Below are positions 1 through 64,000 of a DNA stretch of 64,000 bases, piece by piece. The position numbers and the translations under genes are program-made. Every line of letters begins with the position of its first letter. The stretch's first letter is position 1. Where the stretch lies: contig RQSC01000025.1 of the NCBI GenBank assembly GCA_013416795.1, forward strand, positions 319,842-383,841, written 5' to 3'. The stretch is from Prasinococcaceae sp. CCMP 1430. Taxonomy: Eukaryota > Prasinodermophyta > Palmophyllophyceae > Prasinococcales > Prasinococcaceae. The notes beneath the pieces are model-generated. The model made no database searches and was not told where the DNA came from. It saw only the letters and a program-made list of their open reading frames with translations.

Positions 1-81
1 TTGTGTGCACTTTGGCTGTCGCGCGAAGCCTCGCCCGCGCGTGCTGACGCCCGCCGCGCGCACGCGGTGGCGCGCGCGCAG

Positions 82-1479
82 ATCTCCGTGCGCTCGTGCC
101 CGTCGACCGCCCCGGAGGAGCTGTGGTTCGGCGAGGCGGCCCAGCGCGACGGCAACCTGAACTTCACCTTCTACCTGCGCCCCCAGGACCTCAAGGCCGG
201 GTGCGGCTACGGCAAGCTTCGCATGTTCCCCAGCTGCTCGCCCGAGAGCGTCGGGGGCTCCGGTGGGCCCTTCGGCTCGAAGGGCCCCACCACGCCCGTG
301 GGCCTGTGGCAGGTGCGCGAGGAGGGACAGACTTTCGACTACTGGCCCATCGAGGGCACGTGGGCCAAGTTCGTGTACCAGGTGCCCAAGCCCTTCGACT
401 CGGGCGTGAACTGCCTCTACGACACGATCAACTTCATCAACGAGAACGACGCCAACTCCAAGTGCGACTATCAGCTCTCCATGGACGACGCGACGTTCGA
501 GTCGGACTGCATCCGCCCCCTCCCCCCGACGGAGGCCCCGACCGCGTCCCCGACTGTGCAGCCGTCCGCCGCCCCCACCCCGGCGCCGACGGCCGCGCCG
601 ACGAACACGCCGGCCCCGAGCTCCTCTCCCATCACCATCCCGACGGCGGCGCCGACCGTGTTCGTGGAGCAGCCGTGCTGCCAGCAGTTGCCCGACGCCG
701 ACAGGTACACCTTCAACTACACTGCGGGCTTCTGCATCTCGCGCGGCGGCCAGTGGGCGCCCGGCTGCCCGTCGCCCGCCCTCACTGGCTTCGGAAGCGC
801 GGAGGCGCAGTGCAAGAGCGTGGGCCTCGAGCTGTGCACGCTGGAGGAGGCGTTCTCGTCGGCGGTCGGACCGGCCGGCTGCCCGGGCCTGGACACGTCG
901 AGGGACAACTTCTGGACCAGCACCCCGTGCTCGACGCCTGGCGGCGGCCTGTCGGTCCAAGGCTACTTCGTCATGCAGGGCGACGGCTCGCGCTACGACT
1001 GCGCCTTGCCGTCGTACACTGAAGGCAAGGTCATGTGCTGCTCCAACTTCTGCCCCCCCGCCGAGGACAGCCTCAAGTGCTGCGCCGAGATCGAGGGATC
1101 CCCCTGGCCGCTGGACCGCGAGGTGGGCGTGTGCTCGAGCAGCCGCATCAGCGGCATCTCGGAGGACTCGTCGTGCAACAACGACGTCACGTGGGCCGAG
1201 GCCAACTCGAAGTGCCGCTCCGTGGGCGCCATGATGTGCACAACCGAGAACGCCTTCGTGGGCGCTGAGACGGGCTGCAACACCGAGGACCTGAACATCT
1301 GGACGGGTGAGCCGTGCACGACCTTTGTGCCCGGGAGTGACGTGCCTGTCCCCGGCTACTACCAGATTCGCGGCTCGGGTGAGGGTCCCCCCTACTGCAA
1401 CCCGGACCTGGAGCAACCGAACGGCCTGCGGTGCTGCGCGGACGCGTGCCCGCTCGCCGCGTCGACCTCCACGCCTTGA
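82..1479 (+). CDS. Secreted cysteine-rich protein with PT-repeat linker, 5' partial
   Basis: The reading frame is open from the window edge, but bases 1-81 look like the end of an intron closing in GCGCGCGCAG, so the visible exon is taken from 82 (465 codons, phase 0). The N-terminal part (about 150 residues) has scattered Cys and aromatic residues. A Pro/Thr/Ala linker of repeated PTxAPT units follows at about residues 150-195. Then come two related Cys-rich modules of roughly 110-120 residues, each starting CC, passing through an LCT or MCT motif and an NxWT...PC motif, and ending MCC or RCC. Paired cysteines, an N-glycosylation sequon (NYT) and a mucin-like linker indicate an extracellular or cell-wall protein. 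The 5' end, with any signal peptide, lies outside the window. I do not recognise the repeat family; a carbohydrate-binding role is only a guess. Confidence 0.75.
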   Translation: MSVRSCPSTAPEELWFGEAAQRDGNLNFTFYLRPQDLKAGCGYGKLRMFPSCSPESVGGSGGPFGSKGPTTPVGLWQVREEGQTFDYWPIEGTWAKFVYQVPKPFDSGVNCLYDTINFINENDANSKCDYQLSMDDATFESDCIRPLPPTEAPTASPTVQPSAAPTPAPTAAPTNTPAPSSSPITIPTAAPTVFVEQPCCQQLPDADRYTFNYTAGFCISRGGQWAPGCPSPALTGFGSAEAQCKSVGLELCTLEEAFSSAVGPAGCPGLDTSRDNFWTSTPCSTPGGGLSVQGYFVMQGDGSRYDCALPSYTEGKVMCCSNFCPPAEDSLKCCAEIEGSPWPLDREVGVCSSSRISGISEDSSCNNDVTWAEANSKCRSVGAMMCTTENAFVGAETGCNTEDLNIWTGEPCTTFVPGSDVPVPGYYQIRGSGEGPPYCNPDLEQPNGLRCCADACPLAASTSTP

Positions 1480-1677
1480 AGTGGGCACTTAACTAAAGCT
1501 GCACGGGAGGGACTACTAAGCTAGCTTTGGGCGCGCGCGCGAGCGGCCGTGTTTACTGAGGGGCCGTATCTATTAAAAACGAAGCACCGTCGCTCACACC
1601 GATCCCACGAGAGGCTGGCCTGCAGCGAGCGTCGCGCGCGCCGTGGTGGCGGCGCTGCATCCGTCCACCGACCGCCC

Positions 1678-3186
1678 TCAGTCCGAGGGCGCGCCCCCGC
1701 GCTTGTCCTCGCCGCGATACAGCTGCGCCACGAGGGCGCACGCGCCGGCGAGGGCCACGAAGCAGATGCTCGCAGGCGACCACACCCCCTCGTAGTGCGG
1801 ATGTGCAGACAGCAGAGCCGAGAGCGTGTACGTCACGGCGATGCCGCTCAGCTGGCCGGCCACCATCAGGCCGGCGCTCGACACCTCCTCGGAGATCGGA
1901 TACGTGTGGGCAGCCGTGCTGTCGAGGCAGACCGTCATGAGCGGCACCATGCCCACGCCGAGGGCGCAGAACGACGCCGTGGCCAGCGCGCCCTGGTCGG
2001 GCCGTAGCGCCAGCACCGCCCCGAGGCACGTCAGCCATGCGAAGCCGAACCACGCGCGGAGCACGACGCGGTACTGCTTCGTTGAGTCGAGCAGGATGGC
2101 CGCCACAAAGGTCCCCGCCATGCCGCACCCCATTAGGAGCCCCCCGAACATGCCCGCACGGTCGCTGTCGTAGCCAGCGACGCCCACCCACTGCTCCACC
2201 ACCGTCATGAGCGCGTTGAAGGAGCCCAGCCCGATGCCGAACGCAAAAAGCACCACGACGTAGTCCTTGTCTGCGAGCAGCGTGCCGACGTCCCTTCGCA
2301 ACCCCGCCAGCGCGTACGCGGCGGGCTCCTTGGGTTTCGCGCGCCTCCGCGCCTCGGCGGCGGTCGGCGGGAAGGCGGGTTGCGACCGGAAGAACAGCAG
2401 CACGAGCAGCAGCGCAACCACGCCGACCACCGCCTGCCCTCCGAGCAGTCCCAGGAATCCTCGCACCGCAGTCCCGGCGTCGTTGTCGGAGGCGTGCACG
2501 ACCAGCGGCGACACCACCTGTCCCACCACGATGCCGACGCCGTTGGACATCGCCGCGACGGCAGTGGCCTCCGCGGTGCCAGCGAACCACGTGCTCGCGA
2601 CGCGCGCCGGGATGTTGGTGAAGGTCGGCTGGGCGAGCGCCGCGAGGCTCTGTCCACCAAGCAGCATCGCGAATGGCAGGCGCGACGCGGCGGGCGAGCC
2701 GTCCGGGGGCAGCGCCAGCGCTGACGCCAAACGCGCCGCCGCCGCGAGCAGATTCATCACGCCGCCGGCGCACACCGTCGCGCGCAGGCCGAGCCTGCGG
2801 CTCGCCATGGCTGCGATCACGGTGCCGGGTGCGTACAGCGCCAGGAATGTCATCGAGAGCGTATTAATCCAGTCCTGAGAGACGGCGTACGCCGTCGAGG
2901 CCTCCGACGCAACCGGCGCGAAAGAGATCCACAGCGCGCCGGACGTCGCGGAGCTCACGCAAAACGCGAGCATCACCAGGTACGCCCCCGCGCCCGCTGG
3001 CCGCGTCTCCGCGAAGGGCGTCATCCGGGAGCAGCTCCCCGAGCTTCCACCCTCCGCATCGGCCAGCAGCTGCGCCCGCGCCCCCTCCTCGCCGCCAGCG
3101 CCCGCCGCGCCCTCGGCGCCCTCGCCGCCAAACAGCCACGCGCGCACGTTGGCCATCGCTCGGCCCTTGGCATCCTCGCGGGACAT
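1678..3186 (-). CDS. Major facilitator transporter, FLVCR/SLC49-like
   Basis: Single-exon protein of 502 residues starting MSREDAKGRAM; a second Met ten codons later (cat at 3154-3156) is an alternative start. An N-terminal cytoplasmic segment of about 65 residues precedes about 12 hydrophobic segments arranged as two six-helix halves, separated by a charged central loop (EARRRAKPKEP). The segment GGQSLAALAQPTFTNIPARV followed by STWFAGTAEATAVA and a glycine-rich helix matches the signature region of the FLVCR/SLC49 branch. Characterised members of that branch export heme or carry choline or ethanolamine. The substrate here cannot be read from sequence. It is divergent from the sulfotransferase gene, with 447 bp between start codons. 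Confidence 0.82.
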   Translation of the reverse strand: MSREDAKGRAMANVRAWLFGGEGAEGAAGAGGEEGARAQLLADAEGGSSGSCSRMTPFAETRPAGAGAYLVMLAFCVSSATSGALWISFAPVASEASTAYAVSQDWINTLSMTFLALYAPGTVIAAMASRRLGLRATVCAGGVMNLLAAAARLASALALPPDGSPAASRLPFAMLLGGQSLAALAQPTFTNIPARVASTWFAGTAEATAVAAMSNGVGIVVGQVVSPLVVHASDNDAGTAVRGFLGLLGGQAVVGVVALLLVLLFFRSQPAFPPTAAEARRRAKPKEPAAYALAGLRRDVGTLLADKDYVVVLFAFGIGLGSFNALMTVVEQWVGVAGYDSDRAGMFGGLLMGCGMAGTFVAAILLDSTKQYRVVLRAWFGFAWLTCLGAVLALRPDQGALATASFCALGVGMVPLMTVCLDSTAAHTYPISEEVSSAGLMVAGQLSGIAVTYTLSALLSAHPHYEGVWSPASICFVALAGACALVAQLYRGEDKRGGAPSD

Positions 3187-3633
3187 CGCAGAGCCGCCCG
3201 CGCGCGCGGCGCGCGCCCCCTGTGCCCCTTGCCCCTTCCCCCCCCTCCTCCTTCCCCCCACCTGCCCCCGCGTGCGACCGCGCGCGTGCAGCCTGTCGCC
3301 TCGGCGGTGAGACCACCCACGGGCGACTTTTATACGATGCGAATGCACGTATGATCGAACGCAATCGCCCGCGATGACGCGAGGCGCGGGGATGTTGCCG
3401 GGCCGGCAGCGATTTTGATTGATTTTGATGGCGGTTCGGAAGCGCGGGGGTGCGCCGGCCGCAGAGTCCCACGGGCGGAGCGAGAGTGTTCGCCACACCT
3501 CGCCAGCGCCCCGCTCGCCACCGCCCTTGTGTGTGCCGCCGCCCCCCGCGCAGCCGCGCCGCGCTGCGGCGGAGGTGCGCCGCGCCGCGCCATCGCTCGC
3601 GAGGGGAGGCCGCGCGTGGGTGCGGCCTCGACG
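3187..3633. promoter_or_regulatory. Divergent spacer between SLC49-like and sulfotransferase genes
   Basis: This 447-bp spacer separates two head-to-head start codons and should hold both promoters. The best element is TATAAAAG on the minus strand at 3327-3334, about 140 bp upstream of the transporter start. An AT-richer patch lies at 3328-3435. No equally clear TATA is seen for the plus-strand gene. Function is inferred from position. Confidence 0.4.
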
Positions 3634-4696
3634 ATGGCCGGGGCGCGGCCAGCGAGCGCGACGGGCCCGTTTCCGACGCTCCCGATCACGAGCGAGGCGA
3701 CGCTTGCGGCGTGCAGCGCGCTGGACGTCGGCGACGGCGACGTGTTCATCGCGTCGTACCCCAAGAGCGGCACCACGTGGACGCAGGCGATCGTGTCGGC
3801 CCTCGTGAGCGGGGGCGAAAGGCCCCGGCACGTCGGCGACGTCGCTCCTTTCTATGAGATTGACCCCCACTGGCGGCACGACTCAGACAGTGGAGGCTCG
3901 CGCTACGTCGGTTCGCCGCGCGCGGCGGACGCGCACGCCCGCTTGGGCCGGCGCGTCTTCAACACGCACCTGCGGCACGCCATGCTGCCGCGCGGCGAGG
4001 GCGCGCGCATCGTGTACGTCGTGCGCGACGGCGCGGACGTGTGCGTGTCCTTCTTCCATCACCTCGCGTCGCAGCGGGGTGACGCCGGCCGTTACGACAA
4101 GGGCTTGGACGAGTTCTGGCGAGAGTGGCTGCGCGGCGAGCTGCCATACGGGCGCTGGTCGGATCACCTCGCGAGCTACGCTGCAGCGGCCGCCGGGGAT
4201 GACCCGCGCGTACTGGTCGTGTCGTACGAGCAGCTCTCGAGCGACCTCGAGGGCACCGCGCGGCGCATCGCGTCGCACATCGGCGCGGAGCCGCTCGAGG
4301 ACGTCGCGCCGTTCACCTTCGACGGCATGCGCAAAGAGAGGGACAGGGTGCGCACGGAGAGGCGCTCCTGCCTGCCCGCTTCGCGCCTTGCGTGCGCCCG
4401 CAGGCGCATGCGCCCCCGCTAGCCCGCATGCTTACGCGCGATGCGAGCGCAAGCCGCTGCTCCAACGCCGCGAGTCTGACGCCGACTGCACGTGCCGCAT
4501 TGCGAGCGCGCAGTACCAGCCCGAGAGCGTCGAGTGGGCGCCTGGCTACGAATTCCTTCGCAAAGGCCGAGTGGGCGACGCCAGGAGCACGCTCTCTGAG
4601 GAGCAGCTGGTAGAATGGCGGCAGCACCTCGCTGAGGCCTTCCCCGACGGGCTGCCCGAGTGCTTCGCGGGCGCGCTGCGGGCGGGCGCTGCGTGA
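3634..4696 (+). CDS. Cytosolic-type sulfotransferase (PAPS-dependent)
   Basis: Two exons, 3634-4347 and 4514-4696, joined in phase 0 give 298 residues, the usual length of the SULT family. The enzyme should move the sulfuryl group of PAPS to a hydroxyl or amine acceptor. The 5'-phosphosulfate loop YPKSGTTW is at residues 42-49. The 3'-phosphate-binding segment RIVYVVRDGADVCVSFFHH is near residues 125-143. The second exon supplies the conserved C-terminal FLRKGRVGDA, which closes over PAPS. The intron (166 nt, GTGCGC...GCGCAG) is supported because only the spliced frame restores that motif. The ATG at 3634 was chosen because the open frame upstream is low-complexity and proline/arginine-rich. 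The acceptor substrate is unknown. Confidence 0.88.
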
Positions 4697-4938
4697 GCTG
4701 AACAACAAATCTCAATATAATACACACAGTACAGGTGGGCTTATGACGAGCAGGGGTCGTCTTGTGTGAAGGCTCGAGGATGCAATAATGCGGCAATGTC
4801 GAAGGGTCGAGACTGTGCTCGAGCAGAAGTCATGTCAGCGGGTGCTCCATGTTGTGCGTGCACGGCCAGAAGTCATGTGCGTGGTGCGTGTCCGCGGTGG
4901 TGGTTGGACGTGCGAGCACGTCCCGACTTGGGCAGCCG

Positions 4939-5715
4939 CTACACCGCGACGACGCCGATGACGCCCGCGAACGCTCCAAGCAGCACGCCGAAGGCGAGGC
5001 CGCGGATGCCGATGCGTATCAGACCGAGCAGAAAACTGCTATCGACGATGCTCCCGGCGGCTGCGTCCCAGTCGTCCTCGCGCGTGGCACTCGGACCGAC
5101 GCGTGCGCTCTCGCCCTTGTCAGCCCGAGCAGACAGCACCACCGAGTCGTTGCTCAGCGTTGACTGTGCCAGCGCAGCAGCAGCCGCCGCGGCGGGCGCG
5201 CGCGCGCGAGCAGTCTCGCCCAGGGGGCGCGCACGCGGAGGTACCACCCCCAGGCGCGAGAGTGCCTCGTGACGAAGCGCCAATGGCGACCCTGCCTCCT
5301 CCTCGGCCTGCTGCTGCTGGTGGGCGGGGCTGGTGCGTGCGCCGTCTGCCTCGGCCCAGCCGCCACCGTCAGTGCCGCCGTGGCGGTCGTAGTAAGAGAG
5401 GAGGTGAGCCTGCCGCATCGCCATCGCGTTTCCTCCTGGGGCAGTCTCCGCTGCTGCCGCAGCGACGAGGGGGAGTGAGCCGCTGTCGGGAGGCATCCAC
5501 CTGCGCGCAGTGCGCGAGCCGCGCCTGCCCTTCGAGGAGCGGCGCAAGCACTTGGTGACGGACGGTCCCTGCTGCCCCCGCTGGGCGGCGATGCGGTAGT
5601 TGGGCTGTGCTTGGCGCCGGCGCGGGCGCGCGCGCGCCGCCTTTCGCCCCTCGGCCTCAACCGCGGCCGCTTGTGCAGCCGAGGCCGCCGCGGCTGCCGC
5701 CAACGAAGCCGCCAT
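4939..5715 (-). CDS. Unknown protein with C-terminal transmembrane anchor
   Basis: The open frame gives 258 residues from MAASLAAAAAAS. The N-terminus is Ala-rich and followed by a strongly basic stretch (about residues 25-65). The middle is Gln/Ala/Pro-rich and looks disordered. The last 33 residues form one glycine-rich hydrophobic segment (SFLLGLIRIGIRGLAFGVLL onward) that reaches the C-terminus, the topology of a tail-anchored protein. I recognise no domain. The frame continues upstream without a better Met, so the start is uncertain, and hidden introns are possible. Coding status rests on frame length and the C-terminal helix. Confidence 0.45.
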   Translation of the reverse strand: MAASLAAAAAASAAQAAAVEAEGRKAARARPRRRQAQPNYRIAAQRGQQGPSVTKCLRRSSKGRRGSRTARRWMPPDSGSLPLVAAAAAETAPGGNAMAMRQAHLLSYYDRHGGTDGGGWAEADGARTSPAHQQQQAEEEAGSPLALRHEALSRLGVVPPRARPLGETARARAPAAAAAAALAQSTLSNDSVVLSARADKGESARVGPSATREDDWDAAAGSIVDSSFLLGLIRIGIRGLAFGVLLGAFAGVIGVVAV

Positions 5716-7028
5716 CGCACTGCGGGGCGGGGAGCTGCAGCAGGCGCAGTCAATTGTCGTGCGAAGCCCTGCTACTCGTGCGCCGTCGTCCCCGCTCCTG
5801 CTCGCCGGATCGCCTGCGCGCGCCGCGCGGGGCGCGACACTCGGGCCTCGGCCGCCCTGGGAGCAGGCCAGTCCGCCTGGGGGGCGCGCTGCGCGCCAGC
5901 TGTGGCGCGCCCCCGCCGGACGCGCGCGCCGCGCCCGCCGGCGCCGCGCGTCAACCCGCCAGCAGCGCCGAGTCAATGCGCTCATTGCTGACCGGTTGAC
6001 AGCGTACGAGGGCGGGCCGAACGGGCCGTTCGCCGCACGTGGCAGATTTGGCGCCGCCCGCGCCAGGCTGTAAAACGCTGATGACTCACCATCTCATCAG
6101 CGCCGGTGTTTGCAGCCTGCGCATCCCCCGGCATGAGGCCAACAATTTGACAGCCCGACGCCACACCGCGGTCGAGCCGATTTGTCTCGCGGGGCGGGAA
6201 ATCGAAACAATGTGGAGTTTGCAACCGAGTTCACGGCCACAGCCACTGCCCAATTCGACGCATTATCGCAGCGGAAGTCTGCTGATGTCAAGGGTGGACC
6301 TGAGCACAACGGGATTCCTGAGGACCCGCGCCCACGTGCGCGAATCCGGCGATGGCTTTGATGCGCTGATTGAACGGATCCAACCGTCGGATGATGGACT
6401 CCGGGCGACTGCAGCAGCTGGCCTCGCCGGCGCGCGTGCGCTCGGGCCGGCGCCGCCGCGGCGGCGCCAAGGGGCACGCTCTTGACAGGTGGGAGGCGCG
6501 CGGCACGGCAAACGGGCGCGCGCCCCACGGCGCGAGAGTGTGCACGCGCACGTGCTCTCTCTCCGTCCGTCGCGTCCTCCAAGCAAAAAAAGGCATGGAG
6601 GGCAAGCAAGAAGGCGCAACACAGCAACACTCGCAGCGCGCAGGGCAAACTGGGGCATGCGCGTGCGTGTGTCATGCCTCGTGTGTCCAGGCTGCAACGC
6701 TCTTGCCATGCGCTCTGCGGGTCACAGCATGAGCAGACGTCGACGCGCCCGTCGGGCGCCCGTGGGCGCACGTCGATGTTCAGCATTTTCCGCCGCTGCT
6801 GCCAGTGCGCTCGCGCGCGGCCCGACCCGGGTCTGCGCCGAAATGACCAGGTGTACACGAAAAAGATCCGTACTATTTTCGAAAACGGCTGCCAAAACGG
6901 GTCTGAAGAAGAAGAAGCCTGGGCACGGGTGCAAAGCGCGTGGGCAGCCGGGCGCGTGCGCGCTGCCGCACGCCACACGCCGCGCCGCGGAGGAGCCCCC
7001 CCCAGGGCGGAGGCGCGGGCCCGAGGCG
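5716..7028. other. Intergenic spacer, no gene supported
   Basis: This 1.3-kb spacer lies between the tail-anchored unknown (-) and the SNARE gene (+), so it is a divergent promoter region. Open frames here are Arg/Ala/Pro-rich on both strands and show no domain. A less GC-rich patch at about 6070-6310 and another at 6840-6910, just upstream of the SNARE, are the likeliest promoter positions. Confidence 0.4.
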
Positions 7029-7394
7029 ATGGCAGCGTACGGCGGTGCGCGGCACCGGCCCAGCGCGGCGGACGCGGCCGGCGAGGGTCCGGGCCACGTC
7101 TCCGTGCGCGTGGACATGCTACGCGACGAAACCGACCAGCACATCGACTCGCTGCGCGCGCGCGTCGGCGCGCTCAAGTCTCTCACCCACCGCATCGACG
7201 AGGAGACGCAACAGCAGGCAGCGCTCGCCGACAGGCTGCAAGCGGCCGTCGAGAAGACGCAGGCCGCAATGTCGCGCACGATGCGCCGCGTCGACAAGGC
7301 CATGGCGAGCGGTGGCACGAACTCCATCATCATCGTCATGCTCTTCGCGCTGGCCCTCTTTCTGGGCATCTACCTGCTCTCCAAGCTCGTGTAG
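7029..7394 (+). CDS. BET1: BET1-like Qc-SNARE
   Basis: Single-exon protein of 121 residues, the size of BET1/SFT1 SNAREs. A short Gly/Ala N-terminus is followed by one SNARE helix (about residues 30-90) with heptad-spaced hydrophobics (VDMLRDETDQHIDSLRARV, then IDEETQQQAALADRLQ). A C-terminal membrane anchor (IIIVMLFALALFLGIYLLSK) comes next. The central glutamine run fits the Q of the zero layer of a Qc-SNARE. The family works in ER-Golgi or intra-Golgi vesicle fusion, paired with Qa, Qb and R partners. The ATG at 7029 was chosen because the upstream frame is Arg-rich filler. BET1 versus the related SFT1 cannot be separated by eye. Confidence 0.85.
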   Translation: MAAYGGARHRPSAADAAGEGPGHVSVRVDMLRDETDQHIDSLRARVGALKSLTHRIDEETQQQAALADRLQAAVEKTQAAMSRTMRRVDKAMASGGTNSIIIVMLFALALFLGIYLLSKLV

Positions 7395-8046
7395 ACGAAG
7401 CACGCATGCCTCTAATTACGCGTTGCCCAGGCTGGCCAGCCGCGCGAGCGAGGGCGAGGGCCCGCGATGCACCCGAGGCTGCTGGCATGCGCCCCCACGC
7501 GCGCGGCATAATCAAAGTAGTGATGCACGCCCACTCCCGTCCTCCCTGCCTCCCCTCCGTCGCTCGCTCGCTCGCTCGCTCGCTCGCGCCGATCTCGCTC
7601 GCTGCTGGCGGGGCATGCGTGACGCTCCCAGGCCCTGAGTGCCTCTTTTCCCGCCTGTGCTCAGACGCAGAGCACACGCATGGCGCCCTCCGCGTGCCAC
7701 ACCGCGGGCGGGGGCGCGCGCGCGTGAAGCAGCGCGCCGCTGCCCAAACGCGTGGCTCTGGAGGGCGCGCTCCATACGCGCGGCGACGCGTGCCTTGCGC
7801 ACTGGCGTCACGGCCCTCGCCGGCCCGGCGCCGCGGCTCGTGCGCGGGCATGCGCAAGCGCACGCAAGCATGCGCGGACGAGCGCGTGCGCAGGCGGACA
7901 CGCGCGCGGTGGCGCGCACTCGCTCGCCCTCAAACCCGCACATGCATGCATATGTGCACCCACACGCACACGCACGCACGCGAACACGGACGGGCAGACG
8001 CGCGCACCGACGCGCGCGGGTGTGCGCCTTGTTGCTCCCCGAAACG
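7395..8046. other. Spacer with CGCT microsatellite and CA/CG-rich tract
   Basis: This 652-bp spacer holds a CGCT tandem run at about 7561-7588 and a long alternating purine-pyrimidine tract at about 7850-8030 (repeated GCGCAC, CACGCA, GCATGCATAT). It carries open frames only because stop codons are rare in such sequence. No gene is supported. Confidence 0.5.
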
Positions 8047-9019
8047 ATGCCCGTAGCGCAGCGCTTCCAGATTGCGCTCGCTCTTGCAGCGCTGTCAGGC
8101 GCGCTGTTCGTCGCGAGCACACCACGCGCCCGCCTTCCCCCTTGGTTGGTGAAGTGGGCAATCGCGTGCGCGCGCGCATGCTCGCGCACGCGAGCGTGGC
8201 AAGCGTGCGCGCGGGTATGCAAGCGGGCGGCCGTGCCGCTACGCGCGCTCGCGAAGCGTGCACTCTCTGGGGTCGCAGCAGACCTAAAGGCGCTCGACGT
8301 TGACACCCACGCAGCCAAGGGCGAAAGCAAGGCGGGCGACCAAGGTATGCGCGAGTGCACACACCGCCCAGGCGCCGCATGCTCCAGTGCGAAAGCGCGC
8401 GCCGCTCGCCCCTCGTTTGCCAACCTCCTGACGCACCTTCGCATGCACGCGCACACGCGCAACTGCACGCACGCAAGCCTCGCCCGCCCAAGCCGGGAAA
8501 GGCGGCGCAGCCGCGCAGGCTGCGGAGCTTTCCGTGGCTGCCGACGAGCTCGAGAAGGTGGTGGTTGCGATCGCGTCCACCCGGAAGACGCTCGATGCCC
8601 GCGCGCACGCACGAAAGGACGCCAAAGCCCACGCACAGGGGCAACCACACGACAGCAAGGGCGCGGCTGCGCAGCAGGAGGCTGAGGCTGCGGCCGCACA
8701 GCCAGGGGGGGAGGACAAGAGCGGCGGTGACGGTGCAGGGAGCAATGTAGACAGGTGCGTGGGGCGTTGTGTGTGCCCGCAGACGTGTGTGTACCTCCGT
8801 AGAGGACGGCTCGCAGCTTCTGACTCACTCGAGCGCGGGGGCACACGCGCGGCGCGGCTACGCGCGCGCGCGCGTAGAAGCGAGCCGCCCTTCGGTGGTG
8901 AGGATGGCAAGGATGGCACGAGCGCAGAGGACACGGACGCGTCAAAGGGCAAGGATGGGCCAGGTCGTGCTCGAGGCGCCGCCGCAGATGGGACCTTCTT
9001 CACGGACGTTCGCGACTGA
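8047..9019 (+). CDS. Unknown helical protein with N-terminal hydrophobic segment
   Basis: Proposed exons 8047-8344, 8511-8754 and 8878-9019 join in compatible phases to 227 residues. The N-terminus (MPVAQRFQIALALAALSGAL) is a signal peptide or membrane anchor. The middle contains an amphipathic helix around AAQAAELSVAADELEKVVVA. The tail is low-complexity, rich in Lys, Ala, Gly and Asp. Donors GTATGC and GTGCGT and acceptors GCGCAG and GCGTAG are used. An alternative acceptor at 8492 keeps the same frame and adds six residues. Exon 1 contains a Cys/Arg/Ala stretch that could hide another intron. No family is recognised. Confidence 0.45.
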
Positions 9020-9901
9020 GCGCAATCCCCGCGCGCATGCACGTGGCCTCGCGTGGACAGCGACAGTGACGGCGCGAATCGCAGCACGGCATTCTTATTT
9101 CAAGCCCGCACATTGCCACTCCCAAGGCCTCCCCGCGTCCCTCGCACGCAAGCACGCTCGCTCGCCCCGTGGCACCGCGAACGCCCGCGAGAGGCGGTGC
9201 GGCCACGCGCCTTCGTCGCCTCCAGCCCTCGCATCTCTCGACGCCCGCGCGCCGCGGCATCGCACGAGCGGGTGCAGCAGCAGCGCCGCCCGCTCACCCC
9301 TTGCTTCCCCGCTTGCCGCTCCCTGCTCGGCGCACGCGCCCGCGCCGCGGCGCGCGGCTCATACGAAATGCACGATACCATGGTCAAAATGAATGTGCTC
9401 GCGCACGCGCACCGACTTGATGTGCGCCAGAAGTCGACGCTTTCAGATTGATGTGTCCAAAATCGCGCGGGGGTGCCGTTGCTCGCCCCACGCCCCGCTC
9501 GGCGGCCACATCGCGCGCGGCGCGGGGCGGGGCGCCGCCATCACACGCTCGGGGGGCGCCCGCCCAAGTGCGCGCGACGCGCGCAGCGTGCGCGGCCGGG
9601 CGGCGCACACGCCGTCGCCACCACGCCGGCAATCGGTCGCGCTGCAATGGTGTGCGCTGCGAGCGCGCCCCGCGCGCGTGCCCGACGTTCGGCGTCCTTG
9701 GGCTCTCCCTGGGGCGTCTGCGCGAGAGCACGGGCGGAGGGACCGCACCGCACTTCTTTTCTTAGGGTTGGTGGTGACTGACGCGTGCGTGCTCAATCCT
9801 GCGCCCACCCCGGGCCCGTTGGCGACGCATGCGCGCCTCATGACGCGTCGCGCGTCGCGCGCGCCGCGAATGGCCCCGGAACGCCCGCCCACGCCCAACA
9901 G
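9020..9901. other. Spacer upstream of TAF4, no gene supported
   Basis: This 882-bp stretch is very GC-rich, with open frames on both strands but no recognisable protein. The last bases before the TAF4 start (CCCAACAG at about 9894-9901) resemble an intron acceptor, so a non-coding or short coding 5' exon of TAF4 may lie in this interval. Confidence 0.4.
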
Positions 9902-11170
9902 ATGATGCAAAACGAGGGGATGCTGCACAATGATCTGCTCACTCTGTATGACGGTGACGAGGGACGCCTGAGGAAGGTGACGGAGGGGGACGCTGCCCCC
10001 ACTGCCGACGGGGGCGGTGGCGGCGACGCTGGCGTCGCGGTGGCAGGAGGTGGTGGCGTCGCTGCGGCTGAGGCTCCAGAGCAGGGACAGGCCGCCCCTG
10101 CCCTCACTTTGGAACAGCAGGTGCAACTCGCTGCGGAGAAGGTTCAGGCGCAGGGCGACGTTGCTCCTATGGACGTGGAGGCGCCCACGCAGACGCCTGC
10201 GGCTGCTGCGCCGGGCGGACTCGTTGTCAGCCTTACGGAGCCGCCGGTAGATGCAGAGGTGATTCACCCACCCTTGGTGGCGCCGGCCCCGGCGCCGGCG
10301 GATGGTGCGGCTCCCGAGGGCGCGCCCGACGAGCAGAAGGAGAAGCAGATGAAGGAGCTGGCGAAGCCAGACACGCTCAAGGCAGCTGGCGTCGACGAGC
10401 GCAATGAGGCGCAGGCGCTGCTGGAGCAGTACCAATTCGTGTCCGCCGAGGAGCAGGACGAGCGGCGGCGCGGCGAGCGGGAGAGTCGCGAGGCGGAGAA
10501 AACGACAGTGGCTGATCCGAAGACGCTGCGCGCGCGCGTGGACCGCGCTGCGCGCGAGCGCGGACTCTCCTCCGTCCACTTGGACTGCCTGCGGTTGCAC
10601 GGGCTGGCCATCGAGCACCTATATAATGGCCTCCTCCACAAGGCCATCGCAATGTGCGAGCACAGCCGCGGCGAGGGCGACCATGAGCTGCCGCAGATGC
10701 ATCGCGAGACCACCTCGAACGTGTCGCGTGCTTTGCGTATGGTGGAGAGGCGCGAGCAGTTGAACGCCGAGCACCTGGAGCAGGAGCGCAAGCTGGCGGA
10801 GGCCAACCGCAAGCGCCCGCGCGAGGACGAGGACCCCGAGGAGGCTGCGCTGCGTGAGAAGCAGCGCCAGGAAGAAGAGGCGCGCAAGCACTCGAAGGTA
10901 GTGAACGAGGTGGCGTTCGCGGCCACGGGCATGCAGGCGGACATGAGCAGATGGACTGCGGCCGCCAAGGCCGCGCAAGGCAAAGGCGAGGACAAGGGCG
11001 CGGCTGGGGGCAGCAGCGCGGCCGGGGACGTGGGCGGCGCAGGCGAGTCGGACGATCAACCGCCTCAGCGCAAGCGCGTCATCACCCTGGCGACGCTCAT
11101 CGCCGTGCTGCAGCGCGAGCCCATGGGCGCCCGCAGCTCGCTGCTCTCGCGCCGGAGGTACATGTCGTGA
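9902..11170 (+). CDS. TAF4: TFIID subunit TAF4
   Basis: Single-exon protein of 422 residues from MMQNEGMLHNDL. The N-terminal half is low-complexity (Gly/Ala/Pro). The conserved TAF4 C-terminal domain begins near residue 220, with the histone-fold-like segment RGLSSVHLDCLRLHGLAIEH and LYNGLLHKAIAMCEH. A charged coiled coil (LEQERKLAEANRKRPREDED) follows, and the protein ends with the typical RVITLATLIAVLQREP motif that closes TAF4 proteins. TAF4 pairs with TAF12 in TFIID and supports RNA polymerase II pre-initiation complex assembly in the nucleus. The N-terminal TAFH/NHR1 domain of animal TAF4 is not seen. The start is the first ATG in frame, but an acceptor-like CCCAACAG sits directly before it. 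Confidence 0.8.
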   Translation: MMQNEGMLHNDLLTLYDGDEGRLRKVTEGDAAPTADGGGGGDAGVAVAGGGGVAAAEAPEQGQAAPALTLEQQVQLAAEKVQAQGDVAPMDVEAPTQTPAAAAPGGLVVSLTEPPVDAEVIHPPLVAPAPAPADGAAPEGAPDEQKEKQMKELAKPDTLKAAGVDERNEAQALLEQYQFVSAEEQDERRRGERESREAEKTTVADPKTLRARVDRAARERGLSSVHLDCLRLHGLAIEHLYNGLLHKAIAMCEHSRGEGDHELPQMHRETTSNVSRALRMVERREQLNAEHLEQERKLAEANRKRPREDEDPEEAALREKQRQEEEARKHSKVVNEVAFAATGMQADMSRWTAAAKAAQGKGEDKGAAGGSSAAGDVGGAGESDDQPPQRKRVITLATLIAVLQREPMGARSSLLSRRRYMS

Positions 11171-11634
11171 CGTCATCCACATAATTAAACGCCCGACGCT
11201 TTGGCGCGTTCGCATGTCCCGCGGCGTTGCACCTCACTCCTTCGCGGCGCGGCGACGCGCTGGTCCGCTACGGCTCCCCCGCACCTGCGCCGCTCCCCTC
11301 CCCCCCCCCCTCCCGCTCTCCTCCCCTCCCGTCCGGTGGCAGTGCGGCGCGGCCGTCGTTTCGACCGGGTCTAAATTTGCTTCTGCTAGTGCGGTCAACA
11401 GACCCCGTCGGTCCGTTCTGCTGGCGCAATCGCGCACGAAAACCGGTGCGCAGAGCGAGTCGCGGGCGGGCCAAAGCGCGCGCGGCCCGCAGGGCTGTGC
11501 GCGGGGCCGCTCGCCAGCCTTGCCTCCCCTGCCCCCTTCCCCCCCTACCCCCTCCCCACTTCTTAGTTTTGCCCCTCCTCTCGCGCCACCGGGGGGGCAC
11601 CGCGCGCGGGCAGGCGGGAGCGCCGCTGCGCGCG
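11171..11634. promoter_or_regulatory. Spacer with polypyrimidine promoter-like tract
   Basis: This 464-bp spacer lies between TAF4 and the GT77 gene (same strand). It holds the TAF4 3' end (ATAATTAAAC at about 11182-11191) and two C/T-rich tracts at about 11290-11335 and 11520-11585 that probably belong to the glycosyltransferase promoter. No gene is seen. Confidence 0.35.
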
Positions 11635-14461
11635 ATGTTTGATGAGCGAGAGCCGCTCATGCGGCGCGAGCGCGGCCGTGCGAGCACGCGCCGAGCGGCG
11701 GCGGTGGTCGCAGCAGCGTGTGTTGGCGCGATGATCGGCTACGCGCTCACCACGGACTCGATGCTTGCCACAGAGGCGCGGATAGCCACGGAGGTCCGTG
11801 CGGCGCCGCGCTGCGCTGTGTGGCTCGCGGGCGCTCATTTCACAGCGCGGGCGGCGCTGCCGTCTGTGTGTTCATGCACGCACATGGCTGCATCGTGGCG
11901 CGCATTGCCGTGGGACGCCAGCGTCTACGCCCGCTCAGCGCCCGCGCTGACTGTACGCGCGCCACGCCGCACCGCACAATGTGCACCGGGTGGGTCTCCC
12001 ACCGCGATCGGTGCTCGTGGCCGTGCCTGTGCTTGCGTTCACATCCGCGTCTGGGCACTTGATTGGCGTGCGCGCACATGCGCGTGCTTGCGCACCTGGG
12101 CTGCGTCTCCGCTTGTGCGCACGCACATGCTTGCGCGCGCTGCTGCACAGGCGCGTGCGAGTGCCGAAGAGGCCGCAGCGACCGTTGCAGTGCTGCAAGA
12201 GCGCTTCGTCATTGCGGGTGCTCAGCGCGAGGCGATGGATCAGCGCATGCGCACCTTCGAGGGCCAATCGCAGCAGGGGCAGGCGCAAGCGCAGCCACAA
12301 GTCGCGGCGCAGGCTCAAGCGCAGGCACCGGCTGCAGCTGCTGTGCAAGCAAAGCCTCCGCCACCGAAGAAAGAGGTCGCAGGAGATGGGGGTTATAGGT
12401 ACCCCTCCCTGAAGTCGAAGGAGGAGCGTGAGAAGGCGCTCGGGGGGGAGGCCCGCACGCAGCTGAGTGTCGCGAACGATCTCGACGTGCCTGCCGATCT
12501 GCGTAAGCTCGGCATCGAGCGCGGCAAGGACGTCTTCGTGACGTTCGCGACGGGATCTTTGAAGGCGTTTGCCTTCAATTGGGTGCACTACGTGCAGCGC
12601 AGCAACCTATCGCCGTACATGATCGGGGCTCTAGACACGACGATGTATGACCTGTGCGTGGCCAAGGGCATCCCAACTTACATGGTCAACGGCAGCGACA
12701 TCCTCACGAAGCGGGATGTGACGTACTTTAAGCCAGGCTCGCCGGTCTTCAAAAAGATGGGCACCGTCAAGACCAAGTTCATCCTCGAGATGCTGCGCAT
12801 GGGCCTCAACCCGATTCTGTCCGACGCCGATGTCATGTGGCTTCGTGACCCGCGCGAGCACTTCAAGCACGGCACGTACTCCGAGGCCGATGTCCTGATC
12901 TCGACCGACTGCATCGACTTGCCAGCAGACCACCGGGATGAAGGCGGCTGTGCGCACGTCAACTTCAATACAGGGATCCTGCACTTCAAGGCCACGAACA
13001 AGTCGAGGGAGTTCGTGAGGAAGTGGCACGAGACCATCGTCTCGCATCTCGACCAGCGCTGGATGAGGGATCAGCCTGCATTCAACCTGCTCATCCGCGA
13101 CGAGACGGACATCGGCTTGAATTGGAAGAACGCGCCCAAGCCGCCGGAGGGTGAGCGTCGCGTGTTCGAGGTGGCCACCGGCACCGGCCATCCGGTGCGA
13201 CTCGGGCCGCTGCCCAGCTGGCTCTTCGTTGGCGGCCACGTGTACTTCGTCCAGGAGCTCATGAAACACTGGGACGAGGGTCCCAGCGGGCTGCACTTCG
13301 ATGAGAAACCCTACGCTCTGCACATGACGTACCAGTACGGCGACTCCGGTGAATACCCATGGGGCAAGCGCCAGCGCCTTCGTTCGCTGGGCATGTGGCA
13401 GTTCGACCCGCCGAGCTACTACAGCGAGGGCAAGTTCATCACTGTCGCACCCGAGGCAGTGACGAAGCACCTGCCGCCCGTCGACGTGCCTCGCGGCGTT
13501 GACTCGCGCATACCTGTGAAGCTACACCTCGAGGAAGATGCATACCGCAGACCTGCTATCCAGTCGGCATTTGCAGTCGCTCAGGCGCTCAACCGCACAC
13601 TCGTGCTTCCGCGAATGTACTGCTACGCGGACAACATCTGGAACAAGTACGTGATGCAGCAGTGTAGAGAGTGCCGCTGACTGCACGGCTATTTCAGCTT
13701 TGCGCTTGACGCGCGCGCCTCAGCGGCGCGCGTGCGCTTTGACCCTCAAGGCTCCCGAGCTCTGTCGCACATCAACATGCATGTGCAGCGCTGACACGAC
13801 TGGCCGCTCCGCCTATCCGGGCGTGCTCTCGAACAGTCTCATCAACGGGCGGGCGCCCGGAGGCGAAGCGCAGGCCCTGCCTTTCGAGTGTCCAATCGAT
13901 CACATCTTCACGCTGGACACTTGGTTCCGCGGATCGTTCAAGGACAGGTTCCGCGAAGCAAAGTTCATGTCCAACCCCAATGTGCCCGACACAGTCAAGA
14001 ACGACGTGGCGCGCGTTCAGGTGCTCCCGGGCGGCAAGGGGGAGCCCGTTGACGCTGCCGCCGAGGGGTACGCCACGGCGATCCGCGAGGGCCTCACCGA
14101 CGGCGAGCTGCGGGATGCACTGCGCGGCGTCGAGCACCACCGCGTACTTGAATTTTCATCCATTACCAAGGCGCTGTGCGGCTTCGAGAATGAGGTCGAA
14201 GCGAAGGCTTTCGACGACACCATGGAGTCCATGCTCAAGTACCGCATGTACTACTGTCCAACAGAGCCCTGGCGAGCGGCAGGGTCGCCGCGCCTGTCGC
14301 CGTGGCAGCCCGACATCGTCAAGCGCCACTGCGGCTTCACCGAGGCCGAGCTGTTGAGGGACGATCAGGTCCACCTCGGCGAGTTCGTCGACTCGGCTAC
14401 TTGCTTTTGCGAGTTCGGCTTCAAGACGCCGACGCCGCTCGGGCAGTGCCAGCGATCCTGA
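11635..14461 (+). CDS. GT77 glycosyltransferase, XEG113-like (type II membrane)
   Basis: Exons 11635-11793, 12151-13670 and 13837-14461 give 767 residues. An N-terminal cytoplasmic tail and signal anchor (AAVVAAACVGAMIGYALTTD, residues about 21-40) are followed by an Ala/Gln-rich stem with a short coiled coil. The catalytic nucleotide-diphospho-sugar transferase domain starts near residue 180 (KDVFVTFATGSLKAFAFNWV). It contains the metal-binding SDADVMWLRDP near residue 278, then FNTGILHFK and DQPAFNLLIRD. The C-terminal extension, with MYCYADNIWNK and LPFECPIDHIF, is typical of plant XEG113. That enzyme adds arabinose to hydroxyproline glycans of cell-wall proteins in the Golgi. The acceptor here is unknown. 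Skipping the second intron (166 nt) would hit a stop at 13678, whereas splicing restores the conserved C...LPFECP spacing. Confidence 0.85.
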
Positions 14462-14704
14462 GCTCGACCATGCCCTGCCCGGACCCCTTTCCCCCTTGTA
14501 TCTCTCCCAAAAAAATTCTTGTAATCTCGCCGCATGAGGCTGAATCACACAGCTCACGTGCTGACAGTGGCGCGCGTGAGAGAGAGATAGACACTGACTC
14601 GTTTCTCGAGCTCCATATTACTGTACAGTTGTGCGAAGTGCGCAGGTGGCTCCTGCACTCTTCCCCCCCACACACACACACACCCACCCACAAAAATGTC
14701 ACAG

Positions 14705-16772
14705 TTACGAATCGAGCGCTTTCATAATGCCCGAGCGGCCCATGAAAAGGAAAGAGAACGCCGTTCCGATGATCGTCATGAGCATGATGGCGCCAGCCAC
14801 CAACCAGAAGAAGACAGGTGATCGCTCCTCCTCGTAGCCAGAATAGAGGTTCATGCCGAAGATTCCCGATATCATCGCTCCCAGTGCGAGGGGAATCTGC
14901 ACCAGCGCGAGCGCCACCTCGACCCTGCGAGCGCGCGAAGTCAGCACGCAGAATCAGGGGCCGGCGAATGTGGGTGGGCGGGTGGGCGGGGACGGGCAGT
15001 GAGTTCGAGCGCACGCGCAATGCCCACGGACTTGAGAATTTGGTTCCGCATGGTATCCAGCTTGAGCGAAAGCAGGTCCTCCGTGCTGTCAATCTCCTTC
15101 TCGAGCAGCTCCATGCGGTCGATGAGGTCCTCCATGTCCATAGCAGAGGCGTCGATGACCAACTCAGCGCGTTGCCCCATAATGCGCTTGTCCGCCTCGT
15201 GCTCGTCGTCGTGCAGTATGTTAGCTACCTCCTGCAGACGCGGATCGTTTGTGGGGGGCGAGGGGGTGCGTCAGCGTGCGCTGCGCGTGCACAACGGAGC
15301 ACAAGCAAAGATTCAGCCGAACGTACCTCCATGGCGATGAGGTCCTCTTTGTCCTGCAGGCGCTTCTCCAAGACCTCGTCCATATCCTGTACCACGCTCC
15401 TGAGCTTGTTGGCCTCGCCTTTGTGCTGCTTGGTGATCTCGAGCGCACGCAGGCTGGTCTTTTTTGTGACGTCCTCGAGCGCACGGGCTAGCTCGATCTC
15501 AGTTCTTTCCACGCGCTGCTGCAGCATGCGAACCGCCGCGCTGAGCAGCAGGTCGATCGCGCGCAGGCCGAACGGTAGCACGCTCGCCTCGCTCGCCAGG
15601 TCTGGCGCAATCATCTTGGCGTCCGCACTTCTGCTGCGCGTTACCTTGAAGGGCTCGCCGATGCCAGTACCATCCTCGTCGGCGCCAAGCGCATTCATCT
15701 CCACCTCTGACTTTCGCCCGGGCGGTGACTCGTCGCCCGCCAGACCTGACGCAGGGAGGTCAGAGGAGAAAGAGCGGCCCGGGCTCGCACCCACGAGGCC
15801 GAGCCCGCGCTTGCTATCCCGGCGTCGGGGCGTGCCTGTCTGCTCGGCGTCCGGCAGTGGGCCGTTCTCGGCCTCGAGGCGCGCATCCTCGGCGGCTTGC
15901 TTCAGGAAATCCACTAGCTGCCGGTACAGCGGCGGCAGGTTCTTCGGGATGGTGTCAGAGTTGCCTGCAACGTCCGGGGAGGAGTCGCGCGGCGGTGGAT
16001 GCAGGTGATACGCTGAGCCTCGCGTGCTTTGCGCGCCGTCGCTGTCCATGGATGGCAGGACGATGTATACGCGGTCGGCGGTGACGAGCGCGTTGACCTT
16101 CTCCAGACTGACGAGCACGCATCCGCGGCGGACGAGGAGCGCGCAGCTGCCCTGCGACACGCGGCGAGACGGGTTGACTCGGCGCAGTTCACCGAGTTCG
16201 AGGCCTGGCACGCGCAGCGACACGCCACCGGGGCCGCGCGCCCCGGCGTTCAGCTCTCGCAGCAGCGCAACGCGGCCCATCCGTCGGTGGCGCGCGGCGC
16301 CGCTGTCAGACACCTCGAGCACGCTGAGCTCGACCTGGTCGAGCTGCGATACTTGCAGTAGAGACAGCGAGCGTGCTGGGGTGTTCGGCAGAGCACTCGA
16401 CCCTCCGACGGGCATCGACGGCACGCGGATCGCGGGCAATGGCTGCGGCACCCGCAGCTGCGGCATGCCCCCGGCGGGCGCGCTCGCCTGGCGCTGCGAC
16501 GAGAGGCTGCTCTCGCCAACCAGTCGAGCGTAGTTGCCGGCGCTAAAGGAGGCCGCTCCGGGCTCGTACGTGACCGCGCGCGCAGTCGACACACGTGCGC
16601 CGCCGCGACCCTGCGGCGGCCGCCCGAGCAGCCGGTCGCGCTCGCCGCTGCCGGCGCGCGGGGACTCCTCTCCTCCGTCGCCCCCACCGCCGCCGCCCGG
16701 AACATCCAGGTACCTCGCCGCAAAGCTGCTGCGCGAACCGGAGGACGCCATCCTGTCCGACGCGGAGCGCAT
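14705..16772 (-). CDS. MRS2/CorA-type magnesium transporter
   Basis: Exons (minus strand) 16772-15327, 15231-15032 and 14924-14705 join to 621 residues. The first 200 or so residues are disordered (Gly/Ser/Pro/Arg). The CorA-like cytoplasmic domain follows, with an insertion of about 90 disordered residues near 300-390. Long helices (LPFGLRAIDLLLSAAVRMLQ; then EVANILHDDEHEADKRIMGQ) lead to two C-terminal membrane helices. The selectivity motif GMN is present in GIFGMNLYSG between them. The family forms pentameric Mg2+ channels in mitochondria, plastids or vacuole; the compartment is not clear here. A Met seven codons downstream (16751) is an alternative start. Both introns are short (95 and 107 nt), and only splicing makes the GMN helix continuous with the long helix. 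Confidence 0.87.
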
Positions 16773-16939
16773 GGGTGGCTACGCCTCGCCGCCCCGCGCA
16801 AGCGCTGCGCGCCGGGCCTTACGGCCGTGGGGGCAGCAGAGAGACGGGGTTGAGGATGGGCGAGGAGCGTTGCGGTGCGGCCGCGTGGCGCCGCCCGCGC
16901 GCCACCGCGGCGGCGCCACGCGGCCGTGCCTCGTCCCGG

Positions 16940-17091
<152 letters not shown>

Positions 17092-17172
17092 NNNNNNNNN
17101 NNNNNNNNNNNNNNNNNNNNNNNNNNNNNNNNNNNNNNNNNNNNNNNNNNNNNNNNNNNNNNNNNNNNNNNN
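17092..17172. other. Assembly gap (81 N)
   Basis: A run of 81 undetermined bases. It is flanked by the dynein shard on the left and the ammonium-transporter shard on the right. True length is unknown. Confidence 0.99.
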
Positions 17173-17400
17173 GTGGCCGCGCCGCGGTGGCCCCACTCGC
17201 GGTGCCGCGCCACTTTGCGCCCCCGCCGCACCGCCACCCTGCGCCGCAGAGGCGCAGAGGCGGCAGCGGCGGTCGCTGCCGGGGGGAGGGGTCTGCGCGA
17301 AAGCTGCAGGGCAGAGCGGCGGCTCGTGCGAGGCGCGTTCACGAGCGCGCGCGCCCACTGCTGGCGGGGCGGGGTGGTGGGACGCGCGCGGGCAGCGGCG

Positions 17401-17661
17401 ATGGCAGGCGAGCTTGACGTGCTGGCGGCGCGCGTGACCGAGGCGGAGCGCGCCGCCAATGCCCTCTTCATGGCGACGGGGGTCGCGCTCGTGATGCTGA
17501 TGCAGGCGGGCTTCGGCGCGCTGGAGGTGGGGGCGGTGCGTACCAAGAACACGCGCTCACTGATGCTCAAGAACGTGATTGACTTCAGCGTCGGCACGAT
17601 CATGTTCTGGCTGGTGGGGTACGGCGTGGCCTTCCCCGACGCGAGCGCGCGCGCGCGGCCG
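17401..17661 (+). pseudogene. Truncated 5' part of an ammonium transporter
   Basis: The ATG at 17401 opens 87 codons. After MAGELDVLAARVTEAERAAN come LFMATGVALVMLMQAGFGAL and EVGAVRTKNTRSLMLKNVID, the first two membrane segments and the conserved Asn/Thr signature of AMT/MEP ammonium transporters. After GYGVAF the similarity ends. A plausible GTGCGG donor lies at 17662, followed by intron-like alternating CG/CA sequence. No further AMT exon occurs before the PMS2 start at 18196, although the family needs about 11 membrane helices and 400-500 residues. It is a gene shard, a dead 5' copy or an assembly break. The preserved reading frame suggests recent origin. Confidence 0.75.
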
Positions 17662-18195
17662 GTGCGGGGCGCCACGGTCATCGCGGGGGGCGTGCGGACG
17701 TACACGCGCACGCACACGTGCGCGCATACACGCGCGCACACACGCGCACGCGCGCGTGCGCGCGAGCGCGCCTGTCATCGGCTGTGTGGCGCTGTGCATT
17801 GCGAACAACCACACCGTACAAACACGCACCAACCAACTACAAACTCGGCATCAACAAAACGAGCGCGTTTCCCTTGTCCCGGATACTGGCTGGGGTGCGC
17901 GTCGCCCCCCCCCCCTCCCGCCTCGCGCGCGCCCGCGCTCTCCTGAGCTGGTTCCAGATCCGATTTCCGCCGCGGGGGCGCCGCGGCGCCCCACCCACTT
18001 TCCGACTGGCGCCGAGGAAGTCGTCGAGAGGGGCGCGGCTGCGGGTTGGCCGGATTTTGCATTTCGAAGGCGCGCGCCGAAATGCGCGCGGGCGCGGGCG
18101 CGCGCGGGCGCGAGCCCGCAGCGGGGCGCGGGGTGCGGCGCGGGTGGGGGGCTGGGTGGGGCGCCGGTGGGCTGGGATTGGGGGCGCTGGGGGCG
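17662..18195. other. Intron-like remnant and PMS2 upstream region
   Basis: Bases about 17695-17770 form a long alternating purine-pyrimidine tract of GCAC, GTGC and CACA units, as in introns of neighbouring genes. An AT-richer patch (17790-17880) and the PMS2 upstream region follow. No further ammonium-transporter coding sequence is visible. Confidence 0.45.
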
Positions 18196-21100
18196 ATGGC
18201 GGGCGAAGGGGGCGGGGCGTCGGCGATCGCGCCGATAGCGGCGTCGGCGGTGCACCGCATCTGCGCCGGGCAGGTGGTGGTCGACCTCGCCGGCGCGGCC
18301 AAGGAGCTCGTGGACAACGCGCTCGACGCGGGCGCGACGAGCGTCGAAGTGCGCTTCCGCGAGCACGGCGTGGGCGGCGTCGAGGTCGCAGACAACGGCT
18401 GCGGCGTGTCGCGCGAGAACCAGCCCGGGTTGGCACGCAAGTACCACACGTCCAAGCTGCGCGAGTTCGGCGACCTCGATGGCGTCGCCACGCTCGGCTT
18501 CCGTGGCGAGGCGCTCAGCTCGCTCTGTGCGGTCGCGGACGTGTCCTTGACAACGCGCACGGAGGATGCTGCCGTGGCAGACTCGCTCGCAATGGACCAC
18601 GACGGCGAGATAAAGGAGCGTGGCGTGGCCGCACGGGAGCGCGGCACGACTGTGAGCGTGACCGGGCTCTTCGCGCAGCTTCCCGTGCGCCGCCGCGAGC
18701 TCGAGCGCCACGCCAAGCGCGACTTCGCGCGAACCGTGCAGATGCTGCAGGGCTATGCGCTGCTCTCGCCGCACGTGCGTTTCAGCGTCAGCAACCAGCC
18801 AGCGAAGGGCCCGAAATCTGTGGTCGTGCACACGCCCGGCAAGAAGGACTTCCACCAGGTGCTGCCCTCGGTCCTCGGCGCCAAGGCTGCGGCGTGCCTG
18901 GACGAGTTCAGCGCGTCCGTGGCAGTCAAGGGCGAGAAAGCGGTCGAAGCGAGCGGGTATATCTCGCGCGCGGCGCCGGGCTGCGGGCGCAGCAGCTCCG
19001 ACCGCCAGTTCTTCTCGATCAACGGGCGGCCTGTGGAGCTGCCGAAGCTGAGCAAGGCGCTCAACGAGGTCTACCGCACGTTCAGCGCGACGGGCCAGGT
19101 GCCCATGGCGGTCCTCAACCTGCAGATCCCCAAGTCGGTGCTCGACGTCAATGTGACTCCGGACAAGCGCACCGTGCTGTTGCACTGCGAAAAGGCGCTC
19201 ATCAACGGCCTCAAGGAAGCATTCGCCACCGCACTGGAGCCCGCGCGCAACACCTTCCAAATCCTCTCGACGCAACAGGAGCGCAGGGCAGCCGGGATGG
19301 TCGAGGACAAAGCAGTTGTCGATGATGCCGACGCTGGTGCTGGCGCGGACGCGCGAGCGGGCGAGGGCGGAAATGAGGACGCAAACGAGGGCGAGGGCGA
19401 CGGCCAGGGGGTGCGCCCTGGCGCGGGCGCGGCTGAGGCTGCGGGTGCGGCCGAGGCTCCGGGCGTCGCAGACGCCCCCAGCGAGGCCGCGGTCAGGACC
19501 TCTGCGCGCCACGCGCGAAAGTCCGCGGAGCCGGCGTCGGCGCTCTTCGCGTCATTCGTACGGGTCGAGCCGCGGGCGCGTGCGTCCACTGGTGGCAGCA
19601 CAGCTCACGCCGCACCGGTGGGGCGCAGGTCCTCCCGTAGCGCGGGCAGGGTGGCGGGCGGGGGAGCGGCGGCGGCTGCTGAGCCCCCGAAGTGGCAGAA
19701 GCAGGTGACTCAGGGCGGGCTCGACACCTTCGTCGTCCGCGGCCAGCGCCGCGCCCCATTGCGCGAGCGCCGCGCCCATGCATCGCCTCCTGCGTCGGGA
19801 GCGAAGGAGACGACAGCTGTCGATGGCAACGAGGCCGCAGCCGACGATGTGGAGGCGGTCGACGGGGAAGAGGACGGCGATGACGAGGAAACGGAGGACG
19901 ACCGAGATTGCAAAGAGCAGGGGGGTGCAGACGCTGCCCCGGGCACGGAATCGGAGGGGGGGGCGCACTCGCTCGAGGGGCGTGCGCCTAAGCGTCCCCG
20001 GCAAGGCGACGCCGCCGAGACCGTCGAGGGCGATGCTGACGCGGCCCCGTCGTCGCAGGCTCAAGAGGATGCTGACGCTATGGATGATGACGAATTGCCT
20101 GAGGTACATGCTGTGCCATACGCCGAGGCGGGTGCAGCCACCGCAGCTGAGTTGGGTGTTGAGGCAGAGCGAGCGCGCCAGGCTGCAAAGGCTGCTTCTT
20201 CAGCCGAGGCCACCGAGGGTGTGGATGGCGAGGACGGCGCACGCAGAGATGCCGAGCGCGTTGCGGTGGCGCCTGTCAGCCTGGCCGATCTACGCGCACG
20301 GCGCGCGGCATGGAAGAAGGCAACCGAGGGTGACCGTCACATCGGCGCACCCTCCGCGACGGCGGGCGGCGACGGCGACCGCGTTCGCCGCAGGTCGCGT
20401 TTTCGCGCGTCGTCGCTGCGCGCCTCAACGGCCGCCGGTGGAAGCGACGCAGGCGACTCGCAGATCAGCGCCGAGCGCGAGCTCGAGCTGGTGTTTGACA
20501 AGGGTGACTTTAAGCGCATGTCGGTCGTGGGGCAGTTCAATCTTGGCTTCATCATCGCCCGCCTCGGTGACGACCTCTTCATTGTCGACCAGCACGCGTC
20601 TGATGAGATTAGCAACTTTGAGAAACTGCAGCAGACGACCGTGCTGAATCGCCAGCCGCTGCTCGCTCCGTATCCGCTTGAGCTGACGCCTGCCGAAGAA
20701 ATCGTGGTGAAGGTGCGTGCGTCGCGCCTTGGCCGACCCGATCTCCGGGGCACGCACGCGTGCGACTGCGCTAGCGACGCGCGCATTCGTGGGGAGGAAG
20801 GGGGGGGGGCTCTGCTAGCGCGCCATCGCCGATGCTCGCTGACGCGCTTGCGGGATCGGCCACCGCGCAGTCGAACAAGCGCGCCTTCAACTACAATGGC
20901 TTCGACTTCGTCGAGGACCCCAACGCGCCGCCGCACAAGCGGCTGCGTCTGACGGCGGTGCCTTTTTCGCGTACTGTCACCTTCGGCCCCAGCGACGTGC
21001 AGGAGCTCATCGGACTGCTGGCGGCGCGCGGCGCCAACGAGGAGGAGGAGGAGGGCGCTGGGCCAGATGCCACTCAGGGTGGCAGCGTCAACTGCTTCCT

Positions 21101-21457
21101 CACCACCGACAAGGACGGGGGGGTGCCATCAGGCACAGTTGCTGTGCGCCCGAGCCGCGTGCGCTACATGCTCGCCAGCCGCGCCTGCCGCAGTTCGATC
21201 ATGATTGGCACACATCTGAGCAAGTCACAGATGGAGCGCGTGCTCGCACGCCTGAGCGAACTTCAGGCGCCATGGAACTGCCCACACGGGAGGTACGCAT
21301 CCGCTTGACGCTGGCGGAGCGCCACAGCCCGCCCGCCTCCACGCCCGTCGCCTCTTGTGTGCTGACCGCCGCCACCTTTTCGCAATTCCTCGACGCCTTG
21401 TCCACAAGGCCTACCATGCGCCATTTGGTAGACCTGAGCAAACAGCCCAGGGCATAG
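18196..21457 (+). CDS. PMS2: DNA mismatch repair endonuclease PMS2 (MutL family)
   Basis: Exons 18196-20712, 20871-21292 and 21409-21457 give 995 residues. The N-terminal GHKL ATPase has the expected motifs: [17 protein letters not shown] and GFRGEAL. The transducer domain follows to about residue 360. A long Ala/Glu/Asp-rich linker (about 375-755) is poorly conserved. The C-terminal domain starts near 770 ([20 protein letters not shown]). It carries the metal-binding nuclease motif [12 protein letters not shown] (D798 onward), [11 protein letters not shown] and CPHGRPTMRH. PMS2 pairs with MLH1 as MutL-alpha and nicks DNA during mismatch repair in the nucleus. The last intron splits CPHGR from PTMRH; the 49-nt final exon is needed to complete the motif. 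Both splice joins reproduce the spacing I recall for human PMS2. Confidence 0.93.
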
Positions 21458-21806
21458 CTCGCGCGCGAGTCCGTCGACGTCAATCGTCCCCGCACAGCCA
21501 CCCTCTGCTGTGTCACGCGGCGCTGCTGTAACTTCCTGTACAATAACTATGGGGAGGCGCATGTGAGCATGTGCGTGCGGTGCGCGTGGGCTGGACCAGC
21601 CCAACTGCGCGCGCGAAGTGAGATGTGGCGCGAGCACGAGCATGTGTGGCCCGTTCAACCTGGGGACGTACAACCCATTTTCTCCTCGATTTCGCAAATT
21701 TGGATGAGACTCCGGAGCCATTCACGCGCCGCTGTGGTTGACCGAGCGCTCGCCTACGGCGCCACTGTGCACGCGCGGGGCAGATCCCCCCCACAGCGCC
21801 CACCGC
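21458..21806. promoter_or_regulatory. Spacer between PMS2 and UBA-PUB gene
   Basis: A 349-bp same-strand spacer. An AT-richer part at 21530-21560 (CTGTACAATAACTATGG) and one at 21660-21715 may mark the PMS2 3' end and the downstream promoter. No gene is seen. Confidence 0.3.
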
Positions 21807-23188
21807 ATGTCGGAAGAGGGCGCCGCTGCGCCCTCCGCGGCACCTGCCGAGGCCGAGCCGATGGATCAGGTAAGAACGCGCGCGCTCTTGTGCACGCAGG
21901 GGTACAGGCAGGTGCACGTGTATGTCGGTGCGCTCGGTATGAGCGGTGGATGCCACGCCCGCTCGGAGCATTGCGCTCGACCTTGCGTACTCACTCACGC
22001 GCGTGCGCATACACGCCTGCAGGACGCCCCTGCCGAAGGTTCCGACGCACATGCCGACGCAAGCGGCCCTGGCGCTGGCGGATCTGCGTCCGCGGGCGAC
22101 GGCGGCGGCGACGCGCTCGACCCTGAAGAGATGATCGATCCGATAGTGGACGGTGCCAAGCTCGTTGAGATCGAGGAGATGGGCTTCCCCCGTGCCCGCG
22201 CCTACCGTGCGCTCGCGCTTAGCGGCACCACGACCGTCGAAGGCGCGGTCAATTGGATCATCGAGCATTCTGAAGGTGCGCGGGGACGCGCCAGGATGCC
22301 TCCCGCGCAGCGCGGCCCGGTCATGACGCGCCCCAGAGCGCGGCACACGCTGACACGGGTGGGTGCGCGCACGCAGACGCCGACATCGACGAACCACCCC
22401 CGAAGGTTCGGCGTGGCGACGTGGAGAAGGCAAAGAAACCAAAGATGAGCAAGGAGGAGGCGAAGGCGCATGCGAAGACGATGGTTGAGGACGCACGCAT
22501 ACGCCGCGAGAAGGAGGAGCGAGAGGCCAACAAGGCGCGCGCGATCGCAATGCGCGAGGGCGGCAAGGAGATGGCGCGCGCCAAGCGTGAGCTCGATGAG
22601 GCCGAGCGCAAGCGCAGCCTGATCGAACGCCAGCGCGCCAAGGAAGAGGAGGAGCGCGCGAGAGAGAAGATCCGCAAGAAGATCGCGCAGGACAAGGCCG
22701 AGCGCAGGGTGGCCATGGGCTTGCCCGCGGAGCTCACACCGGAGGAGCTCGAGAAGGAGAGGCAGGAGGAGCGGCGTAAGGCGGAAGAGAAGGCCAAGCA
22801 GCGGGCGGCATTCGTGCCGGTCAAGCCGGCGCAGCGTCTCATCGAGCTGCGCGAGCTGGCGCGGGCCATGAAGAAGTCCACGCCCGATGAGGCCGCCTTC
22901 AAGACCTGCTGCAACACGCTGCTCAAACTGCTTGGCAACGTCGCGCGCTCGCCAGAGGAAGACAAGTTCCGCGTTGTCAAATTGGGCAACGCGGCCATCC
23001 AGAAGCGCATTGTCGCCGTGACCAACGGAGTCGAGTTCCTCGTGGGCAGCGGCTTCGAGCGCGGCGCCGACGAGGGCGGCGAGGAGGTTCTCACAATGGA
23101 GCGCCAGGCGATCAACATGGAGCTCATTAATGGCGCAGGCGAGATCCTGCAAAACGCGCTCACGAACCCAATGTTCGGCGTGCTCTGA
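21807..23188 (+). CDS. UBA- and PUB-domain protein (UBXN1-like, without UBX)
   Basis: Exons 21807-21869, 22023-22275 and 22377-23188 give 375 residues. A UBA domain lies at about residues 60-105 (LVEIEEMGFPRARAYRALAL, then VEGAVNWIIEH). A long, highly charged coiled coil (about 120-240; Lys/Glu/Arg) follows. A C-terminal PUB/PUG domain covers about 255-330 (FKTCCNTLLKLLGNVARSPE and KFRVVKLGNAAIQKRI). UBA binds ubiquitin and PUB typically binds the C-terminus of the AAA ATPase p97/CDC48, so the protein is probably an adaptor in p97-dependent protein quality control. The architecture matches a plant family of UBA/PUB proteins. Splice phases (0 and 1) are consistent, and the UBA helix 3 ends exactly at the second donor. 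Confidence 0.87.
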
Positions 23189-23481
23189 CGGACTGCGGGC
23201 GCCAACGATACGCTGTCCGTGCCGCGCAGCTGCCCCGTGTGTAACATTCGCCATCTATTGTATAGCCGGGCAGCGACGCGCTACGTGCCGAGTCAGACCT
23301 GCTATAGTGGGCGCGTGCGTGGGTGCGCACGCTCGCTCGCTCGCTCGCATGCGCTTGGAGGGCTGTCTTGTGTACATGCAAAAAAATTCGCCTTACGGAC
23401 GGGAAAAGAATGCCGGTGCGGACGACAAGCGTGTGGCATGGCGCGCCGCGGGCTCCGACGCGTACATCTGATAGCGGTGGC

Positions 23482-24615
23482 TCACCGCGCCTCGTCGCCC
23501 TCGTCCTCTTCCTCGTCGGGATCGTCGAAGAGGCCTGTGGATTGCGCGAGCCGCATATACTTCCTGATCTTTTGGCCAGCCTCGCTGTCCGGGTTCATCA
23601 TGTCCGCGCCAATCTTCACCATTTCGAGCCTCTGCTCGTGCGACGCGTGCTCATTATGGCCCACCGCGTGCAGCATGCCCAGCTTAACCTCACCCAGTAC
23701 GCCCTCGTCAGGCAACCCCGCTGCCGCCTCAGCGAGCTCGCGCTGGCTGAGCAGCTCGTCATCGTCGGCGCCCGGCGCGGGCGGGTGCACGAGCTCAGGC
23801 GCGACGAGCTCGGCCGCCTGTATCACCTCCGCGATGGCCTCGTCGAGCGCTTCCTCGGTGGGGTACATTTGCGACGCTACCAGCACCGAGCGCATGCCCT
23901 CGGCAACCTCGAGCAGCCCCGCCCGGCGCTCAGGCGCACCCGTCGACGGGAAGTCGCACATGATGGCCGAGCCCAGGCTTACATGGCGCTTGCGTAAGAC
24001 CTCGGCCAGAGTCTCCAGGTTCCTCTTCTGGGAGTCATCGATGGAGTAAATGCCGTAGTGAAAATCCTGGAACTCGCCCATGGCCGCCACCTTATCGTCG
24101 GGGCTCATCGCATTCCATGTCGCATCGTCGAGCACGTTGATGTCGATGTTTAGACGCTCCTCAGTGGGCCTCTCGTACGGCAGCAGCTCCGACGAGTGCT
24201 GCTGGTCCAGGCCGTAGCCGAGCGTGGCGGCGTCGCGGCGCAGCTCGGCGCGCTGCTCGTCGCTGAGCTTCGAGTGGTCATACGCCGGCGGGTACAGCGG
24301 CAGTGCTGCCGCGCCAGCGGCAGAGGATGGCGGCGCAGCGTCCGCCGCGAAGCCGCGCGCACCGGCACGAGCCCCGCCACCGCAGCGCAGGCGCAGGCAC
24401 CCGCACGCAGTGGGCGCGCGCGCGCAGCGGCAGCAAGCGCGGCGGTGGCGCCACCGCCGGCGGCGACGAGCACGGCGCGCGGAAGACGCGGACGGGGCTC
24501 GCTCAGGGTAGCGGCGGTGGAGGTTGGTTGGTTGGTTGGGCGGGCGGGGTGAGGGGGCACAGCGCAGCGCGACGCGCGCGCTCTGTGGGCATCGACCCGC
24601 CTTCGCAGACGGCAC
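23482..24615 (-). CDS. Unknown protein, probable organellar targeting
   Basis: The open frame spans 378 codons, but its first in-frame codon is GTG and no ATG appears until the middle (MSPDDKVAAMGEF). The true 5' end is therefore unresolved, and an upstream exon is likely. The first 95 residues are Arg/Ala/Cys-rich and end GARGFAADAAPP, resembling a mitochondrial or plastid transit peptide. The rest (about 280 residues) looks like ordered acidic protein: YDHSKLSDEQRAELRRDAA, IDINVLDDATWNAM, LETLAEVLRKRHVSLGSAIM, and a C-terminal acidic tail DEEEDEGDEAR. No domain is recognised. Codon-like composition and the convergent position against the UBA-PUB gene (293 bp apart) support coding. Confidence 0.6.
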   Translation of the reverse strand: MPSAKAGRCPQSARVALRCAPSPRPPNQPTNLHRRYPERAPSASSARRARRRRRWRHRRACCRCARAPTACGCLRLRCGGGARAGARGFAADAAPPSSAAGAAALPLYPPAYDHSKLSDEQRAELRRDAATLGYGLDQQHSSELLPYERPTEERLNIDINVLDDATWNAMSPDDKVAAMGEFQDFHYGIYSIDDSQKRNLETLAEVLRKRHVSLGSAIMCDFPSTGAPERRAGLLEVAEGMRSVLVASQMYPTEEALDEAIAEVIQAAELVAPELVHPPAPGADDDELLSQRELAEAAAGLPDEGVLGEVKLGMLHAVGHNEHASHEQRLEMVKIGADMMNPDSEAGQKIRKYMRLAQSTGLFDDPDEEEDEGDEAR

Positions 24616-24747
24616 ATCCGCACCGTTTTTTTTTTTTTAGCGACGTCTTTTTTTCACAGCGCATCGAGGCGACGGCAAGCTTCTCTGCGGTGCTGATGTC
24701 GGTGTCACTGCTGCGACGCGCGCGACACTGCGCGCGCGAGGCCTGAA

Positions 24748-24782
<35 letters not shown>

Positions 24783-24928
24783 CTGACGGGGCTGGTGGAG
24801 GGAGAGAGTGGGCTGGAACGACGGCTGCGCGCGGCGCGCCGGCGCGCGCGCGCGAGCGCGCGCGGAAAGGCGGGAAGGCGCGGGCGGTAGCGCGCGCGCG
24901 GGCGGGCGGGAGGGCGCGGGCGGGTGGC
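24616..24928. other. Divergent spacer containing a 35-G homopolymer
   Basis: This spacer lies between the unknown (-) and nocturnin-like (+) genes. It holds a T-rich patch (24626-24653, runs of T on the plus strand) and an uninterrupted run of 35 G at 24748-24782. The G run could form G-quadruplexes and is also a place where sequencing and assembly slip. Both promoters must lie here. Confidence 0.6.
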
Positions 24929-25906
24929 ATGCCCCCCTTGCACGGACCTGTTCCCGGCATCGCGCGCTCGCTGGAGGTCGCCGCGGCAGCAGGCGGCGTG
25001 GCGGCGGCAAGCGAGTTGGAGCGCTACAGCGAGCCTCTTCGCGTGCTTCAATTCAACGTGCTTGCGGACGGCCTCGCGCAGAATGGCGAGTTTCTCAAGT
25101 GCGAGCCCGTGCATCTCGAGTTTGCGTATCGGCGGCCTATGCTCGAGGCTGAGATCTTCGGCCTGCAGCCGCACGTCATCGGGCTGCAGGAGGTGAATCG
25201 CTACGACGACTGGCTGCGCGAGGCGCTTCAGGCTCGGGGCTACGAGTCGCGCTTCTTGCAGAAATCGCCGAGCCCGTGCGAGAAGTTTGGCTTTCCCGCC
25301 GATGGCTGCGTGCTCGCATGGGACGCCGCACGCTTCGAGCTCGTGCAGCTGCACGCAAGCAGCTACGAGGGATGCACCCAGGGGTCGATCGTCGCCACGC
25401 TGAAAGAGCGCAGCGAGAATGGGCGCATGCTGGTGGCCGCGACGACGCACCTGAAAGCGAAACCCGAGGGCGCGCCGGTGCGGCGCGCGCAGGCGCGGGA
25501 GCTCGGCAAGCGCCTCGCTGCGGCGGTGGCCACGGTCGAGGGCGCCGGGGCCAAGGCGGACGTGGTCTTGACGGGAGACTTCAACGAAGAGGGGGGCGAG
25601 GGCGTGCTGACTGCACTCAACGACGGCTATGGCGACGCAGGAGGGGGCACCTTCACCAACGTCTTCTCCGATGCGTCGCCCAACGGGGGCTTCAGTACGT
25701 GGAAGTACAGGCCGGGCAAGGAGGCAGGGTCCGTCAAGGAGAAGCGCGAGTGGATCGACTTCATCCTCTTCCGCGGCGCAATGAGCGTGGGCTCGCGGCT
25801 GAGCATGCCCACCACAGCACAGATCGGCGACGGCGCGCTCCCGTCGAGGGAGTATCCGAGCGACCACCTGGCCGTGGGCGCGTCGCTGAATTGGGGACCG
25901 TACTAG
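24929..25906 (+). CDS. Nocturnin-like EEP-family phosphatase
   Basis: Single-exon protein of 325 residues with the full endonuclease/exonuclease/phosphatase fold. The motifs in order are LRVLQFNVLADGL (about 39-51), the metal ligand in HVIGLQEVNRYD (about 81-92), TTHLKAKP (about 172-179), GDFNEEGGEG (about 214-223), the segment EWIDFILFRG, and the catalytic SDHLAVGASL near the C-terminus. LQFNVLADGLA together with TTHLKAKP is typical of nocturnin rather than of DNase or sphingomyelinase branches. Characterised nocturnins remove the 2'-phosphate of NADP(H); older literature describes them as deadenylases. A short Ala-rich N-terminus may be a weak targeting signal. Confidence 0.88.
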   Translation: MPPLHGPVPGIARSLEVAAAAGGVAAASELERYSEPLRVLQFNVLADGLAQNGEFLKCEPVHLEFAYRRPMLEAEIFGLQPHVIGLQEVNRYDDWLREALQARGYESRFLQKSPSPCEKFGFPADGCVLAWDAARFELVQLHASSYEGCTQGSIVATLKERSENGRMLVAATTHLKAKPEGAPVRRAQARELGKRLAAAVATVEGAGAKADVVLTGDFNEEGGEGVLTALNDGYGDAGGGTFTNVFSDASPNGGFSTWKYRPGKEAGSVKEKREWIDFILFRGAMSVGSRLSMPTTAQIGDGALPSREYPSDHLAVGASLNWGPY

Positions 25907-26080
25907 GTGGCTGCCGCACGCGCGGCGCGCACGTCACGAGCGCGGCCAGCGCCGTCACCGCCGCGACGGTGCGTGGTTGGCGTCATCGCCAGGCGAATGG
26001 AATAAATGTATAATGGATGGATCGGCGTGCGTGCGATGCTCCTATGGGCTGCGAGGGCAACGCGACGGTCGCGCGGCGCT

Positions 26081-29000
26081 TCAGTCTTCGCCCTCTCCGA
26101 AATCTTCGCCTGCGCGCACGGCAGGCCACGCGCACGCACACAGCGCCCCGTGTCAGTGCGAGAAATGACCGGCGCGGCGTCGTCAGCGCGCGCGCAGCGT
26201 ACCCGCGACCACACGCACCTAATAGCATCGTCGGGTCGTCGATGTCGCCGGGCTGTATGAGCCCCTCCGCATACATCTGCTCGATCTCCTGGAGCTCCAT
26301 GCTGCTCTTCTTTTCCTCCTCAGTCATTTCGTCCCAAGTCTTCCTCGAGTCCTCGTCCTCCTGAATCTCCCTGTAGATTTCCAGATGGCCCTTCTCCTCC
26401 CCGCCCTCGTAGAACGACTTCCAGAAGTACCCGTCGTCCTTGGGCAGCGCGACGTGCACCTCGTCGTCCTCGAGCGTCCACACCGCCTCCGAGGCCTTGA
26501 CTCGCCGCTTCAGAGGCCCGTCGAATACCCGACCGTACCAGTGCAACGTGACGCATAGACGCGTTGGGCTGATGTCCACCTGCAGATCTCGCGGGCGCGT
26601 GCCTTTGGGGACCTGGATGTACCCGTGGACATCGGCAACGCCCTGATTCCAGCGCAATTTCTTGTGCAGTGGCGTGTTGAGCCACGAATTACGCGCGCAT
26701 CGCAGCGCATCGGGCACCCGGCTGTCGAAGCCCTTGACGTCGCGGACGCCATCTTCGTCGTACGCACCGTCGACGCCCGTGCTAGTGCCGTCAGCGTCCT
26801 CGTCGACAATGTCAGCGATGGCGGCGCCCCCAGCCTCCACGACAGCCGCGCGTGACTGCTCGTTCTCCATTTCGTCGATGTCGTCGCGCATATCGAGGAA
26901 CCAGGGTCGAACGGCCGGCGCTGCTGTGTGCGCCGCCGTGCTCGCGCTTGCTTTTGCGGCATCGCCAGCACCGACGCCATCGATCGCGTCAAGCTCTGGC
27001 GTTGGTGCGGGCACGTGCGGTACTGCACTATCGCTCTCGGCTGCTGGGGATGGCGCTGCCCCCGCTGGGGCTACCACGGTTTCAGCACCAATCGCACCGG
27101 TGTCGACTTTGCCGCCACCAGCGGCGCGGCCTGCCACACGTTGGCGCCGCCGCTCGCCATCGCGGACGCGGCGTTTGGGCCCGCCGAAGAAACCCGTTTT
27201 GATCACACCGGCTTCCTTGTCATCATTTGCAGCAGATGGTGCCGCTGCCCGTGCGGCGGAAGCCGCCTTCACCTTGGGCTTGCCCGAGAGAGAGTCCTGA
27301 GCGAGCTCGCTCGCTTCCTTTGCTGGCGCCGCGCCCCCGGCAGGGGTGGCAGCGGCGCTGCTTGCGCTGGCCTGTTCTGCCAATGCCGGGAGTCCCGCAG
27401 GCTTTACGGCCTTCGTCGCTCTCGCTGTCAGAGCCGCGGCTGCGGCGGGCTTGGCGAGCCCGCTCTTGCGCCATGGCCTGCGCGTGATGGCGCTCTCCAT
27501 GTCGAGCAGCGCCTCGTAGCCCATCTGATCCCAGCAGCCTCCACGTGGTGGGTGGAGCCCGCCGCCCGGTCCGCGCGCGCGATCGACGCTCAGCACAAAT
27601 ACTTGGCGGGCGGCAGCTTCAAGGTGCACGTCGGCGAGACCCGAGCCCTCCTCTGGCACGCCGTCCGTCTTCTCGTTTCGGCTATTCCACTTGCCCTGCA
27701 CGGTTGCGCCTTGCTGCAAGATTGTCCACACCGCAATGAGCGCGCCGTCCTTGCGCGCGAGGTGATTGAAGTCGTTGCCTGGCATGGTGTCGATGATTGT
27801 AGCCACGCGCCGCATGCCGCGGTACTTTAGACGAGACGATGAGCTGAGGATGAGCCCCCCCAGTGGCACGGCAGACGTGTCCACATCGAGCATGTCCGCC
27901 ACGAGTCCCTCACATGATACTGCCAGCCGCGCGTAGATGCGCTCCACGGTGGACACCACGCTGGGAGTCGCCCATTCGCAGAACGGGCGCAGCAAGTCGT
28001 GCACCCCCGAAGCGTGGAGGGCGCGTGCGGCGCTCGGGATGTTGGCCGCCGCAAGCACGGCACTCAGGGCAAATTCTATGACGGTCGTACCCTCTGAATG
28101 AGTGAAATCAGGCGTGCCATCCCTAGTGATGGATGCAATGTAGTCGCCCGAGCGATTATCCTCGTAGTCAGCTGCGTACTTGCGCTGCTCGTACGCCTTG
28201 GGCTTCTGGTCGAGCCCGAGCACCACAGTGGACTTGCGCGGCGACCGCAACTCGACGGCCGTCACGGCCGCGAGCAAGCCCGGAAGCAAATCGCCAATCA
28301 CGGTCTTGCTCTGGCCCATCATGTTGGAGCGGCGGTCGAAGGCGTCAGCGCGCACCAGTGCCGGGTCGCGCATGAGCGTGGCCAGCGCAGCCATGCACGT
28401 GCGGCGCAGCGCCACCAGCCGCGGGTTGTAGATGCGCTCGCTCTCGCGCAGCATATACTTCACGATGCCTTCCTCGCTCTCGGCGTTCGCCAGGCTCGTG
28501 GGAACATCCTCGCCCTCGTGAAGCTTTGCGTCGCGCAGTAGCTCGCACCGCGAATAGCAGTGCAGCAGTGCCTTGAGAGGCTCGCAGCCGCACGCAGCAA
28601 GCGCGGCGCGGCTGGCCGAGTCCTCGCCAAAGCGGCGCAGCATTGTGGCGGCCGCCTCTGCGGCAGCGACGCTCGTGCGCGAGAGCGCCTCCGAGCTAAG
28701 TAAGGTGCGGCAGGCGAGCACGCACGGGCCGCCGGTGCCCTCCTCGCCGGGTTCGGCACGCTCGGCGTATGCGCCGCAGCGCTGCGCGGGGTCGCGCGAG
28801 CCCCATGCGAGCAATGCCGCCAGCGACGCATTCGCACCGGCGCTCATGCCCGACGAGAACGCGCGGCGGGCGAGGATGCCCGGCAGAGTGCTGGGCCACG
28901 ACGTCTCCGACGTGGCGGCGGCGGCGCCAGTCCTGGCCTTCGCCTGCGATCCATCCTTGTTCGCGCCCTCTTCGTAGCCCACTCCTCCGCCGGCTTTGAC

Positions 29001-29975
29001 AACAGCCTCGACCCTGCGCGTCTCCACCTCGATGTACTGCAGCGCAGCCTGGTAGCCACGGCACGCGGCGAAGTACCTGCGCGCGACGGTCGAGCACACG
29101 AGCACCTCGTGGAGCTGCTCGAGTGCATCGGCTGGCGACAAGGATTCGACGTCAGCGTCCCCCCCAATGTCCTCGCAGTTGTCGTCGTCGTCCAGGAGCA
29201 CGCCGACGAGCGCCTCGACCAAAAGCGCGGGCTCAGGCGACACGAGGCGGTTGCGGCGGCGCTGCGGCGTGCCATGTGCTTTGCGGGCGGCGGCCGCACG
29301 CGCGCGCAGGTCGGCGGCGCCCTCGGCCTCGAGGCGCGCGGCGGTCGCGCGGCGGTGCAGCGCGAGCACGGCCGCGTCGTTCGGCGTGAGAGCCTTGGCC
29401 TTGGCGCACCACTCGAGCGCCAGCTCGTACAGACCGAGCCCGAAAGCCGCCGCACCCGCACGGTAGTGCGCCTTGACGCTCCCCGGATCGAGCGCAGCAG
29501 CGTCGATGCAGTCATTGAGCGCATCGCGGAAGCGCCCCAGGCGTAGGTGTGCCTGCGCGCGGTTGCAGCGCAGCACACATCGTCGACCGCACTGCGTCCC
29601 CGCAGACTCCTTTCCAGGCGAGGCGCCAGACCCCGTGACCTTCTCGAGCGCGTCCACCGCAACGGTGTAGTGCCTGGTCGCCTCCTCGTACCTCCCCTTG
29701 CGAAACGCGTCGTTGCCGCGCTGGCGCTCGACCTCCGCGCGCTCCTCCGGATCGGCGATGGACGTCCACGCGTCATGGTCGCGGCCGGCAGGCGCCGCAG
29801 GTGCGCGCCTCGCGCTGAAGTGCCGCTTGCGCGCGCCCGCTCCGAGCACCGAGCCATCCGCGCCGAGCGCCACGCCCACCGACCCCAGCACCACCTCATC
29901 GTCGTCCTCCAGCCCCGGCATTCCCACGCGCGCATTTCCCTCGTCGTCTGGTGGTAGCTCCTCGAGCACTACCAT
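26081..29975 (-). CDS. Large TPR plus C-terminal CS (NudC-type) protein
   Basis: Exons (minus strand) 29975-26219 and 26109-26081 give 1261 residues. A TPR block occupies about residues 80-215 (ERQRGNDAFRKGRYEEATRH, then RCNRAQAHLRLGRFRDALND). A long helical, armadillo-like region (about 260-800) follows. A low-complexity Ala/Pro/Lys linker (about 840-1040) leads to a CS/p23-like domain near 1095-1190 (VHGYIQVPKGTRPRDLQVDI; DEVHVALPKDDGYFWKSFYE). The NudC-type tail EIQEDEDSRKTWDEMTEEEK ends in DDPTMLL. TPR and CS domains are usual in HSP90 co-chaperones, including dynein-assembly and NudC factors. The final exon is only 29 nt and adds GEDFGEGED; without splicing the frame would run into a basic tail unlike the family. 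A frame-open extension to 30176 is probably not translated. Confidence 0.78.
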
Positions 29976-30774
29976 GGCGCGGCCTCGCCAAGGACGACTA
30001 CTGCCGCCGCCGCCGGGGCGCCGCCGCCGCGGGGAGCGGAGTGCCCGCGGCGCGCGCACGTCCGGGGGGGGGCGGCGCGCCACTTCGATATTCCGGCGGT
30101 GCGCCGCTTCGGCAGCCGCGCGCGCGCGCCGCGGGGGAACGGAGCGCAACGCCAACGCGTCGCCATCAAAACGCATCCGGTCTCATCAAAACGCATCCGT
30201 TCGACCCGGCGGCGTCGCCCGTCGCCCGTCGCCCGTCGCCCGTCCCGGCAGAGCCGCGGCCGCGCCCCCGGCTGGCAGCTGCTCCGGCCGCCGGCGGACG
30301 TGTTTGGGTTGTGTTTGGGATTAAAATCAGGGTAAACAATCCGCGCAACGCAACTTCAGCTGGGTGTGATTGGGGGGGCGGTCAGAACAAAGGCGACGCG
30401 CGGGTTGGTTCCCTCGGGCGAGGAGCGCCAAATGTGAAATGAATGGTGGTTGATGGGTAGTCGGGGGAGGAAAAAGAACAAGAAAATATCGCGCGAGCGC
30501 TCGGGGTGCGTTGCGCGCATCGGGAGCGAGCGTTCCCCGGATGCGTATTCGGAGGCGTTCCGCGCGGGGGAACCGCGGTTCGTAGATCAAAGCGGTGATG
30601 AAATGGCCACTCGTTGGCGATGCGTCGCTCCGTGAATTTGGCGGGGCGACAACGTCGTCCAACCGCCTGCGGCGGGCGGCGGTTGGCGGACGCGCGGGGG
30701 CGCGCCACACGCCGCTCGTGCCCCCCACGTTGCGATCCGAGCGCGCCTCACCTCCCTCCTCCTTCTGCGATCAC
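29976..30774. promoter_or_regulatory. Divergent promoter region with two short direct-repeat sets
   Basis: This spacer separates the head-to-head TPR-CS (-) and NTF2-like (+) genes. It contains a 16-bp direct repeat CATCAAAACGCATCCG at 30164-30179 and 30184-30199, 20 bp from start to start. Four perfect copies of GTCGCCC follow at 30214-30241. The centre (30300-30620) is less GC-rich. Position and repeat structure suggest binding sites, but no known factor site is recognised. Confidence 0.45.
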
Positions 30775-31317
30775 ATGCTCGCGGCCTCCTCGCGCGTTGC
30801 AACGGCCGCCTCGCGCGTCTCTCTCCGCGCGTGCCCGAGAGCACGTCCCGCGCGCGCCGCGCGAAGCCGCAGCATGGGGGGCTTCATGTCGCGTCTCAGG
30901 GCGTTCGCGTCCGTCTCGCCAGAGGATGACGTCGCCGCCGTGAAGGAGTGCATCAAGGGCTTCTGGGGCCAGGCGGATCTCCGCAAGGAAGAGCGCGACA
31001 AGTACGCGCTCGACGACTGCATGCTGATCCGCCCGACGGGCAATCCGATGACGATGGCGCTGATGGACGGCATGCTCGACAGCACGGACATCAGCGTCGA
31101 GCTGCAGGAGGTCACCGAATTCCATCACGTGGATGTCAGCGGCGACCGCGCGTTCACCTGCTTCAGCCAGCACGCCAAGTTCAGCTTCAAGGGCACGCCC
31201 AACGACGACCTGGCCGTGTTCACAGCCTATCTCCACCGCACGCCTGCGGGATGGCGCGTCGCGTATGCGCAGCGCTCCTCCGGCCGCGCTCCGACCGACG
31301 ACAAGCCCTCGTTCTGA
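30775..31317 (+). CDS. NTF2/SnoaL-like domain protein, probable mitochondrial targeting
   Basis: Single-exon protein of 180 residues. The first 34 residues (MLAASSRVATAASRVSLRAC onward) are rich in Arg, Ala and Ser with no acidic residue, as in a mitochondrial presequence. A second Met (MGGFMSRLRAF) could start the mature or an alternative cytosolic form. The rest matches the cone-shaped NTF2-like fold of SnoaL/DUF4440 proteins: an N-terminal helix (VAAVKECIKGFWGQADLRKE), a strand with the acidic DDCMLIRPTG, and the paired strands FTCFSQHAKFSFKG and LAVFTAYLHRTPAGWRVAYA. Members include polyketide cyclases, isomerases and ketosteroid-type enzymes, so the reaction cannot be named. Confidence 0.72.
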   Translation: MLAASSRVATAASRVSLRACPRARPARAARSRSMGGFMSRLRAFASVSPEDDVAAVKECIKGFWGQADLRKEERDKYALDDCMLIRPTGNPMTMALMDGMLDSTDISVELQEVTEFHHVDVSGDRAFTCFSQHAKFSFKGTPNDDLAVFTAYLHRTPAGWRVAYAQRSSGRAPTDDKPSF

Positions 31318-31532
31318 GCGAGGCGCGCTGTCTCAGTGTTTCACACCGCGCTGCTCGCTTCATATGGCCAACCCCATGGGACTCGATAAGACACAATCCG
31401 TTCTTGCGCTGCCCCAGACCCGCCGCGTGCGAGGCGAATTCGACAGCAGCTGTCACATCAGTGCCAGGCGAGGGGACGGACGTCACTGCTCCGCGCGCCC
31501 CTGAGTACACCCACCGTTTGTCGTCTTGAAAA

Positions 31533-33152
31533 ATGCGCCACGTGGGAACGCAGGCGGTGCGGGCAATGAGTGCCACTTGCGTGCGCGCGACGGATGACGC
31601 GCGGGGATGGCAGGCATGGATGGGGCGAAGTCAGGAGCGCGCGCGCGCGAAAGATGGCAGCGTCCCCGCGCCACACCTCGTCGCGTGGAAGCCGCAGGCG
31701 AAGATGCCGATGCCATCCTCGGCAGCGCGCCCTTCAGGTGGCGCTGGCGCCCACACTGCACTCACCCTCACCTACTACCGTATGCACCCGCACGCCGCCG
31801 GTGGCTGCCGCAGCCGCAGCACCAGCGTGGAGCTCACGCCGCGCGCGTTTGAGCTCGTCGACATTGCGCTTGAGGCGTACGTGTCTTTGCGCGTTGATCA
31901 TTTGATGCGGGCGACCGGTCACCATAATCAGCAGGAGGAGGCATGCGCAGTGGCGCATCCCGAAGGCGCTTCTACGGGCGGAGTGGCTGGATGCGCAATC
32001 GCCGAGGCTGAGGGTGATTGTAGGCTCGCCGAACGTCTTGCAGAACGTGATTCGACGGGCAGCAGCGAAAGCAGTCGAGCACCAAGCATGTCTGCTCTCG
32101 CCGAGCGTGGCGTGAGCGTTGTGCACGCACAGCATCCTAATTCGACAGCGGCCGACGCTGCGGGCTCGAGCACGTGGCCGAGCTCCAGCGACGGCGCAGC
32201 CGTGGCGCCACCTGCGCTGCCAATGCGCCGCGAGCACAGCGCCGCCTCGTCGCTTGGCTCCTCAACCGGCTCCAACATCGTCGCCTCGTGCCCGCCACGT
32301 GATGTGAGGAGCTCGCGCGGCTGGCCACCGGCCGGTTGGCCTGCAGGAGAGCGAGATGTGCCCGTCGACGCCAGAATGGCGCCATCGCCATGCGAGGCGT
32401 CGTCTGAATCGTCGTGGGCGATAGTGGATGACGCAGCGGAGGCAGCAGGGCGTGCAAGCGACAACGATTTGAGGAGCGGGCGGGGCTTTGCCGTGGGCGC
32501 CTCCGATGCTGTACAATTTTTTGAGTTGCCCGACGCCCGGCCACTCGACGCCGACTTCGAGGAGCTCCCTGAGGACTGCGCCAGCGTCCTGAGCACAGCG
32601 CTTGCGCGCCCCGCCGTTTTTAGCAGCATCCCGAGCTCCTCGAGCGAGAGCGCCGGAGCAAGCACGCGCGAGAGCACCAACTGCAGAGTGCATGCAGGCA
32701 CGGCGAGATCAGACACGAGCAGTGGAGCCGCCAGCAGTGATGGCGGGGCCGAGGAGCTCATGGAGGCAATCGAGGCTGCAATCATGACCGTACCGTCCTC
32801 GCAGCCGCAGAGCCGAGCGGCTCCAATAGGCACTCAGATGTCGACGGCGGCCGCCTCGTCCTCCGGAACGACGACGCCGATCGAACCGAACATGATTGAC
32901 AACGCTCATAGCTTTCTTTCACACGTACTCGGTGCTATGTCGGGCGGCCTGCGTCGCGTGCGCGACAGCTGCCTCCGCAGGGTACTATTTCAAGAGGCTA
33001 CCGATGGCTCGGTCCACCTGCGCAACAGCGCCATGGCACTGATCATCGCGGTGGCCATAATCTCTTTCACGCGCAGCTCAAGCTCACCCGCAGGGCGCAC
33101 TTTGCTGAAGGCGAGGGTCTTGCGGCGCGAACAGCGGCGCTCGCAAAACTAG
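31533..33152 (+). CDS. Ser/Ala-rich unknown protein with C-terminal hydrophobic segment
   Basis: An open frame of 539 residues starts at MRHVGTQAVRAM. Most of it is Ser/Ala/Glu-rich and probably disordered. More ordered stretches are TPRAFELVDIALEAYVSLRV (near 103-122), VQFFELPDARPLDADFEELP and NAHSFLSHVLGAMSGGLRRV. A single hydrophobic helix (SAMALIIAVAIISFT) lies near residue 510, followed by a basic tail, so it may be a tail-anchored or single-pass membrane protein. No domain is recognised. Stop codons are rare in this GC-rich DNA, so coding status rests on the ordered segments and the terminal membrane helix. Parts of the N-terminus may be intronic. Confidence 0.5.
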   Translation: MRHVGTQAVRAMSATCVRATDDARGWQAWMGRSQERARAKDGSVPAPHLVAWKPQAKMPMPSSAARPSGGAGAHTALTLTYYRMHPHAAGGCRSRSTSVELTPRAFELVDIALEAYVSLRVDHLMRATGHHNQQEEACAVAHPEGASTGGVAGCAIAEAEGDCRLAERLAERDSTGSSESSRAPSMSALAERGVSVVHAQHPNSTAADAAGSSTWPSSSDGAAVAPPALPMRREHSAASSLGSSTGSNIVASCPPRDVRSSRGWPPAGWPAGERDVPVDARMAPSPCEASSESSWAIVDDAAEAAGRASDNDLRSGRGFAVGASDAVQFFELPDARPLDADFEELPEDCASVLSTALARPAVFSSIPSSSSESAGASTRESTNCRVHAGTARSDTSSGAASSDGGAEELMEAIEAAIMTVPSSQPQSRAAPIGTQMSTAAASSSGTTTPIEPNMIDNAHSFLSHVLGAMSGGLRRVRDSCLRRVLFQEATDGSVHLRNSAMALIIAVAIISFTRSSSSPAGRTLLKARVLRREQRRSQN

Positions 33153-33272
33153 TGGTAGCCACCCGCGCAGACCCAAACCACGTGCCACGGATGGAGGTTG
33201 CACACGATCGTATACATGGGGTTAACGTACAGCGGCAGGACAGGCTCTGCAGCGCCCGCCGCTCAACGCGCT

Positions 33273-34413
33273 TTAGGACGGGCGCGTGAGCAGAGCTAGT
33301 GCGGCATGCAGCGACTCGACAGCACTCTCCACGTCGTCGAATCCCAGCGCGCTCACTGCCACGCGGCACGCCTTCTGTGCGTCATCGACTGCCTTGCGGC
33401 TGGGCGCAAAGCCGGGCACGGCGGTGGGTGGCGCCGCCGGCGCAGTGGCCGCCTGCGCAGGCAGGGGTGTGTGGGAAGGGGCGGGTGCGGGTGGTGGCTG
33501 CATCGGCGGTGCTGATGGCACAACTGGGGGCGGATACGCGGCTGCGGGCGGAATGGAAGGGGGCGCCGCTGGCGGGGCTGGCTGGCTCGGCACTGCGGGG
33601 GGGGGCGGGGGCTGGGGCAACGGCGCTCCGCCCGCCGCGGCTTCAGGCGAGGGCAGTGGCGCCGTGTCGTCCACCACCGACAGGTCTCCCAGGGATGGCA
33701 AATCTGGCAGCGCATCGCCGGGGTCTTGAGCAGCCCCGTCCGCCACCGCGCCCGCAGTGAGGGCGTCCTCTGCATCGTCGGCCAGCGGGACCACTCCTCC
33801 GGGCATTGGCTGGCGGCCCTCCCGAAGCGCGGCCTGAATGTCCGCCGCCTTCCAAGCAGCGTATTTCATCTTCTCTTGGATGTCCTCGCGCAGATCGCCG
33901 AAGTGCAGGAGCACCTCGAAGAAGCGCGCTGCTGCGACGAAGGCCTTGGCCGTCGTGAGCGTCGCCTTGCCCGCGAGGTCGACCTTAGCGGCGCGGCCGA
34001 AGACGGCCAGCGCAAACCCCTCGCAGTGGAGCGCGTCCTCGTCGCGAGTGCCGAACTTGTTTGCAGCCGTCAACGCCGCCTGACGTGCGAGCGTGACGCG
34101 TGCGCGCGCGCGTGCACACGTCAGCACGCCAGCACAGCGCTCGCGCTCGTGGGAGGTCCGCTCGCAGTGGGGCGTAGCGTAACCACCTCCTGCGAGGCAG
34201 AGCGAAGAGGGGGTCTCCGCCGCGCACCTTGTCCTTCTCAAGCTGGTTCAGCACGGAAAGGAGCATGCCTCTATCCGCGCCGGAGCCCATGCCGAGATCC
34301 ATCGCGTACATGCGGCAGTAGTACGCGACCAGCGGGTCGACCTTGGCGATCTCCTCTGCGCGCTTCAGGAACGGCACGATCGCCTTGGTCGCCTCATCCA
34401 TCGGCGCCGCCAT
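33273..34413 (-). CDS. VTA1: VTA1/LIP5 homologue, ESCRT VPS4 cofactor
   Basis: Exons (minus strand) 34413-34228 and 34079-33273, joined in phase 0, give 330 residues. The N-terminal tandem MIT-like module is clear: IVPFLKRAEEIAKVDPLVAY, YCRMYAMDLGM, and after the intron KFGTRDEDALHCEGFALAVF and REDIQEKMKYAAWKAADIQA. A Pro/Ala-rich linker (about 180-285) follows. A short C-terminal helical domain (AQKACRVAVSALGFDDVESA) corresponds to the VSL region that binds VPS4. VTA1 stimulates VPS4 ATPase during ESCRT-III disassembly at multivesicular bodies. The 148-nt intron has donor GTGCGC and acceptor CGTCAG. Its removal restores the continuous MIT helices. Confidence 0.88.
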
Positions 34414-36323
34414 AGCTCGCTGACGCGCGCCCGCGCGCGCGCCGGAGCCCCGTGGGTGGGTGTGGGGGGGTGAGGGATGGCGCGGCGATTGTCGCCGCTT
34501 CTTCGCTGCCCTCTCTCCCCCTCCCCTTCGACCCTCCCCTCGCGGGGACGCGCCCTCGGCCGCCGCCGCGACCGCGCGGCAGCGCGCGAGCGCGCGCGCG
34601 CGCTGTGGCGCGCGCGGCGCGCCGCGCCTCCCTCGCTGCCGGGACGCGCGCCACCTGGAAGCGCCGGCAGGCTTGACTGCACAGGGCGCGAGGTTACGGT
34701 TCACTTTAGGGTTATTTGTGTAGGGTTCCATCAATTTTTGACCCGTCGAAGGTTACAGTTCGTTCGTTGGTTCGTTCCCCGGCGTTGGGCCGTTGGGATG
34801 TGGATGCGATGCGGTGCGGTGCGATGCGATGCGTTGACGGTGGAGATCGGCCGCGCGCGCGAGGGAGAGCGCAGCGCGCGCCCTGTGGGGGCGGTGGCCA
34901 CACGGCGCGCGCCCGGCGCGGGGAAGCACCCCCTTCCACCCAGCCTGTGCCGGTGCGCGCGATGGCCTCGGCGGAACATGGCGGTGCGACCGACGAACAG
35001 CTCGTTAATGTGAAAAAAAAAGAGAAAAAGGTTCGACGTCCCACCGAATGAAAAGGGGGGGGCAGGCGGGCGGGCGCAGCCGCCGCGCGCTGTGGCGCGC
35101 GCGCGCGCTCGATTTCGCCCCTCTTCCGAGGAAATATTTCCTCTGGGAAGACTCTTTCAATATCTAATCCGCTAAATAGTATCTTCTACACATACGAAGC
35201 ATATGTCGTTTCATCGGTACGCAACAATTCATCACCGTCAATTAATGCACCCTTTCCGCGGTCGGAGCGCGCGCACCCTAGGCAGCTACTGCAGGGAGCT
35301 CGATCGATCGAGACAGAGGGCTCTTGAGCCGAGCCACGTCCCCTCCCTCCCTGCCGCGCGCGCGCGGCGCGGCGGAAAAGAAAAAAAAAACGAGGGCGGA
35401 TTTGATGGACGATGCGCTGCAGCGGGCGGGCGCCCCGTCGCCGTCGCCGTCGCGTCGCCACACCCGCCCGGGGCCGGCCCCGGCCTTTCTTCCGTCGTCG
35501 ATCGCTGTGTTTCGCCCCATTTCGATCCGGATCTCTCCGTGGATGGGTCGTTCCCCGGCTTGGTTGGTCGGTGGGTCGCCCCGGTCCCGATTAGAAAAAA
35601 GGGGCGCGGGCCGGGCGCGCCGCGCGCCGCGCGCGGATCTGAAACGCCCGCCTTCCCTGGCGCGGCCGCGGAGGGACGGGGGCGCGCCAAAAGGCGCGCT
35701 TTCCTCCGAGATGGCCAGGTTGGAGAGGGCCTGATATTCGGCAACGATGCGCGCACGCGCGAGCGCGGGCGCGGCGCAGGGGGCGCGGGGGGCGGGCGGG
35801 CGTGCGGAGGGAGGGGGCAGGCGGGAGAGAGGAGGAGAGGGCGAGGCGGCGCGAAGGCGCGCCCGGTGCGCCGAGGGTAGGCCAAGCGCGGGGGTGAGAG
35901 GCGGCGGGCGGAGGAGAGGGGGCGTGCCTCGAGCGGGCGCCTCGTCGCCCGCCCCCCTCACCACCCCCTACCTGCGGCGGCGGTTTTTCCGTGCGCTCGC
36001 CGCGCGCGCGTGGCAGCTTCCGACCTGCGCGCGCGCGCGCGCGCGGTGCGGGCTTCCTCTCCCCGCCCCGCCCCCCCCCCTCTCTCTCGTACGCGCAAAG
36101 GACGCGGCACACCCGCTGCGCGGCGACGAGGCGCTCGGACCTCAGGGGGTCGTGGGCTGAGGCAGGCTGAAAGTCCCGGCACCCACTCGCTCCAGAAGGG
36201 ACACTCCAACCCCACACGGGTGGGCACAGGGAGGGCGGGGGAAGGGGGCCGAAGGGCAGAGCTGTGCACGTGCGGGGCGAGGGGTGCTTGCGTTGACCTT
36301 CGCCTCAAGCGTACGGCGCCGGG
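34414..36323. other. Long divergent spacer between VTA1 and ATG11
   Basis: This 1.9-kb interval has no supported gene. It contains an AT-rich island at about 35115-35250 holding a perfect 16-bp palindrome GAGGAAATATTTCCTC (35128-35143) and nearby CGATCGATCGA. A short ATG-initiated frame of 29 codons (34962-35051) ends in a Lys-rich stretch; I see no support for its translation. The right part (35750-36240) is extremely G-rich. Confidence 0.4.
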
Positions 36324-38816
36324 ATGCTCGTGCTGGTCGCGGCCACGGGCCGCTCATTTGAGCTGGACGCGTCGCCCACCACGCGTGTCGACATTGTGCA
36401 GCGGGCGCTCGAATCGCTCGCCGGCGTGCCAGTCGCCGAGCAGGTCCTCATCAGCGGTGGAACGAGGCTGGACCCCGGCAGGGAGCTGCAGCACTATGGT
36501 CTACCGAGCGTGTCCCCGCGGCAGCAGCAGCAGGGAATGAGCTCGTCCACTTCGAGCCTCCGAACGCTGCGCCACGTATTTCTCTTCAGCAAGGATCTGC
36601 TGAGGGGCGGCACAGGCAGCGAGGAGAGCCGCGCACCACCCCCGATAGAGCCCCCGGACGATGACGATGCCGTGGCCCCACCGCCATACGACGATGCTGG
36701 CGCTGCGGCTGGCCCGCGCCATCCCCTCGACAATGCGCCCAGCCCCCTTCTGCGGGCGCTTCCAGACTACCAGCGGCGCTTTCGGCACCACCTGGGCTAC
36801 GCTCGAGCACTGTGGGGATGCAGCCAGGCGCGACTAGCGACGGCTCGGCGTCTCGTGGCGGAGCAGCACGTGCAGGCGCTGGCAATTGACAGCGCACGCG
36901 AAAACGTCGAGGCGCACTACGAGTACATCGTGCGCTTCTACGAGAGCTTCGTGGCCGACTTTGAGCGCCGGCGCGCCGAATTCCGCGCCACGCTGTCGCG
37001 CTTCCCGCAAGACCTCGAGCGCCTGCAGACGATCCCGACGGTGGGTGCGGCGACTGCGGCGGGCTTCACCTCGCTCGCCGACTGCGTCAATGCCGAGCGC
37101 CTGCGAGGTCGCGCCGCGGAGTGCGAGGAGGGGCTGGCGCGCTTCGAGGTCAAGGTGCAAGATTTGGGGTCCAAGTTCGTCGAGCTGCAGCAAGCGGTCG
37201 AGGCACTCATGATGACCGGCCCGGACATTGACATCGGCGAGCTCGACGCCGACCTGCGCGACGCAAGCGCCTACGTTGAAGAGCAAACAGCGGTGACGCA
37301 GTCGCTGCAGAAAGACCTCGAGACGGTCGAACGCATGGCTGAGGAGACCCTCCGCCAGCTCGAGGGGCGACAAGGTGCAGGTCATGCTCCGGCCTCCCTG
37401 ACTAGACCCGACGTCGGCGCGCTGTCGGCGTCACAGTCAATGTCAGCTTCGCCGCTGGACAACGTGGCCGCCCTGGATCCGATGAATGCGCTGCACACCA
37501 GTGCTCACCTCCCGCAGATGGAGTCGTGCGACGCGCACCTGGACGCCCTTGCGCGTCGCTGCCATGCGGCGAAAGCGGCTATGACTGCCGCAGTGCACTC
37601 GCAGCTGCGCGATGTGAGCCGGCTCCAGGGCCGCATCCGTGACATGAAGCGCACTGTCACTCTCTTTGGCGAAGTGATGTCGCGGCAGGCGTCGGCGTTT
37701 GACGAGCTACGCGCAGCTGCGCGTGCCCCCGCAGCGTTCAGCGCGTGCCTCGCCGAATGCGCGCGCCGTCGCGCCTTCCAGAAGCACTACGCGGCCAAGG
37801 CGGCCGCTATGGCCGAAGCGCTGGCGGTCGCGCGAGCCGCTGAGGCTGACCGTGCCTCGAAATTTGCTCGTTCTCATGAGCGATACCTCCCACGCCAGCT
37901 GCTCGACGCGATGGGTCTCTACGCTACGCCGCCAGGATGCGACGTGTCGGTGCCACCTGCAGATGGAGGGGCCTATGGTGGCGCCATGACCGACACCGAA
38001 ATGGCCGCCCTTCCTGCAGATCTCCGCGCGCAAGCCGAGGCGGAGGCCAAGGAGGCGGCGCGCGCCGCTGACGCACGAGCTGCCCAGGAGGCCGAACACA
38101 ATGATTCAGCAATGGCGGCACTAGCATCCGACGTGACTCAGGCTGAAGCTGCCCTTGGCAAAGCCGAGGCGGAGCTGCAGGCCCCCGTCGAGCCGCTCGC
38201 CGTGTCGGCGGCGGCAGCGTTCCCCGAAGTGCCAGAGCCAGGCGCACCTTCGAATAGTCAAGCGCCGTCCACTCAGTGCCCTGACGACACTGGGAGGCTC
38301 ACGGTCGCTCTCAATGAATGCGGTGTGTCGTGCGCACTCCCAGTGGGATCCTCGCAGGCGGGACCCAGCGAAGAGCCGCTGCGGACTGGTGCTGCCAAGG
38401 CGAACGCAGACGATTCTGCGTACTCGTGCGAAAGCGCACCAGAGCAAGGCCCCGTACCAGAGCAAGGCCCAACCATGCATGCCAATCAGCAAATCGAGGG
38501 CAGCCGCCACGAGGGCGTGCTGTGCGGGGAGGGCGAGGCGGCAGTCGCGTCTTCAGAGCCAAGGGACGCTCCGCCGATCCAACTGACCGCCGTTGAGCCA
38601 GAGCAGCGCTCGCAATCGTCGGCGGAACAGCGGGGGGAACATGCCCGGGCGGAGGCGCCCGCGGGAGAGTGCGAGACGAAAGGCGATGGCTGTCCGAGCA
38701 TTCCTGCCGAAGTGACTACCCCAGCCCCCGCTGAGTCGAGCGACTCTGAGGACGACGGCGCGATCCCAGACCTCGACGAGGCAGTCGCGTCAATGCACAG
38801 CGACGGCCTTTGCTGA
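36324..38816 (+). CDS. ATG11: Autophagy scaffold ATG11
   Basis: Single-exon protein of 830 residues. The N-terminal ubiquitin-like domain (LVLVAATGRSFELDASPTTR; VFLFSKDLL) is followed by a disordered loop. The ATG17-like helical region begins at about 145 (YQRRFRHHLGYARALWGCSQ; ENVEAHYEYIVRFYESFVAD). Later conserved blocks are LPQMESCDAHLDALARRCHA and the segment from FSACLAECARRRAF to LPRQLLDAMGLYATPPGCDV, which aligns with plant ATG11. ATG11 links the ATG1 kinase complex to selective autophagy and phagophore formation. The rest (about 580-830) is an acidic Ala/Glu/Pro-rich tail. The C-terminal ATG11 domain and long coiled coil of plant proteins (over 1100 residues) are absent, so it is either reduced or its last exons are elsewhere. 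Confidence 0.82.
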   Translation: MLVLVAATGRSFELDASPTTRVDIVQRALESLAGVPVAEQVLISGGTRLDPGRELQHYGLPSVSPRQQQQGMSSSTSSLRTLRHVFLFSKDLLRGGTGSEESRAPPPIEPPDDDDAVAPPPYDDAGAAAGPRHPLDNAPSPLLRALPDYQRRFRHHLGYARALWGCSQARLATARRLVAEQHVQALAIDSARENVEAHYEYIVRFYESFVADFERRRAEFRATLSRFPQDLERLQTIPTVGAATAAGFTSLADCVNAERLRGRAAECEEGLARFEVKVQDLGSKFVELQQAVEALMMTGPDIDIGELDADLRDASAYVEEQTAVTQSLQKDLETVERMAEETLRQLEGRQGAGHAPASLTRPDVGALSASQSMSASPLDNVAALDPMNALHTSAHLPQMESCDAHLDALARRCHAAKAAMTAAVHSQLRDVSRLQGRIRDMKRTVTLFGEVMSRQASAFDELRAAARAPAAFSACLAECARRRAFQKHYAAKAAAMAEALAVARAAEADRASKFARSHERYLPRQLLDAMGLYATPPGCDVSVPPADGGAYGGAMTDTEMAALPADLRAQAEAEAKEAARAADARAAQEAEHNDSAMAALASDVTQAEAALGKAEAELQAPVEPLAVSAAAAFPEVPEPGAPSNSQAPSTQCPDDTGRLTVALNECGVSCALPVGSSQAGPSEEPLRTGAAKANADDSAYSCESAPEQGPVPEQGPTMHANQQIEGSRHEGVLCGEGEAAVASSEPRDAPPIQLTAVEPEQRSQSSAEQRGEHARAEAPAGECETKGDGCPSIPAEVTTPAPAESSDSEDDGAIPDLDEAVASMHSDGLC

Positions 38817-38979
38817 GCGTGCGCACGCCATGCAACTGCGGTGCGTTGCGCCGCCTCGGGGCAGCCTGTTGCTCCGGGCGATTCGCCGCTGGTGAGAGGA
38901 TGGACTTCTGCTCATGTCGCTGCACATCTGTTCTTTGTTTGTTACATACAAAACATTGGTCAGCCCGCACCCGCCCTTC

Positions 38980-39777
38980 TTAATGAAGGCGCCTTTCCTT
39001 GTACCTCGTCCTTTCCTCCTCCATGGCCTCCACCTCTCTCAGCCACATGAGGCGTTTGCGCTTGGCCTCTTTACGGAGGCTGATGATGCCACCCCCGGCA
39101 GGCTCGGCCGCGCGGCCCGGCGCTCTGCTCTCTGCTCGCTCGCGCCCCTCGCCCGCCTCGTGTTCTCGCTGACGTCGTTCCAGCTGCTCCATTGGATCCA
39201 CTGGCGGCGGCGTGCGCGAGCGCGAGCGCCTCCGCCCCGGTGCAGCGGCGGCCGCCTCACCGTCGCCGTATCGCTTTCTAAGAAAGTCGACCATGCACGC
39301 GCCATCGCCGCCGTCCTCGCTGTCATCGCCGAGGCCGCCGCCGCTCGCGAGGAGTTCATCATACAGCTGCGCCTTGCGCTCCAGCGCGCTGTGTATGCTT
39401 GGCCGATCCATAGCACTCAGTGCAGCCGCATCGGCAGCAGCACGCTCACGGACGCCTCGGTTGTGCACGCTTGGCTCATCGTCTGCTCCCGATCCACGCC
39501 CCGCGCCTGGCTTCTTGAGGCGCAGGCCGCCGCCCGTACCCGAACTGGGCCTGCCGTGACATCTCCTCACCCGCGCCCCTTCCGCCCCGGCGAGCTGCGC
39601 TTTGAGCCCATCGAGCGCACTTCCATCCACATTCCCCGGAAGCAGCTGCTTCTGACGCTTGCGTGCTGCCACGTTGTGAACCGTTGCGAGGAAGCCTGCG
39701 CCACCCATGCGGCGTGCGCTGCGCGTGAAATGCTCGGCCTGCACAGCTCGCTCATCGCCGCCCCGATGCACGGACAT
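38980..39777 (-). CDS. CCDC174-like coiled-coil protein
   Basis: A 265-residue frame begins at the first ATG (MSVHRGGDERAV); a later Met (MGGAGFLATVH, 39708) may be the true start. An N-terminal short motif around SALDGLKAQLAGAEG resembles the SxVDLKAEL motif of CCDC174. The segment SALERKAQLYDELLASGG followed by ACMVDFLRKRYGDG resembles its KAxLYEKM...YLVDF motif. An Arg/Ser stretch (RRRSRSRTPPP) and a charged C-terminal helix (LRKEAKRKRLMWLREVEAME) follow. CCDC174 proteins are nuclear and linked to the exon-junction complex and splicing. The match is from short motifs only. It is convergent with ATG11, the stop codons lying 163 bp apart. Confidence 0.6.
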   Translation of the reverse strand: MSVHRGGDERAVQAEHFTRSARRMGGAGFLATVHNVAARKRQKQLLPGNVDGSALDGLKAQLAGAEGARVRRCHGRPSSGTGGGLRLKKPGAGRGSGADDEPSVHNRGVRERAAADAAALSAMDRPSIHSALERKAQLYDELLASGGGLGDDSEDGGDGACMVDFLRKRYGDGEAAAAAPGRRRSRSRTPPPVDPMEQLERRQREHEAGEGRERAESRAPGRAAEPAGGGIISLRKEAKRKRLMWLREVEAMEEERTRYKERRLH

Positions 39778-41656
39778 CACACGCGACACGCGCGTCAGAG
39801 GGGGGGGGCAGGCCAAGCACACGGTCCAAAGCTTGCGGAGCCGTGCAGTCCGGCGTAGCGGTTGGCGCCGCGGCGGACGCTACGGTGCCCCGCGCGTACC
39901 ACTGTGCTCGCCTTGGCGCGCGCCAGAGCGTGGCGCAGTGAGTGCTCGACACTTGCTCGGTGTGCCCGCCTGGGCGCTGCTCGCGGTCGTTCGCTCGCCC
40001 GCACCGCGTAGCCCGGCTCAGGCCCCTCACGGGTCAGCGTTGGGAGCGGCGGCGGCAGCAGCAGCGGCGGGTCAGGCTGGGTGCGCTGTGTGATGCGCCG
40101 TCCGCGGCAGCAGCAGCAACAGCAGGTCTCGGCGGGCGCGCCGTGTGACGCGCCGTCCGTGCTACTCGAGCGTCCCGTGCCTACCAGTACTGCGCGTGGG
40201 TACCTGGCATGGACCACATGGCATGTCTTTTAAGTTTTTTTTGGTCACCGGGTACACGTGCGGTACCCCAGGTACGCGTGTGCCTGGAGACCTGGTAGTC
40301 GGGGTACGCAATCTTGAGGTCTTGAGGATACCTTCCGATCGGCGGGCAGCTCGGTCCGGGCAGCTCGTCGTACGACAGACAAGACACCCCTTGGCTGGCA
40401 CGGCACTCTCGGGCTCGCACCACGGGTCGACCATCGATTCCATGGTGCACGTGCACATGCGCGCGTCGCTGGGCCGGTCGATGCGCAAACTCGAGCGCCC
40501 GCCGCTGCGAGTGGCGATCGGATCCAAACCGACGCGTCCTCACGCGCGCGCGCGGCCGCACGTCGCTCCGGCCGGCCGGATCGAGATCCCCTAGCAACCA
40601 CCCAACCAACACCCCGGCGGGCCTGCCTGCTGCCCTGCCGGCCGGCCGCGGCGGCACGCGCGAGGCGTCACCGCGTCTCCGAGCGGCGAAAACCAAAAAA
40701 AAAAACGCGCACGCGCGCGCGCGCGCGCGCCTTCCCCCCACCCCGCGGCCCCGCACGGAAGGGATTCCACCTCAGCGCGCACGCGCGACCTCGGCGCGCG
40801 ATCGTAACGCAACGAAGGCGGAGTTTGCCCCGTTCGCGCAGCACGCGCGGCCGGAAGGATTCCGCCCGCGCGCGGCGCGGGGGTGCCGCAGTGTGGAATC
40901 CCCTCGGGCGAAAGCGCGCGCGCGCGCGCGCGGCCAGACCGAGCGCAGCAGCGCCCCCCGGCCCGGGGTGCGGCGGCGACGCCCATTTTTTTTTTTTTTT
41001 CCGAGGGGAGCGGAGGCGGGCGGTGGTGGGCTGCGGGGCCGCTGCGCGCCCGCGCCGCATGCTTTTTGATTTTGATTTTGTTATTTTTTTAGGCGGGCGC
41101 ATTTTTCGCCCAATTTCCCCAAAAAAGGGTGGGCACGAGCGACGGCGCGCCCAGCCGCGGCGCGGGTGGACGCGGCGCTGGCGCCGGTCGCCGCACGCGA
41201 GCAGGCTGCAGGGAAGAGAGGGCTCACGCGAGGGGACGCCTTCCTGGGACCCTGATCCAGCCAGCCCGAGGCGCTCGCGCGCGCGCGCGAGCTGTTGCGA
41301 CCCCTGCGCCCGACGCTGCTTGCTCCTCTAGCACAGCGCGGTTTGGCCCCCCATTTTTGGGGGGGTGGGCGGGAAGGTGACGCACAGGAGGGGGGAAGTG
41401 GGAGGGGAGAAGGGCGCCCGACGCCCGGTGGGGAGCACGCCCACGCGTGGTTGGAGCTGTCGCGAGATGGCATCGGCACAGAATCCGACACTTCGATGCC
41501 GAGGCGCGCTTCCTCAGGCTGTTGGTGGGCCCCTGCTAGCGCGTCGTCTCCGCGCCAACAGTTTTCAAATGCTCATGTGCGTTGTGCTGACCGCCCAGCG
41601 CGCGTGATGTTCTCTTTGCCTCGCGCGTGCACGTGCCCTGCAGGCTACACCACACC
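39778..41656. other. Long divergent spacer, simple repeats
   Basis: This 1.9-kb interval between the CCDC174-like (-) and AT-hook (+) genes has no supported gene. It contains GCAGCAGCAG runs (about 40050-40120) with a repeated GTGAYGCGCCGTCCG near 40090 and 40145, and a run of T at 40225-40240. It also has several GGTAC-containing words at 40198-40315, an alternating CG tract at 40705-40730, and T runs at 40986-41000 and 41061-41089. Confidence 0.4.
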
Positions 41657-42425
41657 ATGGGAGGACCGGGCTCGGGCCGCAAGAGGGGCTCCAAGAACAA
41701 GACGCCATCCAAGGCGGCGCAGGCCGCGGCGGGGATGGGCGTCCCCACCGACAGCACGCCGAAGGTGATGCGCGCTCGGTGCCCCCCTCCAAAACTTTCC
41801 TCTTTTGCCGCTCCTGCCCCTGCAGCGCGTCAGGTTCGAACACAAGTGCTTGCGGGTCGAGCACAAGTGCCTGTGTTGGCGGGTAGACGCTGGCGCAGTC
41901 GTTTGCGTGGGCGCCCACCTAGCCTCGGCCTGGATTGGAGGCGTGTCGTCTCGCGCGTCCGTCCCGTGCGTGGGCACGTGCACGCGCGCGCACGGTGCGC
42001 ACGCACTACGGACTGCCGTGTCGTGTCGCGGCTGGAGAGATGAACTCTGCCATAGCGATGGGGATCGCCATCGTCCTCGAGTAGCGCACAGATTGTGTGG
42101 ATTGGTGCGCGGTGCTCTGGGCAAGCTGAAACGCTGATGCTGACCATGATCCGCGCGCGCTGCCTGGCGTTGCGAGCAGAAGCGCGGCCGCCCAAAGAAG
42201 GATCGCTCGATGGAGTCGCCCGTCGCTAAGCGCCCGCGCGGCCGCCCGCCGAAGGCACGCGCAGTGCCCATCGAGTTCCGCCCGACGCCGCCCGCCTCCG
42301 TCAAGGAGGGGGAGGTCGTGGCGTACCTCGATCTGCAGGATGGCGGGCTGAAGGTGAAGCTGACGAAGAACGGCACCCTGTACACCGGTCTGCTGCCGCT
42401 CGTGCTCGAGGCCGAGACCAAGTGA
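41657..42425 (+). CDS. Small AT-hook DNA-binding protein
   Basis: Exons 41657-41764 and 42180-42425 join in phase 0 to 117 residues. Three basic AT-hook-like motifs are present: GSGRKRGSKNK near the N-terminus, KRGRPKKDR at the start of exon 2 and KRPRGRPPK shortly after. The last two have the GRP core that inserts into the minor groove of AT-rich DNA. The C-terminal 45 residues (AYLDLQDGGLKVKLTKNGTL) look like a small beta-rich domain of unknown type. Size and hooks recall HMGA-type chromatin proteins. The intron is the longest seen here (415 nt), and exon 2 is recognised because it opens directly on a hook motif. Confidence 0.75.
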
Positions 42426-42839
42426 GCGCGCGCCATGCTACGCGCGCACGAGCACGCGCGGTCATGGTCGCGCGGCGTGCGCCCGCTCCGCCTCATGAGC
42501 GCGCGAGGTATACTGAGCGCGAGGAGCGCCCTGTCCCAGGCGCAGCCATGTAATCAGGGCTGCACTCGGTCCCTTTGATAGATCGATCGTGGTCACGGCT
42601 TGCTGCAGCGCTTTTGCGCGCGCAGAGCATGCTGTGGACACAAATCCCAAACGGGGAAGCCGCGCCGAAGGCGGCGCCATGGCGCAGTATGTGCCCCCCT
42701 TTTCTTGAACGAAGCGCAATCGAGACAGTCCTACGAATGCCGACGCGTCGCTGGCCGCGTCTGAGCGAAGGCGCTTCGCACATGTGAGAAGCGAGCCACG
42801 CGACTTCAAAATTACACAGCGTGGCGCACGAGCGCAACC
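42426..42839. other. Convergent spacer, nothing seen
   Basis: A 414-bp spacer between the 3' ends of the AT-hook (+) and tandem-SAP (-) genes. It is less GC-rich than the flanking coding DNA. No gene, repeat or RNA is recognised. Confidence 0.4.
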
Positions 42840-45353
42840 TCACTTGCGCTTGCGCGCGGACCGGCGCACGGGCGAGGCCGCCTCCTCGGGCTGTGCCGCC
42901 ACCGGGATCACCGCTTCGTTGGGCTCATCGTTTTGGAGGCGCTTGAGTGCCAGGGGCACACTGGGGGAATCGACGCTGGGTGCTGCCCCGGCACTGCGCT
43001 TGCGTGAGCGCGTGCTGCGTGCCGAGGTGGGATCGCTCGGTAGCGCTTTGGTCGCCCCTGTCCGCGCCACAGCTGTCTTGGCAGTCGCGCGAGCAGTCGG
43101 CCGCCGCAACTTGCTCCCCCTCCCAGCGGTCTTTGCATCGATCGTTGCAGTAGAAGCAACAGGTTCCACGGGGGTGGCCTCCGGCGCCGGCGGGCCCTCG
43201 TCGCGAGCGGCAGTCTGGGCAGCCTCGCTCAGACGCCGCAGCAAGTCGGCCTTGCGGCCAGTCGTGGGAAGGCCGCGCGCCCCCAGCTCGCGCTCCAACT
43301 CGGCCACTTTCATTGCAGACATCTCCTCCTCGGAAGGGAAAGGAGTGCTTGTGGTCGCTGGCAGCGCAGGCGTCGCGGTTGTAGGCGCAGGGGTTGCCTC
43401 CGGCTCCGGCGCGCCCTCGTCGCGAGCGGCAGTCTGGGCAGCCTCGCTCAGACGCCGCAGCAAGTCGGCCTTGCGGCCAGTCGTGGGAAGGCCGCGCGCC
43501 CCCAGCTCGCGCTCCAACTCGGCCACTTTCATTGCAGACATCTCCTCCTCGGAAGGGAAAGGAGTGCTTGTGGTCGCTGGCAGCGCAGGCGTCGTTGCAG
43601 TCTGGGCAGCAGCTAGCCCGGACACAGCTTCGGCTCCGCGCTGGCGACTCGAGCGCCGGCCGGCGCCAGAGGTGGGTGCGACCGAAGGTGCCGATGCCTG
43701 TACCGGCTCCGGCGACTCAATCGCTGCCTCGCTCGGGGTTGGCACAGCACGGCTGGCACGCCGAGACCGCTTTGCTGGCGGGGCCGCGTCTTCCTGAGCC
43801 CCGAGGCCAATCTCGGCACCGCCTGCTGGCTCCGCCGCGTCGACACTGATGCGCTTCGAGGATCGGCGCCTCTGAGGAGACACAGCGTCACGCGAGGCGA
43901 CCTTCTCTGCTACGCCGCGCTCCTTGTCCTTGCGCTTGCGTGAGCCTCGCGGAGACTTTCCTGCCGGAGACTTTCCTGCCGGGGACTTTCGCGCTTGTGC
44001 AGACGTGTGCTTGGCCTCCGCGTGTGACGCCTTCGCGTCCTGTAGGATCTTCTCCTTGTCCGCAATAGCTTTCTGACGTATCGCGTCCGCCTCAGCCTTC
44101 GCCGAAGCGAGCACGTCCTGCGCCTTCAGTTTTGCAGCAGCCAGCGCCTCTGTTGCGTCCCTATGCGCTGCTTCAGCCTCCTCGCGCCTGCGCGCAGCAT
44201 CAGCTCGAGCCGATTCAGCCGCGGCAAGTTTTTCGGAAAGCTGCACCTCCTTCTCAGAAACGGCCGCTTCATGCGCCTTGAGGGCGCCCGCACGGCTTTC
44301 AAGCTGCGCACTCTGGACTCGCAGCTGTTCCATCCGATCCTCGTATTCCTGCCGCTCCTGCTCGGCGAGCGCGCGTGCCTCCTGGTGTGCCGTTTCTGCG
44401 AGCGCGGCGGCCTCCATTCGCTCTGTGGCCTTCGCCATTTCGCGGCGTGCGGCGGCTTTCGCAGCTTCTTGGTCGGCTGCTGCCGCCGCGACGCGAGCTC
44501 CTGCGTCTCGTGTTGCCGTGTCCGCTGCGGCTGTTGCCACCTCAGCCTTGGCCTGAGCCGCCTTCATCGCCGCCTCCATCTTGCCGCTCTGGGCCTCGGC
44601 GGCGAGGGCCCTTTCCTCCGCGCTCCTCCTCGCCTCGACGAGCTTTGCAGCCTGCGCTTCGTGGGTCTTAAGCGACGCCGCCTCATCCGCTGCAATCTTC
44701 CTCGCAGCCTCTTCGGCGGCTTCGATCTTCTGCTCGGCCTCCAGCGCGCGCTTGCGCCACTCCTCGACCTGCGACGACGCCATGCTCATCTGGAGCTCGG
44801 CCTCATTGCTTCTCTGGGCGGCTTCGGCCATGGCCTTCCTTGAGTTGGCATCGACCTCGTCGATACCCGCGTGCGCAATCTCCAGCCGCTCCAAAAGGTC
44901 GTTGCGCTCGACGGTGTACTCCAGCCGCTCCGTCTCGAGCGCAGCAATGCGCCGTTCCATCTCCTGAGCGCGCGCGCGACTCACTGTATCACCTGAAGTC
45001 CCGCCACACGCGCCAAGGGCGCCGCGATCGCGGAATGTGTCCCACACCGAGCGAACGGGAGGCACCGCGGCCGAGGCGGGACGCGGCTGCGGCCTTTCGG
45101 TGAATTCTTCGCCTGCCTCATCCAGCGACGAGAAAAGCGGCATGCGCATGCCGAGCGAAGCGTACGCCCTCTTGGCGCGCGCGCTTGAGAATGCGCCCCC
45201 GGACGCTGGAGGCTCGCGTGGCTGTGGCGTGGCCGCCGCGGCGGTGGCAGCCGCAGATACCAAGAGCGCGCCCGCGCCTTCCAGACCCTCGCCACCTGCG
45301 CCGGGCGATGCAGCGAAAAGCGGGTTCGTAGCGCCGAGCTCGGCCATCACCAT
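42840..45353 (-). CDS. Coiled-coil protein with tandem SAP domains
   Basis: Single-exon protein of 837 residues from MVMAELGATNPLF. After a disordered head, one continuous coiled coil (about residues 130-450) shows strong Ala/Glu/Arg/Gln heptads. A basic region follows with KSPAGKSPAGKSPRG repeats and nuclear-localisation-like clusters (SRKRKDKERG; PPAKRSRRASR). Two SAP domains at about 608-638 and 681-711 have identical cores (MKVAELERELGARGLPTTGR then KADLLRRLSE). The C-terminus is basic (RRSARKRK). SAP domains bind scaffold/matrix-attachment DNA, so this is probably a nuclear architecture or chromatin protein. The filament-like coiled coil recalls lamin-like proteins, but no lamin signature is seen. 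Confidence 0.72.
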   Translation of the reverse strand: MVMAELGATNPLFAASPGAGGEGLEGAGALLVSAAATAAAATPQPREPPASGGAFSSARAKRAYASLGMRMPLFSSLDEAGEEFTERPQPRPASAAVPPVRSVWDTFRDRGALGACGGTSGDTVSRARAQEMERRIAALETERLEYTVERNDLLERLEIAHAGIDEVDANSRKAMAEAAQRSNEAELQMSMASSQVEEWRKRALEAEQKIEAAEEAARKIAADEAASLKTHEAQAAKLVEARRSAEERALAAEAQSGKMEAAMKAAQAKAEVATAAADTATRDAGARVAAAAADQEAAKAAARREMAKATERMEAAALAETAHQEARALAEQERQEYEDRMEQLRVQSAQLESRAGALKAHEAAVSEKEVQLSEKLAAAESARADAARRREEAEAAHRDATEALAAAKLKAQDVLASAKAEADAIRQKAIADKEKILQDAKASHAEAKHTSAQARKSPAGKSPAGKSPRGSRKRKDKERGVAEKVASRDAVSPQRRRSSKRISVDAAEPAGGAEIGLGAQEDAAPPAKRSRRASRAVPTPSEAAIESPEPVQASAPSVAPTSGAGRRSSRQRGAEAVSGLAAAQTATTPALPATTSTPFPSEEEMSAMKVAELERELGARGLPTTGRKADLLRRLSEAAQTAARDEGAPEPEATPAPTTATPALPATTSTPFPSEEEMSAMKVAELERELGARGLPTTGRKADLLRRLSEAAQTAARDEGPPAPEATPVEPVASTATIDAKTAGRGSKLRRPTARATAKTAVARTGATKALPSDPTSARSTRSRKRSAGAAPSVDSPSVPLALKRLQNDEPNEAVIPVAAQPEEAASPVRRSARKRK
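43178..43594. repeat. In-frame 198-bp tandem duplication encoding the two SAP domains
   Basis: Copies at 43178-43375 and 43397-43594 are offset by exactly 219 bp (73 codons) and nearly identical; differences lie near the first bases. Synonymous sites are also conserved, so the duplication is recent or homogenised. The 21-bp joining segments encode Thr/Ala/Pro spacers. Confidence 0.9.
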
Positions 45354-46331
45354 CGTCGTAGCCGCGTGGCACGGCGCTCGGCGGCGGCGGGGGCTGCGCC
45401 GGCGGCTGCAGCGCGCTCCAGGCTGGGCGCGCGCCGCTGTGCACGGAGTGGCGCCGCCCGCGCGTCCCCGCCACATAGGGCACGGCCGGAGGCGCCGCGC
45501 GCCGAGTCGCCGCGAAAACGCGCGCGCGCCCTTTTTTTCCCCCTCCCCCCGGGGGAAATAAACAAAATAAAAAGCGCCAAAAAATGGGCGCGGAAAAAAC
45601 TCGGCGCGGCGCGCGGCGCGCGCGAGCGCGGCTGGAGGGTGACACGTCGGGTGCCACGCTGCAGACTCCCCCGGTGTCAGCCAGGCCAGCCAATAGTAGC
45701 TATTGGAGTGACTTGGGACTAGTCCATGTCAGCGCGGCATGTGATCATTCCGAATTGATGCCGGGGATGGCGGCCGGACCGGTCCCGGGCAGATTCGGTC
45801 TGCGCAATCGGGATCCTCGAATCCTATCTGGCGCGCGCGGGCGAGCGAGGACCGCAGCAGGCCCCCGAAAAGCGCGCCGCGCAATCGCGCCGGCGATGAT
45901 AATTACAGGCGCTGGCTGGAGGGCGCACGCAATCGCGCGCGCGCGCGGCGGCCAGCCGCCCTTATCCTCTGCGCCGCGCGCGCAGAGGCGGCGCGCGCGC
46001 GGGGCGCAAACGCAAGGCCCAGCGCGCGCTGCTGCGGCGGCCGCTTCTGCCGCGCCACACGCGCACGCGCCCTCGCGCACGTTCGCAGGCTTGCGCGCGC
46101 GAGCGCACATACGCTTCCCCGGCTTGCCCCCGCTCCAGGTTCCCTCCCCCGCTCGCGCCTAACCAGCACACCCACACATCAACCAGCCCCACACCCCTTC
46201 CGCTCAGTCCTTCGCACCCATCCGCGCACGCAACTTGCCTCTTCCTGGCGCGCTGCTGACGCTCCGTCGGCGAGGATCGAGAGCCACGCACGCGCACAAG
46301 GACGCGCACACGACACGTGACCATCGTGCCG
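45354..46331. promoter_or_regulatory. Divergent spacer between SAP and TLC genes
   Basis: A 978-bp spacer with head-to-head starts. A/T-richer elements occur at 45555-45595 (AAATAAACAAAATAAAAAG) and 45695-45770. The former is about 200 bp upstream of the SAP gene start. Alternating CG/CA tracts fill the rest. No gene is supported. Confidence 0.35.
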
Positions 46332-47489
46332 ATGACGAACGGCAGCGCCGCATTGGCTCAAGCTTACGTCGCGGGGGAAGAAGAGCCGTCAGGGCTCGAA
46401 GCGCTCCTCTCGGCAGACGGTCCTTGCCTGGGCCCGATCGCGATCGCCTGCGTCGTCTTCCTCGCCATTCACGTGTGGGCGCAGAGGGCATTTCCCGATT
46501 CGGACGCGTACACCAACACGGTGCGAGCGAGCGGGTGCGCCCTTGCGCGCATCCGTGCCAATGGAGCTTGCCCCTGACACCGCGCGCGCGTGCCTTCGCG
46601 CAACGCGCACGTTCGCAGGCGATCGGTCGCGGCGCTGCGGCGACAATCCTTTGCGTGATGGGTGCCATCGGTATGGCGGGCAACTCACACCATGCTGGCC
46701 GCGGCTTCGTGCCCGTGGAAGGCACGGAGGTCGACCAGAGATACCTCGCGCTGCCGCAGAGGAGTGCGTGGGCGCGCGCGCGCTCGCACGCGCGTGAGCA
46801 GCGCTTGCACCTGCGTGCGGAAATGTGCGCGCATCCGTTCACCTGCTCTGACACTTGCCCTCTCGCCACAGTCGCGCTAGGTCACTTCGTGGCTGATCTT
46901 TTGTGGCTGGTGTACGCGAAGCAGCGATACGCGCAGGCGCCGCGCAAGGACTTGGTCGCTCACCACCTGCTGTGTCTGTTGGGGTACACGTACATGATGG
47001 ACACTCCGGGGGCGCTACTCGCCAGCACAGCAGTACGTGTGCGCTCTTGTGGGCTCTTGTGGGCGTGTCGCGCCGCGCGCCGCGCGCGTGCACGTGCCGG
47101 CACCGACTGACATATCACATACGCGACACAAACGGCCCCGGACTCCTATCCCTTAGATGACCGCCGAGCTGATGCCTGTGACGTCCTTTTTGGGTGCTCT
47201 TGGAAAGGCAACGGGCAACAAAATCCTTGTGCATGCGGCACCTGCCGGCCGCCTGGCGAGCCTGGTGCTCTGGCGCGTGCCCATGTGGAGCGTTATGGTG
47301 TATCACTGCATCAAGGCGCTCACGCAAGGCTCAACTGGCGAGATGCGCAGCATGCATATCATGGGCATCCTCCTGGGCGTGTCCATTGTCAGCATGGACA
47401 CGCACTGGACCAAAAAGTGCATCAAGCGCGTCGCCAGTGGCAAGGGGTGCGCAGTCCCTGCGCTAGAAATCAGGGCCAAGGTCGCGTAG
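46332..47489 (+). CDS. TLC-domain membrane protein
   Basis: Four exons (46332-46520, 46619-46763, 46872-47032, 47157-47489) give 275 residues, the usual size of TLC (TRAM-LAG1-CLN8) proteins. Hydrophobic segments include LGPIAIACVVFLAIHVWAQR near residue 35. The signature region is IALGHFVADLLWLVYAK, then KDLVAHHLLCLLGYTYMM, and after the last intron AELMPVTSFLGALGKATGN. Later helices include LVLWRVPMWSVMVYHCI and MHIMGILLGVSIVSMDTHW. The His pair in LVAHHLL matches the conserved TLC histidines. TLC proteins act in the ER in lipid sensing or sphingolipid metabolism. The Lag1 ceramide-synthase motif is not obvious, so a TLCD/TMEM56-type role is more likely. All four splice phases agree, and introns are 98-124 nt. 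Confidence 0.82.
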
Positions 47490-47929
47490 GATGGCTGCGC
47501 GTACGAAACGCGCACGCTAGCAGATGCATTGCCGCCCCGTGGCAACAAGCCGTACATGGCGCTTCTGCACACGCACTGTCGATGGTACCTGGTACGGCGA
47601 ACAGCACCTGTGCTTGTGCTCCGATGTGTGTGTGTGTGTGTGTGTGCGTGTTTGTGTGCACTTCAAGGAAACGTAACGCGCGTGGTCACAGCTCGCGAGG
47701 ACCATGCGCAGGTGTGCGGAGGCAGCAGCTACGTAAATTGTTGTGTTAACGAATGCAAAATTGACCCACATCCTCTACACATGAGGGTCGGTGCCATGTG
47801 CGTGCGCGGCACGCGCGCGCCCACGCACAAGCCGCGAGTGCGAACGCGGGCGTGCATATGCGCGCTCGAAGTCATTCCCGCTCTGTCTCGCGCACAGAAA
47901 TGTCAAAGGACAAAGCGTGTGGTTCCTCG
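47490..47929. repeat. Convergent spacer with TG dinucleotide repeat
   Basis: A 440-bp spacer between the TLC (+) and MscS (-) genes contains a TG dinucleotide run at about 47625-47650. No gene or RNA is seen. Confidence 0.6.
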
Positions 47930-49571
47930 TCACTGCCGTTGGGCTCCACTGCTGCCAACGCCGCGCGTATCGCTTGCGCTCCGACCTGCAGAGTTGTGCC
48001 CCCTCGAATTTCCGTCCGAGTCAACCTTCGTTGAACGCGTCTGCACGGCCTCAGCCGACCCGTGCAGTGTGCCTGCTTTGGTGGTCGCCATTCGCCTCTT
48101 GCCAGGGCCATCTTTGCGCTTGGCGACGAGCGCGGCAGCAGCACTGCGGCGCTGCTGCGCTGGCGTTGGCAGCGTGGCGAACTCCTTGCGAAGAAAGATG
48201 GCATTGGGGACATTGAGAATGGAGCCGCCGTCCTCGCCGTCGCAGCGAAGTGTGACAGTGCGCAGGTTCACGCTCTCGCATGTGGCCTCCACCCACTGGC
48301 CACCGACGCTCAGGCCGACGCGCCGCCCGGGTTGCACGACACCGCCCGCCACGAGCTGGAGGCCCGACACGACGTTAGCAGCGATGTCGCGCGTGGCGAA
48401 GGCCAACGAGCACCCCACGGGGATGACCATCGAGGAGATGCTCACACCCAGAACCGCAAGAGACATGACGCCGCCGCCCAGCATCGCGCCCATCTCCACC
48501 ACGATGGTCGCCGGGACCACGTCAGCACGGCGCAGCAAGCCGCGGCGCGTGGCACGCGCCAGCAGATCCGACGCGCCGCGGCACACCAGGTAGGACGCCC
48601 AGAGGATCACGCTCACAGACGCAATCTTGGGGAGCATGATTGAGACGTTCTGAGCAGCGCCCTTCGCGACTGCGAGCGCAACAGCGCGCGCCGCGTCGTG
48701 TGGCGTCCACCCACATTGTTCCGTGTGGAAGCGCGTCAGCGTCGCAGAAAGCGGGCATTGGGAATCGCCAATCCATGCACGCGCGGCAGGCGTGCCCTTC
48801 AGGCGCGGTCGCGAGCGCGCGCCTGAGGCGTCAGCTAGCTGGCGGCCACGCACCGAAGCCGAGGGAGATGAGCAGTGGCGCGAGCAGCGACAGGCTTGTC
48901 TGCGCGACCACCCACTGGCCGAGCGCCGCAGTTTGTGTCATCAGCATGGGCAGTACGACCGGCATGTTGACGATGGCAGCCGAGACAGCCGTGAACTGGC
49001 GCGCGGTCGAAAACATGGGGTTCCTGAACGCCGCCACCACAAGTGCGCCCACGCGGCCGAAGACGCCGAGCGCGCGCCCCTTCTCCTCTGTGCTGCCCGC
49101 CCCCGCGCCCCTGCTGCCGTCGTCACCCCCGCCCTTCTCCCCATCGCTCCCATCTTGGGCCAGGCCGCCTCCAGCGGCCGAGTCCTCGCGCTCAGTCTCA
49201 CTGTCGACAGGTCCTCTCGCCCCCTCGCCCTCCTCGCCCCCAGCCGTGAGTGCATCCACCTTTGCGATCGCCGCCTCGGCCTCGTGTGCGGCCTCGTGCG
49301 CGCCGGCGTCCTCGCCGCCCGCCCGTTCGTGCTTGCTCTCGTCCACCACGCGGCCCTCGGCCTCGGTGCCGCAGTCGCCTGTACGTGCCTCGTCGGCGCC
49401 CCTCTCAGCATCGTTCTGGCGGTAGCACCGGAGTACCCCCGCGGCCGCGCTGCCGGGCATGGGAGTGTGGCGGCACGGCTGCCGCGACAGCCGCCGTGGC
49501 AGTGCCCCGCGCGCCGTCCAAGGAGCGCGCACGTGAGCGCGGCCCTGCAGCGTCGCGCCCGTCGCGCTCAT
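47930..49571 (-). CDS. MscS-family mechanosensitive channel
   Basis: Exons (minus strand) 49571-48854 and 48669-47930 give 485 residues. The N-terminal 150 residues are acidic and disordered. Membrane segments follow (FTAVSAAIVNMPVVLPMLMT; VVAQTSLSLLAPLLISLGF), then after the intron KIASVSVILWASYLVCRG and the pore helix VIPVGCSLAFATRDIAANVV, which leads into SGLQLVAGGVVQPGRRVGLS and the beta domain with GSILNVPNAIFL. This is the MscS core (TM3 plus beta domain). The family releases osmolytes under membrane tension and in algae acts in plastid or plasma membranes. The frame continues upstream of 49571 without an ATG, so an extra N-terminal exon with a targeting peptide is possible. The C-terminus is a disordered Arg/Ser tail. 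Confidence 0.8.
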
Positions 49572-51457
49572 GGTCGCTGTCGCGCGCTCTGCCTCGCACG
49601 CAAGCCGCGGCTGGCCGGCGGACGGGCGGGCGAGTATGCAGGTGTGTGCGTCTCCGGGTGGCGAGGCGCTTGCCTCGCGCACCTGCCCCGCGCGCGCTGT
49701 GTGGCACCCCGGCTCGCCTGCGCGCACGGGTGGTAGCTGCCGCCGCAGGTCCTTTCGGCCGTGGCGTTGCAGGAGCAGCGCCTGCCGCGCCCCCGCCCCC
49801 TGCGCGAGGGCTTGCCGTGGGGTGCAGGCGTGCGGCGGTGGATAAGCGCCGGGCGACACACCCTCGAGAACATGTCGCCCGACCCGCGCTGCGACGCGCA
49901 CTTCGCGGAGTTTTGCCGCAGCCGAATCCCTTCCGCAAAGTCGGCCCGCCGGCCTGCGGAAACGCACCCGAGACACCGCCCGTTCCCGCGGAGCGCCGCC
50001 GGACGAAATCCCGCCAGACTTCGGGTGCTTGGAGCTTGGGGTTGCCTTGGCAAAGCGAAGGTTCGAACGAACGAATGGGACCCTGGGCGCGCGCTGTTTA
50101 GGGTAATGTAAGAGGGTTTATAGCCTGTTTTTGAACCTGGTGCTGGGGAAGGGGGGGGAAGAGAGGGGGGGGGAAGGAGTGGAGTGGCGGGGTGGTCACT
50201 TCGAGGACTAGAGGCAGGGCCTCGCGCGGCGGCGCGCGGTGCGCGCCGCCGCTGGGCGACTGGGGGATGGCGAGCGCGGGCGCGGACCCCGCGATTTGAG
50301 GATGTCCACACACGGCGTGAGGCGAGGCAGCAGCGGCTGGTGCGGCGCCCCGCGGCGCCCCGCGGCGCGCGCGCGCGCGCGAATCTCGCGGTGGGGACAG
50401 CTGCACACAAAAAACAGCCAATTCAACGCAAAATCAAAAATGGCGTGCGACACTCCTCGCACGACCGAACCGAGTCGACCGACTCGCCGAACAATTGGAA
50501 GAGAGGATGGCAGGAGGCACAGCGCGAGGGATTTGCAATGCACTCGCAGGCTGGCCGGAATTAAGAAGCTTCGTACAGTACTTTGCGTGTTGGTTCGTGG
50601 CTGGTTGGGTGGTGTCAAACTACTTGCAAATTCGGAATCTCATTTGAATCAACCAATGGAACCTTCGTACCCCTGATGTAAAAAAGCCATCCAGCCAGAC
50701 ACTCGGTCAGTCGGCCAGCAGAAGAAGCCGGAACGGACGGCGCGCGGCGCGAGCGCGCGCGGCGGCAAGGCAAAATATCCGGCCGCGGAGGTGGGGGAAC
50801 GCACCCGGCCGGCCTTAGGGCGGCGCAGCAGGGCGGGGTGCTACCAAGGTAGACGCCACCGCCGCGTGGCCCGCAAAACAAACCAACCAGTCGTCCGCCG
50901 ATTGACAATGGAGAGTTCCGCGGAAATTTGCCGGAAACACAAGGTTGGCACAGGGTGCCAGCGGCTGGTTCTAATCCTGCCTCTGAGGTAGCAACCAACC
51001 AACACTTGGGTTGGTTGTGGACTTGGCTCGGGTGAAGACAGCGGGGTCTGTCATCAGGAACCGGTTTTGGCAGTGTGCCGTGCACGCGCCGTGTCCTCCC
51101 GTGACGTGGCGCGCGCACGCACGCTCCTCCCGCTACTACCTACTGCACCCCCCCGCCCGGCCGGAGGACCGGCAAAGCTCCTGTCAAGCACAGACGGGGT
51201 CCATCGACTCCCTTGCTTCGCGAGCCGCGGATCCCCGCCGGGGTTCCTGCATTTATTCGAGGTTTGGCAGCATTCGTTGTGGATAGACCGGCCTGGGTCA
51301 CGCAGGTGGTTCCTGGCGGCGCCGCCGCCGATGGCTGCCGCCGCAGCGCGGGGTCGCGGCAGCGCCGCGCCAACGGCAGCGGCGGCCCGCAGGGGGGTCA
51401 CAGCGCATGCAGCGCGGGCGGCCGGCCACCCACCGCGCACAAGGGGCTTACGCACTC
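49572..51457. other. Long divergent spacer, no gene supported
   Basis: This 1.9-kb interval contains G-rich blocks (50147-50180) and a TTTAGGG-containing word near 50098. An AT-richer island lies at 50400-50700, and CCAACCAACC-type words occur at 50875-51015. Frames are open by composition only. Promoters of the MscS (-) and MsrB-like (+) genes should lie at its two ends. Confidence 0.4.
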
Positions 51458-52235
51458 ATGCTCGCGTGCGCCACACTCTGCGCAGCCCGCGCCGCAGCCG
51501 CACCCATCAGGCCCACACCGTTCGCTCGCGCCACCCGCTCCACCAAGACGGCAACCCCTTCGTGCTCCCTCCGCATGGGCACCACCGCGAGCGCCCCTGA
51601 TGGTCTCAGCGATGGCTGCAAAGGCGCGCCCGTGATGCCTGGACAGAAGGTGCGCCTACACTGCGCTCCCCCCCTGCTGCTCGTCTCTGTCTTGAAGCTC
51701 TCTGACCCCCACGACCACGCTCCCTTGCACGCAACCAACCCCACGCCCAAACATCCAGCTGCCGCTGGTCGGAGACGAGAGCATTATGAGCAAGAAGGCG
51801 CACGGTACCACCGACCGGCCGGTGCAGCAGGGTCTGCGCTGGGGCTGCTCGCAGCAGACCGCAGACAAGATCGTGTCCTTCAACCGTCACTACGCGGAGC
51901 ACAGCGGGTACTGGCTGACGACGAACTTCCTTGAGGAGGAACCGGCCGCGTCGGGCGAGCCTATCACCTTCCGCGACTCCGTGACGGGCGCGCCGCTCTT
52001 CCGTGCGCCCATCGGCCGCTCCTGGGACGCCTTCGTGACCGAGTCCCGCCAGCACGGTTGGCCGTCTTTCCGAGACGAAGAAGTCGTGTGGGATAATGTG
52101 CGCGTGCTGCGCGACGGCGAGGCCGTGTCCGTGACAGGCTCACACCTCGGCCACAACCTGCCTGACCGCACCGGGAACCGCTACTGCATCAACTTGGTGA
52201 GCGTCGCGGGCAACGAGCCCGTTGCCGAGGAATAG
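51458..52235 (+). CDS. MsrB-like methionine-R-sulfoxide reductase fold protein
   Basis: Exons 51458-51649 and 51759-52235 join in phase 0 to 222 residues. The N-terminus (MLACATLCAARAAAAPIRPT onward, about 60 residues) looks like a signal or transit peptide. The SelR/MsrB fold is recognised from GWPSF (near 164), SHLGHNLPD and the catalytic GNRYCIN (Cys207). MsrB repairs methionine-R-sulfoxide with thioredoxin. The two CxxC zinc pairs of standard MsrB are missing: the first site reads FRDSVTGAPLF and the second SVTGSHLGH. The usual resolving Cys before the HLGH motif is therefore also lost. It may be a zinc-free or regulatory branch. The intron (109 nt, GTGCGC...ATCCAG) joins the leader to LPLVGDESIMSKKAHG. 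Confidence 0.75.
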
Positions 52236-52561
52236 AATAGCGCGGCCCAGCTTGGGACGCAGGGGGCGCCCCACTCGCGGGTGTAATGAGAGTGGTGTTA
52301 TCATGCATTGCCTGCACATCTTCGCCGACCGATCGTTATCATCGCCCGCGCGCGCGGCGCGCGCGCTTGGGGGGTGGATGCTTCGAGGCGCGCGCGCACG
52401 CCTCGCGCGTGTACCGCCCCCAAACTTCCCAAAAAATCGCAGCCACATCTTTACAACCCGGCACGTGTGCGTGAGCTTGAAACGGGGCCCGACGCTGGCC
52501 TGCCCCACTCAGACGTTGACCCACCCCCACTCCAAGTGCGTCGCTGCCGCGGCACCCGGTC
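52236..52561. other. Convergent spacer, nothing seen
   Basis: A 326-bp spacer between the MsrB-like (+) and NAD kinase (-) stop codons. The MsrB-like stop is followed by GAATAG and a moderately AT-rich 3' region. No gene or RNA is seen. Confidence 0.4.
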
Positions 52562-54288
52562 TCATGCCCGCGGGGTGGGTTTAGTGGGCACCGCGGGCGC
52601 CCACGGGGCGGTGCTACCCCCTGCGCTGCCTTGGCCGTTGCCGCTGCTGTCGTCACCCGCGATGTTGTCGTCGTCGTCGGGTCGCCGGGTCGGCAGCGTG
52701 TTGCCGAGCTGGTCTATGCGATCGTTCCAGTTGAGGCAGCGCGTGAGGCTGGCGACCCAGTCGTCGGTCTGATCCTTCTTGTTGATGGTAGGCAGCGGGT
52801 GCGCAGACATGCGTATGGTGACCGAGTCGCCGCGCTGCAGCTGCTGCCGCTTCTTGCCATCAAAGCACACCCACGCCGTGTCCCGCGCGTCGTCCGGCAC
52901 GCGCAGCTCGAGCTCGGCGGAGTCGGGCAGCACCACTGGGCGGAAGCTCAGCGAGTGGGGGCAGATGGGCGTGAAGAGGATGGCGGGCACAGAGGGATGC
53001 ACCATGGAGCCACCGGCGCTCACGCTGTACGCCGTGCTGCCCGTCGGCGTCGACACAATGACGCCGTCCGCCTGCACCTTGGTGATGAGCCTGCCGCGCT
53101 CATAGCACTCAATCTTGGACAGGTAAGGGTTGGAGCCTCGGTCCACAACGACCTCCTGCTTGCCCGTGGCCACGCGTGTTGGCGCGCGCAGGCGTGCGCG
53201 GGGGCATGGGAGGGCAGCGGGCGAGCGCCGAACGCACGCGGTGAGCGGGCGAACGAGCGGCAGCGGCAGCACGCGCGGCAAGGGGTACGCACGATGCGCG
53301 CACGCACATTAAGTACGCTGTATGTCTTGCCCGGGAGGCGCTTGCCCTTCCGCAGTATCTCGCAGTGCAGGCGCATCCGAAGGGTGATATACACGGGCTC
53401 GTTGTGCTGCGCCGCGCTGATGAGGCGAGTGAGGTGCCAGGTGTGATCGGCGAAGCTGTGGTTGGCGAGGAAGCCGAGCGAACCGAGATTGAACGAGACG
53501 ATCGGTGGCGCCGCACCCGTGAAGAGGCCGCTGGCATGCAGGATGACTCCGTCGCCCCCTAGGCACAGCACGAAGTCCACGCGGCGGTGCAACGATGCTG
53601 CCTCCACCTGTGGGGCGAAGGTCTCGAGGAAGGGCAACGAGTTGTGCAGCGCTTTGAAGTCCGCCCACTCCACTATTACGCGCATGCCGTGCTCCGAGTG
53701 CAGCCACAGCGCCATTTCGTATAGCTCAGGCAGCAGCTGCGGTCCCAACTTCTTCAGGATGAGCACGCTGCAAGGCTTCGTCTTCCAGTAGAAGAGGTTC
53801 TGCTGTGTGGTTGGCGAGCTGAACTCGATGCTGTTGCCGCACACGCGCTCGTTGCCCACGAAGCCGTCCGTGCGGATGACGCACACCTCGGCCCGGCCGT
53901 CCTCACCCTCAGCTTCGTTCACGTCAGGTGGCCCGGGGGCGGTCTGAGTCTGGCCTGCTGTGACTGCGCCGCTCGTTCCCGGTGACTGGCCACCGGTGGA
54001 CGTGGGAACCTGCACGATCTCGTACGAGCCGCACTTATCGTCGTCCAAGACCAAGCACTCCGGGTCGTCGGCGAGCTCCTCAAAGCCTTCGTTTGATGGC
54101 CAAGCCCCCTTGCTCGCGTCGTCATCCCCGCCCCCTTTCGCTGCTGCTGCGCGCACTGCCCGACTCCTCCGGGCGTTCGCGGAATACGGCCGCCTTGCCT
54201 CCGGTCCTCGCTGCCGCGAGGCCATCGCCACAGGCGCGCGACGCGCGCCCGCGCGCGCGCCTGCTTGCCCTACCACCAGCGCATCCAT
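52562..54288 (-). CDS. NAD(+) kinase
   Basis: Exons (minus strand) 54288-53308 and 53155-52562 give 524 residues. A basic, disordered N-terminus of about 70 residues could be a transit peptide. The kinase core starts near 185 ([20 protein letters not shown]). It holds the diphosphate-binding [18 protein letters not shown], then [16 protein letters not shown]. After the intron come [34 protein letters not shown] and [20 protein letters not shown], the NAD-binding and dimer segments. The enzyme phosphorylates NAD to NADP with ATP. The spliced join VLN|EVVVDRG (donor GTGCGT, acceptor AAGCAG, 152 nt) restores the conserved order. The last 50 residues are disordered. The start was chosen at [10 protein letters not shown]; upstream sequence is homopolymeric. 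Confidence 0.92.
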
Positions 54289-54498
54289 GGTTGGGGCCCG
54301 CGCTGGCGCTTCGCGTTGCCTCGAGGCGCTCCGCCGCGGAGCCCCGACCCGGCCCACCCCACACACAACGGTTGCCCTCCCTTCGTGCTCACAGCGCGCT
54401 CGAGCGCTGCAGCGTGCACCCCCACCTGCCCACCCCCCAGCCACCGCAGCTGCGGGGAAGGCCGCTTCTTTCCCCGCAGTGCACTCGCTTCCGCTCCC

Positions 54499-54581
<83 letters not shown>

Positions 54582-55436
54582 NGCGCGTCGGCGGTGATGA
54601 GCGCGCGCACCGTCCAAGTCGCGGCCCCAGCCGCGCACCCGCGCGGCCGGACGGCCGGCCGCGGCGCGCGCGCCGACCGAGCCGCGAGACGGAACCCAGC
54701 CAGACCAGCCAGGCCCCCGGGCCAGCTGACTCCAGCCACCCCCAGGCAGCCTCCAGCCAGCCAGCCAGCTGGTCTGCTGACTGAGAGAGGCCGCGCCCGG
54801 CCGGCAGCCAGCCGGCCTCTGCGAGCGCCTCGGCTGAAGACGCGCACAGCCTGAAAGAGTCGCGACGAGTCAACTAGTACCATCAGATCGTACTACTACA
54901 GCATAGCTCTGCCTGTTGTTGTTGTTTGTGGCGGGTGTCGTGCACCTCGCGGTCGGATGTAGAATGGGATGAAAAAGCATGAGGAGTGGAGAGCGCAGCA
55001 AGCGTCCAGTCCGCGCACACCTACTACAGTAGGTAGCTACTGTGGATGAGGAATTGGAATTCGAGTGAGATGTGTGCACGTACGTGCGGCTGGGGAGGCA
55101 GCCGGCGCGTCCGTGGCCGGCTCGGACGCGTGCGTGCGCGGGTGGGCCGCCGGGCGTCGACGCGGGGGGGTGCGCANTGCTGCTGCCTGGGTGAGAGCGG
55201 ACCGGGGGGGGAGGCTGACTGACCAGGGTCTGCACGCGCGCGGCGGCGGCGAGTACGTGCGGCGCCAGTGGCAGCGCGCGCGCGGCAGGGCTGGTGGGGT
55301 GGGGGGCACGCCTTCGCGCGCAGCGCGCGGCGCGGATGGCGGTCTCCATGGGGCATCGAAATCGGCGAGGCCCAGGGGGGGGGTATCCCAGGCGGCAGGC
55401 GGGAGCGCAGCTGGCGCGGGTGGCCCGGCACCACAG
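54289..55436. other. Divergent spacer with long homopolymer and CCAGC repeats
   Basis: This 1.1-kb spacer separates the NAD kinase (-) and TauE-like (+) genes. It contains the 92-C run, CCAGCCAGCCAGC-type words at about 54700-54770, and a less GC-rich block at 54850-55065 with TAC-rich words. One undetermined base lies at 55177. A 5' exon of the TauE-like gene is expected in its right part, but I cannot place it. Confidence 0.45.
54500..54591. repeat. 92-nt poly-C homopolymer
   Basis: Uninterrupted C from 54500 to 54591, followed by one N at 54592. Length is likely unreliable, and the run may stand in for a sequencing gap. It lies about 210 bp upstream of the NAD kinase start. Confidence 0.95.
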
Positions 55437-56399
55437 GCACTCCGCGGAGGCACTGAGGCCCAGTGGGCGCTCGCGGACAAGCTCGCCGCGCCGGTCGGCT
55501 TCGCGGCGGGCGTGTTTGGCAGCGTGGTGGGCGTCGGGGGTGGTACAATCATCGTGCCTGCGCTCACATCTTGCGCGGGCGTGGCACAGAAGGTAATCAG
55601 CGGCACGAGCCTGGTGGCCGTGCTCGCGACGAGCGCTGCGAGCAGCGCCGCGTATGCCACGAACGGGCTCATCGACACCAAGGTGCGTTGCGCTCCACGC
55701 GGGCGTGCAGGGCGTGGCACCATCTCCGCGCTTGTGCTTCGGACCGCAAAGATTGCTTTCGTGGGCTTTGCTCACGGCTGCACGGAGCTGACCCGGCGCG
55801 CGCCGCGTGCCTTGCCTGCGGGCGCGCCTCCTCCTGCTCCTCAACAGGCCGCTGCCATCGTGGCAGCAACGGCGCTACTCAGCGCGAGCTTCGGCGCGCG
55901 CGCAACAGCCACGCTCTCCACACAGCAGCTCAAGCGTTTCCTTGGCTTCTTCCTGGTGAGCGTCGCCCCGCTGATTCCCCTAAAGAAAGCCATCTACCAA
56001 GGTCGAAAAGACGAGGCGGTCGTTACGGGTGAGCTCGATGCGGCACGGGCATGCGTGCTCGCTGCGACGGGCGCCGTGGCGGGCTTCGCGAGCGGCCTAC
56101 TGGGCATCGGCGGCGGCACAATCGTCACCCCATTGCTCGCGTTGACGACCGACCTGCCACAGGCTGGCGCCGTCGCGACCTCACTCGCAGCGATGTTCCT
56201 GCCGAGCTGCGTGGCCCTTGCGACACACGCTTCCTTGGGCAACGTGCGCTGGCGCATGGGCGCTTTCCTGGCGATGGGCACAGCGCTCGGCGCGGGGGTC
56301 GGCAGCCGGGCAGCATTGAGCGCCCCGGACGGGGCGCTCGAGGGTGTGTTCGCCCTGGGCATGGCCTTTCTAGGCGCGCGCACGCTCAAGTGGGTGTGA
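55437..56399 (+). CDS. TauE/SafE-family membrane transporter, 5' end unresolved
   Basis: Recognisable coding runs through two exons, about 55437-55682 and 55848-56399, joined in phase 0 (intron 165 nt, GTGCGT...CAACAG), giving about 265 residues. The frame is open further left to 55065, but without an ATG and with low-complexity sequence. A first exon upstream, joined at the CCACAG before 55437, is therefore likely. The protein shows the two inverted halves of TauE/SafE (formerly DUF81): VGFAAGVFGSVVGVGGGTII in the first half and AGFASGLLGIGGGTIVTPLL in the second, each with the G-GGG motif before a Pro. Family members export sulfite, sulfoacetate or other organosulfur or organic anions; the substrate here is unknown. 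About seven hydrophobic helices are seen. No link to the sulfotransferase at 3.6-4.7 kb is implied. Confidence 0.8.
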   Translation, partial: ALRGGTEAQWALADKLAAPVGFAAGVFGSVVGVGGGTIIVPALTSCAGVAQKVISGTSLVAVLATSAASSAAYATNGLIDTKVRCAPRGRAGRGTISALVLRTAKIAFVGFAHGCTELTRRAPRALPAGAPPPAPQQAAAIVAATALLSASFGARATATLSTQQLKRFLGFFLVSVAPLIPLKKAIYQGRKDEAVVTGELDAARACVLAATGAVAGFASGLLGIGGGTIVTPLLALTTDLPQAGAVATSLAAMFLPSCVALATHASLGNVRWRMGAFLAMGTALGAGVGSRAALSAPDGALEGVFALGMAFLGARTLKWV

Positions 56400-57576
56400 G
56401 GGGGCGCGCCCCCGTCACCGCGCGGCCGCCGATCACTTGTGCTGATGGTATGCCTCACTCAAACACATGGACGGCCGGCCCCCATAATTATTCGGCCTTG
56501 TCGTCGATTTTCCTGCCAGAGCCGAACCCGCCGCCGCACCGCGCCTGCGACTGCACCCCCCCCACATACAGACCCCCCCCCCCAAAAATTGGTATCGTGG
56601 TTTTCCTACTCAAGTTCGTACTGTACAGTGTACTGTTCGACGCAGCTTGATTGATGGGCATGTTCCTCGTCGTGCGGGCCATGTGGTCAGCATTGCGCGC
56701 CCGCGCCCTCCGCCGCTGCCCCTCTCCCCCCCCCCCCCTCTCCTCTGCCCTCCCGCCTGGCTGGCGGTGCCCCCCCGGCGCGCCGTTGGTCAGCCCGCGT
56801 CGATTCCTGGCCCACCGCGGGCGAAGCGCCTTTTCCCGCCGCGGACCCCGCACGATCGTCGGCCGGCCGGCCGGCGATTTCCCCCTTGGCTGGCTTGGGT
56901 CCTGTCCGCCCCTGGACTGATTGGATTTCCGTTTCCATTCGTCTGCTCGTGCGTCTGTCGGTCGGTCTCGGTCTCGGTTTCGTTCTGGATCTCGATCTCG
57001 ATCTGTGGCTGTGTGTGTGTCTGTGGCTGCGACGCGGCGCGCGGCGCGCGCTCGGCCGGAGCGAGCGGCTGCCGCGGCGGCGATCGGTCGGTNCGCGAGG
57101 ATGGCGATGTAGTCGAATGAGCGCGCGCGCACAGGCACGCGCGCAGGCGCGCTCGTCGCACAGGCACACGCACGCACGCTTGCACGCATGGTCGCACACA
57201 CACCTCCCTCACCCCCCAGTCGAGCACGAATGCGACGGCGCCCGAGAACTCAGCGCGAGAGAGCTGCCGCCGCGCAGGGGTGCCGGGCGCGCCGCTTGCG
57301 CTTGCGGGGAGGCCAAGGCGGCGGGTCCACGCAAGTGGCGTTGCGCGGCGGTGCGTGCCCGTGCGCCCGCGCCGCCCTGCGAACCGCGCTGCGCACCGTC
57401 GCTCTGAGAAACCCTAGCGGGCGTACTGAATTCGCGCCGGGGAGGTTGCGAGGCGTGCGCAACCGTCGCGGGTGCAGCCGGCGGTGGTGCGCCAGCCGCG
57501 GAAGAGGCCTATCATCTTGACGAGGATCCGACTGACCCTAGCCCCTACGCGCAGGTCTCACGCGGCGCGTGCAGTC
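56400..57576. promoter_or_regulatory. Spacer upstream of methionine synthase
   Basis: This 1.2-kb spacer between the TauE-like and methionine synthase genes (same strand) contains an A/T-richer stretch at 56580-56660 with the palindromic word ACTGTACAGT. Pyrimidine-rich tracts occur at 56710-56760 and 56930-57030, and an N at 57093. CGCAG at 57549-57553, just before the gene start, could be an acceptor of a 5' UTR intron. No other gene is seen. Confidence 0.35.
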
Positions 57577-60500
57577 ATGAGCACGCTCAGTGCCTCGGGC
57601 GCCAAGGTCGTCGCACAGCTGATGCGCCTTGCGAAGGCGAACCCGGCACTCGCTGTTGGGTCACTCGCGCTGCTGTGGCCTGCGCTCAGTGTCGCGAGCG
57701 TGAGCTTCGTGCTCCTCCTGCCGCTGCTCATCCCGGCATCCGTCATCGCTCTTGCCGGCATCGTATTCTACAAGTACGTGGGCGCAGGCAATGCACACAC
57801 TGCAACGCCGGCGCCAGAGGCGAAGGAGCAGGCACCTGCCGCAACCGCCGCGGCGAGCAGCGATGACCTGCCGCCAGCGCCGAAGGAGCAAGCACCTGCC
57901 GCACCCACTGCGGCAAGCAGCGAAGACCTCCCGCCGGTGCCCGTGTACAAGCAGTGGGTCGACCCCATCCCCGAGAACGAGACGTTCGACCAGCTCCGCA
58001 AGATCATGGACGAGCGCATCATCGTGATTGACGGCGCGATGGGCACGTCTGTGCAGAAGTACAAACTGGAGGAGGAGGACTACTGCGGCACGCTGTATCC
58101 CGACCACTCGGTGGACCTGAAAGGAAACAACGACCTGCTGGTGCTCACCCGCCCGGACGTCATCGAGGAGATCCACAACAACTTTCTCGAGGCGGGTGCG
58201 GACATCATTGAGACAAACACCTTCAACGGCACGTTCATCTCGCAGGGCGACTACAACATGGACACGTACGACGAGGTGTTCGCGATCAACAAGGGCGCGG
58301 CCGAGCTGGCGAAGAAGTGCACGACTGCGTGGACCCAGAAGGACCCGTCGAGGCCGCGCTTCACCGCCGGTGCCATCGGGCCCACCAACAAGACTCTGTC
58401 GGTGTCGCCGTCGGTGGAGAACCCGGCGTTCCGCGGCTGCACGTGGGACGAGGTGGTGAAGGCGTACTACGAGCAGTGCGAGGGCCTCATGGCCGGCGGC
58501 GTTGACCTGTTCTTGGTGGAGACCATCTTCGACACGCTGAACGCCAAGGCCGCGCTGTTCGCCATCGACAAGTTCTTCGCTGACAAGAAGTGCAGGATTC
58601 CCGTGTTCGTGTCAGGCACCATCGTGGACAACTCGGGGCGCACGCTCTCCGGCCAGACCAACGAGGCGTTCTGGAACTCGCTGGCGCACAGCAAGCCGCT
58701 GGCGATCGGCCTGAACTGCGCGCTCGGCGCAGACGACATGAAGCCGTACGTCGAGAACCTGAGCAGCTGCGCGGACTGCTACGTCTTCTGCTACCCCAAC
58801 GCGGGCCTGCCCAACGCGATGGGTGGTTATGACCAGAAAGGTGACGAGTTCGCCGAGGAGATCCGCCCCTTCATGGAGGCCGGCATCCTCAACGGCATCG
58901 GCGGCTGCTGCGGCACCTCTTTCGAGCACATCAAGGCCGTCGCGGACATGGCCAAGGAGTATCAGCCGCGCGCGTGCCACGCCGTCAAGTCGCTCATGCG
59001 CCTGTCCGGCCTCGAGCCGCTGAACTACGAGCCGTGCCTGAGCAACATGCGCTCCACTTTCCTGAACGTGGGCGAGCGTTGCAACGTGGCGGGCTCGAGC
59101 ATCTTCAAGAAGGCCATCGTGGACGGCAACTGGGACAAGGCACTGTCCATCGCCGTGAAGCAGGTCGACGCGGGTGCGGACGTTGTCGACATCAACGTCG
59201 ACGACGGGCTGATCGAGCCCATCGGCGCGATGACCAAGTTCGTCAACCTGCTGGTGTCGGATCCCGAGGCCTCCAAGATGCCCTTCATGATCGATTCGTC
59301 CAAGTTCCACGTGGTTGAGTGCGGCGTCAAGTGCTGCCAGGGCAAGTCCATCGTCAACTCGATCTCGCTCAAGGAGGGCGAGGAGGCGTTCATCAAGAAC
59401 GCCAGGATGGTGAAAGCGTTTGGCTCGGCGGTGGTAGTGATGGCGTTCGACGAGAACGGTCAGGCCGCGACCTGCAAGGAGAAGGTGTCGATGTGCCAGC
59501 GCGCGTACAAGATCCTCGTGGAGGAGGTCGGCTTCAACGCGCAGGACATCGTGTTCGACCCGAACATCCTGACGATTGGCACGGGCATGGCGGAGCACAA
59601 CGACTACGCGGTGGACTTCATCAACGCCACGCGCGAGATCAAGCGCACCTGCCCGGGCTGCAAGATCTCTGGCGGCGTGTCCAACCTGGCTTTCAGCTTC
59701 CGTGGCAACGAGCCGGTGCGCCGCGCGTGCCACAGCGTGTTCCTGCACTACGCCTGTGCCGCGGGCATGGACATGGGCATCGTCAACGCCGCCCACTGCA
59801 TCGAGGACAAGTACGAGAACATCGACAAGGAGCTGCTCGGCTACGTGGAGGACCTCGTGCTCAATCGCTGCGACAACGCGACCGAGCGCATGCTCGAGTA
59901 CGCCGCCACGCTCGACCCCAAGTCCAAGCCGTGCGCTCTGCGCAAGAAGGATGAGCACAAGGCCTTCGTCGCTGCTCCCAAGATCAACGAGCACGGCGTC
60001 GACCGTATCGCCGAGCCCGATGCGAGCACGCTCGTCCCGGTGCCCGTGTACAAGCAGTGGGTCGACCCCATCCCCGAGAACGAGACGTTCGACCAGCTCC
60101 GCAAGATCATGGACGAGCGCATCATCGTGATTGACGGCGCGATGGGCACGTCTGTGCAGAAGTACAAACTGGAGGAGGAGGACTACTGCGGCACGCTGTA
60201 TCCCGACCACTCGGTGGACCTGAAAGGAAACAACGACCTGCTGGTGCTCACCCGCCCGGACGTCATCGAGGAGATCCACAACAACTTTCTCGAGGCGGGT
60301 GCGGACATCATTGAGACAAACACCTTCAACGGCACGTTCATCTCGCAGGGCGACTACAACATGGACACGTACGACGAGGTGTTCGCGATCAACAAGGGCG
60401 CGGCCGAGCTGGCGAAGAAGTGCACGACTGCGTGGACCCAGAAGGACCCGTCGAGGCCGCGCTTCACCGCCGGTGCCATCGGGCCCACCAACAAGACTCT

Positions 60501-63500
60501 GTCGGTGTCGCCGTCGGTGGAGAACCCGGCGTTCCGCGGCTGCACGTGGGACGAGGTGGTGAAGGCGTACTACGAGCAGTGCGAGGGCCTCATGGCCGGC
60601 GGCGTTGACCTGTTCTTGGTGGAGACCATCTTCGACACGCTGAACGCCAAGGCCGCGCTGTTCGCCATCGACAAGTTCTTCGCTGACAAGAAGTGCAGGA
60701 TTCCCGTGTTCGTGTCAGGCACCATCGTGGACAACTCGGGGCGCACGCTCTCCGGCCAGACCAACGAGGCGTTCTGGAACTCGCTGGCGCACAGCAAGCC
60801 GCTGGCGATCGGCCTGAACTGCGCGCTCGGCGCAGACGACATGAAGCCGTACGTCGAGAACCTGAGCAGCTGCGCGGACTGCTACGTCTTCTGCTACCCC
60901 AACGCGGGCCTGCCCAACGCGATGGGTGGTTATGACCAGAAAGGTGACGAGTTCGCCGAGGAGATCCGCCCCTTCATGGAGGCCGGCATCCTCAACGGCA
61001 TCGGCGGCTGCTGCGGCACCTCTTTCGAGCACATCAAGGCCGTCGCGGACATGGCCAAGGAGTATCAGCCGCGCGCGTGCCACGCCGTCAAGTCGCTCAT
61101 GCGCCTGTCCGGCCTCGAGCCGCTGAACTACGAGCCGTGCCTGAGCAACATGCGCTCCACTTTCCTGAACGTGGGCGAGCGTTGCAACGTGGCGGGCTCG
61201 AGCATCTTCAAGAAGGCCATCGTGGACGGCAACTGGGACAAGGCACTGTCCATCGCCGTGAAGCAGGTCGACGCGGGTGCGGACGTTGTCGACATCAACG
61301 TCGACGACGGGCTGATCGAGCCCATCGGCGCGATGACCAAGTTCGTCAACCTGCTGGTGTCGGATCCCGAGGCCTCCAAGATGCCCTTCATGATCGATTC
61401 GTCCAAGTTCCACGTGGTTGAGTGCGGCGTCAAGTGCTGCCAGGGCAAGTCCATCGTCAACTCGATCTCGCTCAAGGAGGGCGAGGAGGCGTTCATCAAG
61501 AACGCCAGGATGGTGAAAGCGTTTGGCTCGGCGGTGGTAGTGATGGCGTTCGACGAGAACGGTCAGGCCGCGACCTGCAAGGAGAAGGTGTCGATGTGCC
61601 AGCGCGCGTACAAGATCCTCGTGGAGGAGGTCGGCTTCAACGCGCAGGACATCGTGTTCGACCCGAACATCCTGACGATTGGCACGGGCATGGCGGAGCA
61701 CAACGACTACGCGGTGGACTTCATCAACGCCACGCGCGAGATCAAGCGCACCTGCCCGGGCTGCAAGATCTCTGGCGGCGTGTCCAACCTGGCTTTCAGC
61801 TTCCGTGGCAACGAGCCGGTGCGCCGCGCGTGCCACAGCGTGTTCCTGCACTACGCCTGTGCCGCGGGCATGGACATGGGCATCGTCAACGCCGCCCACT
61901 GCATCGAGGACAAGTACGAGAACATCGACAAGGAGCTGCTCGGCTACGTGGAGGACCTCGTGCTCAATCGCTGCGACAACGCGACCGAGCGCATGCTCGA
62001 GTACGCCGCCACGCTCGACCCCAAGTCCAAGCCGTGCGCTCTGCGCAAGAAGGGTGACGTAGTGGAGAAGGTCGTGGAGAAGGGCTCGTCATGGCGTGAC
62101 AAGTCCGTGCAGGACCGCCTGAGCCACTCCCTTGTGAAGGGCATCGACGAGTTTGTCGTGCGCGACACCGAGGAGGCGCGCACGTGCGGCCTTTACCCGC
62201 GCCCGCTGCACGTCATCGAGGGCCCGCTCATGGACGGCATGAGCACCGTCGGCGACCTCTTCGGCGCGGGCAAGATGTTCCTGCCGCAGGTGATCAAGTC
62301 GGCGCGCGTGATGAAGAAGGCCGTGGCGCACTTGATCCCCTTCATGGAGGAGGAGAAGCGGTTGATGGCCGAGCAGGAGGGCATTGACGCCGACGCCGAC
62401 AACTCTGTGGGCACCTTTGTGATTGCCACCGTCAAGGGTGACGTGCACGACATCGGCAAGAACATCGTGGCGGTGGTGCTGGGCTGCAACAACTGGAAAG
62501 TGATCGACCTCGGCGTGATGTGCTCGTGCCAGTCCATCCTCGACGCGTGCAAGGAGCACAACGCGGACATTCTGGGCCTCAGCGGCCTTATCACTCCTTC
62601 GCTGGACGAGATGGTCACCGTTGCCAAGGAGATGGAGAAGGCGGGCTTCAAGATCCCGCTTCTCGTGGGCGGCGCAACCACCAGCCGCATGCATACGGCG
62701 GTCAAGCTGACCCCCCAGTACAGCGGACCGACCGTGCACGTGCTCGACGCCTCGCGTGCGGTGCCGGTGTGCTCGTCACTCATTGACGAGAAGCAGTACG
62801 CCGAATTTGTCGAGGACACGCGCGAGACGTACAAGGAGATGCGCGAGGAGTTCTACGCCGGCCTCGAGGACCGCAAGTACGTTTCGCTCGAGCAGGCGCG
62901 CGCCAAGGCGCTCACGGTTGACTTTACCACGCCCGAGAACACGCCGGTGACGCCCAAGCAGCTGGGCGTCCACGTCCTGCGCGACTTTCCCATCGAGGAG
63001 GTGGTCGATTACATCGACTGGAACCCCTTCTTCCAGGTGTGGCAGCTGCGCGGCCGCTATCCGAACCGTGGCTATCCCAAGATCTTCAACGACGAGACTG
63101 TCGGTGCCGAGGCGAAGAAGCTCTTCGACGACGCACAGACCATGCTCAAAGACATCATCGCGCACAAGAAGCTTTCGCTGCGCGGCGTGCTCGGCCTCTT
63201 CCCGGCCAACTCCGTCGGTGACGACATCGAGGTGTACGCCGAAGACGGCGAGCGCGGTGCGCCCCGGGCGAGCTTCTACACCCTGCGCGAACAGGCCGAG
63301 AAGGAGAACACCAGCGAGCCCTACCTTGCGCTGGCGGACTTTGTGGCTCCGAAGGAGAGCGGCGTGAAAGATTACGTGGGCGCGTTCGTCACATCGGCCG
63401 GCTTCGGCCTCGAGGAGATGACCAAGGCGTTTAAGGCGGACAACGATGACTACAGCTACATCCTCGCTGAAGCGCTCGCGGACCGTCTGGCGGAGGCCTT

Positions 63501-63885
63501 CGCCGAGGTGGTGCACATCAAGATTCGCAAGGAGTACTGGGGATATGCGCCCGATGAGGACCTGTCGCCCGACGACCTTCTCAAGGTTAAGTACGACGGC
63601 ATCCGCCCGGCGCCGGGCTATCCGTCGCAGCCCGACCACACGGAGAAGAACACCATGTGGGAGCTCATGAAGGTCGCCGAGGAGACCGACGTGACGCTCA
63701 CCGAGTCGCTCGCCATGCTGCCGGCCGCCTCGGTGTCTGCGCTCGTGTTCGGCGGCAAGTGCTCGAAGTACTTCGCCGTTGGCAAGATCACCGACGAACA
63801 GGTGCAGGACTACGCCGCGCGCAAGAAGATGGACGTCAAAGAGGTCGAGCGGTGGCTCGCGACGAGCCTCAACTATGAGCCTTGA
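57577..63885 (+). CDS. metH: Cobalamin-dependent methionine synthase with membrane anchor and duplicated Hcy/folate half
   Basis: A 2102-residue frame without introns from [12 protein letters not shown]. Residues 30-70 are hydrophobic ([40 protein letters not shown]), then an Ala/Glu/Pro linker. The homocysteine-binding plus methyl-folate-binding half occurs twice, at about 120-791 and 821-1492. Zinc ligands C381, C444, C445 recur as C1082, C1145, C1146. A cobalamin cap and B12 domain follow, with the cobalt ligand His1624 in DVHDIG (1622-1627). The SAM-dependent reactivation domain carries [15 protein letters not shown] from 2010. The enzyme moves the methyl of 5-methyltetrahydrofolate via cobalamin to homocysteine. 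Ordinary MetH is about 1230-1270 residues, so this is longer by one full half plus the anchor. Both halves look catalytically intact. Assembly error remains possible. Confidence 0.9.
57934..62053 (+). repeat. 2017-bp direct repeat inside the methionine synthase gene
   Basis: Copy 1 is 57934-59950 and copy 2 is 60037-62053; the offset is 2103 bp (701 codons). I found no difference between the copies, wobble positions included, when comparing lines by eye and the translations of several frames. A unique 86-bp segment (59951-60036) separates them in frame and encodes [20 protein letters not shown] followed by [10 protein letters not shown]. Identity at synonymous sites means recent duplication, gene conversion or an assembly artefact. 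Confidence 0.95.
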
Positions 63886-64000
63886 GATGGTGGTAGTTGT
63901 CCCTGTCTTTCAGCGAGGTGGAGATGTGCGTCGTCCGCCGGGTGTCTTCTGTCGTGGTCGGGTTCCGCGCGAAGCTTATTCTTTGGTGGCTTGTGTAAGA

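Follow-up and report, generated by a model that had tools for sequence, protein, structure and literature searches.

The methionine synthase gene

In the window, i.e., the whole stretch of 64,000 nucleotides from Prasinococcaceae sp. CCMP 1430 that was analysed, a methionine synthase of the cobalamin-dependent type (MetH) is encoded by a single ORF, which by translation starts with an ATG at 57577 and has its sole stop at the 3' end. The layout of the ORF can be written as L-U1-S-U2-R, that is, a leader (L), two copies of a unit (U1 and U2) each carrying a homocysteine (Hcy) and a folate (Fol) domain, a spacer (S) between the copies and, right of U2, a part (R) with the Cap, cobalamin (Cob), and activation (Act) domains (Table 1). 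Within the ORF, PF02574 and PF00809 were each matched twice, and PF02607, PF02310, and PF02965 once each. The zinc-Cys triad is found in both halves (GLNC at aa 378-381 and 1079-1082; GGCC at aa 442-445 and 1143-1146), GDVHDIGKN with its DxHxxG His ligand motif is found once (aa 1621), and so is RPAPGYP (aa 2010). The match to PF02965 spans 273 positions, which is indicative of the SAM-dependent reactivation domain of MetH. The ORF carries all the parts by which a MetH is recognised (Hcy barrel with Cys triad, methylfolate barrel, Cap and cobalamin domains, reactivation domain), and all catalytic motifs are intact in both substrate halves and in the C-half. The original prediction had described two complete substrate halves on one B12/SAM half, and Pfam, motif scan, and alignment verified the order of the domains, the integrity of the motifs in either half, and the presence of only one B12/SAM half. 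The gene departs from the usual one-of-each module count of MetH, which is not strictly defining, in having two Hcy-Fol halves with one C-half. Nor is it a split MetH, in which the Hcy domain lies on a separate ORF, as one open frame spans all the domains.

Table 1. Features of the methionine synthase ORF (positions in the window)
Feature	Position	Strand	Basis and remarks
ORF, single, uninterrupted, 2102 aa	57577..63885	+	leader - [Hcy+Fol] - spacer - [Hcy+Fol] - Cap - Cob - Act
Leader L, aa 1-119	57577..57933	+	hydrophobic aa 24-69, then Ala/Pro/Glu-rich linker
Unit U1, complete substrate half, first copy, 2017 bp	57934..59950	+	exact repeat comparison, Pfam
Hcy domain 1, PF02574	58021..58950	+	Pfam, motif scan; Cys triad intact
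Folate domain 1, PF00809	59071..59787	+	Pfam
Spacer S, 86 bp	59951..60036	+	codon usage, genome search; in-frame peptide of 28 residues + (V)
Unit U2, complete substrate half, second copy	60037..62053	+	repeat comparison; 100% identical to U1
Hcy domain 2, PF02574	60124..61053	+	Pfam, motif scan
Folate domain 2, PF00809	61174..61890	+	Pfam
Linker II, folate domain 2 to Cap, 28 aa	62008..62091	+	contains right repeat end 62053
Cap domain, PF02607	62110..62334	+	Pfam
Cobalamin domain, PF02310	62413..62688	+	Pfam, motif scan; GDVHDIGKN at 62437
SAM-dependent activation domain, PF02965	62992..63828	+	Pfam, motif scan; RPAPGYP at 63604

The computed mass of the full chain is ~230 kDa, and that of the chain lacking one unit and the spacer is ~153 kDa; these values correct the ~225 and ~135 kDa that were given earlier. 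In the leader, hydropathy predicts the hydrophobic stretch to be a membrane anchor or hairpin. The Ala/Pro/Glu-rich linker that follows is a 60-bp imperfect tandem repeat (57812-57871 and 57872-57931, 85%).

The repeated unit and the spacer

The two units form an exact direct repeat with an offset of 2103 bp (701 codons) and 0 mismatches. Sequence comparison therefore bore out the 2017-bp duplicated unit of the original prediction at 100% identity, and an exact repeat of 2 kb excludes chance. Similarity between U1 and U2 vanishes immediately past each end of the repeat. The left end lies within the leader at the N-terminus, before the Hcy barrel, and the right end lies 14-15 residues into the Fol-Cap linker (...EYA to WR); what is duplicated is therefore precisely one rigid substrate half. 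Since Linker II makes up only ~2% of the gene, a random break or a contig end would seldom fall there. The counterpart of Linker II is flexible in solved MetH structures (PMC10567725; PMC13376404).

The spacer appears coding-like solely in the frame linking U1 to U2, with a score of +0.32 per codon on a scale on which false-frame windows never exceed -0.50 and the true-frame minimum is +0.16. This is indicative that S is native coding sequence and not junk, although a spacer brought in artefactually from a second allele would look the same. The in-frame joining of U1 to S carries little weight, because it would occur in one of three artefacts of any kind and out-of-frame cases go unreported. 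The genome search found no other copy of S in the assembly. A simple tandem duplication as the sole event was considered and rejected, as S, besides being unique in the genome, resembles neither L, to the left of U1, nor R, to the right of U2; sequence unlike both outer flanks excludes a single clean duplication. Altogether, U1 and U2 are joined via ~61 residues without a predicted domain. No in-frame ATG is present in S, and the first ATG of U2 comes just before the Hcy barrel (KIMDERI).

Genome setting

The assembly that includes the window has a size of 24.5 Mb in 145 contigs and is gapped. The organism is a photosynthetic alga of the green lineage: LHC genes are present and, among single-domain PDB chains, match green-type Lhcb proteins best. 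The Euglena LHC match 9vfj owes its high score in part to chains with several LHC domains and was therefore left aside in the identification. LHC-containing frames of up to 6555 aa were considered as polyproteins, but were given no weight because frames of such length may merely run through N gaps. Bacterial contamination was rejected as a source of the MetH gene, since its best PDB match is human MTR and the contig also has, a few kb downstream, an ORF that is presumably eIF3c-like.

The gene is the only methionine synthase detected in the alga. Elsewhere in the 24.5-Mb assembly, there is no second MetH gene, pseudogene or allele and no further copy of the unit, and the leader has insignificant matches only. 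MetE was not found in the assembly, whose gaps mean that its absence is not proven. The alga thus appears to rely on this enzyme alone, and any change in the layout of a sole methionine synthase would act on growth in B12-poor water. Prasinoderma coloniale is a B12 auxotroph without a B12-independent methionine synthase, and the assembly of its strain CCMP 1413 comprises 25.3 Mb (69.8% GC) in 22 PacBio chromosomes (PMC7455551). The one other match to PF02574 in the alga is a stand-alone homocysteine S-methyltransferase exon on a different contig (C85:114012-114620).

There is no N within the gene or at either unit junction, and the nearest N upstream is at 57093. In the assembly as a whole, single-N joins recur every few kb, alongside large N gaps and poly-C runs (51 to 82 bases), some of which end against an N; all these features look like marks of gap filling. 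The poly-C runs were seen in the window at 54500-54582 (82 bases) and in two other sampled sequences (L026:2760-2811 and L038:4331, 51 bases each), and the first two abut a single N. Right after the N at 57093, just upstream of the gene, begins a 166-bp stretch (57094-57260) that recurs at 98% identity on another contig (C72:227058-227223), with more distant copies elsewhere. Apart from the unit, the longest exact direct repeat in the ~250 kb sampled (the window among them) has 182 bp; long exact repeats are thus not widespread in the assembly. The 182-bp match itself (43194-43375, second copy at +219) lies inside the minus-strand ORF 42840-45476; if this ORF is a gene, the 219-bp offset corresponds to an in-frame internal repeat of 73 aa.

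Comparison with known methionine synthases

MetH is a textbook example of domain choreography, as a single B12 domain has to reach three partners. Its Hcy and folate barrels make up a single rigid body, and the B12 domain shuttles between these barrels and the activation domain (PMC10567725, PMC13376404). Over U2-R, the best PDB match is human MTR with 1548 bits. Human MTR (9ssp) and Thermus MetH (8g3h, 8ssc) share with the alga the same five domains in the same order, the zinc-Cys triad, the B12 His, and the activation motifs, and the folate residues at the positions of R585 and R591 of human MTR are kept in the alignment. Unlike these enzymes, the alga has two Hcy-Fol halves instead of one, plus the hydrophobic leader. 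Its Fol-Cap linker is also longer: it has 28 aa, whereas human MTR has 15 and eight bacterial enzymes have 15-18. The Hcy-Fol fragment of Thermotoga maritima MetH (1q7m, 1q8a), a rigid two-barrel substrate half, is the counterpart of the unit; in the alga, however, this half is present twice and is fused to the B12 half. MetE is likewise a methionine synthase shaped by internal duplication, two-barrel and cobalamin-independent (PMC539065). The barrels of MetE have diverged and MetE is without detectable sequence homology to MetH, whereas U1 and U2 of the alga are identical.

In split MetH enzymes, the parts are distributed over separate chains (PMC7857596), which is indicative that the modules of MetH need not stand in a 1:1 covalent order. 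The split enzymes of bacteria have one of each module, whereas the alga has an extra pair of modules in a single chain. Two substrate halves occur in none of 32 prokaryotic MetH loci related to the gene, and several of these loci are split between the Hcy and the folate parts. The Hcy part and the folate-B12 part are in different frames in the bacterial loci L051, L055-L063, L070, and L073, and also, with larger gaps, in L053 and L072. Among the matches listed from 40 + 249 genomes of two bacterial groups, no MetH-type Hcy ORF exceeds about 1400 aa. A Calditrichaceae MAG has the final ~53 aa of its MetH activation domain a second time, some 0.75 kb downstream of the gene (L067:10480-10638). 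IMG/VR held no relatives of the spacer-unit junction or of this MetH, and no description of an architecture with a doubled substrate half was found in the literature. The original prediction spoke of a new architecture, which fits this survey (0/32 prokaryotic loci; none among the ORFs listed from ~290 genomes), but the term cannot stand for an established, diverged architecture, as the two copies are identical.

Real duplication or assembly product

The identity of the copies sets a limit on their age. At mutation rates of 5e-10 to 1e-9 per site and generation (4.79e-10 in O. tauri; PMC6604790), zero differences in 2017 bp mean that the copies would have evolved independently for less than about 0.7-1.5 million generations. 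Copies that are identical to the letter must be very recent, maintained by gene conversion, or a product of assembly. In the last case, the true gene would be an ordinary single-unit MetH, and two contigs with different ends, overlapping through the unit, would have been set one after the other rather than merged; S would then be either a leader from a second allele or haplotype or a chimeric contig end. Such an artefact is a serious rival, somewhat short of even odds, and has to be excluded first given the perfect identity and the quality of the assembly, with its many single-N joins, its large gaps, and its poly-C runs next to N. A spacer that matches neither L nor R, and searches of the assembly and IMG/VR in which no diverged copy or relative backs the duplication, point the same way. 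Against it stand the end of the repeat inside Linker II and not at a random place, the native-looking coding sequence of S in frame on both sides, the lack of N at either junction, and the lack of any other exact tandem repeat above 182 bp in the ~250 kb sampled. Weighing both sides, we regard it as moderately likely that the gene truly has at least two units per B12 half, which is a judgement and not a computation. If the layout proves to be an assembly error, the annotation of a marker enzyme for vitamin B12 would need correction; if the DNA is truly so shaped, the alga has an unusual enzyme layout.

Three further explanations presuppose a real duplication and are not mutually exclusive, so that their likelihoods overlap. 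The duplication could have arisen recently in the sequenced culture as a neutral or slightly harmful mutation, U1 being idle, which is rather unlikely but well within consideration: zero divergence fits such recency, and although the placement of both ends in linkers looks as if enzyme function had been retained, the same placement would be needed for an idle copy in the sole MetH. We consider it improbable that the chain does not work as one enzyme, being either cut at S or bypassed by an internal start of translation or transcription, to give a membrane-held Hcy-folate half and a normal MetH from U2 onward. Cleavage would suit the flexible-looking segment S and the occurrence of bacterial MetH parts as separate chains (PMC7857596), and an internal start at the first ATG of U2 would lose little of the enzyme; however, the frame is fully open across both junctions and S itself offers no in-frame ATG. 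Lower still do we rate an array of more than two units, leader-(U-S)n-U-R, collapsed by assembly. Identical units with a single type of junction are the expected picture of a collapsed array, and identical 2.1-kb units would probably not be reliably countable from an assembly, but the assembly has exactly two.

Possible origin and working of the doubled substrate half

With a probability of about 0.55, we favour a eukaryotic MetH whose substrate half has been duplicated in tandem and in frame inside one gene. At the level of sequence, the favoured reading draws on the architecture, the motifs, the coding-like spacer, the repeat ends in linkers, and a sole MetH without MetE; from these we infer the physical reality of the duplication, its origin, the membrane attachment, and the use of U1 by the B12 domain. 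The presence of three different flanks (L, S, and R) makes a fusion of two gene copies the easiest explanation. Probably, two MetH copies, one led by L and the other by S, lay head to tail and were fused via a deletion that removed the B12/activation half of the first copy and the start of the second, in which case S would be a remnant of the second copy's leader. The units could have been kept identical up to the ends of homology by gene conversion, or could be identical owing to recency.

As for its working, U2-Cap-Cob-Act has all the parts of a complete MetH and probably acts as an ordinary one, and U1 is probably a second rigid Hcy-folate body on a flexible tether of ~61 residues that the same cobalamin domain may also visit. 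To judge from the domain layout, the extra half is most likely an additional substrate module served by this one B12 domain, and the long tether together with the 28-residue Linker II makes visits to U1 plausible. Alternative docking or a higher capture of substrates, as proposed in the original prediction, would be speculative benefits of such a module. If true, the enzyme would let one test whether the visits of the B12 domain are limited by tethering, substrate occupancy, or stoichiometry. The leader, with its predicted anchor or hairpin, may hold the protein at a membrane.
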